From Corallococcus terminator (GTDB lineage: Bacteria > Myxococcota > Myxococcia > Myxococcales > Myxococcaceae), in NCBI RefSeq assembly GCF_003611635.1, contig NZ_RAVZ01000005.1:1-64000 (forward strand): a stretch of DNA of 64,000 nt, written 5' to 3'. Numbering within the stretch: position 1 is the first letter of the stretch; each line of letters opens with the position of its first letter. The notes beneath the pieces are model-generated. The model was not told where the DNA came from. It did not search any database and was given only the letters and a program-made list of their open reading frames with translations. Positions 1-64,000 of the stretch are shown piece by piece. Both the position numbers and the translations under genes were made by a program.

Positions 1-76
1 CCCCTTCACGCTATCGCCCCCTTCCCACGCAGGCTGGACCGGAGCCCTCCCCCAGGGGGCACCCTGGCGAAGCATT
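1..76. other. window edge, no gene seen
   Basis: GC-rich sequence ahead of the first regulatory dyad. I see no convincing reading frame or hairpin here. It may be the tail of a feature outside the window. Confidence 0.4.
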
Positions 77-112
77 ATATTCCTTGACGAGAATATACCT
101 CGTGAGGAATAT
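77..112 (+). promoter_or_regulatory. ArsR-type operator overlapping the promoter
   Basis: A near-perfect dyad is visible. The left arm ATATTCCTTGACGAG (77-91) faces the right arm CTCGTGAGGAATAT (99-112), separated by 7 bases; only one base is inserted between the arms. A TTGACG element (84-89) lies inside it, and a weak -10 (GAATAT, 107-112) follows 17 bases later. ArsR-family repressors bind such dyads over their own promoters. If this promoter is real, transcription would start near base 119-120, making the arsR mRNA nearly leaderless. Confidence 0.65.
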
Positions 113-119
113 ATGAACC

Positions 120-458
120 ATGATCGAGACGTTCGCCGCGCTGTCCGACCCCCACCGTTTCCGCATCGTGGAGCTGTTGCGCTCCGGGCCTCGCGCGGTG
201 AACGACATTGGCGAACGGCTGCGGCTCCATCAGCCCCAGGTGTCGAAGCACCTGCGGGTCTTGAAGGAGGCGGGGCTCGTCGACGTGCAGCCGCGGGCGC
301 AGCAGCGCCTCTACGAGCTGCGCGCGCAACCGCTGCGCGAACTTCACGAATGGCTCGAGCGCTACCACCAGCTCTGGGATGCGCGCTTCGAGGCAATGGA
401 CGAGCTCCTGGAGGAGCTCCAGCAAGAGGAGAAGCCCCATGGCCGAAGCAAGAAGTGA
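120..458 (+). CDS. ArsR-family transcriptional regulator
   Basis: A 112-residue winged-helix protein. The N-terminus reads FAALSDPHRFRIVELLRSG, followed by the recognition region HQPQVSKHLRVLKEAGLV (about residues 40-57) and a wing with the motif RAQQRLYEL. This is the usual ArsR/SmtB layout. No cysteine metal site is present, so it probably does not sense metal. The tail matches the group that is coupled to SRPBCC (AHSA1) proteins. Its stop overlaps the next gene by 20 bases, so the two are co-translated. The start at 120 was chosen because homology begins there; the dyad upstream covers any promoter, suggesting autorepression. A GAGGA sits 11 bases before the ATG, too far for a strong ribosome site. 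Confidence 0.9.
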   Translation: MIETFAALSDPHRFRIVELLRSGPRAVNDIGERLRLHQPQVSKHLRVLKEAGLVDVQPRAQQRLYELRAQPLRELHEWLERYHQLWDARFEAMDELLEELQQEEKPHGRSKK

Positions 459-939
459 GACCCCGAGGAGCGTCACCACCCTGGAGCTGAAGTCCGACCG
501 GGAGGTCATCATCTCGCGGACGTTCCGGGCCCCGGCGCGCATCGTGTTCGACGCGTGGACGAAGCCTGAGTTCGTGAAGCGCTGGTGGGCGCCCCAGTCC
601 CGCTGTGTCGAATTCGTGGACTGCCAGGCGGACGTCCGCGTCGGCGGCGCCTACCGCTACCACCTGAAGCACGACGGCAACGAGTTCAGCTTCTACGGCA
701 CCTATTCTGAAATCACGCCGCACACGCGGCTGGCCTACACGCAGATCTTCGAACCGTTCCCGGACGCGGCGGTGCAGGTGACCGTCACCTTCGAGGAGCG
801 TGACGGCAAGACGCACCTCGTGTCGCATGAGGTGTATCCGTCGAAGGAAGCGCGCGAAGGCGCGCTGTCGTCCGGCATGGAGCACGGCCTGCGCGAGACG
901 ATGGATCAGCTCGACGAGCTCGTCGCGTCGCTTACCTGA
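439..939 (+). CDS. SRPBCC (AHSA1-like) domain protein
   Basis: A 166-residue protein of the START/Bet v1-like SRPBCC fold, AHSA1 subfamily. The diagnostic stretch is RTFRAPARIVFDAWTKPE, followed by VKRWWAP and the DVRVGGAYRY motif. The end, HGLRETMDQLDELV, is also typical. Members bind hydrophobic ligands or act as small stress proteins; the substrate is unknown. It starts inside the preceding arsR gene, the standard two-gene arrangement. A second such pair lies at 23422-24268. Function beyond the fold cannot be told from sequence. Confidence 0.88.
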   Translation: MAEARSETPRSVTTLELKSDREVIISRTFRAPARIVFDAWTKPEFVKRWWAPQSRCVEFVDCQADVRVGGAYRYHLKHDGNEFSFYGTYSEITPHTRLAYTQIFEPFPDAAVQVTVTFEERDGKTHLVSHEVYPSKEAREGALSSGMEHGLRETMDQLDELVASLT

Positions 940-1023
940 GTGGCGAGCTTGGACAGGGGCCCTTCACCCGGCGTGGATTCTCTGTAGGATCCAGGCCTCC
1001 TCACCTGGCCCCTGGAGGCTCGC

Positions 1024-1311
1024 ATGCTGCGTTCCCTGTGTTTCGTGGTCCTGTGCACCGTTGGACTCACCGCTTGCGGTCCGGAAGCCGTTGACGCGAA
1101 CAGTGAGACGTTCGGTGAAAGCCAGCAGGGCCTCGCGTGCGAGACGGGCACCGGCGATTGCCCGAACTCCACGACGACCTGTGCCTGGTTGAGCAATGGC
1201 TCCGGTGAAGGGCTGTGTCGTCCCAAGTGCAGCCCCACCGGCACGTGTTCCTCCGGCACCTGCTGGTCGCAGCCGAACGGGCAGCCGTACTGCAACGGCG
1301 TCCGGCTATAG
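1024..1311 (+). CDS. small cysteine-rich lipoprotein
   Basis: A 95-residue protein with a type II signal peptide ending in the lipobox LTAC (Cys at about residue 18). The mature part carries about ten further cysteines in short repeats (CETGTGDC, CAWL, CRPKC, CSSGTCW), typical of small disulfide-rich myxobacterial surface lipoproteins. GGAGG lies 6 bases before the ATG. It overlaps the stop of the convergent TetR gene in the hexamer CTATAG. Function is unknown. Confidence 0.75.
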   Translation: MLRSLCFVVLCTVGLTACGPEAVDANSETFGESQQGLACETGTGDCPNSTTTCAWLSNGSGEGLCRPKCSPTGTCSSGTCWSQPNGQPYCNGVRL

Positions 1312-1971
1312 CGCCGGCTGGGGCAGCAACACCTGCTCCAGCAGCACCCGCAGTTCCTGCTCCAATCCCGGCACCGAGGCGGCGCGCAGATTTCCGCCGC
1401 CCCGAAAAAGGGACAGTCCTTCGAAGAAGGCGACCAGCAACGCCGCGCGCCGCTCCCGGCGCGCGGGCGTGAGGTCGGGGCAGAGCTGTCGCAGCAGCTC
1501 CACCACACCCGCGCGGTAGCCGGCGTAGAAGACCGCGAGCGCGTCCGCCACCATGGCGTCCCTCGCGGCCAGCGCCCACAGCTCCGCGAAGAACTGGCAG
1601 GCCTGGGGTGAGTCCTGATCCTCCAGCACGGCGTCCACGGCGTGCCGGAGCCGCTGCGCCGGTTCACCGCCTCCACCCTCCACCCGTGCATGGACCCGCT
1701 GGAGGGCCTGCTCCAGGTAGCGCGCCAGCAGCGCGCGCACCACGTCCTGCTTCGTGGGGAAGTAGTACTGGAGGTTGCCCAGGCTCACGCCCGCGCGCTG
1801 GGCCACGCCCCGCAGGCTGAGCCCCGCGTAGCCGTCCTGGACCAGGACATCCATGGCCGCGTCGAGGATGTGGCCCACGCGCTCGGTGCCCTTGGCGTGC
1901 ACCGCCGTGCCCTCGCGGGGGTTGGACGAGGGAAGCTCCCCGGCGACCTTCTTGCTCGCGCGGCGCGGCAT
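1306..1971 (-). CDS. TetR-family transcriptional regulator
   Basis: A 221-residue TetR regulator. The N-terminal DNA-binding domain (about residues 27-75) reads ILDAAMDVLVQDGYAGLS, then VAQRAGVSLGNLQYYFPTK, the classic TetR helix-turn-helix. The C-terminal ligand domain is unassigned. The ATG is shared with the stop of the upstream gene (TGATG on the minus strand), so translation is coupled. A perfect 16-base palindrome at 3116-3131, ahead of the operon, is the obvious binding site. The likely ligand is a substrate or product of the partner dehydrogenase-like enzyme, which is inference. Confidence 0.92.
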   Translation of the reverse strand: MPRRASKKVAGELPSSNPREGTAVHAKGTERVGHILDAAMDVLVQDGYAGLSLRGVAQRAGVSLGNLQYYFPTKQDVVRALLARYLEQALQRVHARVEGGGGEPAQRLRHAVDAVLEDQDSPQACQFFAELWALAARDAMVADALAVFYAGYRAGVVELLRQLCPDLTPARRERRAALLVAFFEGLSLFRGGGNLRAASVPGLEQELRVLLEQVLLPQPAL

Positions 1972-3062
1972 CACGCCACCTCGCGCGCCAGGGACTCGTC
2001 GATGCGGACCTCGACGCCGCAGGCGCGCAGCGTGGCCAGCGTCTCTTCGGGGCGGGGTTCGTGCTCCGGGAACCACACGCCCGCGGGCGGCGGCGGCGCT
2101 CCATCCAGCCCCAGGAGCCGCTCGGCGCCCAACAGCGCTCCGACCGCGGTGAGGTGGGCCTGTCCCTTGGGGTCCACCACTTCGATGCGGACATGGCCCC
2201 GTTCGCCCTCCACGTCCGCCACCCACGCGGCTTCGCCTCCCGTGTTGCTGCCGGTGAGCAGCGTCCGGCGCAGCGCCGTCCAGCGGGGGTGCTGGAGCAG
2301 CCGCAGGATGCCGAGCCGCTGGAGCACGACCAGCGTCCAGGTCGCGGAGCCCGAGTCGAAGCCCAGCCGCGTCGCCACCGTGCGCGCGCCCAGCACCCGG
2401 GGCAGCGTCGCCTGTTCAGGCGTGTCCAGCCGGAAGACCCGGGTGGCCCGGCCGTCGGAGAACGTCACCCGCCGGCCGTCCGTCAGCGGCTGCACCTGCC
2501 GCTCGCGGCCGTCCTCCGTCACCTCGAAGGACAGGCCCAGCCGGTCCATGTACTCCAGGGAGTCCGGCCCGGCTTGATCCGCGAGCGCGAAGCGGATGGC
2601 CACCTCCACGCGCTCCAGGCGCCCCACCCTTCCCGCCGCCAGGGCCACGAGGCGCGGCACCAGCCCCGCCATCCACGCGGAGCCGAGCAGCACCGGCGCG
2701 CGCGGCGGCGCCCCGGACAGCCGCAGCACCGTGGCCATCATCCGGGAGGTCCACCGGGTGATGTCCAACACGGGCACGCCGTCACCCGACGCCGCCATCA
2801 GCAGGACATCGTCCGGGTCGTTGACCAGCGACAGCACCGCCCGGGGCCGTCCCCCCAGCGCCGCCAACGCACCGGGTGTGCGGACCTCCAGCGCGACGCC
2901 CTCCGCCCCGCCCAGCCGCGCGGCCAGCTCCCGGGCCGGTTCTTCCCTGCGCCCGGCGATGAGCAGCGGCAGGTCCGGGTGACGCTCCCGCAGGAGCCCG
3001 GCGAGCTGGGCGCCCACCACCCCATAGCCCCCCACCAACACGACGCGGCCTTCGGCTCCCAT
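1971..3062 (-). CDS. saccharopine dehydrogenase-like NAD(P)-binding protein
   Basis: A 363-residue protein with an N-terminal Rossmann fold: VVLVGGYGVVGAQLAGLL at about residues 6-23, then LLIAGRREE. The remainder resembles the saccharopine dehydrogenase NADP-binding family, which contains many trans-acting enoyl reductases and uncharacterised oxidoreductases. I chose the ATG at 3062 because GGGAG sits 6 bases upstream; a GTG 14 codons further up lacks a ribosome site. It is the first gene of a two-gene operon with tetR. True lysine-pathway activity is unlikely. Confidence 0.8.
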   Translation of the reverse strand: MGAEGRVVLVGGYGVVGAQLAGLLRERHPDLPLLIAGRREEPARELAARLGGAEGVALEVRTPGALAALGGRPRAVLSLVNDPDDVLLMAASGDGVPVLDITRWTSRMMATVLRLSGAPPRAPVLLGSAWMAGLVPRLVALAAGRVGRLERVEVAIRFALADQAGPDSLEYMDRLGLSFEVTEDGRERQVQPLTDGRRVTFSDGRATRVFRLDTPEQATLPRVLGARTVATRLGFDSGSATWTLVVLQRLGILRLLQHPRWTALRRTLLTGSNTGGEAAWVADVEGERGHVRIEVVDPKGQAHLTAVGALLGAERLLGLDGAPPPPAGVWFPEHEPRPEETLATLRACGVEVRIDESLAREVA

Positions 3063-3115
3063 GACGACTCCCACGTTCGGGCACGGCCGCTTGCCGTGCC
3101 CCACGGGGACAGATA

Positions 3116-3131
3116 TAGGTCATATGACCTA
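3116..3131. promoter_or_regulatory. perfect palindrome, probable TetR operator
   Basis: TAGGTCATATGACCTA is a 16-base perfect palindrome, 54 bases upstream of the dehydrogenase-tetR operon and in the only gap before it. On the minus strand a possible -10 (TATATC) touches its downstream side. TetR dimers bind palindromes of this size, so self-control of the operon is likely. Confidence 0.72.
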
Positions 3132-3151
3132 ATTCTTCACGACAATCGACT

Positions 3152-3907
3152 TCACGCCCGGGAGATGAGGATGAGGTCCTCGTCCTGCTCCAGGCGGTAC
3201 ACCCCGTCCGCGCCACGGCAGCGTTCGGCGTGCATGCGAATCTTCGCATCGAGTTCACGCACCTGGGCCGCGTCCAGGGCGGCGAGCTGCGCCGCGGTGA
3301 AGCAGCCTTCGAGCACGAGGAAGCGGCAGAGCGTGTACATCTCCTCGAAGCTCTGGGCGACGAACCCGCTCATCGTCGCGAACACCTCGTGCGGCAATCG
3401 CATCCGCTGGACTTCGGCGATCACGGCCTCGCTGAAGAGCAACGTCTCCGAGAAGTCCCTGCACAGCTCATAGGTCGGTCCCCTGCCCGCGGCCATGGCG
3501 ATGAGACACGTTCCCCCGGGACGCACGAACGAGAGCAGCGTGTCGATGAACGCGCCCCATTCAGCGACAGGCACGTGGTACAGGACGTGCGAACACACGA
3601 CGAGTTCATACCTGTCTTGTGATTCGAAGCGGGCCAGGGACTCGTGGTGGATTTTCGCCTTTGGATGGTGGAACCCGGCGATCTGCTCCGGATTGGGCTC
3701 CAGCAGGGTGAGCGAACCGAAGTGCGGTGCCAGCCTTTCGGCCACCTTGCCCGACCCCGCGCCCACGTCGAGCAGCGCGGGCTGCGCCGGCAGTCCGGGG
3801 AGGAGTCGCTCCTCGACGAGCTTCGCGATGTTCTGGGGATGCCGGGCGCCGACCGTGAGCAGGCGGAACGCCGTGGCGTATTCGTGCTGCGACATCGTGA
3901 TTCCCAT
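3152..3907 (-). CDS. class I SAM-dependent methyltransferase
   Basis: A 251-residue methyltransferase. Motif I is LLDVGAGSGKVAERLAP (about residues 47-63), followed by the acidic LLEPNPEQ of motif II and the later LVVCSHVLYHVP and FVRPGGTCLIAMAAG segments of the Rossmann-like fold. The substrate is not evident. It follows two glycosyltransferases on the same strand after a 76-base gap, so it may modify the same glycan. An alternative ATG lies 4 codons inside (3895). Confidence 0.82.
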   Translation of the reverse strand: MGITMSQHEYATAFRLLTVGARHPQNIAKLVEERLLPGLPAQPALLDVGAGSGKVAERLAPHFGSLTLLEPNPEQIAGFHHPKAKIHHESLARFESQDRYELVVCSHVLYHVPVAEWGAFIDTLLSFVRPGGTCLIAMAAGRGPTYELCRDFSETLLFSEAVIAEVQRMRLPHEVFATMSGFVAQSFEEMYTLCRFLVLEGCFTAAQLAALDAAQVRELDAKIRMHAERCRGADGVYRLEQDEDLILISRA

Positions 3908-3983
3908 GGGAGGCCCGCTCTCCTGGTGGGACGGCCACGCCCCCACTGCCCCCGGGGCGTCGCTCGTCCGGAACCCGCGGACT

Positions 3984-5165
3984 CTACACGCTCATGCGCG
4001 GAGGATTCCCCTCCCCCATCACCGTGTGCGCGGCGGGGGCCTCCAGCGCCGGGAGGTAGAGCGCTTCGACATAGCGCTCCGCCATCCGCTCCGGCGCATG
4101 GTGCGTCACCACGTATTCGCGCGCGGCGCCGGCCATCCGCTCGCGCCAACCGGGCGCCGCCAGCAACCCCGCGAGCGCGGAGGCCAGCGTGCCCGCGTCA
4201 CCGGGCGGCACCACTAGGCCGCGCCCCGTGCCCAGCACATGGGGCAGCTCACCGACACCGGAGGCGATCAACGGACGCCCCGCCGCCATCGCCTCCAGCG
4301 CGACCAGCGGCATGCCTTCCCGGAGGGACGGCATCACCACCGCGTCCGTCGCCGCGTACACCTCCCGCACGTCCGAACGAAACCCCAGGAAGTGCACCGG
4401 CAGCCCCTGCGCCTGGGCCTCCAGGGACTGCCTCAAGGGGCCATCCCCCACGAGCAGCAGCGTGGGCACCGTGGCGCCGGGGGTCCGGGCCAGGATGCGC
4501 AGGGCATCGAAGAGCACCTGGGGTCCCTTCTCCACCGACAGGCGTCCCACCAGCGCGATCACCGACACGTCGGGCGCCAGGCCCAGCACCTCGCGCGCGC
4601 GCAGGCGTTCCTCATGCGTGCAGGCCTTCGCGAGCGGCAGCGCGTTGGGGATGTAGACCACCGGCGAGCGGTGGACGTACCGGCGCAGGCGCGTGGCCAA
4701 TTCCCGGGACACCGCCGCCACCGCGGTGGTGCAGTTGCCCAGCACGCGCGCCAGTCCCTCGTAGGCGACCAACGCGGGCGTGGCGCCCGTGTCCCCGTGG
4801 TAGGTGGCCACCAGCGGCACGCCCGACAGGGTGCTCGCGGCGGCGGCCAGGGTGAGGGACTTGTAGTCGTGCGCGTGCACCACGCCCACGCCGCGACGGC
4901 GGACCTCCGAGGCGAGCGTGGCCACGGCCATCGCGCTGAACCGTCCAGGCACTTCCAGCGTCAGGGCGTCCAATCCCTGCTCACGCGCGGCGCCCGAAAG
5001 GACATCCGCCCGGCCCGGGGACACCAGGCTGCACACCTGCGCCCGCCAGGGCGACGGCGTCGCTCCCGCCAGCGACAGCAACGCGCGCTCGGCGCCATAC
5101 AGGCCGCACGTGCTGCGCACATGGAGGATGGTGGAGTGCGGCACCCGTGCACCTCCCGCGCTCAC
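3984..5165 (-). CDS. family 4 glycosyltransferase
   Basis: A 393-residue GT-B fold glycosyltransferase. The N-terminal acceptor domain contains STCGLYGAERALLSLAG and GVVHAHDYKSLTLAAAAS; the C-terminal GT4 domain has VGRLSVEKGPQVLFDAL (phosphate-binding region) and the E-x7-E pair in REGMPLVALEAMAAGRP. It starts with GTG inside the stop of the upstream glycosyltransferase (4-base overlap, GTGA), so the two are translationally coupled. It probably adds a sugar to a cell-surface glycan; donor and acceptor are unknown. Confidence 0.88.
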   Translation of the reverse strand: MSAGGARVPHSTILHVRSTCGLYGAERALLSLAGATPSPWRAQVCSLVSPGRADVLSGAAREQGLDALTLEVPGRFSAMAVATLASEVRRRGVGVVHAHDYKSLTLAAAASTLSGVPLVATYHGDTGATPALVAYEGLARVLGNCTTAVAAVSRELATRLRRYVHRSPVVYIPNALPLAKACTHEERLRAREVLGLAPDVSVIALVGRLSVEKGPQVLFDALRILARTPGATVPTLLLVGDGPLRQSLEAQAQGLPVHFLGFRSDVREVYAATDAVVMPSLREGMPLVALEAMAAGRPLIASGVGELPHVLGTGRGLVVPPGDAGTLASALAGLLAAPGWRERMAGAAREYVVTHHAPERMAERYVEALYLPALEAPAAHTVMGEGNPPRMSV

Positions 5166-6307
5166 GCCTGGGCGTGCGCGGCGGCGCCCCGGTAGAGCTT
5201 CGCGTACGCATCCACCATGTTGGCGAGCGAATAGCGCTGGGACTCGAGCTTCGCCGCCGCGCCCAGGCGCGCACCCAGCTCCGCGTCGTGGGTCAGCCGC
5301 TTCACCGCGTCCGCGAGCGCCACCACGTCACCGGTGGGCACCAGGAGCGCCGTCTGGCCATCGCGGTGCACCTCCCGGATGGCCGGGACGGTGTGCGAAA
5401 CCGTGGGCAGCCCCGCCGCCATCGCCTCCAGCAGCGACAGCGAGCGACCCTCGCGACGGGAGGGCTGCACGTAGACATCGAAGGCGGGCAGCAGCTTGCT
5501 CGCGTCCAGCAGGGCGCCCGTGAAGTGCACCCGTCCGGCGAGCGGCGACGCGGCGGCGCGCGCTCGCAGCGAAGCCTCCATCGGGCCGGGGCCAATCATC
5601 ACCAGGTGCGTGTTCGGCTCCCGAGCGAAGTGGCCCAGGAAGGCGTCCACGAGCAGGTCCGGGCCCTTCTCCTCGGACAGGCGTCCCAGGTAGCCCACCA
5701 CGGTGGCGTCCTGGGGAAGGCCCAGGCGCTCGCGCGCGTCCCGGCGGGCTTCGGCGCCCGTGGACACGGTGAGCGGCACGCCGTTCTCGATGGTGACCAC
5801 GCGCGAGAGCAGCTTCGGGCTCCAGCGCTCCAGGCTGGCGCGCACTTCACTGCCGCACGCCACCAGCGACTGGGTGAAGACGGCGGCGGCCATGGCCGCG
5901 GGGCGCAGCTTGCCCTGCGGTTCCACCGTCTGATGGAAGGTGCCCAGCACGGGCGTGCGCGGACGCAACGTCCGGGTGGCGACAGCGTTGAGCCAGGGGC
6001 CCACGTCGTGGCCGTGCACCACGTCCGCGCCAAAGGCGTCCACCTCCTGCGCCAGCCGGCGGATCGCCGTGGGCGTCATGCCCGCCAGCCCCCCCAGCCA
6101 CACGGTGGGGATGTTGGCCCGCTGGAGCAGCTCGCGCACCGGGCCATCCGGCCCCAGGGCCAGCACCACGGAGTCGATGCCCCGGGAGCGGCCATGCTCG
6201 GACAGGCGGACCACCAGTTGTTCCAGCCCGCCCATCTCCAGGCCGTACATCACATGAGCCACGCGCGTGGGACGCGCCGCCGCCGCCGGGTGCAGTTCGT
6301 TCTTCAT
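5162..6307 (-). CDS. family 4 glycosyltransferase
   Basis: A 381-residue GT-B glycosyltransferase. It begins VAHVMYGLEMGGLEQLVVRL, the usual glycine-rich acceptor loop; later come GADVVHGHDVGPWLNA, the GT4 signature GYLGRLSEEKGPDLLVDAFL and the E-x7-E motif EGRSLSLLE. The frame is open further upstream, but homology starts at the ATG at 6307. It is the first gene of a coupled pair. The product is cytosolic and probably acts in polysaccharide or glycolipid assembly. Confidence 0.88.
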   Translation of the reverse strand: MKNELHPAAAARPTRVAHVMYGLEMGGLEQLVVRLSEHGRSRGIDSVVLALGPDGPVRELLQRANIPTVWLGGLAGMTPTAIRRLAQEVDAFGADVVHGHDVGPWLNAVATRTLRPRTPVLGTFHQTVEPQGKLRPAAMAAAVFTQSLVACGSEVRASLERWSPKLLSRVVTIENGVPLTVSTGAEARRDARERLGLPQDATVVGYLGRLSEEKGPDLLVDAFLGHFAREPNTHLVMIGPGPMEASLRARAAASPLAGRVHFTGALLDASKLLPAFDVYVQPSRREGRSLSLLEAMAAGLPTVSHTVPAIREVHRDGQTALLVPTGDVVALADAVKRLTHDAELGARLGAAAKLESQRYSLANMVDAYAKLYRGAAAHAQA

Positions 6308-6785
6308 GGACGCGGCCAAGCTAGGCACGCGCCCAGGGCCAACAACCCCCGCGACGGGCGCGCGTTCCGGTGGATGTCGGGCAGTGGAAGCTTTCGCCCA
6401 CGGAGATTCGCGGCGGGCTACGGAAGCTCCGTCCGGATGGATGCATGACGTGCCACCGGGAAACACGTCCCGCGTACGAAAGGGCATCCGGCGCTGCCGG
6501 GCGCACACGCCCTGTCCGACAGCTCCGGGGCCGCCGCCACGAGACCGTCCCGGCTGCCGGTTGCGCGAAAGGGGCGCCCCGGAAACAAACGGCGGGACGT
6601 CCTTGCAAACCCGCTGCGCTCCGCCGGCAACGGACAGCACGCGCCCCCAACGGATGGACATGCCGCGCCACCACCATCCTCCACGCGCACTGAAACACAA
6701 TCATGTCACCTTCGCGTGAAAGGCTCGACTCCCGAACAGGCGATGTGAGAACCACCGCCTGTCTTCACCTTCAAGGGAGTCCGAC
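6308..6785. other. long divergent intergenic region
   Basis: About 480 bases between the divergent glycosyltransferase operon and a secreted lipoprotein gene. I see no credible gene. It must carry both promoters. A dyad GACGTG-N11-CACGTC (6447-6469) is the only notable structure and could be chance in such GC-rich DNA. Confidence 0.45.
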
Positions 6786-8990
6786 GTGCTTCGACTGGCA
6801 TCACGCTGGGTCACGACATGCGCAGTGGGTTTCACGTGGGCATTCGCGGGCTGTTCTCCCGCGGAGCCCACGCTTCCGGAAACACAAGACACCCCCGAAT
6901 CCGTACAGCCGCTGCTGACGGGGGAGCGCGCCCTCTTCGGCGACTCCGCGCTGCCGGCCGTGGCGGCCGCGAACGACAGCGCCGCGGTGGAGCTGGGCGT
7001 GCGATTCCGCAGCGATGCGCCCGGTCGCATCATGGGCGTGCGCTTCTACAAGGGCGCGGGCAACACGGGCACGCACACCGGCAGCCTGTGGTCCGCTTCC
7101 GGCTCACTGCTGGGCACCGTGACGTTCCAGGGTGAGACGGCCTCCGGCTGGCAGGAGGCGCGCTTCGCCACGCCGGTCACCATCGCCGCGGACACGAACT
7201 ACGTCGTCTCGTACCACGCGCCCGCGGGACACTACGCGGTGACGGACAACGGCTTCGCGTCCGCGCTGGCGGCGCCGCCCCTGCACGCGGCGGCGAACGT
7301 GGCGGGCGCTGGCAACGGCCTGTACCGCTACGGCGCCAGCGGCTTCCCGACGGACAGCTACCAGGCCAGCAACTACTGGGTGGACGTGGCCTTCCAGCCC
7401 AACGACACCACGCCCCCGCGCGCGCCCACCAACGTCACGGCGGCGCCCAGTTCGCCCACCGCCATCGACCTGACCTGGTACGCCTCCGTGGACGGCAGCG
7501 GCGAGATGCAGGGCAATGCGCGCGCGCACCTGGTGTACCGGGGCGGCAATCTCATCGCGGAGCTTCCCGGCACCACCCTGCGCTACCGCGACGCCGGCCT
7601 GACGCCCGCCACCGCGTACGCGTACACCGTGCGCGGCCGGGACGCCGCCGGCAACGTGGGCCCGGCCTCCGCGACCGTCACCGCCACCACGCTGGCCAAC
7701 ACCGCGTGCAACCCGTGCAGCCTGTGGAGCACCGCGACGGGCAACCCGCAGTACGAGAACGCCGACGCCACCCCCACCGAGGTGGGCGTGAAGTTCCGGA
7801 CGGACGTGGCGGGCACGGTGACGAAGGTGCGCTACTACAAGGGCAGCACCGACAACGGGCCGCACGTGGGCCACCTGTGGAGCGCCACCGGCACGCTGCT
7901 GGCCACCACCGAGCAGACGCCCGCGGAGAGCGGCTTCGGCTGGCGCGAGCTGACGTTCGCCACGCCGGTGAGCCTCACCGCCAACACGACCTACGTCGTG
8001 TCGTACTTCGCCACCGGGGGTCGCTACGCCATCACGCCGTACTACTTCAACACCGCGGGCGTGGACGTGCCGCCCCTGCACGCGCCGTCCACCGTGGCGG
8101 CCAGCGGCAACGGCGTGCGCAACCTCAACGGCAGCGCCTTCCCCACGGAGGCCTGGCTCAACACCAACTTCTGGGTGGACGTCACCTTCGTCCCCGCCAC
8201 GACCGGGACGCAGGCCCCGGTGGACCTGGCCGTGAGCCAGTCCTTCCCCGCGGGCACGGGCGCCAACGGCGACATGATGTTCTACGACGTCACCGTGACG
8301 AACAACGGCACGCAGACGGCCACCGGCATCGTGCTCGACGTGCCCATCCCCACCGGCCTCAACTACTTCTTCTACAGCGCGACCCCGGCCAGCAACGGCG
8401 GCTGCTCGTTCGGCAGCGACCTGCAGTGCACGATTCCCAGCCTGGCGGCGGGCGCGAGCGTCACGATTCCGGTGACGGCCTTCCCCATGTCCTCCGGAAC
8501 GTTCCAGAGCGTGGCCACCGTGTCCGCCGCGCAGACGGACTCCGTGCCGGGCAACAACACCAGCACCCTGGCCATCCCGGTGGGCCCGTCCACCAACCTC
8601 ATCACCTTCGACACCTTCCCCGGACAGGATGAGGTCATCACCGGCCTGCACGGTCCGCTCCACTTCATCCAGAGCGACTGGTACATCGCGTCGCCCTGGG
8701 GCGGGTTCACCACGAAGAGCGTCTCCTTCAACGGCGGCGGCCTCACCCAGGGGCGGCTGTCCGTGAACGGCCAGCGCCGCGTCATCGGCATGGACGCCTT
8801 CACCTGGGACACGGGCGCGACGCTCACGCTCGCCTGCCTCGACCTGCCGACCCGCACCTTCCCCCTGACGGCGGGCCAGGTGACCCACGTGGTGACCAAC
8901 TGGACGCAGCCCTGCACCGTGTTCACCATCTCCACGTCCAACGGCTGGGACACGAACCTCGACAACATCGAGCTGTCGCCGCGCCCCTGA
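6786..8990 (+). CDS. secreted DUF4082/FN3/DUF11 lipoprotein
   Basis: A 734-residue lipoprotein starting at GTG with GGGAG 5 bases upstream; the lipobox FAGC is near residue 23. Two DUF4082-type beta-sandwich domains are recognisable: AVELGVRFRSDAPGRIMGVRFYKG (written in part) with NYVVSYHAPAGHY, and a second copy with VGVKFRTDVAGTVTKVRYYKG in part and TYVVSYFATGGRY. An FN3 domain lies between them (PRAPTNVTAAPSSPTAIDLT). A DUF11-like domain follows (DLAVSQSFPAGTGANGDMMF), then an unassigned beta-rich tail. DUF4082 domains often accompany carbohydrate-active or adhesive proteins, so a surface adhesion role is plausible. Confidence 0.8.
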   Translation: MLRLASRWVTTCAVGFTWAFAGCSPAEPTLPETQDTPESVQPLLTGERALFGDSALPAVAAANDSAAVELGVRFRSDAPGRIMGVRFYKGAGNTGTHTGSLWSASGSLLGTVTFQGETASGWQEARFATPVTIAADTNYVVSYHAPAGHYAVTDNGFASALAAPPLHAAANVAGAGNGLYRYGASGFPTDSYQASNYWVDVAFQPNDTTPPRAPTNVTAAPSSPTAIDLTWYASVDGSGEMQGNARAHLVYRGGNLIAELPGTTLRYRDAGLTPATAYAYTVRGRDAAGNVGPASATVTATTLANTACNPCSLWSTATGNPQYENADATPTEVGVKFRTDVAGTVTKVRYYKGSTDNGPHVGHLWSATGTLLATTEQTPAESGFGWRELTFATPVSLTANTTYVVSYFATGGRYAITPYYFNTAGVDVPPLHAPSTVAASGNGVRNLNGSAFPTEAWLNTNFWVDVTFVPATTGTQAPVDLAVSQSFPAGTGANGDMMFYDVTVTNNGTQTATGIVLDVPIPTGLNYFFYSATPASNGGCSFGSDLQCTIPSLAAGASVTIPVTAFPMSSGTFQSVATVSAAQTDSVPGNNTSTLAIPVGPSTNLITFDTFPGQDEVITGLHGPLHFIQSDWYIASPWGGFTTKSVSFNGGGLTQGRLSVNGQRRVIGMDAFTWDTGATLTLACLDLPTRTFPLTAGQVTHVVTNWTQPCTVFTISTSNGWDTNLDNIELSPRP

Positions 8991-9024
8991 GCGTGACGGA
9001 CGGGACGGCGGGTATGCTGGGAGG

Positions 9025-10467
9025 ATGCCCGCCGTCTGCCTCCTGTTGAGCGCCGCGACGTCCCTGTTCACCACGACGTGGCTGCTCGCCGCCGCGCCGT
9101 TCACCGTCGCCGTGGAGCCCGTCGGGTTCTCCGTCCGCTCCGACCGCGCGGGGGTGTCCATCACCCGCGTGGTCCCCGGTCGCCCGGCGGCCCAGGCGGG
9201 CCTGGAGCCGGGGATGCGCATCCAGCGCATCGTGAGTCCCGTGCGCACGTTCGCCCAGGGCTCCCTCGCGAAGCTGGGCCGGGTGGACCTGCGCGACGCG
9301 CTCATGCCCACCTGGGACGAACCGCTCATCCTCGAAATGGGGGAGACGCCCCAGCAAGGCCACTACGTCACGGTGCAGCGCGACGACCCACGGCCCGCGC
9401 AGGAGTTTCCCCCGGGCCCCCTGCCCCTGAAGAAGCTGGAGCGCCTGACGCTGACGCAGCAGGCGATGTACGGAGCGCGACTCCCGCTGCGCAGCCGCGA
9501 CCCCGGGGACGAGCCCTCGCTCACGCTCCACCACGAGGCCCGCGCCTGGGTGAAGAAGGGCCAGTTCCAGGGCATGACGGGAGGCGGGCGCACCGGGCTG
9601 TGGGTGCATCCCCAGCTCCAGTTGGATTCGAACTGTCCCGGCCGCATCGACCAGGTCGAGCTGAGCGGCCCCGGCCCCGGCCTTCCCCGGACGCTCAAGC
9701 CCGAGCCCGGGGAGACGAACCCCTGGAAGCAGTTCGACTTCGACCTGCCGCTGTGGTCGCTCCGGGACGTCACGAAGGCCTGCGCCCAGGGACGCAAGGA
9801 ACTCACGGCGACGCTCCGTGCCCGGCTGTCCTGCCAGGACGAGCCCGTCCTCCAGAAGTCCCTCCCCGTGAAGCTCGCCCTGACGTGCAACCAGACGCCC
9901 GAGGAAGGCGTCTCGGATGAACTCGACCTGATGGCCGTCCGGGGCGAGGAGGAGTTCCTGGTGGGCACGAAGGCGGTGGTGACGGTGGAGGTGATGCGGC
10001 TCGACACGGAGGTCCCCCAGGTCGAATCCGTCACGGTGGTGGAGGTGGACGAACGGGGACAGGAGCTGCGCCGCATCATCACGCTGCCGGTGCCCGTAGG
10101 CACCGAAGAGCTGAAGACGGAAGTGACGCTCGACACGTCGGCCCCGCGCACCGTGCGGCTGGCCGCCGAGCTGAAGTTCCCCGACGGCAGCACCCGGCGG
10201 ACGCCCGCGCAGCAAGTGCCCATCATCACCCCGGAGTTCGTGGCGGCGCGGCAGAAGGAGGAGGAAGCGGGCGGAGAGCGGCTGCATGCCTTCACCTCCC
10301 GGTTCGACAAGGAGTGGAAGTCCCCCTGCGCCAACGTCCCCGCCACGGTGGCGTGGCTCCAGAAGCAGCCCGAAATCGAGTCCGCCTCCGGGGACAAGGG
10401 CGGCCACCACTTCAGCTACAAGGTGAAGGGCTCCATCCTCATCCTCTTCGACTGCCATCCGCAGTAG
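9025..10467 (+). CDS. exported PDZ-like domain protein, copy 1
   Basis: A 480-residue protein with a signal peptide (hydrophobic stretch LLSAATSLFTTTWLLAAAP). Residues about 28-75 resemble a PDZ fold: FSVRSDRAGVSITRVVPGRP, then AAQAGLEPGMRIQRI. The rest has no domain I recognise but contains conserved cysteine blocks (LDSNCPGRI, DVTKACAQGRKELTATLRARLSC). The start is supported by GGGAGG just upstream. It is a tandem paralogue of the next gene, and the match includes the 5' flank. The function may be periplasmic binding or scaffolding; it is not known. Confidence 0.7.
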   Translation: MPAVCLLLSAATSLFTTTWLLAAAPFTVAVEPVGFSVRSDRAGVSITRVVPGRPAAQAGLEPGMRIQRIVSPVRTFAQGSLAKLGRVDLRDALMPTWDEPLILEMGETPQQGHYVTVQRDDPRPAQEFPPGPLPLKKLERLTLTQQAMYGARLPLRSRDPGDEPSLTLHHEARAWVKKGQFQGMTGGGRTGLWVHPQLQLDSNCPGRIDQVELSGPGPGLPRTLKPEPGETNPWKQFDFDLPLWSLRDVTKACAQGRKELTATLRARLSCQDEPVLQKSLPVKLALTCNQTPEEGVSDELDLMAVRGEEEFLVGTKAVVTVEVMRLDTEVPQVESVTVVEVDERGQELRRIITLPVPVGTEELKTEVTLDTSAPRTVRLAAELKFPDGSTRRTPAQQVPIITPEFVAARQKEEEAGGERLHAFTSRFDKEWKSPCANVPATVAWLQKQPEIESASGDKGGHHFSYKVKGSILILFDCHPQ

Positions 10468-10541
10468 CGCGAACGGGAGCCTCCGCTCCTGGAGCCGTGC
10501 CTGGAGTATGGGAAGGATGGGACGGCGGGTATGCTGGCGGG

Positions 10542-11999
10542 ATGCCTGCCGCCTCCCTCCTGTTGAGCGCCGCCGCCTCCCTGTTCACCACGACGTGGCT
10601 GCTCGCCGCCGCGCCGTTCACCGTCACCGTGGAGCCCGTCGGGCTCTCCGTCAGCTCCGATGGCGAAGCGGTGGTCGTCACGAAGGTGGTGCCAGGAAGT
10701 CCGGCGTCCCGCGAGGGGGTGAAGCCCCAGATGCGCCTTGAGCGCATCGGAGCTCCGATGCGTGTCTTCAGCATGGGCTCCCTCACCAAGCTGAGCCAGG
10801 AGGACCTCCAGGCCGCGCTCACGCCCACCTGGGATGAGCCGCTCATCTTCACCGTGGCGCCCCAGGGCAAGAAGCCGGAGCAGACCTTCACGCTCAAGCG
10901 CACGGACCGGGCGCCCCGGGTGGAGTTTCCCGTCGTTCCCCTTCCCGACGAGCAGGTCCGGCGACTGACCGTGATGCAGATGCAGCGCTATCACATCCGT
11001 CTGGCGCAGGTGATGAACGGAGAGCCCACCTTCCCGGAGGCGCCGTCGCTCGAACTCCAGCAGGAGGACACGGCGGCCTGGGTGACGCAGGGCCAGTTGC
11101 GGGTGATGGACGGGGGCGGGTTCACGGGGCAGTGGGTCCATCCCCGGTTCGTCATGAAGTCGGCCTGTCCCCTGGGCAAGGGGAAGCTCGAGCTGCGCAA
11201 GGCCGGCCCCGGCCTTCCCCTCACACTCAAGGTCGAGCATGGCTCGCGACGCCCCTTCGATGACTCCACGGTGGACCTGCCGCTCTGGTCGCTCCAGGAC
11301 GTCACGAAGGCGTGCGCCCAGGGACGCAAGGAGCTCACGGCCTCCGTTGCCGCGACGCTGTCCTGTGAGGAGGACCCCGCCCTCAAGAAGTCCCTCCCCG
11401 TGAAGATGGCGCTGACGTGTGAGCAGCCGCTGCCCGTGGGGCGCTCGGGCGAACTCGAACTGCTGGCCAACCGGGGCAAATACACCTACCTCGTGGGCGA
11501 GCAGGCCGTGCCGGAGATGGAGGTGCTGCTGTCCACGCTCTTCCCCAAGGCCGCCTCCGTCACCCTGGTGCAGGTGGATGCCCAAGGACAGGTGAGCCGC
11601 CGCTTCGCCACGTACCCGGTGCCCCCGGACGCGCGCGGGGTGCCGATGCAGGCGACGCTCGACACGACGATGGTGCGCACCGTGCACCTGGCCGCCGAGC
11701 TGAAGTTCGCCGACGGCAGCACCCGGCTCACCAGCGCGGAGCAGGTGGCCATCAGCACCCCGGAGCTTGAGACGAAGAAGGACCAGGCCCGGGTGGCGGC
11801 CACCAGGAGCTTGATGGAGATCTCCGCCCGGCTCACCCAGGAGCGCAAAAGCGCCTGTGACGACCCTGATGGCTCGGTGGCCTGGCTGGAGGCGCAACCC
11901 GAGGTCGAGTCCGCCTACAACCATGAGGGCCACTCCATCAGCTACCGGATGAAGGGCACCGGCGAGTCGCTCTCCATCATGTGCCACCGCCGCCGGTGA
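10542..11999 (+). CDS. exported PDZ-like domain protein, copy 2
   Basis: A 485-residue paralogue of the preceding gene, with the same signal peptide and PDZ-like N-terminus (VTKVVPGSPASREGVKPQMR) and the same internal DVTKACAQGRKELTAS block. The frame is open further upstream, inside copy 1, but the start at 10542 aligns with copy 1. The region from about 23 bases before to about 110 bases after the start is nearly identical between copies, while the bodies have diverged. The 74-base spacing suggests joint transcription. Confidence 0.7.
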   Translation: MPAASLLLSAAASLFTTTWLLAAAPFTVTVEPVGLSVSSDGEAVVVTKVVPGSPASREGVKPQMRLERIGAPMRVFSMGSLTKLSQEDLQAALTPTWDEPLIFTVAPQGKKPEQTFTLKRTDRAPRVEFPVVPLPDEQVRRLTVMQMQRYHIRLAQVMNGEPTFPEAPSLELQQEDTAAWVTQGQLRVMDGGGFTGQWVHPRFVMKSACPLGKGKLELRKAGPGLPLTLKVEHGSRRPFDDSTVDLPLWSLQDVTKACAQGRKELTASVAATLSCEEDPALKKSLPVKMALTCEQPLPVGRSGELELLANRGKYTYLVGEQAVPEMEVLLSTLFPKAASVTLVQVDAQGQVSRRFATYPVPPDARGVPMQATLDTTMVRTVHLAAELKFADGSTRLTSAEQVAISTPELETKKDQARVAATRSLMEISARLTQERKSACDDPDGSVAWLEAQPEVESAYNHEGHSISYRMKGTGESLSIMCHRRR

Positions 12000-12008
12000 G
12001 CCCCGGTC

Positions 12009-12033
12009 GGCCCCGCGCGAAGAACGTGGGGCC
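12009..12033. terminator. weak hairpin between convergent genes
   Basis: GGCCCC (12009-12014) pairs with GGGGCC (12028-12033) around a 13-base loop, in the short gap between convergent genes. There is no T-tract, so support as a terminator is weak. Confidence 0.35.
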
Positions 12034-12063
12034 ACCGTCAGGCGTCGAGCCGCTCGGAGTTCC

Positions 12064-13329
12064 CTACGAAGGAAGCGGCCGGGAGCAGGCCTCGGCGCGC
12101 GCCAGCAACAGCTCCTGTTCGCGGACATTGCGCGTGAGCGACGCCGCGCGCTCGAACTCCGCCCGGGCCTCCTTCAGGCGCCCCAGCTTCTGGAGCAGGT
12201 CGCCGCGCACGCTCGGCAGCAGGTGGTAGTGCTTGAGCGCGGGCTCGGATGTGAGCTGATCCACGAGTTCGAGTCCCGCGGCGGGACCGAACGCCATCCC
12301 GAGCGCGACCGCGCGGTTCAGCTCCACCACGGGCGACGGCACGAGGCGCGCGAGCACGGCATAGAGCGCCGCGATGCGAGGCCAGTCCGTCGCGTCCGCC
12401 GTGCGCGCCCGCGCATGACAGGCGGCAATGGCGGCCTGCACCGCGTAGGGGCCCTGCTCGCCGCCCAGCTTCTGCGCTCGCTCCAACGCCGTGAGGCCCC
12501 GGCGGATGAGGAGCTGATCCCACAGCGCTCGGTTCTGCTCCAGGAGCAGCACGGGCGCCCCTGAGGGCCCCACCCGAGCGCGCGCCCGCGACGCTTGAAT
12601 CTCCATCAGCGCCACCAGCCCGTGCACCTCCGCCTCCTGTGGCACCAGTTCCGCGAGGATGCGGCCCAGGCGGAGCGCGTCCGCGCACAGCTCCGGGCGC
12701 ATCCAGTCATCTCCGGCGGTCGCCGAATAGCCCTCGTTGAAGACCAGGTAGATGACCTCCAGCACGGAGGCCAGCCGCGCCGCCAGCTCCTCGCCCCGGG
12801 GCACTTCGAAGGGGACGTGCTTCTCCGCCAGGGTCCGCTTGGCGCGCACGATGCGCTGGGCGACCGTCGGCTCCGGGACGAGGAACGCGCGGGCGATCTC
12901 CTCCGTCGTGAGCCCCCCCAAGAGCCGCAGCGTGAGCGCCACGCGCGCCTCCGGGGACAGCACCGGATGGCAGGAGGTGAAGACGAGGCGCAGGAGGTCA
13001 TCCCCCACGTCGTCGTCGAGCGCCGCGTCCAGGTCGGGCACTTCGGCCTCTTCCAGCCCGTGTCCCAGCTCCTCGTGCTTGCGCGCCAGCAGCTTGTGCC
13101 GGCGCATCTCGTCGATGGCGCGTCTCTTCGCGGTGGCCATGAGCCAGGCGCCGGGGTTGTCCGGCACGCCCGACACCGGCCACTTCTCCAGCGCCGCCAC
13201 GAGCGCGTCCTGCGCCAGTTCCTCCGCCTGCCCCACGTCGCGCACCATGCGCGCGAGGCCGGCGATGAGCCGGGCGGACTCGATTCTCCAGACCGCGTGG
13301 ACCGCGGCCTGTGCATTGGAAGCCGTCAC
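12064..13329 (-). CDS. ECF42-type RNA polymerase sigma factor with TPR tail
   Basis: A 421-residue group 4 sigma factor. Region 2 holds ESARLIAGLARMVRDVGQAEEL and the core-binding PGAWLMATAKRRAIDEMRR; region 4 reads LTLRLLGGLTTEEIARAFLV followed by PTVAQRIVRAKRTL. The long C-terminus (about residues 190-421) carries the DUF6596/TPR extension of ECF42, with VIYLVFNEGYSA as its landmark. ECF42 members are normally encoded beside a small YCII/DGPF protein, which is absent here. It has no anti-sigma gene, and the tail is thought to control activity. The start is GTG without a clear ribosome site. Confidence 0.9.
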   Translation of the reverse strand: MTASNAQAAVHAVWRIESARLIAGLARMVRDVGQAEELAQDALVAALEKWPVSGVPDNPGAWLMATAKRRAIDEMRRHKLLARKHEELGHGLEEAEVPDLDAALDDDVGDDLLRLVFTSCHPVLSPEARVALTLRLLGGLTTEEIARAFLVPEPTVAQRIVRAKRTLAEKHVPFEVPRGEELAARLASVLEVIYLVFNEGYSATAGDDWMRPELCADALRLGRILAELVPQEAEVHGLVALMEIQASRARARVGPSGAPVLLLEQNRALWDQLLIRRGLTALERAQKLGGEQGPYAVQAAIAACHARARTADATDWPRIAALYAVLARLVPSPVVELNRAVALGMAFGPAAGLELVDQLTSEPALKHYHLLPSVRGDLLQKLGRLKEARAEFERAASLTRNVREQELLLARAEACSRPLPS

Positions 13330-13465
13330 GCGGCGGACTCAATCACCTCTGCCCTCCGGTGCAAGCCCCCAGGGGTCCCATCGTTCGCCTCCGGGAACAA
13401 TGGGGGACACGGGCCACGGGAAGGACTGTTGGCTTCCACCGCAGTCCTCTCATTCGGAGTCCACC

Positions 13466-14095
13466 ATGTCCCTGTCCTCTTCGAAGTCCCCTCGCACCGC
13501 GGGTGTCCGCCGCGCCGCGCCGCTGGCCGGCCTCGCCGTCTTCTCCTTGCTGGTGGCGCCCGTGGCCCAGGCCGCCCCCACGCCGGAAGCGCGGTCCCGG
13601 GCCTCCGTGATTCCCACCACCCTGGCCGTCGCGTGCCTCACGGGCTCCAGCACCATCACCTACAATCCCGGGCTGACGAACACGCCCCAGAACGTCACGA
13701 GCCAGACCAACTCCAGCTACTCCCTGTGCCTCAACCTCATCGGGTTGCCCTTGACGCTGGCGGCGGGCAGCGGCTCGGGCGACGTGGCGATCCCGAACGC
13801 CTCCTGCGGGGGCGCGCTCAATCTGGGCAGCGGCCTGCAGGAAACCTTCTACTGGAGCGACGGCGCCGACAAGTTCACGACGGTGCAGTTCAATCAAATC
13901 ACCCTGGAGCCCGGGCAGGGCAACACCGTGGCCACCCGGACCGGCACGGTGGTCTCGGGGCGGTTCAAGGGCGCCGTCGCGGTGAAGGCCACCACCTACG
14001 TCAACGCGCAGGGCAACCAGGCCTGCAACGCCCCTGGCGGACTGACCTCGATCTCGGGCCCGTCGACGCTCACGCTGGCCTTCCCGACCCCATGA
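13466..14095 (+). CDS. secreted hypothetical protein
   Basis: A 209-residue protein with a long positively charged signal peptide (hydrophobic run LAGLAVFSLLVAPVAQAAP, cleavage about residue 38). The mature part is beta-rich and contains four cysteines (ACLTGSS, SLCLNL, NASCGG, QACNAP) that could form disulfides. It resembles small secreted myxobacterial or actinobacterial proteins with an immunoglobulin-like sandwich. I do not recognise a function. It is monocistronic, ended by a strong hairpin, and divergent from the ECF sigma gene, which makes it a possible target of that sigma factor. Confidence 0.65.
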   Translation: MSLSSSKSPRTAGVRRAAPLAGLAVFSLLVAPVAQAAPTPEARSRASVIPTTLAVACLTGSSTITYNPGLTNTPQNVTSQTNSSYSLCLNLIGLPLTLAAGSGSGDVAIPNASCGGALNLGSGLQETFYWSDGADKFTTVQFNQITLEPGQGNTVATRTGTVVSGRFKGAVAVKATTYVNAQGNQACNAPGGLTSISGPSTLTLAFPTP

Positions 14096-14103
14096 TCCTG
14101 CAA

Positions 14104-14137
14104 GCCCGCTCCGCCTTCCACGCAAGGCGGAGCGGGC
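14104..14137 (+). terminator. strong hairpin terminator
   Basis: GCCCGCTCCGCCTT (14104-14117) and AAGGCGGAGCGGGC (14124-14137) form a perfect 14-bp stem with a 6-base loop, 8 bases after the stop at 14095. No T-run follows. Confidence 0.7.
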
Positions 14138-14218
14138 AAGGCCGCCCACCCGGATTTTCTACGCTCCTTGCCGCCGTACCTACCCAACAAGGAGCACTTC
14201 CATGGATGACGTGCGGAG

Positions 14219-14515
14219 GTGAGCGCTCGATTCGAAGCAGGAGGAGCGCGTGGCCATGGATTCGAAGGAGCTGGCAGCGAAGCTGAAGCAGGAGGTGGAG
14301 GCTCAGCGGGGTGGGGACGACAGGGAGGGCCTGTGCGACGCGGACGGCCGGCGCGAGTGTCGCCGGAGACAAGCACCGCGGCCTTCCACCGGGTAGCGGT
14401 GAAAGGCGAGGAGGTGGCCAGGGGAGCGCTGGTGGTGCACGGGCCTGATGGCGTGCGGGTGGAGGGCCTCGGCGTGGTGCAGGTGGTGCAACTGCTGAAG
14501 GGGCTCAGGGGATGA
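14219..14515 (+). pseudogene. IS66-family accessory gene (tnpA-like) remnant
   Basis: The C-terminal part of this frame reads FHRVAVKG, then ALVVHGPDGVRVEGLG and VVQLLKGL, which resembles the end of the small TnpA protein of IS66 elements (a beta-hairpin with VRVEGL, then a helix). The first half is low-complexity glycine-rich sequence without similarity and probably reads out of frame. Its stop overlaps the next start as ATGA, exactly as in IS66 tnpA-tnpB. I regard it as decayed. Confidence 0.5.
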
Positions 14516-14700
14516 TGGGCGCCACGCGCAGGCTGTGGGTGTACGCGTACGCGCGCCCGTGCGACATGCGCAAGTCCTGCGACACGTTGGCCGCGCTGGT
14601 GCCGACTCACCCAGCACGCACTCGCCGAACCTCTTCGTCAACGTCGCTCGCGACGGGCCCGGGCGGGGGCTTACCAGGTAGCCGTTCAGCTACCTGTCCG
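14512..14700 (+). pseudogene. IS66 tnpB fragment, frameshifted
   Basis: The frame opens with MMGATRRLWVYAYARPCDMR and continues KSCDTLAALV, a clear match to the N-terminus of IS66 TnpB (VDMRKSFDGLAALV type). Just after this the match jumps to another frame, where DSPSTHSPNLFVNVARD resembles the TnpB continuation (DP-SG-LFVFVNRRRD). So a frameshift lies near base 14598, and the rest of tnpB and all of tnpC are missing. Confidence 0.6.
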
Positions 14701-14787
14701 AGGCTCCACCGAAGAGGGATCCTCGCGCCGCTCTGAATCGAGCGCTGCAACCCAGCACCCTTGCCACGAATAAAGGAGTGGAGCCCC

Positions 14788-16314
14788 ATGCCGCTTACCG
14801 TCGCGCACCTTCATGCGACCTTGAAGTCTCGCCTGCCGCAATTCAGTGATCGTTTGTTCGGCCAGGCCGGCGACACCTTTGTCGGCGGTTGGGAGGAATA
14901 CCTTTTCGACACGCCACACGGTTGGTGGACCACGTCCAATCACGAGTTTCCCGACCGAGGACACTCGTCTCAGCCGGCCCGGGCCATGAAGGCCTGCATC
15001 GAGAAGGCGACGCACTCCATCGACATCGTCACGATGGACGAACCGACAGGGGACTTCCGTAAGAACGTCGAGGACGGTTTGATTGCCCTTGCCATGTCAG
15101 GGCGTCCCGTGACCGTTCGGTTCCTGCTAGGGCGCCAGGCCGGCGGCCCCAATCTGCACACGTGGATGATGCTCAAGCAACTGGCGGACCGAATCCGTCA
15201 GGCGGAGCCGCGAGCTTCGCGGTTGAACGTGTACCTGGCGCAATTCCGCTGGGAGTCGGCGTCCTGGAACCACGCCAAGCTCATCGCCATCGACGGCGGC
15301 GTGCTCATCACCGGCGGCCACAACATGTGGGACAGCCACTATCTCGCAAGGAACCCTGTCTTCGACATCTCCATGCGCTTCGACGGGGGCATCGCGAGGG
15401 GCGGCCACCGGTTCGCTGACGCCCTGTGGAACTTCGTCCGCGCCAACAATCGGCGCCCCCTGGCCGGCGCGACCTACTCCAACCACCTCAACCCGGACTT
15501 GGAGATCGATGAAAGCGCGCCGCCACCTCGCAGCGAGTCATTTGAGGCCGTCGCGGCCGATGCCTCACCCGCGGCCGATGCCTCCAACCGTTTCCCGGCA
15601 CTCTGGGTGGCGAGCCCCGGATGGGGGGTCTACACCGATCCCCGGGTCCTCGAAGGCGCCATGATGATCGCCCTCGTCGAGGGCCTGAAGCAGGCGAAGC
15701 AAAGCTGCAAGATGTCACTGCAGGACCTCGGCTCGCCTCACATGAGCGCCGTCGATTTCAAGACCTGGAGGCCGAGGGACTATCCTTTCGATCTGATTGG
15801 ATGTGGCGGCTCCTGGTTCATCCTGCCCCTCATCGACAATTTCGCGGAATTCCTGCATAGGAACGCCAGCGCTACACTGGAGATCATCTTGTCGGCGCCG
15901 ACCGATGGCGCCCACGGCTATGGTCACGGCGTCAAGCTGCAGACGATCTTGAACCTGCTGTCGCAGCGGATGAACGCCCAGTTCCAAACGTCCAAGAACG
16001 ACGCCCTGAAGATCCTGAACGAGCGCGTCTTCCTCAAGACCATCGCCTTCAGCGACGGCCGGGAAGCGTGGCGCGACGGGGCAAAAAAAGACAATCACGC
16101 CAAGTTCTGGATTCTGGACGACAAGATATGCCACGTCGGTTCGGACAATTGCTATCCCTACGTACAGGGTATCGGACAGGCCGCACTTCAAGAATTCGGT
16201 GTGATCGGGGAGTTCCCCCCTTCAGTCACAGACATGGTGATGGAGGGTTACTACAACCACGCGAGCCGACACGGCGTCCGCACGGACGCGAAGCTCGCTG
16301 ATTTGACCTGGTAG
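14788..16314 (+). CDS. phospholipase D superfamily protein
   Basis: A 508-residue protein with two PLD active-site motifs: NHAKLIAIDGGVLITGGHNM (about residues 165-184) and NHAKFWILDDKICHVGSDNC (about 435-454). Both keep the HxK and the trailing G(G/S)xN of the HKD family. No signal peptide is visible. Family members hydrolyse or transfer phosphodiesters in lipids or nucleic acids; some bacterial relatives are toxins or effectors. AAAGGAG lies 9 bases before the ATG. Codons use A/T in third position more than neighbours do, and an IS66 remnant lies just upstream, which hints at acquisition. Confidence 0.83.
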   Translation: MPLTVAHLHATLKSRLPQFSDRLFGQAGDTFVGGWEEYLFDTPHGWWTTSNHEFPDRGHSSQPARAMKACIEKATHSIDIVTMDEPTGDFRKNVEDGLIALAMSGRPVTVRFLLGRQAGGPNLHTWMMLKQLADRIRQAEPRASRLNVYLAQFRWESASWNHAKLIAIDGGVLITGGHNMWDSHYLARNPVFDISMRFDGGIARGGHRFADALWNFVRANNRRPLAGATYSNHLNPDLEIDESAPPPRSESFEAVAADASPAADASNRFPALWVASPGWGVYTDPRVLEGAMMIALVEGLKQAKQSCKMSLQDLGSPHMSAVDFKTWRPRDYPFDLIGCGGSWFILPLIDNFAEFLHRNASATLEIILSAPTDGAHGYGHGVKLQTILNLLSQRMNAQFQTSKNDALKILNERVFLKTIAFSDGREAWRDGAKKDNHAKFWILDDKICHVGSDNCYPYVQGIGQAALQEFGVIGEFPPSVTDMVMEGYYNHASRHGVRTDAKLADLTW

Positions 16315-16335
16315 GAGAGCTGACCGGGCGGAAAC

Positions 16336-16354
16336 CGGCCCCGCGACGGGGCCG
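16336..16354. terminator. hairpin between convergent genes
   Basis: CGGCCCCG (16336-16343) and CGGGGCCG (16347-16354) form an 8-bp stem with a 3-base loop, 21 bases after the phospholipase stop and upstream of the convergent LuxR gene end. It could act in both directions. Confidence 0.6.
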
Positions 16355-16412
16355 ACCTGCCAGCGGCGCTGGAGGACCCGCGCCGCTCAGGTGGAATCGG
16401 GTGGAGCTGAAC

Positions 16413-17219
16413 CTACCTGATCCAGAGTGCCATCAGCTCGGCGCGGCTCGACACCGCGAAGGCGCGATAGACGTGCTCGATGTACTTGTGCGTCGTGCGC
16501 AGGCTCAAGCCGGTGGACGCGGCGATCTGCTTCTCGCCGCGCCCGGTGAGGAGCTGTTCGAGGATGGAGCGGTGGCGCGGCGGCAAGCGGCTTCGGACAC
16601 CGCCCAGGCGCAGGCCCCCCTGTGCATCATGCTCCGGCTCCAGCCAGTTCCGGTAGCACCACGACGCGCTCCGGAACATCAACTCGAGCAGTTCGCGCTC
16701 GCGCTGGCCAAAGCGCCTCTCGCCCCAAGGGCGCACCGCCACGAAATAGGCCGCGGCTCCGGCGCCGAGCGGTACGGCGCTCACGAGGATGTCGTCGTAG
16801 CCCAGCCCGCGCCCCCATTCCGCGACGTGCGGGTGCGAGTACCACTCCTGGTCGGAGACCAGCTCCTCGCGACACGCGCTCCGCAAGCGACCGGCGCCCC
16901 GGGCGAAGGGGCCCCACATCGGGTGCTGGCGATACCCGGATTCGACAAGGTAGGCCCTTTGCCAGCGCAGGAGCGTGCTCTCGTCGACTCCGTGGACGTA
17001 CGAGTGGGTGATGATGGCGGCGTTATCGCGCGACGGCGGCGGCGGATCGCCCACGATACTCCACCACAGCACACCCGCACCGATGAGCGCGCCCGTGGAC
17101 TCCGTCAGGTGGCGGAGGGAAGCGTCGGGTCGGTGGTCGGCGCTGGAGATCTCGCCGAGCGCGCCAACAAACTGCGACACCGCACGGTAGTCTGCAATTG
17201 AGGGTCGCGACTTGCGCAT
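16413..17219 (-). CDS. LuxR-family transcriptional regulator
   Basis: A 268-residue regulator with a C-terminal LuxR/GerE helix-turn-helix: LPPRHRSILEQLLTGRGEKQ, then IAASTGLSLRTTHKYIEHVY (about residues 208-250). The N-terminal 200 residues look like a PAS/GAF-type or autoinducer-like sensing domain without a receiver aspartate, so it is not a response regulator. It is divergent from the six-gene operon that starts near 17427 and is the best local candidate for its regulator, though nothing in the sequence proves this. The ATG at 17219 was chosen at the start of plausible sequence. Confidence 0.85.
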   Translation of the reverse strand: MRKSRPSIADYRAVSQFVGALGEISSADHRPDASLRHLTESTGALIGAGVLWWSIVGDPPPPSRDNAAIITHSYVHGVDESTLLRWQRAYLVESGYRQHPMWGPFARGAGRLRSACREELVSDQEWYSHPHVAEWGRGLGYDDILVSAVPLGAGAAAYFVAVRPWGERRFGQRERELLELMFRSASWCYRNWLEPEHDAQGGLRLGGVRSRLPPRHRSILEQLLTGRGEKQIAASTGLSLRTTHKYIEHVYRAFAVSSRAELMALWIR

Positions 17220-17426
17220 GTTCAGCCGTACGATAACAAGCGTCAGGGCTCCGGAGAAACGGTCGCAGGAGCACGCCTCGCCCGAACCCGGCCGGAGGCG
17301 CCTCGGCTGTGCAGGGGGCTTCACACCCGTGTGCCAGGCGCTGCACGAAAGGCTGGGCGAGCGAGGTTGCGTCCGGGCGGGAGCGGGGCCTTCCCGGCTG
17401 GCCTCAAGGATGCATTGCTAACGCAC

Positions 17427-18482
17427 ATGGGCCGGGACCGAGCTGTTTCCCTGATGGACGACCTTCGCGCCGCCAACCCCAGCGAGCACACGCGCTGGCT
17501 GGCCGCGCCCGATGAGCCGGCCTTGCGCGAGCTGCTTCACGCGCGCTACGCGGAGACGTATTCCTACCCGCTCCTCTACGAGCCCGGCGGAGCCGTGCAG
17601 CTCTGGAAGGACGGGGCGCTGCTGAGCCTCGGCGAGTTCGACGCGCGGGGGGCGCTGCTGTGGCACACGGGCCTGTGGAGCAAGCCGGGGCGGGACTCGC
17701 TGGACTCGGGGCTCTCCGTGGCGCTGCCGAGCCGCCGCACCCTCATGGGCCGCGCCGAGCACGAGGCGCTGTGGGGCTCGCTGCTGGAGCGGCTCGGGCG
17801 CTGGGTGGGCTTCCTGCACCAGAACACCTCCACGCTGCACGTCATGGCGCAGCGCTACGCCTCGCGCTTCATGCGGGCGAGGCCCATGGGCCTCGTCGTC
17901 AACTACACGCGGGGCGAGACGGTGATTGGCGTGGAGGAGGGCTCGGGCGTGCCCATGCAGGCACTGGCGATGACGACGGTGCTCGCGCCCCCGCCGCCAC
18001 GCCGGCGCTACCTGCCCGAGGGCCCGTGGGGGGAGTGGCTCGCGTCCATCCTGGCCGGGGTGGGGCTCGCGGAGTCGGTGGCCTTCACGCCGCTGGAGCG
18101 CCGGGCATGGAGGCAGGGCGCCGTGCTGCGTCCGCTCGACTGGAACGCGTCGCTGCGTCTGGAGCGGCGGGGCCTCGTGGGATTCAGCGCGGAGGGCACC
18201 CCGGCGCTCACGTCGGAGCGGGCACGCGTGGACCTCATCCACCTGCCCATGGGCGAGCCCCAGCGGGTGGCCGAGGGGACGCCGGTGCTCCTCGCGGCCG
18301 GCTTTCTTCCGACGGGCATCCGCCTCCACCAGCGCGAGCCGGATGAACTCGTCTTCCAATACGTGGCGGACCCGAGGGCCGCGTGCGAAGTCGTGAGCCG
18401 CGCCCGGCTGGACGGCGCGCGGGCCCGGGAACTCTTCGCGGGATGGAGGGAGCGATGCGCGCGAACTTCGTGGACACGGTGA
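17427..18482 (+). CDS. GNAT-like acyltransferase, first gene of lipid operon
   Basis: A protein of 351 residues. The N-terminal part has the look of a GNAT domain: LHARYAETYSYPLLYEPGGA, then LWHTGLWSKPG and the acceptor region FLHQNTSTLHVMAQRYASRF followed by GLVVNYTRGE. The second half (about residues 200-351) is unrecognised. The start is uncertain: ATGs at 17427 and 17454 both lack a clear ribosome site. The 3' end overlaps the next gene by 28 bases. It may transfer an acyl or acetyl group in the pathway encoded downstream. Confidence in the gene is high, in the family moderate. Confidence 0.72.
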   Translation: MGRDRAVSLMDDLRAANPSEHTRWLAAPDEPALRELLHARYAETYSYPLLYEPGGAVQLWKDGALLSLGEFDARGALLWHTGLWSKPGRDSLDSGLSVALPSRRTLMGRAEHEALWGSLLERLGRWVGFLHQNTSTLHVMAQRYASRFMRARPMGLVVNYTRGETVIGVEEGSGVPMQALAMTTVLAPPPPRRRYLPEGPWGEWLASILAGVGLAESVAFTPLERRAWRQGAVLRPLDWNASLRLERRGLVGFSAEGTPALTSERARVDLIHLPMGEPQRVAEGTPVLLAAGFLPTGIRLHQREPDELVFQYVADPRAACEVVSRARLDGARARELFAGWRERCARTSWTR

Positions 18483-19729
18483 TGGCACGGCTGGACGGCG
18501 AGGTCGCCACCATCTGGGCCACGGTGCTGCTGCGGCTGGAGGACAGGCCCGACGTGGCGCTCCTGCACCGGGGGCTGCGCGCGCTGGTGCGGGAGAGCGA
18601 GCGCCTCAACGTGGCCTGGAACGACGCGCGCCGCGCATGGGTGCCCGCCGTGCGCGGGGACGCGGAGGTGGACGCGGCCCTGGTGCAAGGCGCGGAGCCC
18701 CTGTCCGAGCCCGACGCCGTAGCGCGAATCATCAACACGCGGGTGGACCTCACGCGCGACGTGCCGCTGCGGCTGCACTTGCATCCCATGGTGGACGCGG
18801 CCCAGGGGCCCTGGCTGCTGGGCATCCAGTTGCACCACGCCATCGGGGACGCGAAGGCGCTGGCGCACCTGCTGGAGCGGCTGTGGTTGCTCTGCGCGGG
18901 ACGCGGGTCGGAGTCGCGCCCGCTGGAGCCCTCGACGCTCACGGATGGCAAGGTGCTGCTCGCGGCGCTGCGCCAGCCGGGCGTGGTGCTGGGGCTCACG
19001 AGTCCGCGCCGGCGGCTCCTGGCGCAGCGGGGAATGGGGCTGCGCCGAAGTGGGGACACCGCCGGACACGCGCTATCGGCCACGGCGCGGCTCACGCTTC
19101 CCCAGGGCGACACGGACCTCCAGGCGTCGGAGGTCTTCTTCTGCGCGCTGCTCGCGGGCGTGGCGCTGCGAGAGTCCCCGGCGGACGGACTCATCCGCCT
19201 GCGCATGCCGGTGGACCTGCGGCGGATGCTGGGGCTCGGGCGGACGCTGGGCAATGGCTGCTCCACGGTGCCGATTGAGTTCTCCCTGAAGGAGGTCCGC
19301 GCCCGGCTGGAGGCCCCGCGCGAGCTTGCCCGCTTCCTCCGCTCCGAAGTGCAGCGGGTGCTCGATGAGGGCGTGCACTGGACGACGGCGCTGGAGTGCA
19401 TGGCGGTGGCCCGGCTCGCACCGGCGCGGGTGCTGCGCAAGAACGCGCGTCCCGGACTCATCGCCGAGCCCCGGACGAACACGCTCGTCGCCACCTACCT
19501 GGGACGGCTGGACAAGCACTTCACGCAGGCGCCGCTGCGCATCCGCTCCATGCGCAGCCACACGGCAACCTGGGGCGCCACCGGCCTGTCGTTCGCGGAC
19601 ACGCTCAACATCAGCACGGCGGCCTTCGAGGGCCTCTGGACGCGCGAGGAGTTGCGCGACTTCACGGAGCGCGTCGCCGGGTGGGCGTCCTCGGGCTTCG
19701 GCCTGCGGGCGGAGGTGCTCGCGCCATGA
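18455..19729 (+). CDS. condensation/wax-synthase-like acyltransferase
   Basis: A 424-residue protein of the CoA-dependent acyltransferase fold. The catalytic signature HHxxxD is present as LHHAIGDAKALAHLLERL (about residues 127-144). The N-terminus, LLRLEDRPDVALLHRGLRAL, matches the start of condensation and WS/DGAT domains; the second half contains LRMPVDLRRMLGLG and GNGCSTVPIEF. No carrier or adenylation domain is present, so this is a stand-alone enzyme that probably joins an acyl group to an alcohol or amine. GGAGGG lies 4 bases before the ATG. It overlaps genes on both sides. Confidence 0.8.
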   Translation: MRANFVDTVMARLDGEVATIWATVLLRLEDRPDVALLHRGLRALVRESERLNVAWNDARRAWVPAVRGDAEVDAALVQGAEPLSEPDAVARIINTRVDLTRDVPLRLHLHPMVDAAQGPWLLGIQLHHAIGDAKALAHLLERLWLLCAGRGSESRPLEPSTLTDGKVLLAALRQPGVVLGLTSPRRRLLAQRGMGLRRSGDTAGHALSATARLTLPQGDTDLQASEVFFCALLAGVALRESPADGLIRLRMPVDLRRMLGLGRTLGNGCSTVPIEFSLKEVRARLEAPRELARFLRSEVQRVLDEGVHWTTALECMAVARLAPARVLRKNARPGLIAEPRTNTLVATYLGRLDKHFTQAPLRIRSMRSHTATWGATGLSFADTLNISTAAFEGLWTREELRDFTERVAGWASSGFGLRAEVLAP

Positions 19730-20337
19730 TGGGGCTGCGCGAGGCGCCCGGGGTGTACCTGGGCTTCATCTGCCTGCACGTGCTCGCGGGGCACCTGGGC
19801 TCCAGCCTCGTCTACCGCCTGCGCTTCGGGCGCAGCCCGCTGGCCTACCGGAGCGCGGCGGCGGATTCCGCGCACACGCGCGTCACGCGGCGCATCTGTG
19901 GCGTCTCGCTGCTCTGGGCCGGCTCCGTGCTCGCGGCCGCGTTCTGGCCCGCGTGGTCCGCCATGCCCTGGGGACGGCCGCTGCTGCCGATTCCTCCGCT
20001 CGCGGGTTGGGTGCTCGGTGTCGTGGGGCTCATGGGCATGCTGTGGGCCCAGTATGGGATGGGCCCGGCGTTCCGCATCGGCGTGGACGCGGGGGAGGCC
20101 CGGCCCGAGTTGCACGAGGGGGGACTCCACCGCTACTCGCGCAACCCCATCTACGTGTTCTCCTACCTGTACCTCGTAGGGGCTTCGCTCTGGGCTCCGT
20201 CCGTGGTGACGCTGGGCGCCTGTGCGGCGCTCGGGGGGCTCTTCCATCAACTGGTGCTCCAGGAGGAGCGGTTCCTCGCGGACCGCCTCGGTGAGCCCTA
20301 CGCGCGCTATTGCCAGCGCGCACCTCGCTACTTCTGA
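19726..20337 (+). CDS. ICMT-like membrane methyltransferase
   Basis: A 203-residue integral membrane protein with about five hydrophobic segments. The C-terminal half carries the isoprenylcysteine carboxyl methyltransferase / phospholipid methyltransferase signature: YSRNPIYVFSYLYLVG (the RHP-Y-G region) and EERFLADRLGEPYARYCQRA ending PRYF. Such enzymes methylate carboxylates or amines at the membrane using SAM. ATGATG overlaps the previous stop by 4 bases, so translation is coupled. In this operon the likely acceptor is the fatty-acid-derived product. Confidence 0.85.
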   Translation: MMGLREAPGVYLGFICLHVLAGHLGSSLVYRLRFGRSPLAYRSAAADSAHTRVTRRICGVSLLWAGSVLAAAFWPAWSAMPWGRPLLPIPPLAGWVLGVVGLMGMLWAQYGMGPAFRIGVDAGEARPELHEGGLHRYSRNPIYVFSYLYLVGASLWAPSVVTLGACAALGGLFHQLVLQEERFLADRLGEPYARYCQRAPRYF

Positions 20338-20343
20338 CGCGCC

Positions 20344-21327
20344 ATGCAGCCAGCCCTCTTTCGTCCCGCTGATTCGCCCGGTGCCGCACCCCCGGAGCCC
20401 GGCCTCTCCCGCGCCGAGCTGGTGGAGTTGCTCCGCATCCGTCCTCCGCGCGCGGTGGGCATGGCGGCACTGCACCTGGGTGTCTGGGTCGCGGCGGCCG
20501 TGGCCATTGCCCACGCGGGCAGCGTCTGGGTGAAGCTGCCGCTGTGGATGCTGGCGGGTGGGGCGGTGATGGGGCTCATCCAGCTCGACCACGACGCGTG
20601 GCACGACACTCTCTTCCCGAGGCCGTGGCAGAACCGCCTCTTCGGCAACGCGCTCAGCCTGCTCGTGGGCATCGCCTACGAGCCCATGCGCCATGACCAC
20701 CTCGCGCACCACCGCTGGAACCGGACGCAGAAGGACCCTGACGCCTACAACGCGGGCCGCCGCTCGCTCGGGCTGTGCGCGCTCTTCTACGCCACCGTGC
20801 TGCTCGGCATCCCGCTGAGCCTCATCTACTTCAACGTCCTCTATCCGCTGCAGCACTTCTGCCGCGCGCGATTGCGCCGCCATGGCGCGGTGCTGCTCTG
20901 CTACGCGGGCTTCTACGCGGGGCTCTTCTGGCTGCTGTCGCGGCACGGGCTCGTCCCCGGCGCGGTGGAGTGCTGGCTGCTGCCGGTGCTCTTCGCCAGC
21001 CCCCTCAACGGCCTCAAGTCCATCGCGGACCACTATGCCAACACGTGGCGCGGGGACCGCTTCCACACCGCGACGACGGTGCGCGGCACGCGGCTCGTCA
21101 CCTTCCTCTGGAACGGGCTCAACTACCACCTGGACCACCACCTCTATCCGCGCGTGCCCGGCTACAACCTCGCGAGGCTGCACACCCACCTGCGCCCCGG
21201 GCTGCTCGCGCGCGGCGCCCCCGTCTTCGACAGCTACCTCGACGTCATGGGACGCGCGCTGCTCGCCGGGCCCACCGTCGTGGACGAGGACGTGCGGCTC
21301 GTCACCCTGGAACGAAAGCGCCCATGA
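20344..21327 (+). CDS. fatty acid desaturase (three-histidine-box)
   Basis: A 327-residue membrane di-iron desaturase/hydroxylase. All three histidine boxes are present: HDAWH (residues 83-87), HDHLAHH (about 117-123) and HLDHH in NYHLDHHLYPRVPGYNL near residue 262. Four hydrophobic segments lie between them. The eight-histidine pattern marks desaturases, hydroxylases and ketolases acting on acyl chains, sphingolipids or carotenoids. It starts 6 bases after the methyltransferase stop and its own stop overlaps the next ATG. Electron donors are not encoded nearby. Confidence 0.92.
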   Translation: MQPALFRPADSPGAAPPEPGLSRAELVELLRIRPPRAVGMAALHLGVWVAAAVAIAHAGSVWVKLPLWMLAGGAVMGLIQLDHDAWHDTLFPRPWQNRLFGNALSLLVGIAYEPMRHDHLAHHRWNRTQKDPDAYNAGRRSLGLCALFYATVLLGIPLSLIYFNVLYPLQHFCRARLRRHGAVLLCYAGFYAGLFWLLSRHGLVPGAVECWLLPVLFASPLNGLKSIADHYANTWRGDRFHTATTVRGTRLVTFLWNGLNYHLDHHLYPRVPGYNLARLHTHLRPGLLARGAPVFDSYLDVMGRALLAGPTVVDEDVRLVTLERKRP

Positions 21328-22553
21328 ACGCCCTGCGCAAGCTGTACGCGGACATCCGCTACGAGGACGGCCGCTGGCCGCTGTCCCGCTGGGACCTCAA
21401 CCTGCGCTACATCGCCAAGAGCCTCCTGCACGTCCCCGAGCCGCGCCGCACCGAGGACGTCGAGCACTTCGCGCGCGTCGCCCGGCACCTCGCCTCCGGG
21501 AGCTGGAAGCCCGACGCGCCCGCGGCGCTCAACCTGTGCGCCGTGGGCGATGTGATGTGGATTCGCAGCGGCTTCCGCGAGGCCCTCTCCCCGGGCGTGC
21601 GCGCGCTGATGGCGGACGCGCACGTGGCCTTCGCCAACCTGGAGACGCCCGTGGACCCGACGCGGCCCGTGCCCCGGCGCGTCTACGAGACGCTCCACTA
21701 CAACGCGCCGCCGGGCTACCTGGACGCGTGGGAGGGCACCGCGCGCCACCGCGTGTTCTCGCTGTGCAACAACCACGCGCTGGACCAGGGCGCGCAAGGG
21801 CTGGAGCGCACGCGCCAGAGCGTGCTGGCCCGCCCGGAGCACCGCTGCGTCGGAGGCCCCCGGGCGGAGGACGCGGTGGCGGGCCTGGAGGTGGCCGGGG
21901 TGCGCCTGGGCATCGCCGCGGTGACGTATGACATCAACCACCTCGCGGGGGCGCCGCCCGGGGGCGTTCCGGTGACGCGCCTGGGCAGCCCGCTGCATGC
22001 GCCCGACTGGGAGCGGCTGGGCGCCCTCATTGACGCGGCGCGCGCGGTGGGGCCGGACCTCGTGGTGCTCATGCCGCACTGGGGCTTCGAGTACGAGTAC
22101 TGGCCCGAGTCCCTCCAGCGCGAGCACGCCTACCGCCTCATCGAGCGCGGGGCGGACATCCTCCTGGGCTCCTCGCCGCACGTGCTGCAGCCCGTGGAGC
22201 TGGTCTCCATCGACGGCGGGGACCCCACGTGCCCCGCGCAGGTGCGCCGGGGAGGGCCGCCGCGAGTGGGGCTCATCGCGTACTCGCTCGGCAACTTCCT
22301 GAGCATCATGCCCACGCGGGCGTGCCAGACGGGCGCGGTGCTGAAGCTCGCGCTCGCGCGGGACGCGGGGGGCTCCCTGCGCCCCGTGGACGTGCGCGCG
22401 GTGCCCACGGCGTGCGGGCGGGGCCTGGGCGGCGAGGGCTTCCTGGACGCGGGGGTCGTGGCGGTGGACGAGCTGGGCCTGGAGCGCGCGGCGCCGCACC
22501 TCGCGCACGCGTGGCGCACCCTGGGCGGACTGATTTCAACCCGGAGGGACTGA
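21324..22553 (+). CDS. CapA-family metallophosphatase-like protein
   Basis: A 409-residue protein of the PGA_cap/CapA family (calcineurin-like fold). The landmarks are LCAVGDVMWIRSG, VAFANLETPVDPTR, FSLCNNHALDQGAQGLERTR, VVLMPHWGFEYEYWP and GSSPHVLQPVEL, which together supply the Asp, Asn and His metal ligands. No signal peptide or membrane anchor is seen, unlike CapA of capsule operons, so it is probably a cytosolic phosphatase. ATGA overlap couples it to the desaturase. It could remove a phosphate or protecting group in the pathway; that is inference. Confidence 0.85.
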   Translation: MNALRKLYADIRYEDGRWPLSRWDLNLRYIAKSLLHVPEPRRTEDVEHFARVARHLASGSWKPDAPAALNLCAVGDVMWIRSGFREALSPGVRALMADAHVAFANLETPVDPTRPVPRRVYETLHYNAPPGYLDAWEGTARHRVFSLCNNHALDQGAQGLERTRQSVLARPEHRCVGGPRAEDAVAGLEVAGVRLGIAAVTYDINHLAGAPPGGVPVTRLGSPLHAPDWERLGALIDAARAVGPDLVVLMPHWGFEYEYWPESLQREHAYRLIERGADILLGSSPHVLQPVELVSIDGGDPTCPAQVRRGGPPRVGLIAYSLGNFLSIMPTRACQTGAVLKLALARDAGGSLRPVDVRAVPTACGRGLGGEGFLDAGVVAVDELGLERAAPHLAHAWRTLGGLISTRRD

Positions 22554-22554
22554 G

Positions 22555-23163
22555 ATGGCGTCGATGCGGGAGCAGTTGGAGGCACTCACCGTGGGCATGG
22601 CCCGGCAGGTCGCGGGCTGGCTGCCGGCCGTGACGCCCGAGCGGTACGTGGCCTTCCTGGACATGATGTACCACTACACGCTGCGCAGTGGAGACCGGCT
22701 GCGGCTCGCGGCCGAGCGCGCCACGCGCCCCGAGCTGAAGGCCTTCTTCGCGGAGCTCGCGGCGGACGAGCAGTCCCACTACCAGCTCGCGAAGGCGGAC
22801 CTCGCGGCCTTCGGGCGCACGCCGTCGGACGCCACGCCCCGCGAGGTCTCCGCGTTCCACGCCTTCTGGGAAGGCATCCCGGCGGAGCGCCAGCTCTCGT
22901 TCCTCGGCGCGCTGTACGTGCTGGAGGGCGTGGCGCGGCACCTCGGGGGCGACACACGCCAGGGGTTGGGGCGGCTCGGCCTGGACAGGACGCGGGCGCG
23001 CTTCCTGCTCGTGCACCTGGACGTGGACGTGGAGCACGGCGCGCGGGCCCAGGCGCTCTGCGAGTCGCTCGGTGCGCACGGCCCCGAGCCCCTGCTGGAC
23101 GGCGCGCGCCAGGCGGCGGACTTCTGGGTGGCCATCCATCGCCGGGCGCTCGCGGAGGCATAG
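22555..23163 (+). CDS. heme-oxygenase-like di-iron oxidase
   Basis: A 202-residue all-helical protein of the heme-oxygenase-like di-metal oxidase (HDO) superfamily. A full candidate ligand set is visible: E72-x2-H75 in ADEQSHYQ, E124 in LYVLEGVARH, and H154-x3-D158-x2-H161 in HLDVDVEHGARA. This matches the pattern known from UndA, CADD and related N-oxygenases and decarboxylases. UndA converts fatty acids to terminal alkenes; others oxidise amines. It begins one base after the CapA-like stop, with GGAGGG 6 bases upstream, and ends the operon. The substrate is unknown, but the operon points to a fatty acyl compound. Confidence 0.8.
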   Translation: MASMREQLEALTVGMARQVAGWLPAVTPERYVAFLDMMYHYTLRSGDRLRLAAERATRPELKAFFAELAADEQSHYQLAKADLAAFGRTPSDATPREVSAFHAFWEGIPAERQLSFLGALYVLEGVARHLGGDTRQGLGRLGLDRTRARFLLVHLDVDVEHGARAQALCESLGAHGPEPLLDGARQAADFWVAIHRRALAEA

Positions 23164-23410
23164 ACCGGGCCCCCGCAGGCCAGCCAGGGTCGAGCCCCTC
23201 CCCGAGTCTGGGCTGTCACCGTCCGGCCAACGACGTGCCGGAGGGCTTGAAGGCGGACGGACGTCGTGCTCGACGAGCGGCACGACGGATGGAGACGCGA
23301 GGCGGAGGGAATGCGCGGCGTCAGGAAAGGTTTCCACCGCGCGTACCCCGCACGCCGCGCCTCGCCCAACCACGCTTCAAAGGGCCTACAAGACCTCGTG
23401 GGTCTTGCTC

Positions 23411-23428
23411 GCGGACACGCTCTAGACG
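23411..23428. repeat. left arm of 18-bp inverted repeat
   Basis: GCGGACACGCTCTAGACG is the exact reverse complement of 24361-24378. The arm contains the TAG stop codon of the SRPBCC gene. The two arms enclose the ArsR/SRPBCC pair. Confidence 0.85.
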
Positions 23429-23925
23429 CCCAGGGCGACGAGTAGCTCGTCCAACTGCTCGAACGTCTCGCCCATCCCACAGGTGCTCCCGGAGGCGATG
23501 GCACCGTCGAGAGCTTCCTTCGAGGGATAGAGGTCGTGCACGACGACCCGCGTCTTGCCGCCTTTCTCTTCGAAGGTCACCGTGGTGACGGCCCCCTCCG
23601 CACTTTCCTCATTCGTCCAGGCGAGGCGCGAGTGCGGCGTCACTTCGATGTACTTACCGAAGAACGCCATCGGCTGCTCCGAGGCAGGGTGGCCGAACAC
23701 GAAACGGTACGTGCCCCCGACACGAACATCGGCCTCGCAGGAAATGAAGGCAATCCCAAACGACTTCGGTGCCCACCACCGCTTGAGCAGCTCGGGCGTG
23801 GTCCACGCCTCGAAAATGATGCGCGCCGGGCCGTTGACGGTTCGCGTGACGACGAGCTCGCGGTCGGATTTCCGCTCCGTCGTTGTGACGTTCTTCACGG
23901 GTTCACTCTCACTTCTTGCGTCCAT
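23422..23925 (-). CDS. SRPBCC (AHSA1-like) domain protein
   Basis: A 167-residue SRPBCC protein, paralogous to the gene at 439-939. The motifs are VNGPARIIFEAWTTPELLKR, WWAPKSF and ADVRVGGTYRFVF, with the end GMGETFEQLDELLVA. It starts inside the preceding arsR (17-base overlap). Its stop codon lies within one arm of the 18-bp inverted repeat, so the repeat may have supplied the end of the gene. The ligand is unknown. Confidence 0.88.
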   Translation of the reverse strand: MDARSESEPVKNVTTTERKSDRELVVTRTVNGPARIIFEAWTTPELLKRWWAPKSFGIAFISCEADVRVGGTYRFVFGHPASEQPMAFFGKYIEVTPHSRLAWTNEESAEGAVTTVTFEEKGGKTRVVVHDLYPSKEALDGAIASGSTCGMGETFEQLDELLVALGV

Positions 23926-24268
23926 TGACCTTCTCCTTTTGTTTCAGTTCCTCGACAACCTTGTCTAACTCATCGAAGCGTGAGGCCCAGAGCTGGCGGT
24001 ACCTCTCGAGCCACGCCGTCTCTTCTTCCAGTTGGAGTGGCCCGAGCTTGCAGGTCCGCACGCGCCCGACCTTCATGGTGGCGACGAGCCCGGCCTGCTC
24101 CAAGACGCCGACGTGCTTCTTCATGCCCGTGAGGGTCATGTGGAACTTCTCGGCGAGGTCCGTGATCGAAGCGTCTGAACGTCCGAGCTGCTCCAGGATG
24201 CCGCGTCGGGTCGCGTCCGAGAGCGCGGCGAACGAGGCATTGAGGCGGGCACCTGGATGCTGAACCAT
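23909..24268 (-). CDS. ArsR-family transcriptional regulator
   Basis: A 119-residue winged-helix regulator: FAALSDATRRGILEQLGRSD, then the recognition helix region HMTLTGMKKHVGVLEQAGLV and wing KVGRVRTCKLG. The C-terminus (ETAWLERYRQLWASRFDELD) matches regulators paired with AHSA1 proteins. It is the first gene of a two-gene unit with the SRPBCC gene. It differs clearly from the first ArsR of the window, so this is not a recent duplication. The start at 24268 is the only ATG near the start of homology. Confidence 0.9.
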   Translation of the reverse strand: MVQHPGARLNASFAALSDATRRGILEQLGRSDASITDLAEKFHMTLTGMKKHVGVLEQAGLVATMKVGRVRTCKLGPLQLEEETAWLERYRQLWASRFDELDKVVEELKQKEKVNGRKK

Positions 24269-24360
24269 GTGGTGCAGTATTGTCGCGCGATCTGGCGGAA
24301 TGCAAGGGGGAGGCGCCAGGCCGTGCTCGCCGTGGGCTTGGAGCTCAAAGACCGGGGCCG

Positions 24361-24378
24361 CGTCTAGAGCGTGTCCGC
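24361..24378. repeat. right arm of 18-bp inverted repeat
   Basis: CGTCTAGAGCGTGTCCGC, the perfect reverse complement of 23411-23428, lies between the arsR start and the 3' end of lysR. Each arm contains CTAG, a target used by some IS5-type elements, next to AGCGTGTCCGC. The arms could be relics of IS ends. Confidence 0.85.
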
Positions 24379-24386
24379 AAGGGACT

Positions 24387-25292
24387 TCACACGGCCTTGA
24401 TGGACAGCTCACGTGCCGCTTCGACGAAGAGGCGCAGTGGCCCGGAGCGCCGCGCGCGGCTGGGGAAGTAGAGGAAGAGTCCGGGAACGGTGGGCGCGTA
24501 CGCCTCGAGCACCACCTTCAGCCGTCCGGTGCGCAGTTGCTCCTGCACCTGTGGTTCGAATGCGTACGTGAGCCCGGCGCCTGCCTCGGCCAGGGACAGC
24601 ATCACGTGGCCGTCGTTGGTGACGACGCCCCCGCGCACCGGCACGCGCCAGTTCCTGCGGCCGCGCTCCAACTCCCAGGCGTAGATCGTCCCGCTCGTCT
24701 GCGAACGGTAGGCGATGCATTCGTGGCGCAGGAGGTCCTCGGGCTTCTGGGGCGTCCCGTGGCGTTCGAGGTAGCTGGGGGCGCCCACCACCACGAAGCG
24801 GAAGGCCTCGGTGAGACGCACCTGCACCATGTCGCGCTCGATGGCTTCGGTCAGCCGCACGCCCGCGTCGTAGCCCTCCGCCACGATGTCCACGAAGCGG
24901 TCCTCGACGACGACCTCCACCTCCACTCGCGGGTGTCGCTCGCGGAAGGCGGGAAGCACGGGTGTGATGACGAAGGGCACCGCCATCTGGGGGGTCGACA
25001 GGCGCAACCGGCCCACCGCCTCGCCCGGCTGGGCGGACGCGGTGGTCAGGGCCGCCTCCAGTTGACGGAGCCCCGGGCCCGCCTCCTCCACGAGGCGCCT
25101 CCCCGCATCCGTCAGCGCCACGCTGCGGGTCGTGCGCGTGAACAGCACCACGCGCAGTTGCTCCTCAAGCTGCTTCACCGCCTGGCTCACGGCGGATCTG
25201 GAGACGCTCAGCTCGTTCGCCGCGCCGCTGAAGCTCCGATGGCGCGCCACGGACAGAAACGCCTGGAGCTGTGGGAATGGAACCGTGTTCAT
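24387..25292 (-). CDS. LysR-family transcriptional regulator
   Basis: A 301-residue LysR regulator. The N-terminal helix-turn-helix is LQAFLSVARHRSFSGAANEL, then SVSRSAVSQAVKQLEEQL. The C-terminal substrate-binding domain starts about residue 90 (GRLRLSTPQMAVPFVITPVL). It is divergent from the aldo/keto reductase-SDR operon, the usual place for a LysR controlling its target. Two dyads lie in the shared gap (25413-25427 and 25442-25455). A purine-rich AAGGTGGGG precedes the chosen ATG. Relatives respond to oxidants or aromatic compounds; the ligand here is unknown. Confidence 0.93.
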   Translation of the reverse strand: MNTVPFPQLQAFLSVARHRSFSGAANELSVSRSAVSQAVKQLEEQLRVVLFTRTTRSVALTDAGRRLVEEAGPGLRQLEAALTTASAQPGEAVGRLRLSTPQMAVPFVITPVLPAFRERHPRVEVEVVVEDRFVDIVAEGYDAGVRLTEAIERDMVQVRLTEAFRFVVVGAPSYLERHGTPQKPEDLLRHECIAYRSQTSGTIYAWELERGRRNWRVPVRGGVVTNDGHVMLSLAEAGAGLTYAFEPQVQEQLRTGRLKVVLEAYAPTVPGLFLYFPSRARRSGPLRLFVEAARELSIKAV

Positions 25293-25412
25293 CAGTGCCC
25301 CACCTTCGATGACCGCGTCTGACTCACTTCTATCCGAACGCACCTGCCCGCCCCTTCAGGGGGCTGAGCCAGGGCGCTTGCCCGGCCGCCCTCTCGAAGG
25401 CACGCGAAGCTA

Positions 25413-25455
25413 CCTCGGGGTCCGAGGCGGATTGTCGAGTTGGGCTTAACAGCCC
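25413..25455. promoter_or_regulatory. two dyads in lysR/AKR divergent promoter
   Basis: CCTCGG-N3-CCGAGG (25413-25427) and GGGCT-N4-AGCCC (25442-25455) are perfect dyads 100-145 bases upstream of the aldo/keto reductase start. LysR proteins bind interrupted dyads in such divergent regions. Assignment is inference. Confidence 0.45.
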
Positions 25456-25475
25456 GTACACACCGTCGCGTCTAG

Positions 25476-27563
<2,088 letters not shown>

Positions 27564-27577
<14 letters not shown>

Positions 27578-27698
27578 GTTTGGTGTGAACGGGTTCACCG
27601 AAGCGCTCCGGCAGCAGAACCCCAAGAAGCACGTCCGGGTGACAGGGCCGGGTCCCTGTATCGCAAGGGCCAGCCGCACCACGACCCCGGGACCCTGA
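27564..27698 (+). pseudogene. fragment of a second SDR
   Basis: In a frame different from the SDR just upstream, the bases spell YNRAEFGVNGFTEALRQQ, then KKHVRV and a GPGP. This matches the SDR segment around the catalytic YxxxK helix (Y-N-A-T-K-F-G-V-N-G-F-S-E-A-L-R-Q-E), with the lysine replaced by glutamate. No start or N-terminal half exists. It appears to be the residue of a deletion or gene replacement. Confidence 0.6.
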
Positions 27699-27713
27699 CA
27701 TCGGATCCCGGGG
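27685..27713. terminator. bidirectional hairpin terminator
   Basis: CCCCGGGACC (27685-27694) pairs with GGATCCCGGGG (27703-27713), one mismatch, 8-base loop, followed by CCGCCATTTT. It lies between the convergent SDR operon and the elongation factor gene. Confidence 0.6.
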
Positions 27714-27727
27714 CCGCCATTTTCACC

Positions 27728-29833
27728 TCACGCCCGCGCTTCGGACACGGACGCCTGGAGCGCTTCGGGCACCGGCTCGTACGTCCCCAGGCGCATGCTG
27801 GCCTGGGCGCGTCCCTGCGTGCGGCCGCGCAGCGCCGTCACGTAACCGAAGAGGCTCGCCATGGGCACGCGCGCTGACACGCTCCGCGCAGGGCCCTTCG
27901 CCTCCATGCCCAGCACCCTGCCCCGCCGCGACGACAGGTCGCCCAGCACGTCGCCCAGGAACGCCTCCGGCGTGGTGACCTCCACCTCCATCACCGGCTC
28001 CAGGCCCAGGAGCCCCGCGCGCCTCGCCGCCTCCTGGAGCGCCATCGAGCCCGCGATGGCGAACGCCTGCGGGGTGGAGTCCTTCATGTGCATGTCCCCA
28101 TCCACCAGCCGCACCTCCACGTCCACCAGCGGCACGCCGTCGCGCAGGCCTCGCGCCATGGCACCCGCCACGCCCTTCTCGATCGCGGGAATCAGCTCCC
28201 TGGCGATGATGCCGCCCTTCGTGTCGTCCACGAAGATGAGCCCCGCGCCTCGCGGCGCCGGCCCCACGTCCAGCACCACGCACGCGAACTGTCCGGGCCC
28301 GCCAGTCTGACGGACATGGCGGTACGTCTGACGCACCGCGCTCCGGAGCGTGTCGCGGTAGGCCACCTTGGGCTGTCCCACGCGCGCCTCCACGCCGAAC
28401 TCCGTCTTCAGTCGTTCCACGATGACCTCCAGGTGAAGCTCACCCATGCCGGACAGCAGCACCTGGCCGCTCTCCGGATCCACACCCACGCGCAGCGACG
28501 GATCCTCCGCCGCCAGCCTCCGCAGTCCCTCCTCCAGCTTCGGCAACTCCCCGGGTGAGCGCGCCTCCACGGCGAGCTGCACCACCGGCTCCATCACCCC
28601 CAACGCCTCCAACATCACCGGCGCGTCCGGGTCGCACAGCGTGTCGCCCGTCCGCACGCCCTTGAGGCCGAGCACCGCGCAGAGGTCACCCGCGTGCACC
28701 TCCGCCACCTCCTCGCGGCGGTTGGCGTGCATGAACATCAGGCGGCCCACCCGCTCCTTGCGACCGGTGGCGGGATTGAGCAGGACGGTACCGGCCCTCA
28801 ACGTGCCGGAGTACACGCGCAGGAACACGATGCCGCCCACGGACTTGTCGCTCATCAGTTTGAACGCCAGGGCCGCGGGGGGCGCCGTGTCGGACACGGG
28901 ACGGGACACCTTCTCTTCGGTGCCCGGCAGACAGCCCTCCACGGAAGCGAGGTCCGACGGCGCGGGCAGGTAGTTGACGACAGCGTCCAGCAACATCTGC
29001 ACTCCCTTCTTCTTGAAGGCCGACCCGCACAGCACCGGCACCAGCGTTCGCGCGAGGGTGCCCGAGCGCAGCGCGCGCTCCAGGTCCTCCGCGGTGATGT
29101 CCTCCAACCGCCCTTCCACGAACTTCTCCAGCACCGTGGCGTCCACGTCCGCGCACGCCTCGATGAGGCGCAGGCGCAAGGGCAGCACCTCCTCCAGCAG
29201 CGCCCCCGTCACGGGAGCGTCGTCGTCGAACCGGCCCTCCTCACCGTCGAAGCGGACGGCACGCATGCGCACCAGGTCCACGAGGCCGTGGAACTCCGCG
29301 CCGTCGCCCAGGGGCCACTGCACGGCCACCGGGTTCGCGCCCAGTTTCTCCTCCAGCGACTTCACGCTCATGGCGAAGTCCGCGCCCACCTTGTCCATCT
29401 TGTTGATGAACGCGATGCGCGGCACGCCGTAGCGGTCCGCCTGACGCCACACCGCCTCCGACTGGGGCTCCACGCCCTGGCTCGCGTCGAACACCGCCAC
29501 CGCGCCGTCGAGCACGCGCAGCGACCGCTCCACCTCGATGGTGAAGTCCACGTGGCCCGGCGTGTCGATGATGTTGATGCGGTGGAGCGCGCCCGCGGCG
29601 CGCCCATGTCGGGGTTCCCAGAACGCGGTGGTGGCCGCGGAGGTGATGGTGATGCCGCGCTTCTTCTCCTCCGGCATCCAGTCCATCTCCGTGGAGCCGG
29701 AATGCACCTCGCCCATGGAGTGGATGCGGCCGGTGAAGAAGAGGACGCGCTCGGTGAGCGTCGTCTTGCCCGCGTCGATGTGGGCCATGATGCCGATGTT
29801 GCGGTAGCGCTCGATGCGAGTGGTGCGGGACAT
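27728..29833 (-). CDS. fusA: elongation factor G (stand-alone paralogue)
   Basis: A 701-residue translational GTPase with the full EF-G layout: P-loop [16 protein letters not shown] (about residues 17-32), switch I/II region [10 protein letters not shown] and [15 protein letters not shown], then domain II, and a C-terminal half with GGPGQFA and [17 protein letters not shown]. An insert [10 protein letters not shown] before the DTPG motif is unusual. The gene is alone rather than in a str operon with rpsL, rpsG and tuf, so it is probably a second EF-G. AGGAG lies 7 bases before the ATG. It could serve translocation, recycling or stress roles. Confidence 0.92.
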
Positions 29834-30290
29834 GGAAGTCTCCTGATCCCGTCGGGCAGCGAGGCCCGCGGGTTGGGTTCTGGAAGCACTGGTCGAATGA
29901 AAGGAATGAGGCGACGCGGGCCTTCAGGCGCACGCACGCGCGACACTCCGGAGGGGCACGTCAGGCCCGCTCAGGAACGCGTGAGGACACACGAAGGCAC
30001 CACGGGAGTCATCGGGCGGAGACGGGACTCACGGCACACGGGAACCAGCCACCCCGCGCACCGGAATACACCGGTCCGCCTGCTCAAATATCGAGCAGAA
30101 CCTCGTGACGGGGGGCGAGGCGCACGTCCGCCGCCGGCGCGAAGGCGCTCAGGGTCGGCAGGGCATGTGAGAAGACGGGCCTCATGATGATTCATAAGTA
30201 ACCGCCCAACCCGACCTTGTCAATCCTGTCACCAATGAGGAAAACCTGTTTTCCTTGGCACCCTCAACCCTTGAATCCCAAAGGATGGGT
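29834..30290. other. long divergent intergenic region
   Basis: About 450 bases without a gene, between the elongation factor (minus) and the first metzincin-like lipoprotein (plus). A dyad CTGCTC-N7-GAGCAG with an AT-rich loop (30080-30098) sits in the middle. The last 100 bases are AT-richer, with TTGTCA (30218-30223 region), and probably hold the promoter of the lipoprotein gene. Confidence 0.45.
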
Positions 30291-31547
30291 ATGCCCAGGT
30301 TCCACAAGACCTTGCTGACGGCTTCCATGACGCTCATCGGCTTGAACGGGTGCGGCGGCGACCCGCTGGACGCGACGACGGACGGCCCCGCCCCGGAGGT
30401 GACGGAGGCCCGGGCTTCAGCGCTCCAGCTCGCCGTCGTGTGCGCGCCGGGCGCACCGGACGCGGACGGCGACGGCATCTGCGACGCGGCGGAGGCCGAC
30501 TACGGCACCAACCCCAACAGCTCCGACACGGACGGCGACCGGCTCAGCGATTACGCGGAGCTGTTCGGCTCCGGCGGCGTGAACCTGCCCGCGCTGGGCG
30601 CGAACCCGCGCAGGAAGGACGTCTTCATCGAGGCGGACTACTACGCGAACCGCAAGCCCACGCAGGGCGCGCTGGACCGGGTGATTGCCGCCTTCGCCAC
30701 CGCCCCGGTGCCCAACCCGGACGGCTCCACGGGCATCACGCTGCACCTGGCGTTGGATCAGCAGATCGCCACGGCGGACGCGGACGCGGACCTGAACCCC
30801 GTGTGGACGGACTTCGACCGCATCAAGACGAAGTACTTCGCCGCCAACCGCGCGCCGTTCTTCCACTACATGGTGTTCGCGAACACCTACAGCGGGGGCA
30901 CCTCCAGCGGCATCTCGCGCGGCATCCCCGCGCACGACTTCCTGGTGACGCTGGGCGGCTGGTCCACGCCGGGCGGCACGGAGTTGCAGCAGGCCGGCAC
31001 CATCATGCACGAGCTGGGGCACAACATCGGCCTGCGCCACGGCGGGAACGATGACAGCAATTACAAGCCCAACTACCTGAGCATCATGAACTACGAGTAT
31101 CAGGTGTATGGCTTCCGCATTGGCGGCGTGAACAACGTGTTCGACTATTCGCGCGTGCGCGTCGCCTCCTTCAGCGAAGCGGCTGTCAATGAAGTCTCCG
31201 CCTTCGCCCCCGTCGCCCCCACCACCGAGGCGGACCTCGCCCTCATCGGCGGGCTTCGCTTCAACAGCGTCCAGGTCAGCGGCACCGCGAGCGCCAACCT
31301 CGACTTCAACGCCAATGGCAGCATCCAGACCGCCGCCTACGCCCGGGACTTCAACCGCAGCGGGACCGCCACCAACGTGTTCCCCGCGTCGCAGCACGAC
31401 TGGCTGGCCCTGAGGTACGACGGCGCCGGGCAGATTGGCGACGCCGCGCTGGGCACCTCCCGGACGCTGGAGCGCGAGGAAGCGTTCCTCGTCGTCCCGG
31501 AGAAGGTGGAGTCCTGCCTCACCTCGGAGCAGTTCCTCGCCCGGTAG
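30291..31547 (+). CDS. metzincin-like metalloprotease lipoprotein, paralogue 1
   Basis: A 418-residue lipoprotein (signal ending LIGLNGC). Residues about 55-90 hold a calcium-binding thrombospondin type 3-like repeat (DADGDGICDAAEADYGTNPN and SSDTDGDRLSDYAEL). The catalytic part contains the zinc site IMHELGHNIGLRHGG and a Met-turn YLSIMNYEYQ, the metzincin pattern HExxHxxxxxH plus methionine. AAAGG lies 7 bases before the ATG at 30291; another ATG is two codons upstream. It is probably an outer-membrane or secreted endopeptidase. Two close paralogues follow at 31752 and 35906. Confidence 0.88.
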   Translation: MPRFHKTLLTASMTLIGLNGCGGDPLDATTDGPAPEVTEARASALQLAVVCAPGAPDADGDGICDAAEADYGTNPNSSDTDGDRLSDYAELFGSGGVNLPALGANPRRKDVFIEADYYANRKPTQGALDRVIAAFATAPVPNPDGSTGITLHLALDQQIATADADADLNPVWTDFDRIKTKYFAANRAPFFHYMVFANTYSGGTSSGISRGIPAHDFLVTLGGWSTPGGTELQQAGTIMHELGHNIGLRHGGNDDSNYKPNYLSIMNYEYQVYGFRIGGVNNVFDYSRVRVASFSEAAVNEVSAFAPVAPTTEADLALIGGLRFNSVQVSGTASANLDFNANGSIQTAAYARDFNRSGTATNVFPASQHDWLALRYDGAGQIGDAALGTSRTLEREEAFLVVPEKVESCLTSEQFLAR

Positions 31548-31579
31548 TCGCTACCTCCCCTGCTGAAAGTCGCATACCG

Positions 31580-31611
31580 CCGCCGGGCCCTCCTTCAGGG
31601 GGACCCGGCGG
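31580..31611 (+). terminator. hairpin terminator, metzincin unit 1
   Basis: CCGCCGGG (31580-31587) and CCCGGCGG (31604-31611), followed by TTT. The same arms recur after the other two paralogues. Confidence 0.75.
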
Positions 31612-31751
31612 TTTCCGCGTCCACGGCAATCAATGCCTGATTCCCTCAAACCAAATCAGTCAGGCGAGAAAAGAAGATCCGTAAAAGCCGGTGAATCTCA
31701 AGAATAGGGTGATTGGCGCGAAGCCAATCCTTTGCGAACAAAGGGATTCAC

Positions 31752-32993
31752 ATGTCCAAGCTTCATCAGACCCTGCTGACCGCTTCCGTGGCACTCCTCG
31801 GATTGAACGGTTGTGGCGGCGCCGACCTCCCGGAGGAGGAACCGGTCATCACCCAGCAGGGCATGGAATTGGCCATCCCGCTGCCGATCCCCGCCTGCGC
31901 GGGCGCGCTGGACTCGGATGGCGACGGCGTCTGCAACCTCGTGGAGACACTGCTGGGCACCAACCCCAACAACCCCGACACGGACGGGGACCGGCTCAAC
32001 GACTACGCGGAGTCGTTCGGCTTCGGCGGCGGCCTGGATCTGACGGCGCTCGGCGCGAACGCGCGCAGGAAGGACATCTTCATCGAGGCGGACTACTACC
32101 CGGGGCAGCAGCCGACCCAGGCGATGCTGAACCGTGTCATCACGGCCTTCTCCAAGGCGCCAGTGTCCAACCCGGATGGCTCCACGGGCATCACGCTGCA
32201 CATCGTGGTGGACCAGCAGATCGCCGCGGCGGACGCGGACCTGGACCTGAACCCGGTGTGGACGGACTTCGACGTCATCAAGGGGAAGTACTTCGCCGCG
32301 AACCGCGCGCCCTACTTCCACTACATGCTGTTCGCGCACCGGTACGCCGGCGGCAACTCCAGCGGCATCTCGCGCGGCATCCCCGCGCATGACTTCGTGG
32401 TGACGCTGGGCTTCGCCGCCGGCATCACGGAGCTGCAACTGGCCGGCACCGTGATGCACGAGCTGGGGCACAACATCGGCCTGCGCCACGGCGGCACCGA
32501 CGACGCCAACTTCAAGCCCAACTACCTGAGCATCATGAACTACGAGTACCAGTTCTATGGCTTCGGCATTGGCGGCCTGAACAACGTGCTCGACTACTCG
32601 CGCGTGCAGGTGGCCTCCTTCAACGAGCTGAGCGTCAACGAGGTCTCCGGGTTCGCGCCCGTCGCCCCGACGACCGAGGCGGACCTCGCGAAGATCAGCG
32701 GGCTTCGCTTCAACGACGCCCAGGTCACGGGCAACGCGAGCACCAACATCGACTTCAACAACAACGGGGGCATCGAGGCCGCGACCTATAGCCGGGACTT
32801 CAACCGCAACGGCGTCGCCAACGTGTTCCCCGCGTCGCAGAACGACTGGCTGGCGCTCGCGTATGACGGCGGCGGGCAGATTGGCTTCGCCACGTCGGGC
32901 CTCACCCAGGACCTGGGCCGCCAGGACCTGTTCCTCGTCGCCCCGGAGAAGATGGAGCCCTGCCTCACCGTTCCCGAGCGTGACGCCCGGTAA
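31752..32993 (+). CDS. metzincin-like metalloprotease lipoprotein, paralogue 2
   Basis: A 413-residue paralogue of the previous gene with the same parts: lipobox LLGLNGC, type 3 repeat (DSDGDGVCNLVETLLGTNPN, NPDTDGDRLNDYAE), zinc site VMHELGHNIGLRHGG and Met-turn YLSIMNYEYQ. AAGGGA lies 6 bases before the ATG. It has its own upstream gap of about 200 bases and its own terminator, so it is probably a separate transcription unit produced by tandem duplication. All catalytic residues are kept, so both copies should be active. Confidence 0.88.
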   Translation: MSKLHQTLLTASVALLGLNGCGGADLPEEEPVITQQGMELAIPLPIPACAGALDSDGDGVCNLVETLLGTNPNNPDTDGDRLNDYAESFGFGGGLDLTALGANARRKDIFIEADYYPGQQPTQAMLNRVITAFSKAPVSNPDGSTGITLHIVVDQQIAAADADLDLNPVWTDFDVIKGKYFAANRAPYFHYMLFAHRYAGGNSSGISRGIPAHDFVVTLGFAAGITELQLAGTVMHELGHNIGLRHGGTDDANFKPNYLSIMNYEYQFYGFGIGGLNNVLDYSRVQVASFNELSVNEVSGFAPVAPTTEADLAKISGLRFNDAQVTGNASTNIDFNNNGGIEAATYSRDFNRNGVANVFPASQNDWLALAYDGGGQIGFATSGLTQDLGRQDLFLVAPEKMEPCLTVPERDAR

Positions 32994-33026
32994 TCACTGC
33001 CGTCCCCGCTGAACCGTCGCATTCCG

Positions 33027-33060
33027 CCGCCGGGTCCTCCTTCACGGGTGGGCCCGGCGG
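33027..33060. terminator. hairpin terminator, metzincin unit 2
   Basis: CCGCCGGG (33027-33034) and CCCGGCGG (33053-33060), the same arms as at 31580 and 37445. It lies between this gene and the convergent helicase. Confidence 0.72.
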
Positions 33061-33093
33061 TCGTGTCTCCAGTCCCGGACGCGACGCCGGAAC

Positions 33094-35733
33094 TCAATAC
33101 CGGCGCCTGCGCCGGCCGGGGCCCTTGCGCTTCCCATGCGCGGTCCCCGACTCCTCCGGCCAGACCCGCCGTCCGGGCGTGGGCCGCACCCGACCCGCTT
33201 CGGCCACTTCGTCCGGCATCCACGGCCTGTCGAGCATCTCCTGCAACTCCAGCAGGGACTCCGCGCGGACCATCCCGCGCCGCCCCCGCGCCACGCAGAA
33301 GCGGGCAGGACGGTCGAGCACGGGCAGCTCCTCCACCACCAGCGTGCGCGCCAGCTTCTCCGGCAGGTGCAGCCACACCGCGCCTCGGGCCGCTCCTTCC
33401 GCGTCCGTCTCCACGTCGTACTCCAGCGGGACGTCCTGTTCGCGCACGGAGGCCGTGTCCGGCAGCGCCAGGAGCGCCTCCCGCGTCTCCGGGGAGGCGA
33501 ACCGGTCCAGGTTGAAGAACAGCATGCGGTCGCGGAAGTCCTCCATGGAATCCACGCCGTCCAACTGGGCTTCGTAGTACGCGGTGAGCTCCGGCAGCCC
33601 CAGCCTCGGCGTCCGCCCCCCCGAGCGGCGCCACAGCTCGCGGGCCTGGGCGATGGAGACGCGGTGGCTGTCCACCGCCGGGTGTGCGGCCTCCCCCCGG
33701 GCCAGCGCCTCCGCGAGCGCGTGACGGGCCAGCACCGTCAGCTCCGGACCCCAGGCGCGCAGCACCTGCTCCTCGTGCGACAGCTCGAAGCCGAAGTAGT
33801 CCAGTTGCTGTTCGAACACGAGCGCGCGGGCGCGCGGGTCATACACGGGCGTGGCCGCGTTGCGCTGGGCGTACTTGCGCAAGAGCGACAGGGGAAGCTG
33901 GGTGCCGTCGATGCCGGCCTGCGAGTTGCCATTGCGGTCCGCGAAGTAGCGCAGCACGCCCGCCACCGCGCCCTGGTCGCCGCACACGCTCGACTTGGAC
34001 ACCCGCGCGGCGTCGCCCCAGGCGGTGCGCTCGTCGATGACCAGGTCGAAGGGCATGTAGCGCGCGAGCAGGTCGCAGAAGCGCTGGTGGATGCGCGTGT
34101 TCGCGAAGGGCATCTGTCCGGGCAGCGGCAGGCCCACGCTGCGGTACACGCTCGACAGCGCGAGCGCCGCGTCCTCCACCGCCTTCACCAGCACGCCGCG
34201 CGAGTCCGCCCAGGCCAGCAGCCGCTCCGCATCGAAGACGTGGCGCGGCAGCCCGTGCGCCTCCCCCATCGCGCCCGCCGCGCGGAAGGCCTCCGCGTAC
34301 AGGTTGTAGGCGGTCAGGTGGTCGCTTCCGGCGACGAGCACCCCCTCCAGGTTTCTCTCCTCGCGCGTCATGCGGTGCAGCGAATCAATGCTGCTGCACA
34401 CCGCGAGGAAGGGAATCAGCGCCTCGTCCGCGTTGACGATGAGCTCCGCCCACGGACGGTCCACCGGCAGCGCCTCCACCGCGCGTCCGTAGTCCGTCAG
34501 CCGCCCCTGCGCATCCACGATGTGCCGCGCCTGCAACTTCGTCAGCGCGCGGCGGTAGGCCACCTTGTCCAACGGCACCGGCAGATCCAACTCATCCGCC
34601 CACACGCCCAGCGCGGCGGCGGTGAGCGCCACCCGCTCCGGCTCGCCCGCGAGCTGGAACTCCGGCTCGGTGGGCTTGAGCGACGCGAAGTGGACGGCCC
34701 GGTCGCTGAGGATGAAGACGCGCCCGCCCTCCACCCGTCCGTGCACGCGTCCGGCCATCTGCAACAGTTCGTTGTTGCCCAGGTGCACGCGCACCAGCAC
34801 GTTGCGCCCGCCCTCCACCCGGGTCGTGAAGCGCACGTCCTCGATGACGACGGTGTCCAGCCCCGGCACGTTGAGCGCGCTCTGGCCGGCCGCCGTCATC
34901 GCGAGCAGGAAGGGCCGGGGCGTGGTGCCCTCCAGGAAGGGGCGGATGGCGCGCAGCGGTTCCCCACCGTGGTAGTGCGCGGCGTGCAGGTCCGGGAAGC
35001 GGTCGCGCACGCTGGACGCGGTCTCCTCCACCGCCGCGCGCGTGGCCAGGAACACGCCTACCCCGCGCTCCCCCTTGCGCACGTCCCGGAAGAACGCGTC
35101 GTCCAGGAACGCGCGCGACTGCCGGTGCTCGACGATGACCCGGGCCGCCTTCGCGGGGTCGAACGTCGTCACGCGCAGCACGTCCGCGCTGCCCAGGTAG
35201 GACGCGTAGAAGGCCGGGTCCACCGTGGCGGACAACCACACGAAGCGGCAGCCCACGCGCTTGCCCAGGGCCAGACACAGCTCCAGCTCCGCGGACGTCT
35301 GATGGATTTCATCGACGATGAGCGTGTCGTCGCGCCGGATGGCGCCGTCCTGGAACCACCGGCGCGCGATGCCGGTGGTGACGATGAGGACGTCACACAG
35401 GGACGTCTCCGCCGAAGCCTCGCGCTCGCGGTTGACCACGGCCACCGTCAGAGGACGTCGGTCCAGCACCTCCTCCGCGATGGTGCGGATGGCCAACGTC
35501 TTGCCCGTCCCGGTCCCCGCCACGATGCCGAAGCCCTCCCCGCTCCGGGCCAGCGCGCGCAGGCGCTCCCCGTGGTGCTCCTCCAGGTAGGTCTTCATCC
35601 GAAGGCCCATCGCCAGTTCGATGGTCTCGCACGCGGCGCGCGTGGGCGCGATGACCACCACCCGCCCGCGTGAGGACGACACGGAAGGGGACGACGTTCG
35701 GGGCGGCAGGTAGCGGTCGGTGGGCGTTCGCAC
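33094..35733 (-). CDS. DEAH-box (HrpA-like) RNA helicase
   Basis: A protein of about 879 residues. Superfamily 2 motifs are in order: Walker A AGTGTGKT (about residue 60), Walker B/DEAH as LIVDEIHQTS, motif III WLSAT, and a C-terminal RecA domain with GQSALNVPGLDTVVIEDVRF and QMAGRVHGRVEGG. A winged-helix/ratchet region and a long helical tail follow (end rich in arginine, GKRKGPGRRRRRY). DEAH helicases of this type unwind RNA. The GTG at 35733 was chosen because upstream sequence reads into the next gene's promoter; the true start could differ. It lies antisense between metzincin paralogues 2 and 3. Confidence 0.85.
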   Translation of the reverse strand: MRTPTDRYLPPRTSSPSVSSSRGRVVVIAPTRAACETIELAMGLRMKTYLEEHHGERLRALARSGEGFGIVAGTGTGKTLAIRTIAEEVLDRRPLTVAVVNREREASAETSLCDVLIVTTGIARRWFQDGAIRRDDTLIVDEIHQTSAELELCLALGKRVGCRFVWLSATVDPAFYASYLGSADVLRVTTFDPAKAARVIVEHRQSRAFLDDAFFRDVRKGERGVGVFLATRAAVEETASSVRDRFPDLHAAHYHGGEPLRAIRPFLEGTTPRPFLLAMTAAGQSALNVPGLDTVVIEDVRFTTRVEGGRNVLVRVHLGNNELLQMAGRVHGRVEGGRVFILSDRAVHFASLKPTEPEFQLAGEPERVALTAAALGVWADELDLPVPLDKVAYRRALTKLQARHIVDAQGRLTDYGRAVEALPVDRPWAELIVNADEALIPFLAVCSSIDSLHRMTREERNLEGVLVAGSDHLTAYNLYAEAFRAAGAMGEAHGLPRHVFDAERLLAWADSRGVLVKAVEDAALALSSVYRSVGLPLPGQMPFANTRIHQRFCDLLARYMPFDLVIDERTAWGDAARVSKSSVCGDQGAVAGVLRYFADRNGNSQAGIDGTQLPLSLLRKYAQRNAATPVYDPRARALVFEQQLDYFGFELSHEEQVLRAWGPELTVLARHALAEALARGEAAHPAVDSHRVSIAQARELWRRSGGRTPRLGLPELTAYYEAQLDGVDSMEDFRDRMLFFNLDRFASPETREALLALPDTASVREQDVPLEYDVETDAEGAARGAVWLHLPEKLARTLVVEELPVLDRPARFCVARGRRGMVRAESLLELQEMLDRPWMPDEVAEAGRVRPTPGRRVWPEESGTAHGKRKGPGRRRRRY

Positions 35734-35826
35734 GAACCCCGTTGATACGCACTGCCGGCCCCCAGGGATAGCTCCGTGTGCAGGAAGCAGGCCCGGAGCC
35801 CCGGGACAAATTGTCAGGGTGGGTGA

Positions 35827-35840
35827 GGAATATTTATTCC
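35827..35840. promoter_or_regulatory. AT-rich dyad upstream of metzincin paralogue 3
   Basis: GGAATA-TT-TATTCC is a perfect dyad 66 bases before the start of the third paralogue, in an unusually AT-rich patch. It may be part of the promoter or an operator. Confidence 0.4.
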
Positions 35841-35905
35841 GGCCTTCGTAGATGTCCCGGCTGGCGAGAAGCGCCCAGCCCTTGACTCCTTCGAGGGGGA
35901 CTTCC

Positions 35906-37411
35906 ATGTCCATGTTTCACAAGAATCTGCTGACGGCCTCCATGGCCCTCATCGGTCTGAACGGTTGTGTCTACGGCTACGTCTACGACGCGGCGACGGG
36001 CAGTCCCGTCCAGGACGTGACGGTGACGGTCGCGTCCGGCCTCTGCTCCGGCACGGGCTGTGGCAGCAATCCCACCTTCCAGAAGACGGACACGGAAGGC
36101 TTCTATGTCTTCGACGCCTATGGCAACCGCCATGGCGACGCCAACGTGCAGATCATCACCGTGGCCTCCGGACAGGAAGCCACCCGGCTCCTCATCAGCC
36201 GCACGGGCTACCGCTCCGTGAACGTCTACCACCGGCCCAAATACGAGCAGGTGACGCAGGACGGACAGTCCTACGACGTCTCCCTCGTCCAGCCCGTCTA
36301 CCTGTGCGCGACGAACGCCGTCGACTCCGACGGGGACGGCGTCTGTGACGCGGCGGAGCTCAAGTACAAGACCAATCCCTACAACTCCGACACGGACGGG
36401 GACCGCATCAGCGACAGCGCGGAGCTGTTCGGCTACGGCGGCGTGGACCTGCGCTACTTCGGCGCGGACCCGAGGAAGAAGGACCTCTTCGTGGAGATGG
36501 ACTACTACCCCGGCCTCAAGCCCACGCAGGGCGCGCTGGATCGCGTGACGGCCGCCTTCGCCGCCGCGCCGGTGACGAACCCGGACGGCTCCACCGGCAT
36601 CGCGCTGCACCTGGTGGCGGATCAGCAGATCGCCGCGGCCGACGTGGACCTGGACCTGAACCCGGTGTGGCCGGACTTCGACGTCATCAAGGCGAAGTAC
36701 TTCAACGCGCGCCGCGCGCCGTTCTTCCACTACCTGCTGGTGGCGGACCACTACGACGGGGGCGGCTCCAGCGGCATCTCGCGCGGCATCCCCGGGCACG
36801 ACTTCATCATGACGCTGGGCAACTGGGGCACCCCCGGTGGCACGGAGCAGCAGCAGGCCGGCACCCTCATGCACGAGCTGGGGCACAACATCGGCCTGAT
36901 GCATGGCGGCAACGAGAACGCGAACTACAAGCCCAACTACCTGAGCTTGATGAGCTACAGCTACCAGTTGGGCGGCCTGCGCGTGGACAACGTGAACGGC
37001 GTGCTCGACTACTCGCGCCTGCGCATCGGCACCGTGTACGAGTCGTCCGTCAACGAGGTCTACGCCTTCGCGCCCCTGAGCCCCACCACCGAGGCGGACC
37101 TGGCCCACTACGGCGTGCGCATCAACAACACCTTCGTCAGCGGCACCGCGAGCGCCAACCTCGACTTCAACAACAACGGCGCCATCCTGAACGCGTACGT
37201 CGCCCAGGACCTCAACGGCGACGGAGACAAGACGGACGTCTACGCCGCGTCGCAGAACGACTGGACGGCACTCGTGTACGACGGCGCGGGCAGCATCGGC
37301 GACGGCTGGCTGGGCAACACCCAGGGCCTGGCCCGCTCGGAGCCCTTCTTCGTCGTCCCGGAGAAGACCGAGGCCTGCATCACCGAGTCCCAGGCGCGCG
37401 GCGGCCGATAG
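35906..37411 (+). CDS. metzincin-like lipoprotein with extra N-terminal domain, paralogue 3
   Basis: A 501-residue paralogue of the genes at 30291 and 31752. After the lipobox LIGLNGC comes an extra carboxypeptidase-regulatory-like beta-sandwich of about 110 residues (VYGYVYDAATGSPVQDVTVT and DTEGFYVFDAYGN), then the type 3 repeat (DSDGDGVCDAAELKYKTNPY), zinc site LMHELGHNIGLMHGG and Met-turn YLSLMSYSYQ. The third zinc-binding histidine is kept. The extra domain may bind a surface or substrate. The gene is followed by the shared hairpin. Confidence 0.88.
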   Translation: MSMFHKNLLTASMALIGLNGCVYGYVYDAATGSPVQDVTVTVASGLCSGTGCGSNPTFQKTDTEGFYVFDAYGNRHGDANVQIITVASGQEATRLLISRTGYRSVNVYHRPKYEQVTQDGQSYDVSLVQPVYLCATNAVDSDGDGVCDAAELKYKTNPYNSDTDGDRISDSAELFGYGGVDLRYFGADPRKKDLFVEMDYYPGLKPTQGALDRVTAAFAAAPVTNPDGSTGIALHLVADQQIAAADVDLDLNPVWPDFDVIKAKYFNARRAPFFHYLLVADHYDGGGSSGISRGIPGHDFIMTLGNWGTPGGTEQQQAGTLMHELGHNIGLMHGGNENANYKPNYLSLMSYSYQLGGLRVDNVNGVLDYSRLRIGTVYESSVNEVYAFAPLSPTTEADLAHYGVRINNTFVSGTASANLDFNNNGAILNAYVAQDLNGDGDKTDVYAASQNDWTALVYDGAGSIGDGWLGNTQGLARSEPFFVVPEKTEACITESQARGGR

Positions 37412-37444
37412 TCCGCCTCCCCCTTCACTGAAGCGCAGTTCCCG

Positions 37445-37477
37445 CCGCCGGGTCCCTTTCGAACAGGAGCCCGGCGG
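37445..37477 (+). terminator. hairpin terminator, metzincin unit 3
   Basis: CCGCCGGG (37445-37452) and CCCGGCGG (37470-37477), repeating the arms found after the other two paralogues. Confidence 0.75.
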
Positions 37478-37534
37478 TCCTGCTTTCTCCCGCCGCCCTA
37501 CCCTCCAGGACATACCGCCCCGCGCCGCCAGTGA

Positions 37535-37546
37535 TGTAAACTTACA
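37535..37546. promoter_or_regulatory. palindrome abutting the tyrA start
   Basis: TGTAA-AC-TTACA is a 12-base dyad ending 2 bases before the ATG, exactly where a ribosome site should be; no Shine-Dalgarno is seen. It could be a repressor site on a leaderless or short-leader mRNA. Confidence 0.45.
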
Positions 37547-37548
37547 AA

Positions 37549-38577
37549 ATGCCGAAAATCGCCCTCGTGGGATACGGACGGTTTGGACGTGCGCTGGGAG
37601 CGCTGCTGGAGGCGGCGGACCTGGGCTACCGGGCGATGGACCCGGGGGCCGCGCTGCCGGAGGCGATTCGGGCCGGCTCGGTGCCGGAGCTGCTGGAGGG
37701 GGCGGAGCTGGTGGTGGTGGCGGTGCCGGTGCCCCAGATGCGGGAGGTGCTGCTGGCGCTCAAGCCCCACCTTCGGCCGGAGCACCTGGTGCTGGACGTG
37801 GGCAGCGTGAAGGTGAAGCCGGTGGAGGCGATGAAGCAGGTGCTGGGGGCGCAGGCGCCCTGGGTGGGCACGCATCCGCTCTTTGGCCCCTTGAGCCTGG
37901 CGATGGCGGAGCGGCCCATGCGGGTCGTCGTCTGCCCCAACCCGCTGCATCCGGACGCGGCCCCGCGCGCGCGGCGGTTCTACGAGGCGCTGGGCTGTGA
38001 GGTCATCGAACAGACGCCGGAGGGGCACGACCGGGTGATGGCGGAGACCCACGCGCTCACGTTCTTCGTGGCCAAGGGGATGGTGGATTCGGGGGTGGCC
38101 GTGGACGTGCCCTTCGCGCCGGCCAGCTTCAAGGCGCTCTCGCGCACCATCGAGACGGTCCGCTCGGACGCGGGCCACCTCTTCACCGCCATCCAGCAGG
38201 AGAACCGCTTCGCGACGCAAGCGCGGGAGCGCCTGCTCGAAGCGCTTCAGGCCATCCACCGCGACCTGGCGGCCCTGCCCGCCGTGGCCAGCGCGCGGCA
38301 GACGGAGGGCATGGCGCTGCCGGGGCTCGCGTCCGGGCCGCCGGAGCCCCGGGAGACGCGCGAACACATCGATCAGCTCGACCGGGAGTTGGTGGAACTG
38401 CTGGCCCGCCGCAGCGAGCTGGCCCGCCGTCAGAGCCGCGCCCACGCCCCCGAGGAGCCCGCTGGGACGAAGGCGCTGTTCGCCACGCGCCGGGCCTGGG
38501 CGAAGGAATTGGGATTGGACCCGGAGGAGGTGGAGGCCCTCTTCCGGATCATCGTCGAAGCGCCGGGCGTCGGGTAG
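37549..38577 (+). CDS. tyrA: prephenate dehydrogenase-chorismate mutase fusion
   Basis: A 342-residue bifunctional protein. The N-terminal 260 residues are a prephenate dehydrogenase: Rossmann motif ALVGYGRFGRALG, LVLDVGSVKVKPVEAM and the catalytic histidine in WVGTHPLFGP. The C-terminal about 75 residues form an AroQ-type chorismate mutase helix bundle (REHIDQLDRELVELLARRSE, then RRAWAKELGLDPEEVEALFR). E. coli TyrA has the mutase first, so the order is reversed here. It acts in tyrosine biosynthesis. There is no obvious ribosome site; a palindrome occupies that place. Confidence 0.87.
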   Translation: MPKIALVGYGRFGRALGALLEAADLGYRAMDPGAALPEAIRAGSVPELLEGAELVVVAVPVPQMREVLLALKPHLRPEHLVLDVGSVKVKPVEAMKQVLGAQAPWVGTHPLFGPLSLAMAERPMRVVVCPNPLHPDAAPRARRFYEALGCEVIEQTPEGHDRVMAETHALTFFVAKGMVDSGVAVDVPFAPASFKALSRTIETVRSDAGHLFTAIQQENRFATQARERLLEALQAIHRDLAALPAVASARQTEGMALPGLASGPPEPRETREHIDQLDRELVELLARRSELARRQSRAHAPEEPAGTKALFATRRAWAKELGLDPEEVEALFRIIVEAPGVG

Positions 38578-38590
38578 CCTGCGCGTCGCC

Positions 38591-38947
38591 ATGGCACGAC
38601 GGCCTCCGAGCCCTCCCGCGGTCCAGTACGGTGAAAAGGCCCGGCGCCGCTCGGACCGGAAGCGCCATGCGCGGACGACCCAGCGCCAGCAACAGGACGC
38701 GGCAGAGATGAAGCGCTGGCTGGAACAGCAGTCCCTGCGGGGGCAAGAGTACGCGCTGGTCTGTGGACTCCTCCAAACGTGGATGCGGACCCCGGACGGC
38801 TACCTGACCGGGGTCATGGACATGCTCATGGAGGAAGACCTGCGCAGGCGGCTGAAGCACTACCTGGAGCGCCACGACCGGGCGTTCTCCACGCACGAGG
38901 AGGCGGACTTCGTGATGGTCGGTGGATCCAGCAAATGGGTGGACTGA
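38591..38947 (+). CDS. small basic hypothetical protein
   Basis: A 118-residue protein starting 13 bases after tyrA and probably co-transcribed. The N-terminal third is very basic (RRRSDRKRHARTTQRQQQ); the rest is helical (EMKRWLEQQSLRGQEYALVC, then LLQTWMRTPDGYLTGVMDML). The basic tail suggests nucleic-acid or ribosome contact. No family recognised. One base separates its stop from that of the convergent hydrolase gene. Confidence 0.6.
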   Translation: MARRPPSPPAVQYGEKARRRSDRKRHARTTQRQQQDAAEMKRWLEQQSLRGQEYALVCGLLQTWMRTPDGYLTGVMDMLMEEDLRRRLKHYLERHDRAFSTHEEADFVMVGGSSKWVD

Positions 38948-38948
38948 C

Positions 38949-40292
38949 TCAGATGTATTCGTCCAGCCAGTCGAACATCCGGTGGTTGGCCACGGCCTGC
39001 GCCGCTTCCTGGCAGTGCAGCAGGCCGGTGTCCTCCTGGGTGAAGAGCAGGTAGTCCTTCGGGCAGTTCAAGGCGTCGAAGAGCAGCCGCGCCTGTCCCT
39101 GGGAGAAGGCCTCGGCGGTGCCGTCCATCACCAGCGTGCGGCAGCGGATGCGGTGGACGACGGGCTCGTTGTTGAACTCCCGCAGCTTGAAGAGCAGGTC
39201 CGACGGCGAACTGGCGCCGTGCTTGTTCATCGAGTCCTTCATGTACCAGCGGAACAGGAACACCTGCGCCATGAGCTGGGCCATGCCCGCATCGAAGGCC
39301 TGGGGGTCGCTGTCCAGCAGCGGCATCAGCTCCGGGAAGTACATGTTGAACTGCTCGAAGGAGGACGCGCCCCAGTTCAGCACGCCGGGATTGGGGATGA
39401 GCAGCTTGATGCGCCGCTCGAAGGCCGCGGCACGTGGCACCAGCGCACCACCCATGCTCCACCCCAGCAAGGCGATCCGCCGTGAGTCCACGCCCGCGAT
39501 GCACAGGGCGAAGTCCACCACCGGCCGGATGACCTGCTCCCAGTCGGGCCGGAAGGGCAGTCCCTGCTCGCGGATGGCCATGCCCTGTCCGGGCGCATGC
39601 ACGATGAGGCAGTGGTAGCCCCGCGCCAGCGCCGCATCAATGACATACTTGGACTCCTCCGGCCAGGCGTCGCGGCCCTGCTGGAAGATGAGCAGGGGCG
39701 CGAGGCTCCGCGAGTTCGGGGCGCGGAAGAAGTAGCCGGGCAGCGTCGTGCCTTCATAGGGGATGCGCACCGCGACCCCGGGAATCTTGAGCAGCGTGAG
39801 GGCCTTGTTGTACGCGTCCACCGCCTTGCGCCCGGTGGCGAGCACGCTCGGGTCGCCCGGTTCGGGGTGGTGGATGAGCGCGGCGCGGTAGTAGTTGGCG
39901 GCGCGCAGGTAGGCATTGCCGGCGCTGATGGCATGACGCCGGAACAGGCTCGCGTCGCCCATGGTGCGGATGCGGTCGGCGGTGCGGACCCACTCGTTGG
40001 GCCAGCTCCAGTCATCTCCCGGGACGATGCGGCGCGCGGTGTCCAGCACCTCGCCAATGTCCGCCTGGGCGCTGTAGGTCGCGGCCAGGAAGTGGAGCAG
40101 TTGGCTGTCCATGATGGGGTCCTCCATCATTCCCAGCTCGTACCAGGGGCGCGGTTCCTCCTGGGGCGAAGCGGCAGCGGAGACAGACGGCGGGCGCGCG
40201 GCGAGGGCCGGCGTGCCCCGGAGGAGCGCGAGGCCTCCCGTCAGCCCCAGGCTGGCTTGGATGAGGGTGCGACGGTCCAGTGAACTGCCCAT
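38949..40292 (-). CDS. Tat-exported alpha/beta hydrolase
   Basis: A 447-residue hydrolase. A twin-arginine signal begins the protein (LDRRTLIQASLGLTGGLALL, cleavage near ALAA). The catalytic domain starts near residue 190: PLLIFQQGRDAWPEES, nucleophile elbow LLGWSMGGALV, aspartate in TLVMDGTAEAFS and histidine in DTGLLHCQEA. It resembles FrsA and dihydropseudooxynicotine hydrolase-type enzymes with a helical N-terminal cap. It is probably periplasmic, acting on an ester or C-C bond; the substrate is unknown. GGAGG lies 9 bases before the ATG. Confidence 0.85.
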   Translation of the reverse strand: MGSSLDRRTLIQASLGLTGGLALLRGTPALAARPPSVSAAASPQEEPRPWYELGMMEDPIMDSQLLHFLAATYSAQADIGEVLDTARRIVPGDDWSWPNEWVRTADRIRTMGDASLFRRHAISAGNAYLRAANYYRAALIHHPEPGDPSVLATGRKAVDAYNKALTLLKIPGVAVRIPYEGTTLPGYFFRAPNSRSLAPLLIFQQGRDAWPEESKYVIDAALARGYHCLIVHAPGQGMAIREQGLPFRPDWEQVIRPVVDFALCIAGVDSRRIALLGWSMGGALVPRAAAFERRIKLLIPNPGVLNWGASSFEQFNMYFPELMPLLDSDPQAFDAGMAQLMAQVFLFRWYMKDSMNKHGASSPSDLLFKLREFNNEPVVHRIRCRTLVMDGTAEAFSQGQARLLFDALNCPKDYLLFTQEDTGLLHCQEAAQAVANHRMFDWLDEYI

Positions 40293-40374
40293 GGTCTTCG
40301 ACCTCCAGCAATCGGGTGCTGGTGGGTCGAACACCGGGGGCCTCATTTCCTGTCACCCGTCACGTGCCCCCTCG

Positions 40375-41154
40375 TCAGGGCCGGGTGGCCAGGAGCGCGA
40401 AGACGCGATGGGGAATCGCCAGGGGCTCCTCCGGGAAGCGCTCCGCGAGGAGCTGGGCGTGCGCGAGTTCGAAGCGAGCCGCCTCGTCGGCGGGGAGCGC
40501 CGCCCCCACCTTGGCGCTGGCACGCACGCGGCCCCTCCACGCTTCGTGGGAGTAGTGGACGACGGTGTCGAAGGAGAAGGACTCCAGCGCGGTGAAGCCC
40601 GCCGTGGCCACATCGTGGAACCACCGGGGATAGATGCCGACGTCATGGCCGAAGCTGACGTAGGGCGCGACCTGGGAGGGATTGAAGGTGTCGATGAGGG
40701 CGTGGACGACCTCCACCGCGTTGCCCGGCAGGGGCAGCCAGTCGAAGTGCGCGATGACCAGCCGGCCGCCCGGAGCCAGCACCCGCCAGGCCTCCCGGGC
40801 CGCGGCGGCGCGGTCGAACCAATGCCAGCACGTGCCGGCGGTGACGAGCTCGAAGGCGTTCGAGGCAAGCCCGGTCGCCTCCGCCGGGGCCACCCGGAAG
40901 TCGATGGACAGACCTTCGGAGGTGGCGAGCTGTCGGGCGGACTCCAGCATGGAAGCGGAGACATCCAGCGCGGTGACCACGCCTCCGCGCTTCGCCAGTC
41001 CCCGGGCCAGGGTGCCCGTCCCCGCGCCCAGGTCGAGCACGCGAACCCCGGGGCGGACGACACCCTCACGGACGAGCCGCTCGAAGAAGGCCTCTGGAAA
41101 GCCGGCGCGATGCCGTGCGTAGTCTTCAGACGTGCGGCCAAAGTCCACCTGCAT
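40375..41154 (-). CDS. class I SAM-dependent methyltransferase
   Basis: A 259-residue methyltransferase: motif I VLDLGAGTGTLARGLAKRGG, the following LDVSASMLESARQ, and CWHWFDRAAAAREAWRVLAP, the pattern of the Methyltransf_11 / trans-aconitate methyltransferase-like group. AGGAGG lies 6 bases before the chosen ATG. It is divergent from the citrate-synthase-like gene and 82 bases upstream of the Tat hydrolase on the same strand. Target unknown. Confidence 0.88.
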   Translation of the reverse strand: MQVDFGRTSEDYARHRAGFPEAFFERLVREGVVRPGVRVLDLGAGTGTLARGLAKRGGVVTALDVSASMLESARQLATSEGLSIDFRVAPAEATGLASNAFELVTAGTCWHWFDRAAAAREAWRVLAPGGRLVIAHFDWLPLPGNAVEVVHALIDTFNPSQVAPYVSFGHDVGIYPRWFHDVATAGFTALESFSFDTVVHYSHEAWRGRVRASAKVGAALPADEAARFELAHAQLLAERFPEEPLAIPHRVFALLATRP

Positions 41155-41254
41155 GGGGGTCCTCCTCGGTTGGGTTCCGGGCCTTCCGGTGGGCTGACAC
41201 ATCGACAGCGACCCGGGCCGCGTCGACACTCACCCGCCAGAAGGTGGAGGGAGC

Positions 41255-42553
41255 ATGGATAGACGTCGGGGTGGACGCTCTCAATCTCGATTCGACCATC
41301 GACCTGAGCGCGAGGAGGAGCTGATGTCGGCGCGGGACGCGGCAGCGCTGCTCCGCGTGAAGCGCGCGACGCTGTACACCTACGTGAGCCGGGGACTGGT
41401 GCGGTGCTTTCCGGTGCACGATTCGAAGGAGAACCGTTACTCGCGCGCGGATGTGGAGCGGCTGAAGACGCGCCACGACGCGAGGGCGGGGCACGCGGCG
41501 GTGGCGGCCGGGGCGCTGCGGTGGGGCGAGCCCGTCATCGACTCCGCCGTGTCGCGGGTGGAGCCGCGGGGACTTGCGTACCGGGGAACCCATTCGGCGG
41601 TGGTGCTGGCGACGGAGGGCCGGTCCTTCGAGGACGTCGCGGAGCTGCTGTGGTCGGGCACGCTGCCAGAGCCCGGAGCAACGAGGTGGCGCGCGCCCCG
41701 GGTGCCCTTCCCTCCCGCGACGCTGGCGAAGCTCCTGCCGAAGGGGACCCCGCCCGCGAAGGTGCTGGCGACCCTGGTCTCCCTGATGGCGACACGGGAC
41801 ACGGTGCGCTTCGCGGCGCCCCCGGAGCAGGAGCTGGAGCGGGCCCGGAGCCTGCTGCGACAGCTTGCGGCCTGGGTGTGCGTGGCGCGGGCCCCGGCGC
41901 GCGTGACGCAAGCCCTGCGGGCGAAGAGCGTGGCGGCCTCCCTGGCGGTGGCGTGGGACGTGGCCTCGCCCCGGGCCCAGGCGGCGTTGGACCAGGCGCT
42001 GGTGCTGTGCGCGGATCACGAACTGAACGTGTCGACGTTCGCCGCGAGGGTGACGGCTTCGTCCGGTTCGGACCTGTACGCCTGCGTGGGCGCGGGAATG
42101 GCGGCGCTCTCCGGCGCCTGGCATGGCGGCGCCTGCGACCGCGTGGAGACGCTGCTCCGGGAGGTCGGTGCGCCGGAGCATGCAAGGGACGCGGTGTTCG
42201 CGCGCCTGCGCACCGGAGCGCTGGTGCCGGGCTTCGGGCACCGCCTGTATCCAGCGGGAGACCCCCGGACGCCCTGCCTGATTCAAGCCGCGCGGGAGCT
42301 GAAGCCAGACGCGCCCGGGGTCCGCGTGGCGTCCGCGGTGCTGGAGGTGATGCGGAAGGCAGGACACCCCGCGCCGTCGATGGAGGTCGGGCTGGTGATG
42401 CTGGCGAAGGCCCTGGGGCTGCCGGCGGGAGCGGCCTCCGCGGTGTTCGCGGTGGGGCGCTCGGCGGGCTGGGTGGCGCACATCCTGGAGCAGCGCGAAC
42501 AGGGCCACCTGCTGCGTCCCAGGGCCCGCTACGTGGGTCCACCCTCCTCCTGA
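41255..42553 (+). CDS. HTH-citrate synthase fusion protein
   Basis: A 432-residue protein. Residues about 24-72 form an excisionase/MerR-type helix-turn-helix (MSARDAAALLRVKRATLYTY, then VSRGLV). The rest is a citrate synthase fold: CADHELNVSTF carries the first catalytic histidine, GFGHRLYPAGDPR the second. The third residue, normally aspartate in PN-DF, appears as glutamate in PSMEVGL. Such fusions occur in several bacteria and are of unproven activity. An internal ATG at 41324 also has a good GAGGAGGAG ribosome site and could be the true start; the one used has GGAGG 6 bases upstream. Confidence 0.82.
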   Translation: MDRRRGGRSQSRFDHRPEREEELMSARDAAALLRVKRATLYTYVSRGLVRCFPVHDSKENRYSRADVERLKTRHDARAGHAAVAAGALRWGEPVIDSAVSRVEPRGLAYRGTHSAVVLATEGRSFEDVAELLWSGTLPEPGATRWRAPRVPFPPATLAKLLPKGTPPAKVLATLVSLMATRDTVRFAAPPEQELERARSLLRQLAAWVCVARAPARVTQALRAKSVAASLAVAWDVASPRAQAALDQALVLCADHELNVSTFAARVTASSGSDLYACVGAGMAALSGAWHGGACDRVETLLREVGAPEHARDAVFARLRTGALVPGFGHRLYPAGDPRTPCLIQAARELKPDAPGVRVASAVLEVMRKAGHPAPSMEVGLVMLAKALGLPAGAASAVFAVGRSAGWVAHILEQREQGHLLRPRARYVGPPSS

Positions 42554-42698
42554 ACCGGCAGGCGGACAGGCACGCGCAGGGACACAGGGGTCGCTGGGTG
42601 GGAGTGCGGCGCGGACCGCCGAAAGTAGTCGGGATGCGGTGCGGGATTCTCGCGGTTGATGGGAGCCATTGATGCCACTCTTTCAAAGGACCCACCGC

Positions 42699-43238
42699 AT
42701 GAAGATGACCGCACTGCTCACGTGCCTCCTGGGACTGTTGGCCGCCCTCCCCGCCAGCGCCTCTGACTCCGACTCCAAGGATGTGTTCGGTCAGGAGGTC
42801 CCCATCGGACAGGGCCGCCCCACGCTGGTGCTGTACACCAACCGAGGCACCCAGGAAGAGCTCCGTAAGCACGCCTACCAGTTCATCTATGAGATGCGCG
42901 CCGAGAAGCCCATCGTCGTCGTCCACGTGGACCTGCGCGACGTGCCGGGCCTCTTCAAGGGCATGGCCCAGAAGAAGATCCGCAAGGGCCACGACGAGTC
43001 GATCAGCGAGATGCGCGAGCTGTTCCGCAAGAAGGGCGAAGCCCCTCCCCCCGAACTGGAGTCGTCGCTCTACATGGTCGCGGACACCAAGGGTGAACCC
43101 CACCAGTCCATGGGCCTGAAGAAGGGCTTCGAACAGGTCTTCGCCCGGGTGCTGAACACCTCCGGCCAGGAACTCGCCCGGGGTCCCTTCTCAGAGAGCG
43201 TGCGGAAGCTCGGTCAGGTCATGATGGCGGCCCGGTAG
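42699..43238 (+). CDS. exported thioredoxin-fold-like protein
   Basis: A 179-residue protein with a signal peptide (MKMTALLTCLLGLLAALPAS, cleavage after SASA-like residues). The mature part resembles a thioredoxin-like fold of the YtfJ type: FGQEVPIGQGRPTLVLYTNR, then EKPIVVVHVDLRDVPGLFKG and SSLYMVADTKGEPHQSMG. There is no CXXC, so it is not a redox enzyme of the usual kind. AAAGGA lies 8 bases before the ATG at 42699. Function unknown. Confidence 0.62.
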   Translation: MKMTALLTCLLGLLAALPASASDSDSKDVFGQEVPIGQGRPTLVLYTNRGTQEELRKHAYQFIYEMRAEKPIVVVHVDLRDVPGLFKGMAQKKIRKGHDESISEMRELFRKKGEAPPPELESSLYMVADTKGEPHQSMGLKKGFEQVFARVLNTSGQELARGPFSESVRKLGQVMMAAR

Positions 43239-43289
43239 TACGCATCCACTCGGCGCTTGCCCGTTCATGGGTGGGGCTATGCTGCGCGC

Positions 43290-43838
43290 ATGCCCACGCA
43301 CTCCCCGCTGTCCTCCCGCCCTTCGAAGTTCGTCCCCGTCCTTCGCATCCCCGTCCTGCTGGCGACCGCCCTGATGACCATGGGAAGCGGGATGGGCAAT
43401 CCCGGCTGCGGCAGTGGCTCCAGTTCGTCCCCCGCGGAGCCGACGTGTGAGAAGGGCTGCGCCATCGCAGGCAGCTACCAGCTCGCGTTCGACGACGCCT
43501 CGCCGCTTCCGGACGGCTGCAAGGCGATGAACGTGACGCTGCCCAGGGGGCCGCTCGAGTTGAGCTACGCGAACACGGAGCTCACCGCCACGCTCAACGG
43601 CGTCGACCTGTCGGGCTACTACTACGGCGCGCCGGACCTGACGTTCCTGCTCGGTGGCAGCCACGACGTCACGGACAAGACCTGGTACCACGTCAGCTTG
43701 AAGGCCGACGTGTCGCCCTCTCCCGAAACGGACGCCACGCCCGTGACCCTCCGCGGCACCTACGAGGTGTCCACCTACACGAGCGAGGAGAACGGCCCCG
43801 CCTGTGTCTTCAGGCGCACCTACAAGGCATACAGATAG
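43290..43838 (+). CDS. hypothetical exported protein, possible lipoprotein
   Basis: A 182-residue protein with a long N-terminal hydrophobic segment (VLRIPVLLATALMTMGSG) followed by NPGCGSGSSSS, which may be a weak lipobox. The mature part has four further cysteines (PTCEKGCAIAG, DGCKAM, ACVFRR) and alternating beta-type sequence. No domain recognised. It stands alone between two other exported-protein genes. Confidence 0.58.
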   Translation: MPTHSPLSSRPSKFVPVLRIPVLLATALMTMGSGMGNPGCGSGSSSSPAEPTCEKGCAIAGSYQLAFDDASPLPDGCKAMNVTLPRGPLELSYANTELTATLNGVDLSGYYYGAPDLTFLLGGSHDVTDKTWYHVSLKADVSPSPETDATPVTLRGTYEVSTYTSEENGPACVFRRTYKAYR

Positions 43839-43958
43839 CGCTCGTGTTCCAGGCTCCGGCAGCGGGGCTGGAAAAAGCCCGCGAAGATGCAGCCACAGGG
43901 TGACTTCACGCGGATGAGGGACTGAACGCCCACGGCCCGTGCGGTAGCTTCGCAGGCC

Positions 43959-46730
43959 ATGCGATCCCCCCTCGTTGCATCCCTGTTGTCCCTGCTGCTG
44001 AGCGCACCGGCCTGGGCCACGGTGCCTGGCGGCTTCACCGAAACGAACTATTCGTCCAACACGCTGACCCCCGCCACCGGCATGGCGTGGGCTCCGGATG
44101 GTTCGGGCCGGCTGTTCGTCACCCTCAAGAACGGCACCATCCGGACGGTGGCGATGAAGGACGGCGTCCTGGAGACGCAGGCGGGCAGCCTGGTGACCCG
44201 CGTGTTCGCCACAGAGCCCACCGTCCACACCAACAGCGAGTGTGGCCTCATCGGCATCGCGTTCGACCCGAACTACGTGGTCAACCGCTACGTCTACTTC
44301 TTCGTCACCGTCTCCGCCTCCGAGCAGCGCATCGTCCGCTACACGGACTCCAACGGCACCGGCATCGCGCGCACGGAGGTCGTCCGCAACCTGCCCACCA
44401 CGGGCAACAACCATGATGGCGGCGGCATCGGCTTCGGCCCGGACGGCAAGCTGTACTGGGCCATTGGCGACCTGGGCAACGGCACGGGCGTGGACGCGGA
44501 CCTCACGTCGATGGCCTCCAAGGTGAGCCGCGCCAACCTGGACGGCACGCCCGCCAACGACAACCCGTTCAACGACGGCGTGGGTCCCAACAACGAATAC
44601 ATCTGGGCGCGCGGCTTCCGCAATCCGTTCACCCTCACCTTCCAGCCCACCACCGGCAACCTGTGGGTCAACACCGTGGGCACGGGCTACGAGCAGATCT
44701 TCGTCGCGGCCGCACGCAGCCACGCCGGCTACAACGACTACGAGAACAACCAGCCCGTCGGAAACAACTACATCACCCCCGTCATCAAGTACCGCACCAA
44801 CGGGACGGACACGCGCAACCTGATCGCCACGGGAGGCGCCGTGCGCACCGGGGGCGTCACCACCTTCACCACCACCAACTCGCATGGCTTCCGCAAGGGC
44901 GAGCGCATCACCTTCGAAGGCGTGGGCGACGCGAGCTTCAACGGCGACTTCTACGTCGCCAGCGCGGCCAACGCGCCCAATACCACCACCTTCACCGTGG
45001 CCCAGCCGGGGCTGCCCGACGCGAGCAGCGGCGGGGGCACCGCGCAGACGCAGGCCCTGGGCGGCTCCATCACCGGCGGCACCTTCTATGACGCCACCCT
45101 CTTCCCGCCGGAGTACCGCGGCAACTTCTTCTTCGGCGACTTCAACTCCGCGCAGGTGACCCGCGTCACGCTCGGCGGGGACGACTCCGTGGCGACGGTG
45201 GACGCGTGGGGTTCGAGCTTCAACTCCAACGTGGACATGTCCGTGGGCCCGGACGGAGCGCTCTACGCGCTCGGCTACACCAATGGCGTCGTGCGCCGGA
45301 TCACGCCGAGTTCGTCCGCGCAGAAGCTGGTCGTGACCTCGCTCAACCTGCGCCTCGTGGAGGGTGGGCGCGCGGCCTTCACCGTGCGGCTCTCCCAGGC
45401 GCCCACCGCGTCCGTGACGGTGCAGGTGACGCGGGCCCTGGGCGGCTCCGAGGACCTGAGCATCGCGAGCAGCACGCCCCTCACCTTCTCCCCGACGAAC
45501 TGGAGCGTGCCCCAGGTCGTCACGCTCGTGGCGGCGGAGGACGCGGACGCGGTCGCGGACACGGCCACCTTCGTGGTGTCGGCGGCGGGCCTTTCAGATG
45601 AGTCCGTGGTGGCCACCACCATCGACAACAACGCTGCCCGGCTGGTGCTGTCCACCACGCGGTTGATCGTCCCCGAGGCCGGCACCGCGACGTTCGGCGT
45701 GTCGCTCTCCCAGCAGCCCTCGTCGAATGTCACCGTCACCGTGGCGCGCACCCAGGGCGACGAGGACATCACCGTGGACGCCGGGGCCACGCTGAGCTTC
45801 ACCACCTCCGACTGGGCCACGCCCAAGAACGTCACGCTGCGGGCCGCGGCGGACGCGGACAACGTGGACGGCGTCGCCACCATCACGCTCGCCATCCCGG
45901 GCCAGGATGCGCGCTCCCTGGAGGCGGTGGAGGCGGATGACGAACCGCTCCCCCCCTCCATCACCTCCACGCCCGGCCTGTCCGCCGTGGTGGGCGTCGC
46001 CTACCCGTATGACGTGGAGGCCGTGGGCCGTCCGGCGCCGACCTACGCGCTGGTGGGCACGGTGCCTCCGGGCATGGCCCTGGACGCGACCACCGGCCTC
46101 ATCACCTGGACGCCCTCCGCGGCGGGCACCTTCGACGTGACCGTGCGCGCGAGCAATGGCGTGGTACCGAACGCGGACCAGAACTTCACCCTCACGGTGA
46201 AGCTGGATGAGCCGCCGCGCGCCATCCTCACGCGGCCCACCGAGGGCGAGCGCGTGTCCGGCGCCATGGCGGAGTTCTTCGGCGACTGCGTGGACGACGT
46301 GGGCTGCACGCGCGCCGAGTTCTTCGTGGACGGCGTCGAGTTCTACACGGACATCCGGTCCGACAATCACTTCCACTTCGGCGGCGAACACAACCGCTGG
46401 GACACCACCGGACTCCCGACGGGCCTGCACACCGTGCGGTTCGTCGTGGTGGACACCGCCGGAGCGCGAGCCGAACAGCAGGTGACGGTGTGCGTCGGGG
46501 ACGCGCCGTGTGAAACGGCGCAGCCTGACGCGGGCACCGACTCGGACGCGGGCATGGGCTCGGACGCAGGCATGGGCTCGGACGCTGGCACTCCGGACGC
46601 CGGGGCCCAGAAGCCTCCGCCCGTGGAAGATGAATCCGGCTGCGGCTGCGGCGCGGCCCCGGTGGCGCCGCTCGCGTGGCTGGCACTCGCCGCGCTGGCG
46701 TTCCGGCGGAAGCGGGCGCGCGCGGAGTAG
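43959..46730 (+). CDS. glucose/sorbosone dehydrogenase-like protein with MYXO-CTERM tail
   Basis: A 923-residue surface protein. A signal peptide (LVASLLSLLLSAPAWA) is followed by a six-bladed beta-propeller of the soluble aldose dehydrogenase family (GLIGIAFDPNYVVNRYVYFF, NNHDGGGIGFGPDGKLYWAI, EYIWARGFRNPFTLTF). Two Calx-beta-like repeats come next (VVTSLNLRLVEGGRAAFTVR and its partner), then a cadherin-like Ig domain (ITSTPGLSAVVGVAYPYDVE). A D-A-G-rich linker precedes CGCGAAPVAPLAWLALAALA and an RRKR end, the MYXO-CTERM sorting tail. It probably oxidises sugars at the cell surface with PQQ, or only binds them. Confidence 0.88.
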   Translation: MRSPLVASLLSLLLSAPAWATVPGGFTETNYSSNTLTPATGMAWAPDGSGRLFVTLKNGTIRTVAMKDGVLETQAGSLVTRVFATEPTVHTNSECGLIGIAFDPNYVVNRYVYFFVTVSASEQRIVRYTDSNGTGIARTEVVRNLPTTGNNHDGGGIGFGPDGKLYWAIGDLGNGTGVDADLTSMASKVSRANLDGTPANDNPFNDGVGPNNEYIWARGFRNPFTLTFQPTTGNLWVNTVGTGYEQIFVAAARSHAGYNDYENNQPVGNNYITPVIKYRTNGTDTRNLIATGGAVRTGGVTTFTTTNSHGFRKGERITFEGVGDASFNGDFYVASAANAPNTTTFTVAQPGLPDASSGGGTAQTQALGGSITGGTFYDATLFPPEYRGNFFFGDFNSAQVTRVTLGGDDSVATVDAWGSSFNSNVDMSVGPDGALYALGYTNGVVRRITPSSSAQKLVVTSLNLRLVEGGRAAFTVRLSQAPTASVTVQVTRALGGSEDLSIASSTPLTFSPTNWSVPQVVTLVAAEDADAVADTATFVVSAAGLSDESVVATTIDNNAARLVLSTTRLIVPEAGTATFGVSLSQQPSSNVTVTVARTQGDEDITVDAGATLSFTTSDWATPKNVTLRAAADADNVDGVATITLAIPGQDARSLEAVEADDEPLPPSITSTPGLSAVVGVAYPYDVEAVGRPAPTYALVGTVPPGMALDATTGLITWTPSAAGTFDVTVRASNGVVPNADQNFTLTVKLDEPPRAILTRPTEGERVSGAMAEFFGDCVDDVGCTRAEFFVDGVEFYTDIRSDNHFHFGGEHNRWDTTGLPTGLHTVRFVVVDTAGARAEQQVTVCVGDAPCETAQPDAGTDSDAGMGSDAGMGSDAGTPDAGAQKPPPVEDESGCGCGAAPVAPLAWLALAALAFRRKRARAE

Positions 46731-46761
46731 TCGCAGGCGGGCTTGAGCCCTGGCTGGACCT

Positions 46762-46796
46762 GAAGCCCGGTGTCCCCACGAGGGTCACCGGGCTTC
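46762..46796 (+). terminator. hairpin terminator
   Basis: GAAGCCCGGTG (46762-46772) and CACCGGGCTTC (46786-46796) form a perfect 11-bp stem followed by GTGTCTTT, 31 bases after the MYXO-CTERM gene. Confidence 0.8.
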
Positions 46797-46884
46797 GTGT
46801 CTTTCGACGCCCCCCGCCTTCGCGCTCGGCCGTTGTTGCGACACACGCTGTAGCGGGCGCGGAACGGCGGTCACGGCGCCAGGC

Positions 46885-47403
46885 TCAGGCGGGCACGTAC
46901 AGCCTGCTGGGGACGCCTTCGTAGTCGATGATGCGGTCGAGCCTCATCCCGAGCCGCGTCGCGACACGAATGGAGGCCTCGTTCTCCGGGTGGATGACGG
47001 CCACGACGGGGGTTTCCGGCAGGTGTTCGCGGGCCAGGGCCAGGGAGGCCCGGGCCAGCTCCGTCGCATACCCGGAGCCCCACGCCTTCGGAGCGAAGCG
47101 GTAGGCGAGGTTCAACACCTGCTGGCCTTCGAGCACCTTGTGGCGCAAGCCGCCGAAGCCCACGAGCACTCCCGGGTCGTCGATCCGCTCCACCACCCAG
47201 TACCCGAGCCCCCGGTCCGACCAGTCGCCCAGCCACACGGCCAGTTGCGTCTTCGCGGCGTCCAGCGAGCGCATGTGCCCGGAGACAGTGTAGCGGTTCG
47301 TCTCCGGATCCCCATGGAGGGCGAACACCGCCTCCACGTCGCTCGCGTGAACGGCGCGCAGTCGCAGCCGTTCGGTGGTCAGGTGCTCGAAAGCCTGGGT
47401 CAT
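46885..47403 (-). CDS. GNAT-family N-acetyltransferase (RimJ-like)
   Basis: A 172-residue acetyltransferase of the Acetyltransf_3 / RimJ-RimL group: EHLTTERLRLRAVHASDVEA at the start, YWVVERIDDPGVLVGFGGLR, YRFAPKAWGSGYATELARAS (acetyl-CoA loop with W-x-G-Y-A-T/E) and IHPENEASIRVATRLGMR. The ATG at 47403 coincides with the start of homology. It likely acetylates a protein N-terminus or small amine. It is monocistronic. Confidence 0.87.
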   Translation of the reverse strand: MTQAFEHLTTERLRLRAVHASDVEAVFALHGDPETNRYTVSGHMRSLDAAKTQLAVWLGDWSDRGLGYWVVERIDDPGVLVGFGGLRHKVLEGQQVLNLAYRFAPKAWGSGYATELARASLALAREHLPETPVVAVIHPENEASIRVATRLGMRLDRIIDYEGVPSRLYVPA

Positions 47404-47723
47404 GATCCGCAGCCTGCATGCAGTGCGGCTCCGCACGCCACCACGTTCATTCTCGCGAGGGACGACCCGCACCTCCTCGGTCTCCTCCCCCTCCACATCG
47501 GCCGGGTCCCCGTCGCGGGCTGGACGCATACACAGGATGTGCTGAAAGAACACCGACCCCCACCGTGAGGTCACTGCTCATGCCAGAGCAGCCACCTGGC
47601 ACGGAGGCCTCTGCCCTGGTGGCGGCGCCACAGTGACACGCCCTGTTGGGCGATTGTGGGTTGACCTTCTCCACCCCAGATCCTTGCCAGCCAAGCAGCC
47701 ATCACCCACACGGAGAGGCAAGA
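47404..47723. other. divergent intergenic region
   Basis: 320 bases between the acetyltransferase (minus) and the DUF3494 lipoprotein (plus). No gene is supported. A TGGCAC near 47600 is not followed by TTGC at the required distance, so I do not call a sigma-54 promoter. Confidence 0.4.
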
Positions 47724-49301
47724 ATGAGAGAGCCCCAGATTCAAATGCGGGCGGTTGGACGCATGTTCACAACATTGATTTCCCTTATCGGGGCCATGGC
47801 GCTCCTTCCCGCCTGTGGCAGTGTTCAAGAGGTGCGTGAGGGGGAGGAGCCTGGTGTCTCCGAGGCAGCCATCGCCGTCGCGCCGCCGCTGGGCACGGCC
47901 CAGAGCTTCGCCGTGCTGGGTGCGACAACGGTGACCAACACCGGTCCGACCGTCATCACAGGGGACCTGGGTGTCAGCCCGGGCACCGCGATCACAGGCT
48001 TCCCTCCTGGGAACGTCATCGGGACGATTCACGCGATGGACGCGGCGGCGGCCCAGGCCCGGAACGACGCCGCGGTGGCGTACGCCAACCTGGCGGGGCA
48101 GGCGTGCGACTTCACGTTTCCGACCTCGGAGCTTGGGGGGCTGACGCTCGGGCCGGGCGTCTACTGCTTCGCAACCGGCGCGGCCACGCTCAACGGAACG
48201 CTCACGCTCAATGCACTGGGTAACCCCAATGCCGTCTGGGTCTTCAAGACCGCGAGCACCCTGATCACGGGGAGCAATTCGAACGTCCTGCTGATCAACG
48301 GCGCTCAGCCCCGCAACGTCTTCTGGCAGGTGGGAAGCTCCGCGACCCTCGGCACGAACTCCACCTTCGCCGGGAACATCCTCGCGCTCACGAGCATCAC
48401 CGTGACGACCAGCGTGGCTGTCAACGGGAGAGCCCTGGCGCTGAATGGCGCGGTCACGTTGGACTCCAACACGATCACCGTCGATGTGGGTGGCGGGCCG
48501 GTCCCCCCCGGTTCTCCCACCCTCAGCAAGGCCTTCACCCCTTCCATCATCTCGGCGGGCGGCGCTTCGAACTTGACCATCACCTTGAGCAACCCCAACC
48601 CGGCGATCGCCCTCCTGACGGCGCCGCTCGTTGATACGTTGGCTGCCGGTTTGACGGTCGCCGGCACGGGCAGCACCACGTGCGGCGGGCTCGTCACGGC
48701 CAGCGCGAACACGGTGACGCTGCTTGGCGGCTTCATCCCGGCCAACGGCTCCTGCACCGTGACGGTGCCCGTGACCTCCCCTGTCGCCGGCCGCTTCGTC
48801 AACATCCTGCCCGCGGGCGCCCTGCGGACGACCAGGGGCAACAACGCGGCCCCCGCCGTCGCGCTCCTGATTGTCACCCCCGGTGCTGGCGTTGCCGCGC
48901 CCACGGTCACCAAGTGCTTCAGCCCCTCCACCATCAAAGAGGGTGGCACCTCGACCCTGGTCATCACCCTGACCAACCCGAACAGCACGCCCGCGGCCCT
49001 GACGGCGCCGCTCATCGATACGCTGCCTGCCGGTTTGACGACCCTCCCCGGCCCGGCCGCCAACACGTGCGGCGGAGTCGTCACGACCACCCCATACGAG
49101 GTGACACTGAAGAGAGGCTCGATTCCGGCCAACGGCTTCTGCACGGTGACCGTGAATGTGACCGCGAAGAATGAGGGCAGCTACTGCAATGAGATCCCGC
49201 GGGGCGCCCTCCAGACCGACAAGGGCAGCAACCTGGAACCGGCCACGGCAACCCTGACCGTCAAGCACCGCACGAAGCCCCCTCCCAAGGTCACCGAGTA
49301 A
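47724..49301 (+). CDS. DUF3494 (ice-binding fold) lipoprotein with DUF11-like repeats
   Basis: A 525-residue lipoprotein (lipobox LLPAC near residue 31). Residues about 55-260 are a DUF3494 beta-solenoid: SFAVLGATTVTNTGPTVITG, DLGVSPGTAITGFPPGNV, then VYCFATGAATLNGTLTLNA and NVFWQVGSSATLGTNSTFAG. This fold is known from ice-binding and adhesion proteins. Two DUF11-like repeats follow, each with PSxIxxGGxSxLxITLxNPN and a CGGxVT segment. In a soil myxobacterium, adhesion or surface binding is as likely as ice binding. A strong hairpin lies downstream. Confidence 0.87.
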   Translation: MREPQIQMRAVGRMFTTLISLIGAMALLPACGSVQEVREGEEPGVSEAAIAVAPPLGTAQSFAVLGATTVTNTGPTVITGDLGVSPGTAITGFPPGNVIGTIHAMDAAAAQARNDAAVAYANLAGQACDFTFPTSELGGLTLGPGVYCFATGAATLNGTLTLNALGNPNAVWVFKTASTLITGSNSNVLLINGAQPRNVFWQVGSSATLGTNSTFAGNILALTSITVTTSVAVNGRALALNGAVTLDSNTITVDVGGGPVPPGSPTLSKAFTPSIISAGGASNLTITLSNPNPAIALLTAPLVDTLAAGLTVAGTGSTTCGGLVTASANTVTLLGGFIPANGSCTVTVPVTSPVAGRFVNILPAGALRTTRGNNAAPAVALLIVTPGAGVAAPTVTKCFSPSTIKEGGTSTLVITLTNPNSTPAALTAPLIDTLPAGLTTLPGPAANTCGGVVTTTPYEVTLKRGSIPANGFCTVTVNVTAKNEGSYCNEIPRGALQTDKGSNLEPATATLTVKHRTKPPPKVTE

Positions 49302-49415
49302 TTGACCACGCCGCGGGTCGACGACTTCCCCAACCAGCGGACGCCACCCTGAGCGTCTACTGACGGCAGGTCCCTTCCTCGACGGGATCGGATCTCGTCA
49401 AGGCAGGTGAAGCGC

Positions 49416-49450
49416 GGGGCTGGACGGGCCACACCGTCCAGCCCCGTTTG
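49416..49450 (+). terminator. strong terminator, repeat copy A
   Basis: GGGGCTGGACGG (49416-49427) and CCGTCCAGCCCC (49434-49445) form a perfect 12-bp stem, loop of 6, then GTTTGTTC. The same hairpin recurs at 51641. Confidence 0.88.
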
Positions 49451-49510
49451 TTCTTGTCGGCTTGCCCTGAGGGACACGTGCGGTGCCGCCCGGCACGCCA
49501 CCGGGCTCCC

Positions 49511-50374
49511 TCAGGGCATCACACTCCCCTTCCGGACCGCCCATCCGTCTGGCGTCTCCTCCAGGAGGAGCTGCACGGTCCCGGACAGTGACGCCCTGCG
49601 CTCACCGGAATGGATCCTGTATCTGAAGTGCCACGTCTCAAGGCCCCAGGTGATCTCTTCGAGGGTGAGCTTGATGCCCTCGCGGAGGTCGTGTCCCCCG
49701 CTTCGCAGCGTCCAGCCCGGAACGTGGAGGACCTCCTCGATGGGCGCATCCAGGGAGAAGGGCTGGGTCCAGAGGGCACAGAGGCGGTGGGGGGTCTTCT
49801 CCATCAGGCGCTCCAGCACCCAGGCCACGGCGCACTGGAGGCGCGGCCCATCCTCCTCTCGTTCACGAATCGCAGCATCCCACTGCGCACCTACCGGGCG
49901 AGGACCGCCATCCAGCGCCGCGCTCCTGTAGGACGACCGATGCGCCTCCACGAGGGGACTGCGCACCTCGGGCCCCCGCACCTTGCGCAGGGTGCGGACC
50001 GGGGTGTGCGCAATCGTGGACTCCACGGAGGACAACCCCGCCACGGACTCCAGGTGCCACCAGCGATCGAAGGTCGCCACGGTCAGCGGCGCAGGGCCCA
50101 GCAGCTCCGAGAGCACCCGCCGCGTCACCGCGTCAGGGTCCACCGTGGAGTCCGGACTGGCGCGCTCCAGGTCGCGCAGGAAGCTGGCGAGGACCGCGAG
50201 CTTGAGGAACGTCTGCTCGTCCTCGCCCTGCCCTTCGTAGTCATGATCCCCGACCTCCCGCTGACTCCAGAGGTTCGGACGCTCCAGTCGCATCCACGCG
50301 GGAACGTCTCGCTCCTTCAGCCACGCTAGGAGCGCTGGCGTGGGGCGCAGCACGTAGAACGCATCCATCAACAT
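49511..50374 (-). CDS. hypothetical protein
   Basis: A 287-residue soluble protein. No family recognised. It begins MLMDAFYVLRPTPALLAWLK and contains LKLAVLASFLRDLERASPDS, FDRWWHLESVAGLSSVESTI and a beta-rich end (WTLRSGGHDLREGIKLTLEE, then LSGTVQLLLEETPDGWAVRK). No signal peptide, membrane segment or cysteine motif is visible. The start is uncertain: ATGs at 50374 and 50368 both lack a well-spaced ribosome site, GGAGG being 13 bases away. Confidence 0.55.
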   Translation of the reverse strand: MLMDAFYVLRPTPALLAWLKERDVPAWMRLERPNLWSQREVGDHDYEGQGEDEQTFLKLAVLASFLRDLERASPDSTVDPDAVTRRVLSELLGPAPLTVATFDRWWHLESVAGLSSVESTIAHTPVRTLRKVRGPEVRSPLVEAHRSSYRSAALDGGPRPVGAQWDAAIREREEDGPRLQCAVAWVLERLMEKTPHRLCALWTQPFSLDAPIEEVLHVPGWTLRSGGHDLREGIKLTLEEITWGLETWHFRYRIHSGERRASLSGTVQLLLEETPDGWAVRKGSVMP

Positions 50375-50585
50375 CGGCAAGAGCGACCTCCATCCGCGGA
50401 CGCCGCCAAGGGTAGCCGCTCCCGGGTCTTGACCGTGAAGGTACGCCCCTGAAGACAGAGCAGGGCTGTGCCCCTGAACTCGCTCCACGGATGTCACTTG
50501 GGGATCGTGTCCCGACAGAAGGGGGTGTGGTAGCCATTCCGTTGCATGCGACAGCGGCGGCCGTGAACCGCTCGGAGGGAGAATC

Positions 50586-51620
50586 GTGAATCCGCAGGAG
50601 CGCCCGAGCTGGCGACAGCAGTCTCCGGAAGTGCAGCAGCAGGTCCGCCAGGACAGCGAACATTTCCGCAAGTGTCTCGACTACCTGCGGGAGCACTCAG
50701 CAGGTGAGCACGAGGGCTTCTACGGCCCCGACAGCATGACCTGGGTCATCTATCGCGAGCCGGTGATCCTCCTCGGCGGACTTCGCGCCATCCTGCTGCA
50801 GATCGCCCATCCGGCGGTGGCCATCGGCGTCGCCCAGAACAGCAACTTCCGGGGTGACCTGCTCGGCCGCGCGCGACGCACCTATACGGCGATGTACCAG
50901 CTTGTCTTCGGGGGCCTGCCCGAAGCCATGGGTGCCGCCAAGCGGGTCCACAGCCTCCACAGTCGCGTCAACGGCGCACTTCCAGCCGGGGCGGGTCCGC
51001 AGGGTGAGGGCCGCTATCGCGCGAACGATCCCCTGCTCCAGCGTTGGGTGCTCGCCACCCTCATCGACGGCGCCATGGAGGTCTTCGAGACCTTCGTGCG
51101 CCCGCTCAGCACCGAGGAGAAGCGCCGCTTCTATGAGGAGTCGCGGCTCGCCGCAGCGCAGTTCGGGCTCCTGCCGGAGCAGATGCCGCCCACGCTCGAG
51201 GCCTTCTACGCGTGGTATCACGAGCAACTGGCGGGAGATGCGCTGCGCGTGGGAGACACCGCGCGCGAGTTGGCGGGCCTGCTCTTCAATTCACCGTTCA
51301 CCCGGGGACAGCTCGATGAGTTGCTCACCGCCGGGCTCCTGCCGCAGCGCTGGCGCGAGGCGTACGGGCTGGCCTGGGGACTGGGACAGCAGCGCGCGTG
51401 GAGGCTCCTGAAGGGCACGATGCGACGGGCCATCAACCTCACCCCGCCAACGCTCCGCTGCGTCACGGCCTGGCATCAAGCGCAGATGCGGCTGGCCCAG
51501 GCGAGAGGAGCGCGGCCGACGGTCATGGCCCGGGTGCTGAACACCCTCGACTCCTACGTCGACGTGCCCTTCAGCATCCGGCCCGTCGCGGCGAAGACCC
51601 CAGCGGCCGACAGGGATTGA
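50586..51620 (+). CDS. MpaB/DUF2236-family oxygenase
   Basis: A 344-residue protein of the MpaB (latex-clearing-like, DUF2236) family: VIYREPVILLGGLRAILLQI, then AHPAVAIGVAQNSNFRGDLL and GRARRTYTAMYQLVFGG, the conserved core. Members are heme-b-binding oxygenase-like proteins; the histidine in AHPAV is the likely axial ligand and the HSLHSRVNG segment is also conserved. No signal peptide. The start is GTG. It may act on a hydrophobic or isoprenoid-like substrate, which is inference from the family. Confidence 0.87.
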   Translation: MNPQERPSWRQQSPEVQQQVRQDSEHFRKCLDYLREHSAGEHEGFYGPDSMTWVIYREPVILLGGLRAILLQIAHPAVAIGVAQNSNFRGDLLGRARRTYTAMYQLVFGGLPEAMGAAKRVHSLHSRVNGALPAGAGPQGEGRYRANDPLLQRWVLATLIDGAMEVFETFVRPLSTEEKRRFYEESRLAAAQFGLLPEQMPPTLEAFYAWYHEQLAGDALRVGDTARELAGLLFNSPFTRGQLDELLTAGLLPQRWREAYGLAWGLGQQRAWRLLKGTMRRAINLTPPTLRCVTAWHQAQMRLAQARGARPTVMARVLNTLDSYVDVPFSIRPVAAKTPAADRD

Positions 51621-51640
51621 TGTCAGGGCAGTTGAAGCAC

Positions 51641-51675
51641 GGGGCTGGACGGGCCCACCCGTCCAGCCCCGTTTG
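51641..51675. terminator. strong terminator, repeat copy B
   Basis: GGGGCTGGACGG (51641-51652) and CCGTCCAGCCCC (51659-51670), then GTTTGTC. It is nearly identical to copy A, including the preceding TTGAAGCAC/GTGAAGCGC, and lies between convergent genes. Confidence 0.88.
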
Positions 51676-51704
51676 TCATTGTGTGGTGGAGGGACGCTCG
51701 CGCG

Positions 51705-53426
51705 TCAAGGTCCCACCAACCGGAAGAGCGAGACGTTCGAACGGTTCCAGCTCCCTCCCGGATAGGAGAGCTGGGACGTCGCCGTGAGGGAGCCCGGCAC
51801 GCCGCTGATGCCATTGACGGTGAGCGTCCCCGCGGACTGGATGTTCGTGGACGGGCTCCCCGTGCAGCCCGGGCACAGCGTCGTGCTCGTCAGGTAGTTC
51901 AGGGGCACGGACAGCGACGTGGACGCACTGACCACGGAGCCCTGGAGCCAGACCGGACGACTGCCCGCGAAGGCACACACCGTCGCCACCTGGGTCGTCC
52001 CGCGCGTGGCGAAGAGCACGCCCCAGCCGGGCTCCTCGGGGCGATACCAGAGGCCATTGAGGTTCATCGTCGTCGCGCCTCCGCCGAAGTCGGTCCGCAC
52101 GATGGGCTCCTCTCCCGACAGCGCGCCCAGCGTCCATTTGAAACGCCACTGGTTGTTGGTCACGAGCAGCTTCGCGGTGCCAACGTTGCGGAACGTCGCC
52201 GTCGAGCCGGTCCAGGTGCTCTCCGTGAGGGGGCCCACCCACTCCCCCGTCTCCCCGGACATCGTGCTCAGATACCAGATGGGCTGCCCCGAAGCCGTAT
52301 AGGTGAACCAGGTGAGGGAGACGCCATCCGTCCCCAGACGCTGCAGGTCCCAGCCCTGTCCGGAGCGCGCGGGGTTGGACCAGGGGCCCGTGAGGGGCTG
52401 GGGCGGCCTCGCCACCTCTCCGCGGACGGTCACCGACGCCAGCACGTTGAACGGCTCGCCCGTCAGGATCTGGGTGAAGACATAGCTCTGGCCCGCGACA
52501 ATCCATGGCACCGTCTGCGTGCCGCTCTTCCCGCTGAAGACCAGCGCCGAGCCCTGTCCATTCACGGAGACCAGGATCTGCGTGTCGATCGCATTCTTGC
52601 TCGTCCATTGGAGCACCGTCGAACCCTGCCCCCCCAGGGGGACACTGACCGGGTTGGGGGTCGCCGTCAGCGTGCCACTGGCGCCCTCACGGACGATGAC
52701 CTCCCGCTCCGCCACCAAGAGGCCATTCGCGTGGAGTTGGAAGACGTAGGTATAGTTCGGTGCCAGTTGGGCATACGCCCGTGAGCCCGTGAGCGCCGTG
52801 GACAGCACGGTGGCGGGCGCGCTGGAGTTCTTGATCTTCACGGACACCTGCGCCGTGGTGGCCACCGTCGTCGACCAGGAGAGCGTCGTCGTGCCCAGAC
52901 GCCCCGGTGCGACGTACAGGTCCGACGGCGTCGCGCTGATGCTGCCGTTCACGCGAGGCTGGTTCACGCGGATGCGGCGCTGCGTGCAGACCATCTCCGA
53001 AGTCCACGAGCCACCACAGGGGGAACCCGCAGCGCGGAAAGCCTGGACGCAGATGTTGAACTCGATGTCCTGCGGTCCCTGCGGGAGGACCTTCAGGTCC
53101 ACGAACCTGAAGAGCCTCCGGTCTGGAGCCGTCGGGTCGCTGACGAGCGACGCCTGGATGCCCTTGTAGGCGTCCAGACCGGTCAACGTCACGACGGCCG
53201 ACACGGCATCGCCACACAGGCATCCGCGCAGCTCGTTGCCGGCTATGAAGCGGACGTAGTCCCCTACGTTCGCGGGGACCGCGATGTCATTGGGATTGAC
53301 GAACGGGTTGAAGCAGCCCCCCAACGCGGCGTTCGCCGTCTGGGCATGCGCCCCCGGCGCGAACAGCAACAGTGAAAAAAGACAAGCCAGGAATGTTGTC
53401 CTCTGGACAAGCGTGAATCGGACCAT
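51705..53426 (-). CDS. secreted repeat protein
   Basis: A 573-residue protein with a signal peptide (TFLACLFSLLLFAPGAHAQ). The first half has cysteine pairs (GGCFNPF, LRGCLCGDA, AGSPCGGSW) and two Ig-like segments (NGSISATPSDLYVAPGRLGT, GTLTATPNPVSVPLGGQGST). The C-terminal part holds two copies of a W-x-N/R-P-x-x-x-G-W-G-type repeat: WSNPARSGQGWDLQR with LTWFTYTASGQPIWYLS, and WYRPEEPGWGVLFATRG with VCAFAGSRPVWLQG. Such repeats are common in secreted proteins of unknown role. Convergent with the MpaB-like gene. Confidence 0.75.
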   Translation of the reverse strand: MVRFTLVQRTTFLACLFSLLLFAPGAHAQTANAALGGCFNPFVNPNDIAVPANVGDYVRFIAGNELRGCLCGDAVSAVVTLTGLDAYKGIQASLVSDPTAPDRRLFRFVDLKVLPQGPQDIEFNICVQAFRAAGSPCGGSWTSEMVCTQRRIRVNQPRVNGSISATPSDLYVAPGRLGTTTLSWSTTVATTAQVSVKIKNSSAPATVLSTALTGSRAYAQLAPNYTYVFQLHANGLLVAEREVIVREGASGTLTATPNPVSVPLGGQGSTVLQWTSKNAIDTQILVSVNGQGSALVFSGKSGTQTVPWIVAGQSYVFTQILTGEPFNVLASVTVRGEVARPPQPLTGPWSNPARSGQGWDLQRLGTDGVSLTWFTYTASGQPIWYLSTMSGETGEWVGPLTESTWTGSTATFRNVGTAKLLVTNNQWRFKWTLGALSGEEPIVRTDFGGGATTMNLNGLWYRPEEPGWGVLFATRGTTQVATVCAFAGSRPVWLQGSVVSASTSLSVPLNYLTSTTLCPGCTGSPSTNIQSAGTLTVNGISGVPGSLTATSQLSYPGGSWNRSNVSLFRLVGP

Positions 53427-53809
53427 GGTGTTCCCATCCTCATGCGGTGTGCGTACGGAGCAGCAATCGACCTGGAATGCCTGTCGGCCCCGGGCCCCCG
53501 TCTGCCTTTCTTGACCGGGAGTGAATACCACGCGGACGCAAGAACACCGGGATGGATTGACAATCATTCGGGCGAAAGACGGTCCGAAAACAGCCCCCCG
53601 CTACGTAGGCATGAGAAGTCATTGAAATCCAACGGGAAACCGCCCGCGGGTCGGTGCCACCCCGGAGCAGCCCGCCCCGTTCGCGCTGGACGGGTCCGCC
53701 GGACGGTATGCCCTGGATTCAAAAATCCTTGTGGCCGGTGCGGGGCGTGCCGGGTCTCCTGGACAGCCCGGCATTTTTCACGGGCTCCGCCACCGAACCG
53801 GAGCATCCC
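53427..53809. other. divergent intergenic region
   Basis: About 380 bases between a secreted protein (minus) and the M4 protease (plus). No gene is supported unless the protease starts at the ATG at 53708. Both promoters should lie here. Confidence 0.4.
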
Positions 53810-55591
53810 TTGCGCATCCGCCGCCTTGTCTCGCTCGTCCCCTTCCTGTTCCTGGGAAGCGCCTGCGGTACCAGCACCGTCGACGACGCCCAGCCCCTCA
53901 CGCAGGACAGCGCCCTGGCGACGAAGCCGGCCCGGGGCGAAGGCCTGCGCCGACTCCAGGCCCAGCGCCCGGAGTTCCTGCGGGGCGCGGGGGAGCTGTC
54001 CGCCCGCCGCCTCCTGGTGGACCCCCAGGGCAAGGCGCATGAGCGCCTGGCGCAGACCTTCAAGGGCGTCCCCGTCTTCGGCGCCGCGGCCATCGTGCAC
54101 CTCGCGGAGGACGGCACCGTCGCCAGCGTGACGGACCGGCTCGCCCGCGACCTCAAGGTGGACACCACGCCCCGGCTCAAGCGGGATGAAGCCATCCAGA
54201 ACGCCCTTGGCACGCTGGAGGACGGAAGCGTGCTGGTGGGCGCGCCCAAGGCGGACCTGCAGATCCTCGCCGACAGCCGGGACACCCGTCTGACGTGGCG
54301 GGTGCAGTTGGAGACGGTGAAGACGGACGGCGGGCCGGCGATGCCGAACATCTTCATCGACGCGCACACCGGGGAGACGGTCCGGGACTTCGACAACCTC
54401 CAGACCAGCCGCAACCGCAAGACGTACACGGCCAAGAACCGCACGTCCCTGCCCGGGACGCTGGTGCGTTCGGAAACCCAGGGCCCCACGAGCGATGCGC
54501 TCCTGAACCAGGCCCACGACCACGCGGGCTTCACGTACGACTTCTACGCGACCCTCTTCGGCCGTGACAGCTACGACGGCCTGGGCACGGACCTCATCTC
54601 CACGGTCCACTACAGCAAGAACTACGTGAACGCGTTCTGGAACGGGACGCAGATGGTCTACGGCGACGGCGACGGCGTGCAGTCCTCCGCGCTGACGGTG
54701 CTGGACGTCGTCGGCCACGAATTGACCCACGCCGTCACCGACACGTCCTCGGAGCTCATCTACGCCAATGAGTCGGGCGCCCTGAACGAGGCCATGTCCG
54801 ACATCTTCGGCGCCTCCATCGAGGCGTACCGGGATGGTGCCGTCAGCGCCAACACCTGGAAGATTGGCGAGGAGTGCTGGACGCCGGCCACCGCGGGCGA
54901 CGCCCTGCGGTACATGAACGACCCGGCCATCGCGGGCGACTACGACTACTACCCCACGCGCTACACGGGCACCTCCGACAGCGGCGGCGTGCACTGGAAC
55001 TCCGGCATCGCGAACCTGGCCTTCCACCTGATGGTCTCCGGTGGAACCCACCCGCGCGGCAAGACGAGCAACGTGGTGCCGGCGCTCGACGCCAACAGCT
55101 ACACGGGCATCCTGAAGGGCGCGGCCATCTTCTACCGCGCGAACACCGTCTACCTGACGGCGGGCAGCACCTTCGCGGACGCGCGCGCCGCCACCTCGCA
55201 GGCCGCCTCCGACCTGTATGGCGCAAGCGCCGTCGCGTCCGTCAACGAGGCCTGGAGCGCCGTGGGCGTGGCCGCGCCCCCGACCTGGACCGTCCTCACC
55301 ACGCTGAGCAACGTCGCGGGCAGCCGCAACGGCAACACGAACCTCAGCTACGTCACGCCGACCAACGCGACCGCGATGCGCTTCGCGCTCTCCGGCGGCA
55401 CGGGAGACGCGGACCTGTACGTGAAGTTCGGCAGCGCGCCCACGACCAGCAGCTACGACTGCCGCTCGGCGGGTGCCAACAACGATGAGAGCTGCACCCT
55501 CAACCTCGCGAAGCAGGGCACGTACTACGTCCTGATCCGCGGCTACTCGGCCTTCTCCGGCGCCACCTTCCAGGTCAGCTCCGGCCAGTAA
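53810..55591 (+). CDS. M4 (thermolysin-like) metalloprotease, lipidated
   Basis: A 593-residue pre-pro-protease. With the TTG start at 53810 (GGAG 7 bases upstream) it begins with a clean lipoprotein signal ending LGSAC. An FTP/PepSY-type propeptide follows (HERLAQTFKGVPVFGAAAIV to about residue 190). The catalytic domain has the zinc site VVGHELTHAVT and ESGALNEAMSDIFGA, plus the catalytic histidine region SGGVHWNSGIANLAF. A C-terminal PPC domain (SYVTPTNATAMRFALSGGTG, DADLYVKFG) is often removed after export. An ATG at 53708 would give a longer protein without a proper signal. It probably degrades prey or nutrient protein. Confidence 0.9.
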   Translation: MRIRRLVSLVPFLFLGSACGTSTVDDAQPLTQDSALATKPARGEGLRRLQAQRPEFLRGAGELSARRLLVDPQGKAHERLAQTFKGVPVFGAAAIVHLAEDGTVASVTDRLARDLKVDTTPRLKRDEAIQNALGTLEDGSVLVGAPKADLQILADSRDTRLTWRVQLETVKTDGGPAMPNIFIDAHTGETVRDFDNLQTSRNRKTYTAKNRTSLPGTLVRSETQGPTSDALLNQAHDHAGFTYDFYATLFGRDSYDGLGTDLISTVHYSKNYVNAFWNGTQMVYGDGDGVQSSALTVLDVVGHELTHAVTDTSSELIYANESGALNEAMSDIFGASIEAYRDGAVSANTWKIGEECWTPATAGDALRYMNDPAIAGDYDYYPTRYTGTSDSGGVHWNSGIANLAFHLMVSGGTHPRGKTSNVVPALDANSYTGILKGAAIFYRANTVYLTAGSTFADARAATSQAASDLYGASAVASVNEAWSAVGVAAPPTWTVLTTLSNVAGSRNGNTNLSYVTPTNATAMRFALSGGTGDADLYVKFGSAPTTSSYDCRSAGANNDESCTLNLAKQGTYYVLIRGYSAFSGATFQVSSGQ

Positions 55592-55618
55592 TCCCAGAGG
55601 GGTTTGCTGCCCCGCCCC

Positions 55619-55660
55619 ACCGGCGCGGTCGCCATTCCCTGGCGGCCGCGCCGGTTTCTT
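55619..55660 (+). terminator. hairpin terminator
   Basis: ACCGGCGCGG (55619-55628) and CCGCGCCGGT (55646-55655) with a 17-base loop, then TTCTTTC, 28 bases after the M4 protease stop. Confidence 0.75.
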
Positions 55661-55783
55661 TCGCGGGCTGTTCCAATCGGCTCCCATTGCGACGCGGTGT
55701 GACTCCAAGGCGCGTCCCTCCCCGCGCCCCCGAGCGACTGCGGTCCTTCCGCATCACCCCGTAGCCCCGGCGCGCCCGGGCCG

Positions 55784-57352
55784 TCAGGAGCTACACGAGA
55801 GCGCGGAGCAGCCGGGCTTGGACCGGGCCCAGTCGGGCCGCCGGGCCGCGTAGGTTTCGCGGCCCGGTTGCTCGTCGAAGGGGCGTCGCATCACGTCGAG
55901 CAGCAGGTGCACCTTCGAGTCATCACCCGCGTGGGCCGCGTCGATGGCTTCCTGCGCCAGGTAGTTGCGCAAGACGTACTTCGGATTCACCGCGTCCATC
56001 CGGCGTGCCAGCTCCGCGGGCTCCACGCCCTCGCGCCGCGTGCGCTGCCACCACGATGTGAGCCATTGGAGGCCCCGCGCGAGGTGGGGCTCGGATACGG
56101 GCTTGTAGAACGCCTCACGCAGCACGTCCGGAAACGCGTCAGGCGCCGTGGGAGAAAGCACCACGCGGGACAGGCCCCGGAAGAAGAGCGTCATGTCCGT
56201 CTCCTCTTCGCCCAGCCAGGCCAGACACGCGTTCACCCGCTCGACGTCCGCTTCATCCTCCAGCGAGGACAGGCCCAGCTTCGCCGCGTAGCGCGCGAGC
56301 ATCTCCGCGTTCAGCGTGCGCTGGTATTCGAGCATTCCCGCGTGGAGCAGGGTCTCATCCCCTTCGAAGAGCGGCATCAGCGCGACGCCCAGCCGCTCCA
56401 CGTTCCACATCCCGATGGCGGGCTGGTTGCCATAGCGGTAGCGGCCGTGTTCGGCGTCCGTGGTGTTGGGCGTCCAGTTGGGGTCGAAGTCGTCCACCCA
56501 GCCGTAGGGCCCGTAGTCGATGGTGAGCCCGAGGATGGACATGTTGTCGGTGTTCATCACGCCGTGCACGAAGCCCACCGCCTGCCATTGCGCCATGAGC
56601 CTCGCGGTGCGGCGCGCGACTTCCTGGAAGAAGGCGGCGTAGGTGTCCTTTGACGGCGCCCCCAGCTCCGGGAAGAACTGCGTCAGCGTGTAGTCCGTCA
56701 ACTGCTTGAGCAGCGCCACGTCGCCACGGCTCGTGCACAGCTCGAAGTTGCCGAAGCGCAGGAAGCTGGGAGCGACGCGGCAGACGATGGCGCCGGGCTC
56801 GTCCTGGGGGTGCCCGTCGTAGAACATGTCCCGGACGACCGAGTCCCCCGTGGCCACGAGCGACAGGGCGCGGGTCGTGGGCACGCCCAGGTGGTGCATG
56901 GCCTCGCTGCACAGGAACTCGCGGATGGAGGAGCGCAGCACGGCGCGCCCATCCGCCCGGCGCGAATAGGGCGTCCGGCCCGCGCCCTTGAGTTGCAACT
57001 CCAGGAGCCCACCGTCGGGGGTCCGCAATTCCCCCAGCCCGATGGCCCGGCCGTCCCCCAACTGTCCCGCCCAGTGGCCGAACTGATGGCCGCCGTAGTT
57101 GGCCGCGTAGGGCACCATGCCCGGCTCCAGCGCGTTGCCCGCCAGCACCCGCACCCACGCCTCGGACCGCAGGGCGTCCTCGTCCAGGCCCAGCAGGCGT
57201 GCCACCTCCGGGGAGAAGGCGACCAGGCGGGGCGCGGAGACAGGCGTGGGCTGGACCCGGGACCAGAGCGCTCCCGACACCTGGCGCGACCGGGAGTCCG
57301 TGAGCGGGTCTCCCGGGGTGGAGTCAACGAAGCGGGAGGTGAACTGGGGCAT
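55784..57352 (-). CDS. selO: protein adenylyltransferase SelO
   Basis: A 522-residue SelO (YdiU/UPF0061) pseudokinase-fold enzyme that transfers AMP from ATP to Ser/Thr/Tyr. The landmarks are AANYGGHQFGHWAGQLGDGR (nucleotide site), LQLKGAGRTPYSRRADGRAV, SEAMHHLGVPTTRALSLV, GFVHGVMNTDNMSILGLTID and YGPYGWVDDFDP with its metal-binding Asn/Asp. The C-terminus ends CSALSCSS, keeping the Cys-x-x-x-Cys region near where eukaryotic SelO has selenocysteine. Length and motifs are normal. In other organisms SelO answers oxidative stress. Confidence 0.95.
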   Translation of the reverse strand: MPQFTSRFVDSTPGDPLTDSRSRQVSGALWSRVQPTPVSAPRLVAFSPEVARLLGLDEDALRSEAWVRVLAGNALEPGMVPYAANYGGHQFGHWAGQLGDGRAIGLGELRTPDGGLLELQLKGAGRTPYSRRADGRAVLRSSIREFLCSEAMHHLGVPTTRALSLVATGDSVVRDMFYDGHPQDEPGAIVCRVAPSFLRFGNFELCTSRGDVALLKQLTDYTLTQFFPELGAPSKDTYAAFFQEVARRTARLMAQWQAVGFVHGVMNTDNMSILGLTIDYGPYGWVDDFDPNWTPNTTDAEHGRYRYGNQPAIGMWNVERLGVALMPLFEGDETLLHAGMLEYQRTLNAEMLARYAAKLGLSSLEDEADVERVNACLAWLGEEETDMTLFFRGLSRVVLSPTAPDAFPDVLREAFYKPVSEPHLARGLQWLTSWWQRTRREGVEPAELARRMDAVNPKYVLRNYLAQEAIDAAHAGDDSKVHLLLDVMRRPFDEQPGRETYAARRPDWARSKPGCSALSCSS

Positions 57353-57384
57353 GGCGGATGGGTCCTGGGCCCGGCGAGGAGATG

Positions 57385-57735
57385 GACGGGATGCGGCATT
57401 TCTTCACGCTGGGGCCCTCAACATGCCAGTCCTTCGCACTCCAGGGCACCCGGGAGGACCTGGCCCAGGCATCCGTCTCGTGTTGCGGCTTCCCGCGCCG
57501 CTGCTCGCAAGGGGCCGGGGCTGGCGCGAGGCGGACACGCGGCGGGGGAAGCTTCCGGCGCATCGTGGGCATCGTCACGGCCTTCACGCTCGGGCACTCG
57601 CTCACGCTGGCGGCGGCCCTGGGCGTGCCGCGGCTCCTGTTCCCCGGCCGGGAGTCGAGCGTCGCCGCGGGCTTCGGGCTCGTGCATGGACTCGCCTTCG
57701 CCACGGTGCTCGCGAGCACGGGGACCTGGCCCCTG
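57385..57735 (+). pseudogene. decayed HupE/UreJ-like membrane protein gene
   Basis: One frame reads GMRHFFTLG, as in the start of HupE/UreJ_2 proteins, and later FRRIVGIVTAFTLGHSLTLA and SVAAGFGLVHGLAFATVLA, two diagnostic HupE/UreJ segments. Between the first and second blocks the match moves to another frame (APLLARGRGWREADTRRG). About 35 residues normally lying between the latter blocks are missing. So at least two frameshifts and one internal deletion are visible. Functional members are multi-pass proteins linked to nickel or hydrogenase maturation. It is divergent from selO by only a few bases. Confidence 0.6.
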
Positions 57736-57889
57736 AGCGACAATCCCAGCCGCCCTCCAATACCCTTGGCAGGAGTTGCCCGCGAGGCAACACCGCGTAG
57801 CCGGTGAAACAACACACATCATGATTGTCACGCATGGGTAGAAGCGGCGATGGTTCAGGGCAAGCCCCTTCCCCTGGAAATGGATTCCC

Positions 57890-59230
57890 ATGCGCGCTTC
57901 CTTCAGACGCTCCGCCCTGATGCTGTTGCTGAGCCTGTGCACCCTGCCGGGCTGCGCGTCGGAGTCGGAGCCAACGCCAGGCGACCCGCCTGACTCGGGC
58001 GTGGTGGACACGGGCTGCCCTGCTCCCACGGGCGCGACCGTCACACACCAGGGCACCCTCTCCACCGCGGAGACCTGGAGCGCGACCAGCCCCCACGTCA
58101 TCTCCTCCGACCTCCAGGTGAACGCCGCGGTGACGGTGGAGCCCTGCACGGTGGTGGGCGTGGAAGCCGACCGCAGGATCGAGGTCAATCCCGGGGGCTC
58201 CTTCGTGACGCAGGGCACGCAGGCGAAACCGGTGCGCATCCAGGCGCTGGACCCGAGCAAGCCCTGGGGCGAAATCCTGGTCAACGCGAACAGCTCCGTG
58301 CGGCTGACGTGGACGACGCTGTCGGGCGGCGGCAGCCCGTCGCTGTCTGACGCAACGATCCGGGTGCGGGCCGGCGCGAACCTTCCCGGCAACCGGCCGC
58401 TGTTCGTGGACCACGTCACCATCCAGGACTCCCGCAGCCCTGGCATCCTCATCAACGGAACCGCCGGCTTCGCGGACAGCTCCACCGCGCTGACCATCAC
58501 CGGCTCCGGCAGCGAGGAGCAGCCCCAGCCGCTGGTGGTCAACCCCAATGCGCTGGGCACGCTGCCCACCGGCAATTACACGGGCAACCGCGAGGACAGC
58601 GTCTTCGTCAGTCCCAACATCGCGTCCGCCACCATCTCCTACCTGGGCGGCAACGCGACGCTGCGCGACCTGGGCGTGCCGTACCACGTGGACGGCCTCA
58701 CGGTGGGCAACCACGACACCGCCGCGACCCTCACCATCGAGGCCGGCGCCGAGCTGCGCTTCGATCCCGCGCGGACGCTGCGCACCTATGACAGCAAGAG
58801 CGCGCTCATCGCCGCTGGCACGGTGCAGCGGCCCGTGGTCTTCACCTCCGCGAAGGCGACGCCGGCGGCGGGAGACTGGGCGGGCCTCCGCTTCGACGGC
58901 CACAACTCCGCCAACCGTCTGGAGTCCGTCCGCGTGCGGTACGCGGGCGGTGCCTGCCAGTGCTCCAGCTTCGGCTGCAACTACCTGCCGGGCTCGTTCG
59001 ATGTGAGCTCCGCCATCCTGCTCTTCCAGGAGCCCTCCTCGCCGTTCATCGCGAACTCCAGCATCGAGGACAGCGCGGGCCACGGCATCCTGCGCGGCTG
59101 GAGTGGCACCTCCGCCGCGGACTTCACCGCGACCAACACCTTCGCCCGCATCGCGGCGTGCACGCAGACGACGCCCAGGAGCGCGGAGGGAAGCTGCCCC
59201 AACGACCCGCCCTGCCCGCGCGCGCCCTGA
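57890..59230 (+). CDS. beta-helix-like lipoprotein
   Basis: A 446-residue lipoprotein (lipobox TLPGC near residue 22). The body has repeated short beta-strand units of right-handed parallel beta-helix type (VTHQGTLSTAETWSATSPHV, LQVNAAVTVEPCTVVGVEAD, FVDHVTIQDSRSPGILINGT, FIANSSIEDSAGHGILRG). Cysteines cluster near the end (GACQCSSFGCNYL and CPNDPPCPRAP). Similar proteins bind or cleave polysaccharides, but no catalytic site is evident. It stops 7 bases before a convergent acetyltransferase gene. Confidence 0.78.
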   Translation: MRASFRRSALMLLLSLCTLPGCASESEPTPGDPPDSGVVDTGCPAPTGATVTHQGTLSTAETWSATSPHVISSDLQVNAAVTVEPCTVVGVEADRRIEVNPGGSFVTQGTQAKPVRIQALDPSKPWGEILVNANSSVRLTWTTLSGGGSPSLSDATIRVRAGANLPGNRPLFVDHVTIQDSRSPGILINGTAGFADSSTALTITGSGSEEQPQPLVVNPNALGTLPTGNYTGNREDSVFVSPNIASATISYLGGNATLRDLGVPYHVDGLTVGNHDTAATLTIEAGAELRFDPARTLRTYDSKSALIAAGTVQRPVVFTSAKATPAAGDWAGLRFDGHNSANRLESVRVRYAGGACQCSSFGCNYLPGSFDVSSAILLFQEPSSPFIANSSIEDSAGHGILRGWSGTSAADFTATNTFARIAACTQTTPRSAEGSCPNDPPCPRAP

Positions 59231-59237
59231 AGACGGC

Positions 59238-59753
59238 TCAGGAGGAGAGGTTCTTGTAATAGACCACGGTGGAGCGAAGGACGCCGCCCGTGTCCTTCGC
59301 GTAGCCCGGAATCTCCCCCACCCGCTGCCACTGGTGGTGCTGGTACACGGACTCCGCCGTCGACCCCAACTCCGAGTCCAGCACCAGCAGGGTCCGGCCC
59401 ACGCCACGCGCGAACCGCTCCACCTCGCGCAAGAGGCGCGAGGAGACGCCCTGGCCCCGGGCGCTCGGATGCACCATCAGCTTCATGAGGTCCGCGCGGT
59501 GCAGGCCGTTCTGGCGCAGGCTGGGTGCGAGCTGCACGGATCCGACGATGCGCCCGTCGTGCTCCGCGACCCAGAGCACCAGGCCCGGCCCCAGCGACAC
59601 GAGCACCCCCTGCCAGTACGCCTCCGCCACCTCCGGCGCGAGCGGCGCCAGGAAGCCAATGGACGCGCCCCCATTCACCGTCGCGAGGATCAGCTCGGTG
59701 AGCGCCTGACGCTCCGCGGGGGTCGCCTGTTCCAGTCTCCGGATGGAAGTCAT
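59238..59753 (-). CDS. GNAT-family N-acetyltransferase
   Basis: A 171-residue acetyltransferase: LVLWVAEHDGRIVGSVQLAP, then LMKLMVHPSARGQGVSSRLL with the acetyl-CoA loop R-G-Q-G-V, and a C-terminal strand RSTVVYYKNL. AGGA lies 7 bases before the ATG at 59753; another ATG is three codons upstream. It follows the hydrolase gene on the same strand after 25 bases, so the two are probably one operon. Substrate unknown. Confidence 0.87.
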   Translation of the reverse strand: MTSIRRLEQATPAERQALTELILATVNGGASIGFLAPLAPEVAEAYWQGVLVSLGPGLVLWVAEHDGRIVGSVQLAPSLRQNGLHRADLMKLMVHPSARGQGVSSRLLREVERFARGVGRTLLVLDSELGSTAESVYQHHQWQRVGEIPGYAKDTGGVLRSTVVYYKNLSS

Positions 59754-59778
59754 CCCCTGCATCCTACAGCCGCCGGCC

Positions 59779-60882
59779 CTACTTCGCGGGCGGCTTCGGC
59801 GCCGGGCCCGTCCTGGCGCCAGTGAAGCGCATCACTTCCTCCATCAGCAGGCGGCGTCCCCGCTCCGGTCGCTCCAGGTGGACGAAGTGCGTCGCGCCCG
59901 GAAGCACGACGGCCTTCACGAAGGTCGCGTGGTCCAGGTGCTCCTGGAGGCGGGTGACGTCCTCGGGCCGGCTCCAGAAATCGTTCTCCGAACGGAGGAT
60001 GAGGACGCGGCCGGAGATGGAGCCCGCGTCCCAGAGCTGCCGACCGATGGCGAGCAGGAAGCTGTCCTCCAATGCCCCGGACGGAGCCCGGAAGGCGAAC
60101 GGCGTCCGGGACGGCGCCAGCGGATCACTCGCGAGCGCCTCGCGCTGGAAGGACCCGGCCACCTGGGGGTCGCGCGCCTTGTCCTTGTCCTCCGGAAGTT
60201 CGCGGTCCCAGACGGCCAGCACCGACGCCCCGGTGTTCCAACGGTAGGCGCCCAGCCCCTCCGCGTTGAAGCGCCCCGGCCGCTTCGGATCCTCGAAGTC
60301 CGTGCCGCGCCCGAGCATCTTGTGCTCGGCGCTTCCCGCGTACAGCGCGTTGAGCAGGATGAGGTGGCTGACGTCGTCCGGATGCAGGCTGGCGTACATC
60401 CCCGCCCAATGCCCGCCGGTGGCCCAGCCCAGGAGCCCGACCCGGCGTTGCCCCGTGCGCGCCTGCACCCACGCCACCACCGCCTGCACATCCCGCACGG
60501 CCTCGTTCGAGCCCACCAGCGGACGGCCCACCGCGGGCAGCCCCATGGCCTGCGGCCGCGTCGAACCGCCATAGCCCCGCACGTCCATCACGAAGACGGA
60601 GTGCCCCGCGCGCGCGAGGTCCTCCGCGAGCGAGCCCCCCTCCACGGGCAGGTCGAAGGACGCCCGCCCCGGAACGCGCGCGCCATGAAGGAGGATGAGC
60701 GGCGGAAGTCCCGCCACCTGCATGCCGGAGTCCTTCACCTCCCGCACGGACACCTCGATGCCCGGATCCGACGGGACGAGGAACTCCGCGCGCGCCACCT
60801 CCGCCCCCGCGCTGCTCGCGAGCAACAGGCCCAGCAGCCACAGGCTTCGGACAGCGGACGCGGCACTCCGGTGGGTCGTCAC
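59779..60882 (-). CDS. exported alpha/beta hydrolase fold protein lacking the nucleophile serine
   Basis: A 367-residue protein with a signal peptide (LWLLGLLLASSAGAEVARA). The alpha/beta hydrolase core is clear: LPPLILLHGARVPGRASFDL (oxyanion region), VFVMDVRGYGGSTRP, and the elbow LLGWATGGHWAGM. The usual G-x-S-x-G reads G-W-A-T-G, so the nucleophile is alanine. Late elements are kept (VLILRSENDFWSRPEDV for the acid, GATHFVHLERP for histidine). It starts at GTG with AGGAGG 5 bases upstream. It may be a dead enzyme used for binding, or use another residue. Confidence 0.85.
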   Translation of the reverse strand: MTTHRSAASAVRSLWLLGLLLASSAGAEVARAEFLVPSDPGIEVSVREVKDSGMQVAGLPPLILLHGARVPGRASFDLPVEGGSLAEDLARAGHSVFVMDVRGYGGSTRPQAMGLPAVGRPLVGSNEAVRDVQAVVAWVQARTGQRRVGLLGWATGGHWAGMYASLHPDDVSHLILLNALYAGSAEHKMLGRGTDFEDPKRPGRFNAEGLGAYRWNTGASVLAVWDRELPEDKDKARDPQVAGSFQREALASDPLAPSRTPFAFRAPSGALEDSFLLAIGRQLWDAGSISGRVLILRSENDFWSRPEDVTRLQEHLDHATFVKAVVLPGATHFVHLERPERGRRLLMEEVMRFTGARTGPAPKPPAK

Positions 60883-61058
60883 ATCGGCCTCCTGTGGGGA
60901 AACGCGCGTTGAATCCTGCCAGAAGCAGGGCCGGCAGGGGCTGGCCGCACGCCTGCCTGCGTGCTTCAGGGCCACTTCGAGGTCGTTCCCACTGGCGGCC
61001 GCGACCCGTGGCGCGACAGGAATCCGTGGAGCGGGCGCATCACCCCATGCCGCGCCTC

Positions 61059-61126
61059 GTGCAAACCTTGCACGGGGATGCAGACCCTGCACCGTCCCGG
61101 CGCCCGGGGTCGTGCAAGGTTTGCAC
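61059..61126 (+). promoter_or_regulatory. three dyads, probable enhancer-binding sites
   Basis: Three related 15-base dyads follow one another: GTGCAA-ACC-TTGCAC (61059-61073), ATGCAGACCCTGCAC (61078-61092) and GTGCAA-GGT-TTGCAC (61112-61126). The first and third are exact reverse complements of each other. They lie about 70-135 bases upstream of the predicted sigma-54 start, the usual place for bacterial enhancer-binding proteins. Confidence 0.72.
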
Positions 61127-61168
61127 ACCTTGAGAGCCTCCTCTGGAGCCGCCCCCCGGCACCGTGGC

Positions 61169-61185
61169 TGGCACTCCCGTTGCTT
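61169..61185 (+). promoter_or_regulatory. sigma-54 (RpoN) promoter
   Basis: TGGCAC-TCCCG-TTGCTT matches the -24/-12 consensus exactly, with GG (61170-61171) and GC (61182-61183) at the required 10-base spacing. Transcription should start near 61194, leaving a leader of about 95 bases before the lipoprotein ATG at 61290. Confidence 0.8.
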
Positions 61186-61289
61186 TGTCGCCTCCCCGTT
61201 CCCCGACGCAAGGCCCGCCTGGAACGGCGTGCCGGATGCGAGCGGGAGCGCCATCTCCAACGCGGCAAAGACAAGGACGGAACTTGATC

Positions 61290-62168
61290 ATGGGTCCCAT
61301 CACGAAGCAGTCCGTGCAGAAGCTCTTCCTCGCGGTTCCCTTCGCCCTCATCGCGGCAGGCTGCGGCGGCGAAATGGACGGTCAGGGAATGACGGAGGAT
61401 GCCCAGCCGGAGTCCGCCGCGGAGCCCAGCGCCGTGGAGCCCAGCGCCGCCGACTCCATTGCCAGCACGGAGCAGGCCGTCACGCTGGGCGGCACGTACT
61501 GGTGGGGCACCGCCAACAACGGGGACACCACCACCACCATCGGGACCTCCACGAACCGCACCTGCTTCATGACGTCCCTGTTCGGCAACCTGAAGCCGGC
61601 CACCGCGGGAAACTGGAGCAGCGCGGGCGTGTATAACTATTCCGGCAACTGGGTGGCCTTCGTCAATCACAGCAACAGCAAGGCGCTGGCCACGGGCATC
61701 CAGTGCCTCAACACCGCCACCAACCGCACCTCGGAGGTCACCTGGCGTCAGGGGACCGCGGCGAAGCTGCTGGGCGCGGTCACCGCGGACCGGCGCTGCT
61801 TCCTGACGCGGGTGGAGGCGTCCACGAATGCCTTCATCAACGGCGACAGCGAGGTGAAGGTCTGGAATGACGGTCTCAACTGGTACCTGGGCGGCGACCT
61901 GACGGGACCGGGCGGCGGCCGGGCCCTGTGCGTGGACGTGCCGACGGGCATGGGCGGCTGGCTGTGGGGTTCGGGCGAGGGCGGTGGCTTCACGGAGAAC
62001 CTGGCCTACAACGCCGGCGGCGTGGCCTGCCTCCTGTCCGGCGTGGGCGGCCGGTTCACGACCAACAGCTACACGGACGGCGTGTCCATCGACTACAACA
62101 GCGGGACCCGTTACTGGGAAATGACGGTCATGAACGGCAAGCGCGGCTACGCCAACTGCGTCAAGTAA
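61290..62168 (+). CDS. secreted lipoprotein under sigma-54 control
   Basis: A 292-residue lipoprotein (lipobox IAAGC near residue 25), followed by a Glu/Ala/Ser-rich linker (EDAQPESAAEPSAVEPSAAD). The mature domain of about 220 residues is rich in Trp, Gly and Asn and has four or more cysteines: TYWWGTANNGDTTTTIGTST, TCFMTSLFGNLKPATAGNWS, IQCLNTATNRTSEVTW, RRCFLTRVEASTNAFINGDS. I recognise no family. It is preceded by a consensus sigma-54 promoter with upstream dyads, so expression should depend on an enhancer-binding protein, as for many starvation or development genes in myxobacteria. The ribosome site is weak. Confidence 0.78.
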   Translation: MGPITKQSVQKLFLAVPFALIAAGCGGEMDGQGMTEDAQPESAAEPSAVEPSAADSIASTEQAVTLGGTYWWGTANNGDTTTTIGTSTNRTCFMTSLFGNLKPATAGNWSSAGVYNYSGNWVAFVNHSNSKALATGIQCLNTATNRTSEVTWRQGTAAKLLGAVTADRRCFLTRVEASTNAFINGDSEVKVWNDGLNWYLGGDLTGPGGGRALCVDVPTGMGGWLWGSGEGGGFTENLAYNAGGVACLLSGVGGRFTTNSYTDGVSIDYNSGTRYWEMTVMNGKRGYANCVK

Positions 62169-62190
62169 CACCGCGCTGAATCCCAGACAC

Positions 62191-62226
62191 GGATGCCGGG
62201 CCCATGGAGGGGGCGGCCCGGCATCC
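62191..62226. terminator. bidirectional hairpin terminator
   Basis: GGATGCCGGGCC (62191-62202) and GGCCCGGCATCC (62215-62226) form a perfect 12-bp stem between two convergent genes. No long T-run on either side. Confidence 0.8.
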
Positions 62227-62242
62227 GCGTCAGCAAGGGCGA

Positions 62243-63895
62243 CTACTCCGCGTAGTAGAAGCCGTTGCCCCACTTGAAGGCCGTGGTGCCGGACGGCGCG
62301 CTCATGATGTAGCAATTGGCGCCGTCAAAGCCTCCCTCGATACAGGAGTTGTTCCAGCCGGCCGACACGTAATAGTTGTTCGCCCAGGTGAACGGGTTGC
62401 CGTACGGGGGCACGTTCTTGATGAAGCAGTTCGCCCCGTCGAACCACGGGGTGATGAGGCCCCCGCTCCAGTACGGCACCTTCTTGGTGCACGGGGCCGG
62501 ACCGTTGGCCACCTTGGCGATCCGCATGTCCGTGTTCGCCCCGCCCCAGATCATCGCGTGGATGAGGAGGGCAGGGTTGCCGTTGTTGTTGTAGCTGAAC
62601 CAGTTGGCGTTGTTGCGGTCCTCGTCGTCGGTGTGGACGAAGCCCGCCGCCAGCCAGTACGCGGACGCGTGGTTGGACGCCGCGAAGACGCCGTACTCCA
62701 TGCCCAGCGACGGGAAGCCCGGCATGTAATAGTTGGTCGACGGCATGAACATGCAGAAGCGCAGCGTCGTGTTGGAGTTGGAGTTGGACACGTTGGGCCA
62801 GAGGTTGCCCGAGCGCCAGTTGGCGTTGTTGCGGTCCTCGTTGTCGAAGTAGCGGATGAACTCCATGCTGCCCAGCGGGCAGACGGAGCCCAGCTTGAGC
62901 ACGGCGTAGGTCTCCTTGCGCAGGTCGGTGTTCCAGCCGTGGTGCAGGGGCCGGAACTTGGTGCCGTCCACACGGCAGAAGCCAAACCGCGTCCCACCGC
63001 TGCTCTGCTGCGTCGCGCCGATCCAGCCCCAGTTGTAGTTGGCGTTGTTGCTGTCTTCGTCATCCATGTAGATCTGGATGAACTCGCTGCCCGCGGGGCA
63101 GCCGTTCTTCTTCGGAATCACGCCGACGTCGTAGGGACCAAAGGACATCGCCGCCAGGCCGCGCGTCTTGTCCGACGTGTCCTGGGGAACGGAGGACACC
63201 GCGCAGTGCGTCTTGGACATGGCGGAATCCACCTCGTGGCACTGGCCGTCCACGCAGTAGCTGCCGTCCTTGCAGGTGCCGGGGTCGGAGGAAGGCGCCG
63301 GCGCCTTGCACGCCTTGAGCGTGGCACCGTTGCACATGGCCTGGGACACGTCCGCGTCCGCCGGGTAGCAGTGCCCCTTGTCGCTGGTCAGGTCGTCGCA
63401 ATACGCCCCATCCACGCACGTGCCCACGCCCGCCTTCGGATCCGCGAGCTTGCACTCGCACAGCGCCTGCGAGGGCGCGGAGTCCAGCGGCTGGCAACCA
63501 CAGGCGTCGCAGTAGGCGCCGTCGGAGGAGCACGAACCCTGACCGCAACCGGTCGGGGGCAGGTCGCAGGAGTCGCCCATCGACGCGCCGCCGCACATCA
63601 CCTGCGAAACCGGGGCGCTGGCCGGATGGCAGAACGCGGCGTCCCCACCACAGGCCGTGCCTTCACAGTAGGAGCCCTCGGAACAGCGGCCCACGCCACA
63701 GACGGGGTTGAGCAGGCCACAGGCACACGCCAACTGGGATTTGGGATCCTCCGGCGCATAGCACTTCACGCCGTCACAGTAGCTCTTCTCGACGCAGCCT
63801 TCGGGGATGGGGGACTCGTCCGCGGCGCGGGCCGGGGTGGCCCCGAACAGCGCGATGACGAGGAGCGGCATGAACAACGACAATCGGACTTGCAT
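62243..63895 (-). CDS. secreted cysteine-rich repeat protein with DEDxNNAN motifs
   Basis: A 550-residue exported protein (signal LSLFMPLLVIALFGATPARA). Residues about 30-235 contain some five repeats of the type C-x2-G-x-YC-x(n)-C-x(n)-SQ-x2-C (GRCSEGSYCEG, GSCSSDGAYCD, GTCVDGAYCDD, GTCKDGSYCVDGQC). The C-terminal half has three copies of D-x-E-D-x-N-N-A-N-W/Y (DDEDSNNANYNW, DNEDRNNANWRS, DDEDRNNANWFS) and two DGANCxI units. The acidic/Asn clusters could bind calcium. I recognise no family. It is convergent with the sigma-54-controlled lipoprotein. Confidence 0.75.
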   Translation of the reverse strand: MQVRLSLFMPLLVIALFGATPARAADESPIPEGCVEKSYCDGVKCYAPEDPKSQLACACGLLNPVCGVGRCSEGSYCEGTACGGDAAFCHPASAPVSQVMCGGASMGDSCDLPPTGCGQGSCSSDGAYCDACGCQPLDSAPSQALCECKLADPKAGVGTCVDGAYCDDLTSDKGHCYPADADVSQAMCNGATLKACKAPAPSSDPGTCKDGSYCVDGQCHEVDSAMSKTHCAVSSVPQDTSDKTRGLAAMSFGPYDVGVIPKKNGCPAGSEFIQIYMDDEDSNNANYNWGWIGATQQSSGGTRFGFCRVDGTKFRPLHHGWNTDLRKETYAVLKLGSVCPLGSMEFIRYFDNEDRNNANWRSGNLWPNVSNSNSNTTLRFCMFMPSTNYYMPGFPSLGMEYGVFAASNHASAYWLAAGFVHTDDEDRNNANWFSYNNNGNPALLIHAMIWGGANTDMRIAKVANGPAPCTKKVPYWSGGLITPWFDGANCFIKNVPPYGNPFTWANNYYVSAGWNNSCIEGGFDGANCYIMSAPSGTTAFKWGNGFYYAE

Positions 63896-64000
63896 GGGAA
63901 TGGATGACTCCGTTGGGGGTTGCGGCGGCGCGAACAGCACGCGCCATGCCATTGCATGGCCTTCACTCTGGCGGACCCCACCGCGCGGCGCCTTTCTGTG
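63896..64000. other. window edge, upstream region
   Basis: Upstream sequence of the last gene, probably its promoter. I see no further gene. Confidence 0.4.

Follow-up and report, generated by a model that had tools for sequence, protein, structure and literature searches.

A conserved six-gene operon exchanged among Myxococcaceae, a candidate pathway to a small and possibly lipid-like metabolite

Six same-strand genes of Corallococcus, here called A to F, form a conserved and co-inherited block that is horizontally exchanged as a unit among Myxococcaceae, as judged from sequence comparison. We read them as one transcription unit within an exchanged block of about 5.9 kb, with enzymes that would make a small secondary metabolite of a most likely lipid-like kind, and give this reading a probability of about 0.5. 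The genes occupy positions 17427-23163 of the window, by which we mean the whole stretch of 64,000 nucleotides that was analysed (Table 1). The layout in the initial annotation agrees with the open reading frame coordinates: A and B overlap by 28 bases, B and C meet at an ATGA, C and D are separated by 6 bases, D and E overlap in an ATGA, and a single base lies between E and F.

Table 1. Coordinates of the operon, its edges and the neighbouring regulator gene in the window
Feature	Position	Strand	Description
LuxR gene	16413-17324	-	Present, divergent from the operon
Operon leader	17295-17426	+	Upstream of gene A; homology between copies; presumed promoter and 5' leader
Gene A	17427-18482	+	351 aa; no known family
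Gene B	18455-19729	+	424 aa; stand-alone condensation/PapA-like acyltransferase; invariant HHAIGD
Gene C	19729-20337	+	202 aa; PEMT/ICMT-type membrane methyltransferase; alternative ATG at 19726
Gene D	20344-21327	+	327 aa; fatty-acid-desaturase-family protein; three histidine boxes
Gene E	21324-22553	+	409 aa; CapA/PGA_cap-type protein
Gene F	22555-23163	+	202 aa; heme-oxygenase-like dimetal oxidase; 3His/3carboxylate set
Short tail	23164-23231		Common to some clade-1 relatives; right edge of exchanged unit at about 23211-23231

The six-gene set is present in 27 genomes from six Myxococcaceae genera, and it is intact and colinear in 24 of them. Within Corallococcus, 14 of the 16 sampled genomes carry it. 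Synteny in relatives, on which the initial annotation had staked its proposal, is conserved in both gene order and overlaps. The ATGA between D and E is kept in 23 relatives, and so is the gap of 1-2 bases between E and F. The overlap of A and B is 28 bases long in 4 of the 23 and 19 bases long in the other 19, because a late codon of gene A is either TGG or TAG. Recoding of this in-frame TAG was considered and rejected; it is a plain stop that ends gene A a few codons earlier. All six genes are under purifying selection (dN/dS 0.17-0.49), and since the genes are also colinear in every intact copy, the set lies far beyond chance association. Thus, the proposal of one conserved, co-inherited operon is borne out. 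For the five genes surveyed (A, B, D, E and F), close homologues are confined to this block, and homologue scores fall steeply from block members to the next relatives. One similarity of gene A to genome G022 (E 8e-4) was taken as spurious: it falls in a low-complexity frame, apparently antisense, at a locus with none of the operon's other genes. No similar gene set was found near the plasmid relatives of F and E in Vibrio, Bradyrhizobium and Mesorhizobium, and searches for A and B homologues in plasmids gave no match. The distribution is patchy, as is typical of secondary metabolism.

The first two proteins pass no family cut-off. Protein A has no match in Pfam (13 members), NCBIfam (window protein) or PADLOC, and no significant sequence match in the PDB. 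Its predicted structure (pLDDT 50) has a GNAT-like order of elements in the second half only, at low confidence, and returned no significant Foldseek match, so that the label GNAT, given to A from the sequence alone, is not borne out. A relationship to HATPase-GNAT fusion proteins was also considered and found no support among the loci examined. In protein B, the HHxxxD motif (H127 H128 A I G D132) is invariant, which supports the proposed stand-alone acyltransferase, although the window protein stays below the PF00668 cut-off (16.3 against 30.6 bits; best member E 4e-7). B is like the PapA-type acyltransferases in this motif, in its free-standing state and in a weak PapA_C match of two members, but unlike them in the low PF00668 score and in having no associated PKS. 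The missing family of A and the sub-threshold score of B were counted against a pathway; the intact motifs of B, C, D, E and F were counted for it.

C passes PF04191 (39.8 bits, cut-off 25), and its RNPIY and EE motifs are invariant. The earlier description as an ICMT-like methyltransferase therefore stands at the level of the PEMT/ICMT type and fails for isoprenylcysteine methyltransferase proper, for which the NCBIfam equivalog NF040696 gave 33 of the 160 bits needed. D passes PF00487 (118.6 bits, cut-off 29.7), and its three histidine boxes (H83/H87, H119/H122/H123 and H262/H265/H266) are invariant, in support of the proposed three-histidine-box desaturase as a statement of family. These features ally it with the membrane fatty-acid desaturase superfamily, which includes the arginine hydroxylase GntB, the carotenoid hydroxylase CrtR and lipid desaturases such as DesA; D is about equally distant from the amino-acid, carotenoid and lipid members. 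Its best NCBIfam match is GntB, at 46.9 of 380 bits, far below the equivalog cut-off. That D lies no nearer to lipid desaturases than to hydroxylases of amino acids or carotenoids was counted against our reading.

E passes PF09587 (144 bits, cut-off 27) and has PDB relatives in 8gq9 and its sister entries. It shares with CapA/MslH-type enzymes the PGA_cap domain and conserved candidate metal and catalytic residues (D76, N105, E107, N150, H151, H252, H286 and N324). It differs from them in that its sole NCBIfam match, the lasso-peptide epimerase MslH (NF038314), reaches 28 of 700 bits, and in that the six genes include no capsule genes, lasso precursor, protease or cyclase. With distant family relatives only, the name phosphatase in the initial annotation is unsupported. 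F passes the curated cut-off of PF14518 (73 bits), and its 3His/3carboxylate ligand set (E72, H75, E124, H154, D158 and H161) is complete and invariant. Its model (pLDDT 85) has a heme-oxygenase-like helical fold with Foldseek matches to 3dde, TenA and CADD and, lower, to BesC and UndA. The assignment of F as a heme-oxygenase-like dimetal oxidase (HDO) is thus supported by sequence and model, as had been proposed; as such, F would bind a dimetal cofactor and carry out an O2-dependent reaction. In predicted fold and ligand set it is like UndA, BesC, CADD, AetD, PolF and MboA, but its sequence is not close to that of any member characterised so far; the best NCBIfam match is CADD, at 15.1 of 200 bits. 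We know of no characterised HDO that has a desaturase-family enzyme, a PEMT/ICMT-type methyltransferase and a CapA-type protein as partners. Among the fold-search relatives of F are enzymes that act in amino-acid and cofactor chemistry, which was counted against our reading.

Family profiles detected no PKS, NRPS, ligase or carrier among the six genes, as first claimed, and no other biosynthetic core enzyme was seen there with Pfam and NCBIfam. How such a set might make a product can be sketched. A, B or both would transfer an activated acyl chain, as acyl-CoA or acyl-ACP, onto a small amine or alcohol; primary metabolism would supply the chain, which would account for the operon having neither a ligase nor a carrier. 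Of the two membrane enzymes, D would introduce a double bond or a hydroxyl group into the product and C a methyl group. F, a soluble protein, may add another O2-dependent reaction (C-C cleavage, desaturation or N-oxidation, for example), and the CapA-type E may carry out a hydrolysis or an epimerisation. The product is most likely an acylated, methylated and oxidised metabolite, probably small and possibly lipid-like; the odds of a fatty-acid origin are about even. No described cluster or pathway with this six-enzyme set was found in the literature, in line with the initial annotation. A conceptual likeness is to the N-acyl amino acid synthase FeeM and to N-acyl amino acid methyl ester systems, in which ligase-free acyl transfer from a primary-metabolism carrier is combined with methylation; with no Pfam or NCBIfam model matching A, the likeness to FeeM stays at the level of concept.

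Two other products have to be weighed against this one. First, the operon may make a small modified amino acid or peptide, with D as a GntB-like hydroxylase, F as an oxidase like BesC, PolF or MboA, E as either a hydrolase or an epimerase like MslH, and A/B acylating the product, perhaps with a protecting group. GntB and MslH are indeed the best NCBIfam match of D and the one match of E, most HDOs with an assigned function have amino acids as substrates, and the ExxH and HxxxD ligand pattern of F is also that of MboA (PMC13185094). However, the matches lie far under the equivalog cut-offs (46.9 of 380 and 28 of 700 bits), the membrane methyltransferase C and the membrane-type family of D favour a hydrophobic substrate, and the unit holds neither a peptide precursor nor an NRPS. 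We consider this product unlikely. Second, the operon may remodel existing membrane or envelope lipids by desaturation, methylation and acyl transfer, with no free secondary metabolite. C belongs to a phospholipid-methyltransferase family (PF04191), D to a desaturase family, and PapA-type transferases such as B act on lipids. This appears improbable: no part in bulk lipid remodelling is known for the soluble proteins F and E, and genes for envelope upkeep do not usually show a patchy, exchanged distribution.

The evidence for exchange comes from comparing cluster identity with that of one housekeeping control gene, gyrB. Between Corallococcus and Archangium, cluster DNA is 98.2% identical and gyrB 85.2%; two Corallococcus genomes with 98.0% identical gyrB have operon alleles that are 83.0% identical. 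Such incongruence marks a horizontally exchanged gene cluster. Copies of the operon are located at many different genomic places. The shared DNA mostly begins about 130 bp upstream of gene A and ends no more than about 70 bp past F; in clade 1, flank comparison found about 110-150 bp upstream of A to be common to otherwise unrelated sites. Neither a sigma-70-like site nor inverted repeats were found in the operon leader, and no clean empty site was found, the flanks of genome G070 and of the window being mosaic. Exchange and variable siting are beyond the reach of a single-sequence reading. Although variable position, exchange and a tRNA-Arg(CCT) just downstream in four loci would also suit a mobile island for defence or competition, with enzymes that hit foreign targets rather than form a pathway, none of the six genes has a PADLOC match and at least five of them belong to small-molecule enzyme families, which makes such an island very improbable.

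The divergent LuxR gene noted at the outset is present on the minus strand, and its link to the operon did not hold. Genome G067, from another species, has its flank (14675-17297) at 97% identity in a place where the operon is missing; operon copies, that of G067 included, become homologous only from about 17295 onwards. LuxR is absent beside 22 of the 23 relatives, the exception being a weak partial match at a distance of 2.6 kb. It was thus rejected as the cluster regulator, and by these alignments the gene is part of the host flank, outside the operon unit. No transporter, self-resistance gene or dedicated regulator was found within the six-gene unit, and this too was counted against our reading.

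This compact orphan pathway, as we read it, comprises six genes in less than 6 kb, kept as a unit and horizontally exchanged, and holds members of two different iron-oxygenase families together with one protein that fits no known family. It would probably be missed by rule-based cluster finders. We suggest, tentatively and at well under even odds, that it is a self-contained, exchanged pathway without a classical core enzyme, leading to a new class of natural products in predatory myxobacteria through undescribed HDO chemistry, and that A founds an unrecognised family. The small size makes deletion and heterologous expression straightforward and the product findable. The frequent carriage of the operon among the sampled Corallococcus genomes (14/16) suggests that it benefits bacteria with this way of life. 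A new product would show that surveys of myxobacteria based on core enzymes miss part of their chemistry.

The junctions between genes A to F described in the initial annotation are borne out by the coordinates of six + strand frames. In 23 relatives, the ATGA overlap between D and E is constant and the spacing between E and F is 1-2 bases, while A and B overlap by 28 or 19 bases because a late codon of A is either TGG or TAG.

Coordinates of the six genes of the operon in the window
Gene	Position	Strand	Feature
A	17427-18482	+	open frame
B	18455-19729	+	open frame
C	19729-20337	+	open frame
D	20344-21327	+	open frame
E	21324-22553	+	open frame
F	22555-23163	+	open frame

Among 145 genomes of the order searched, gene A is present in 27 genomes of six genera, and within Corallococcus, the window's own genus, it is found in 14 of 16 genomes. 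A weak match in genome G022 was taken as spurious. The expected six-gene synteny in relatives was indeed found: A to F are colinear on a single contig in 24 genomes, the window's included, and in the remaining three the block is interrupted or spread over several contigs. When B, D, E and F were each run as profiles against the phylum (195 genomes), essentially the same genome set as with A was retrieved. The weakest full-length copy scored 829 bits against 32 for the best other match with B, 668 against 65 with D, 863 against 116 with E, and 392 against 29 with F. Given this steep drop, close relatives of these four proteins were found only within this block. In a pattern scan of one genome per bacterial or archaeal species (84,980 species), which required exact short peptides and which distant relatives could escape, gene A matched only in Corallococcus, Myxococcus, Pyxidicoccus, Archangium, Hyalangium and one Myxococcaceae MAG. 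No match to gene A was obtained in those genomes of genus group g19 that measure 9.0-9.5 Mb, as M. xanthus genomes do, which may explain why work on the model species has not come across the operon. For every gene from A to F, dN/dS is 0.17-0.49 in comparisons inside clade 1, the lineage of the window's copy, and against the two other lineages.

Most of the protein assignments made earlier from sequence hold. F, proposed as a heme-oxygenase-like oxidase with a full ligand set, matches PF14518 (E 3e-20), and its predicted fold (pLDDT 85) is nearest to 3dde, TenA and CADD, with BesC and UndA further down the list. Its residues E72, H75, E124, H154, D158 and H161 are invariant across relatives; as putative ligands, assigned by sequence pattern and not geometry, they fit the 3His/3carboxylate set described for heme-oxygenase-like dimetal oxidases (HDOs) (PMC13108848), a pattern also seen in MboA (PMC13185094). 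D is a desaturase-family protein (PF00487) with three invariant histidine boxes, at roughly equal distance from GntB, CrtR and DesA. C, the membrane methyltransferase, matches PF04191 with conserved RNPIY and EE, and B keeps an invariant HHAIGD as a condensation/PapA-like acyltransferase, with weak family scores. The CapA-like E matches PF09587 with conserved putative metal residues. Among solved structures, E is related to 8gq9 and its sister entries, whose names describe them as capsule biosynthesis proteins and which we take to be MslH, the lasso-peptide epimerase; this reading agrees with the MslH model being E's only NCBIfam match. The GNAT-like label of A fared less well: the protein belongs to no family, and its poor model (pLDDT 50) has a GNAT-like order of elements in the second half, without a significant match. 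Its sequence pattern seems to us to resemble tandem-GNAT proteins, a resemblance that follow-up comparison did not confirm among the loci examined.

The operon copies fall into three lineages, and with gyrB as the sole control gene their relationships depart from those of the genomes. The window's block is 98.2% identical in DNA to that of Archangium violaceum Cb vi76 (gyrB 85.2%), and 97.6% identical to that of G104 (gyrB 87.6%), whose genus group also contains the named Myxococcus and Pyxidicoccus matches. Conversely, two Corallococcus genomes, G059 and G069, are 98.0% identical in gyrB and only 83.0% in their clusters. The A to F block is thus exchanged between genomes as one unit. Beyond it, most pairs of relatives share only ~110-150 bp 5' of A and at most ~70 bp 3' of F.

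The left edge bears on the divergent LuxR gene. At 97% identity, contig C366 of genome G067 carries the left flank of the window, PLD and LuxR genes included, without the cluster. This identity ends at window 17297, and homology with G067's own cluster copy starts at 17295, so that the junction separates the LuxR flank from the operon leader. A LuxR gene does adjoin the operon, as noted initially, but it is part of the recipient chromosome and not carried with the operon; by virtue of position, the regulator may still act on the operon promoter.

Flank comparisons yielded no clean empty site, and none of the annotated genes at the edges of the window is a transposase or integrase. An AHSA1/ArsR-like gene pair lies 3' of the window's cluster (23422-24412) and ahead of the cluster in loci L041 and L042, partly in L038, in the opposite relative orientation, which points either to two uses of one neighbourhood or to an inversion of the cluster. 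A tRNA-Arg(CCT) gene lies a few hundred bases 3' of F in four clade-2 loci (L043, L045, L046 and L048), a possible integration hotspot. At the right cluster edge, window 23215-23410 holds two adjoining short repeats, one of about 110 bp and the other of about 85 bp; they recur many times in Corallococcus genomes, including at least eight further sites in the window's own genome, and are possibly mobile or REP-like elements. G067 apparently carries two damaged cluster copies (L056 and L170, on contigs C338 and C568), one with a frameshifted gene A and the other with ~3 kb replacing window 18391-19013; both contigs end at the same point, window 19642. In G057, a 189-bp gene E fragment (L169:5415-5603; 93% identical) ~7 kb past the end of the intact cluster looks like a remnant of a second copy.

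In the simplest reading, the product would be a small compound that has been acylated, methylated and oxidised. The host would supply acyl donors and a small acceptor, B and perhaps A would transfer the acyl group, C would methylate, D and F would carry out two kinds of O2-dependent oxidation, and E would add a CapA-type reaction. An N-acyl amino acid, or the methyl ester of one, would fit as backbone, since the operon has neither ligase nor carrier. Alternatively, the operon may serve an amino-acid pathway, with GntB as the model for D, BesC or MboA for F and MslH for E, or its enzymes may remodel envelope lipids. The earlier view that no named pathway has this gene set stands, in that no description of it was found in the open-licence literature, which is weak evidence of absence. 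All enzymes except A belong to known families, and biosynthetic operons that lack a core enzyme are already a known kind; new, as far as we know, are the way these genes are combined, their exclusive linkage to one another and the exchange of the whole set as one unit.
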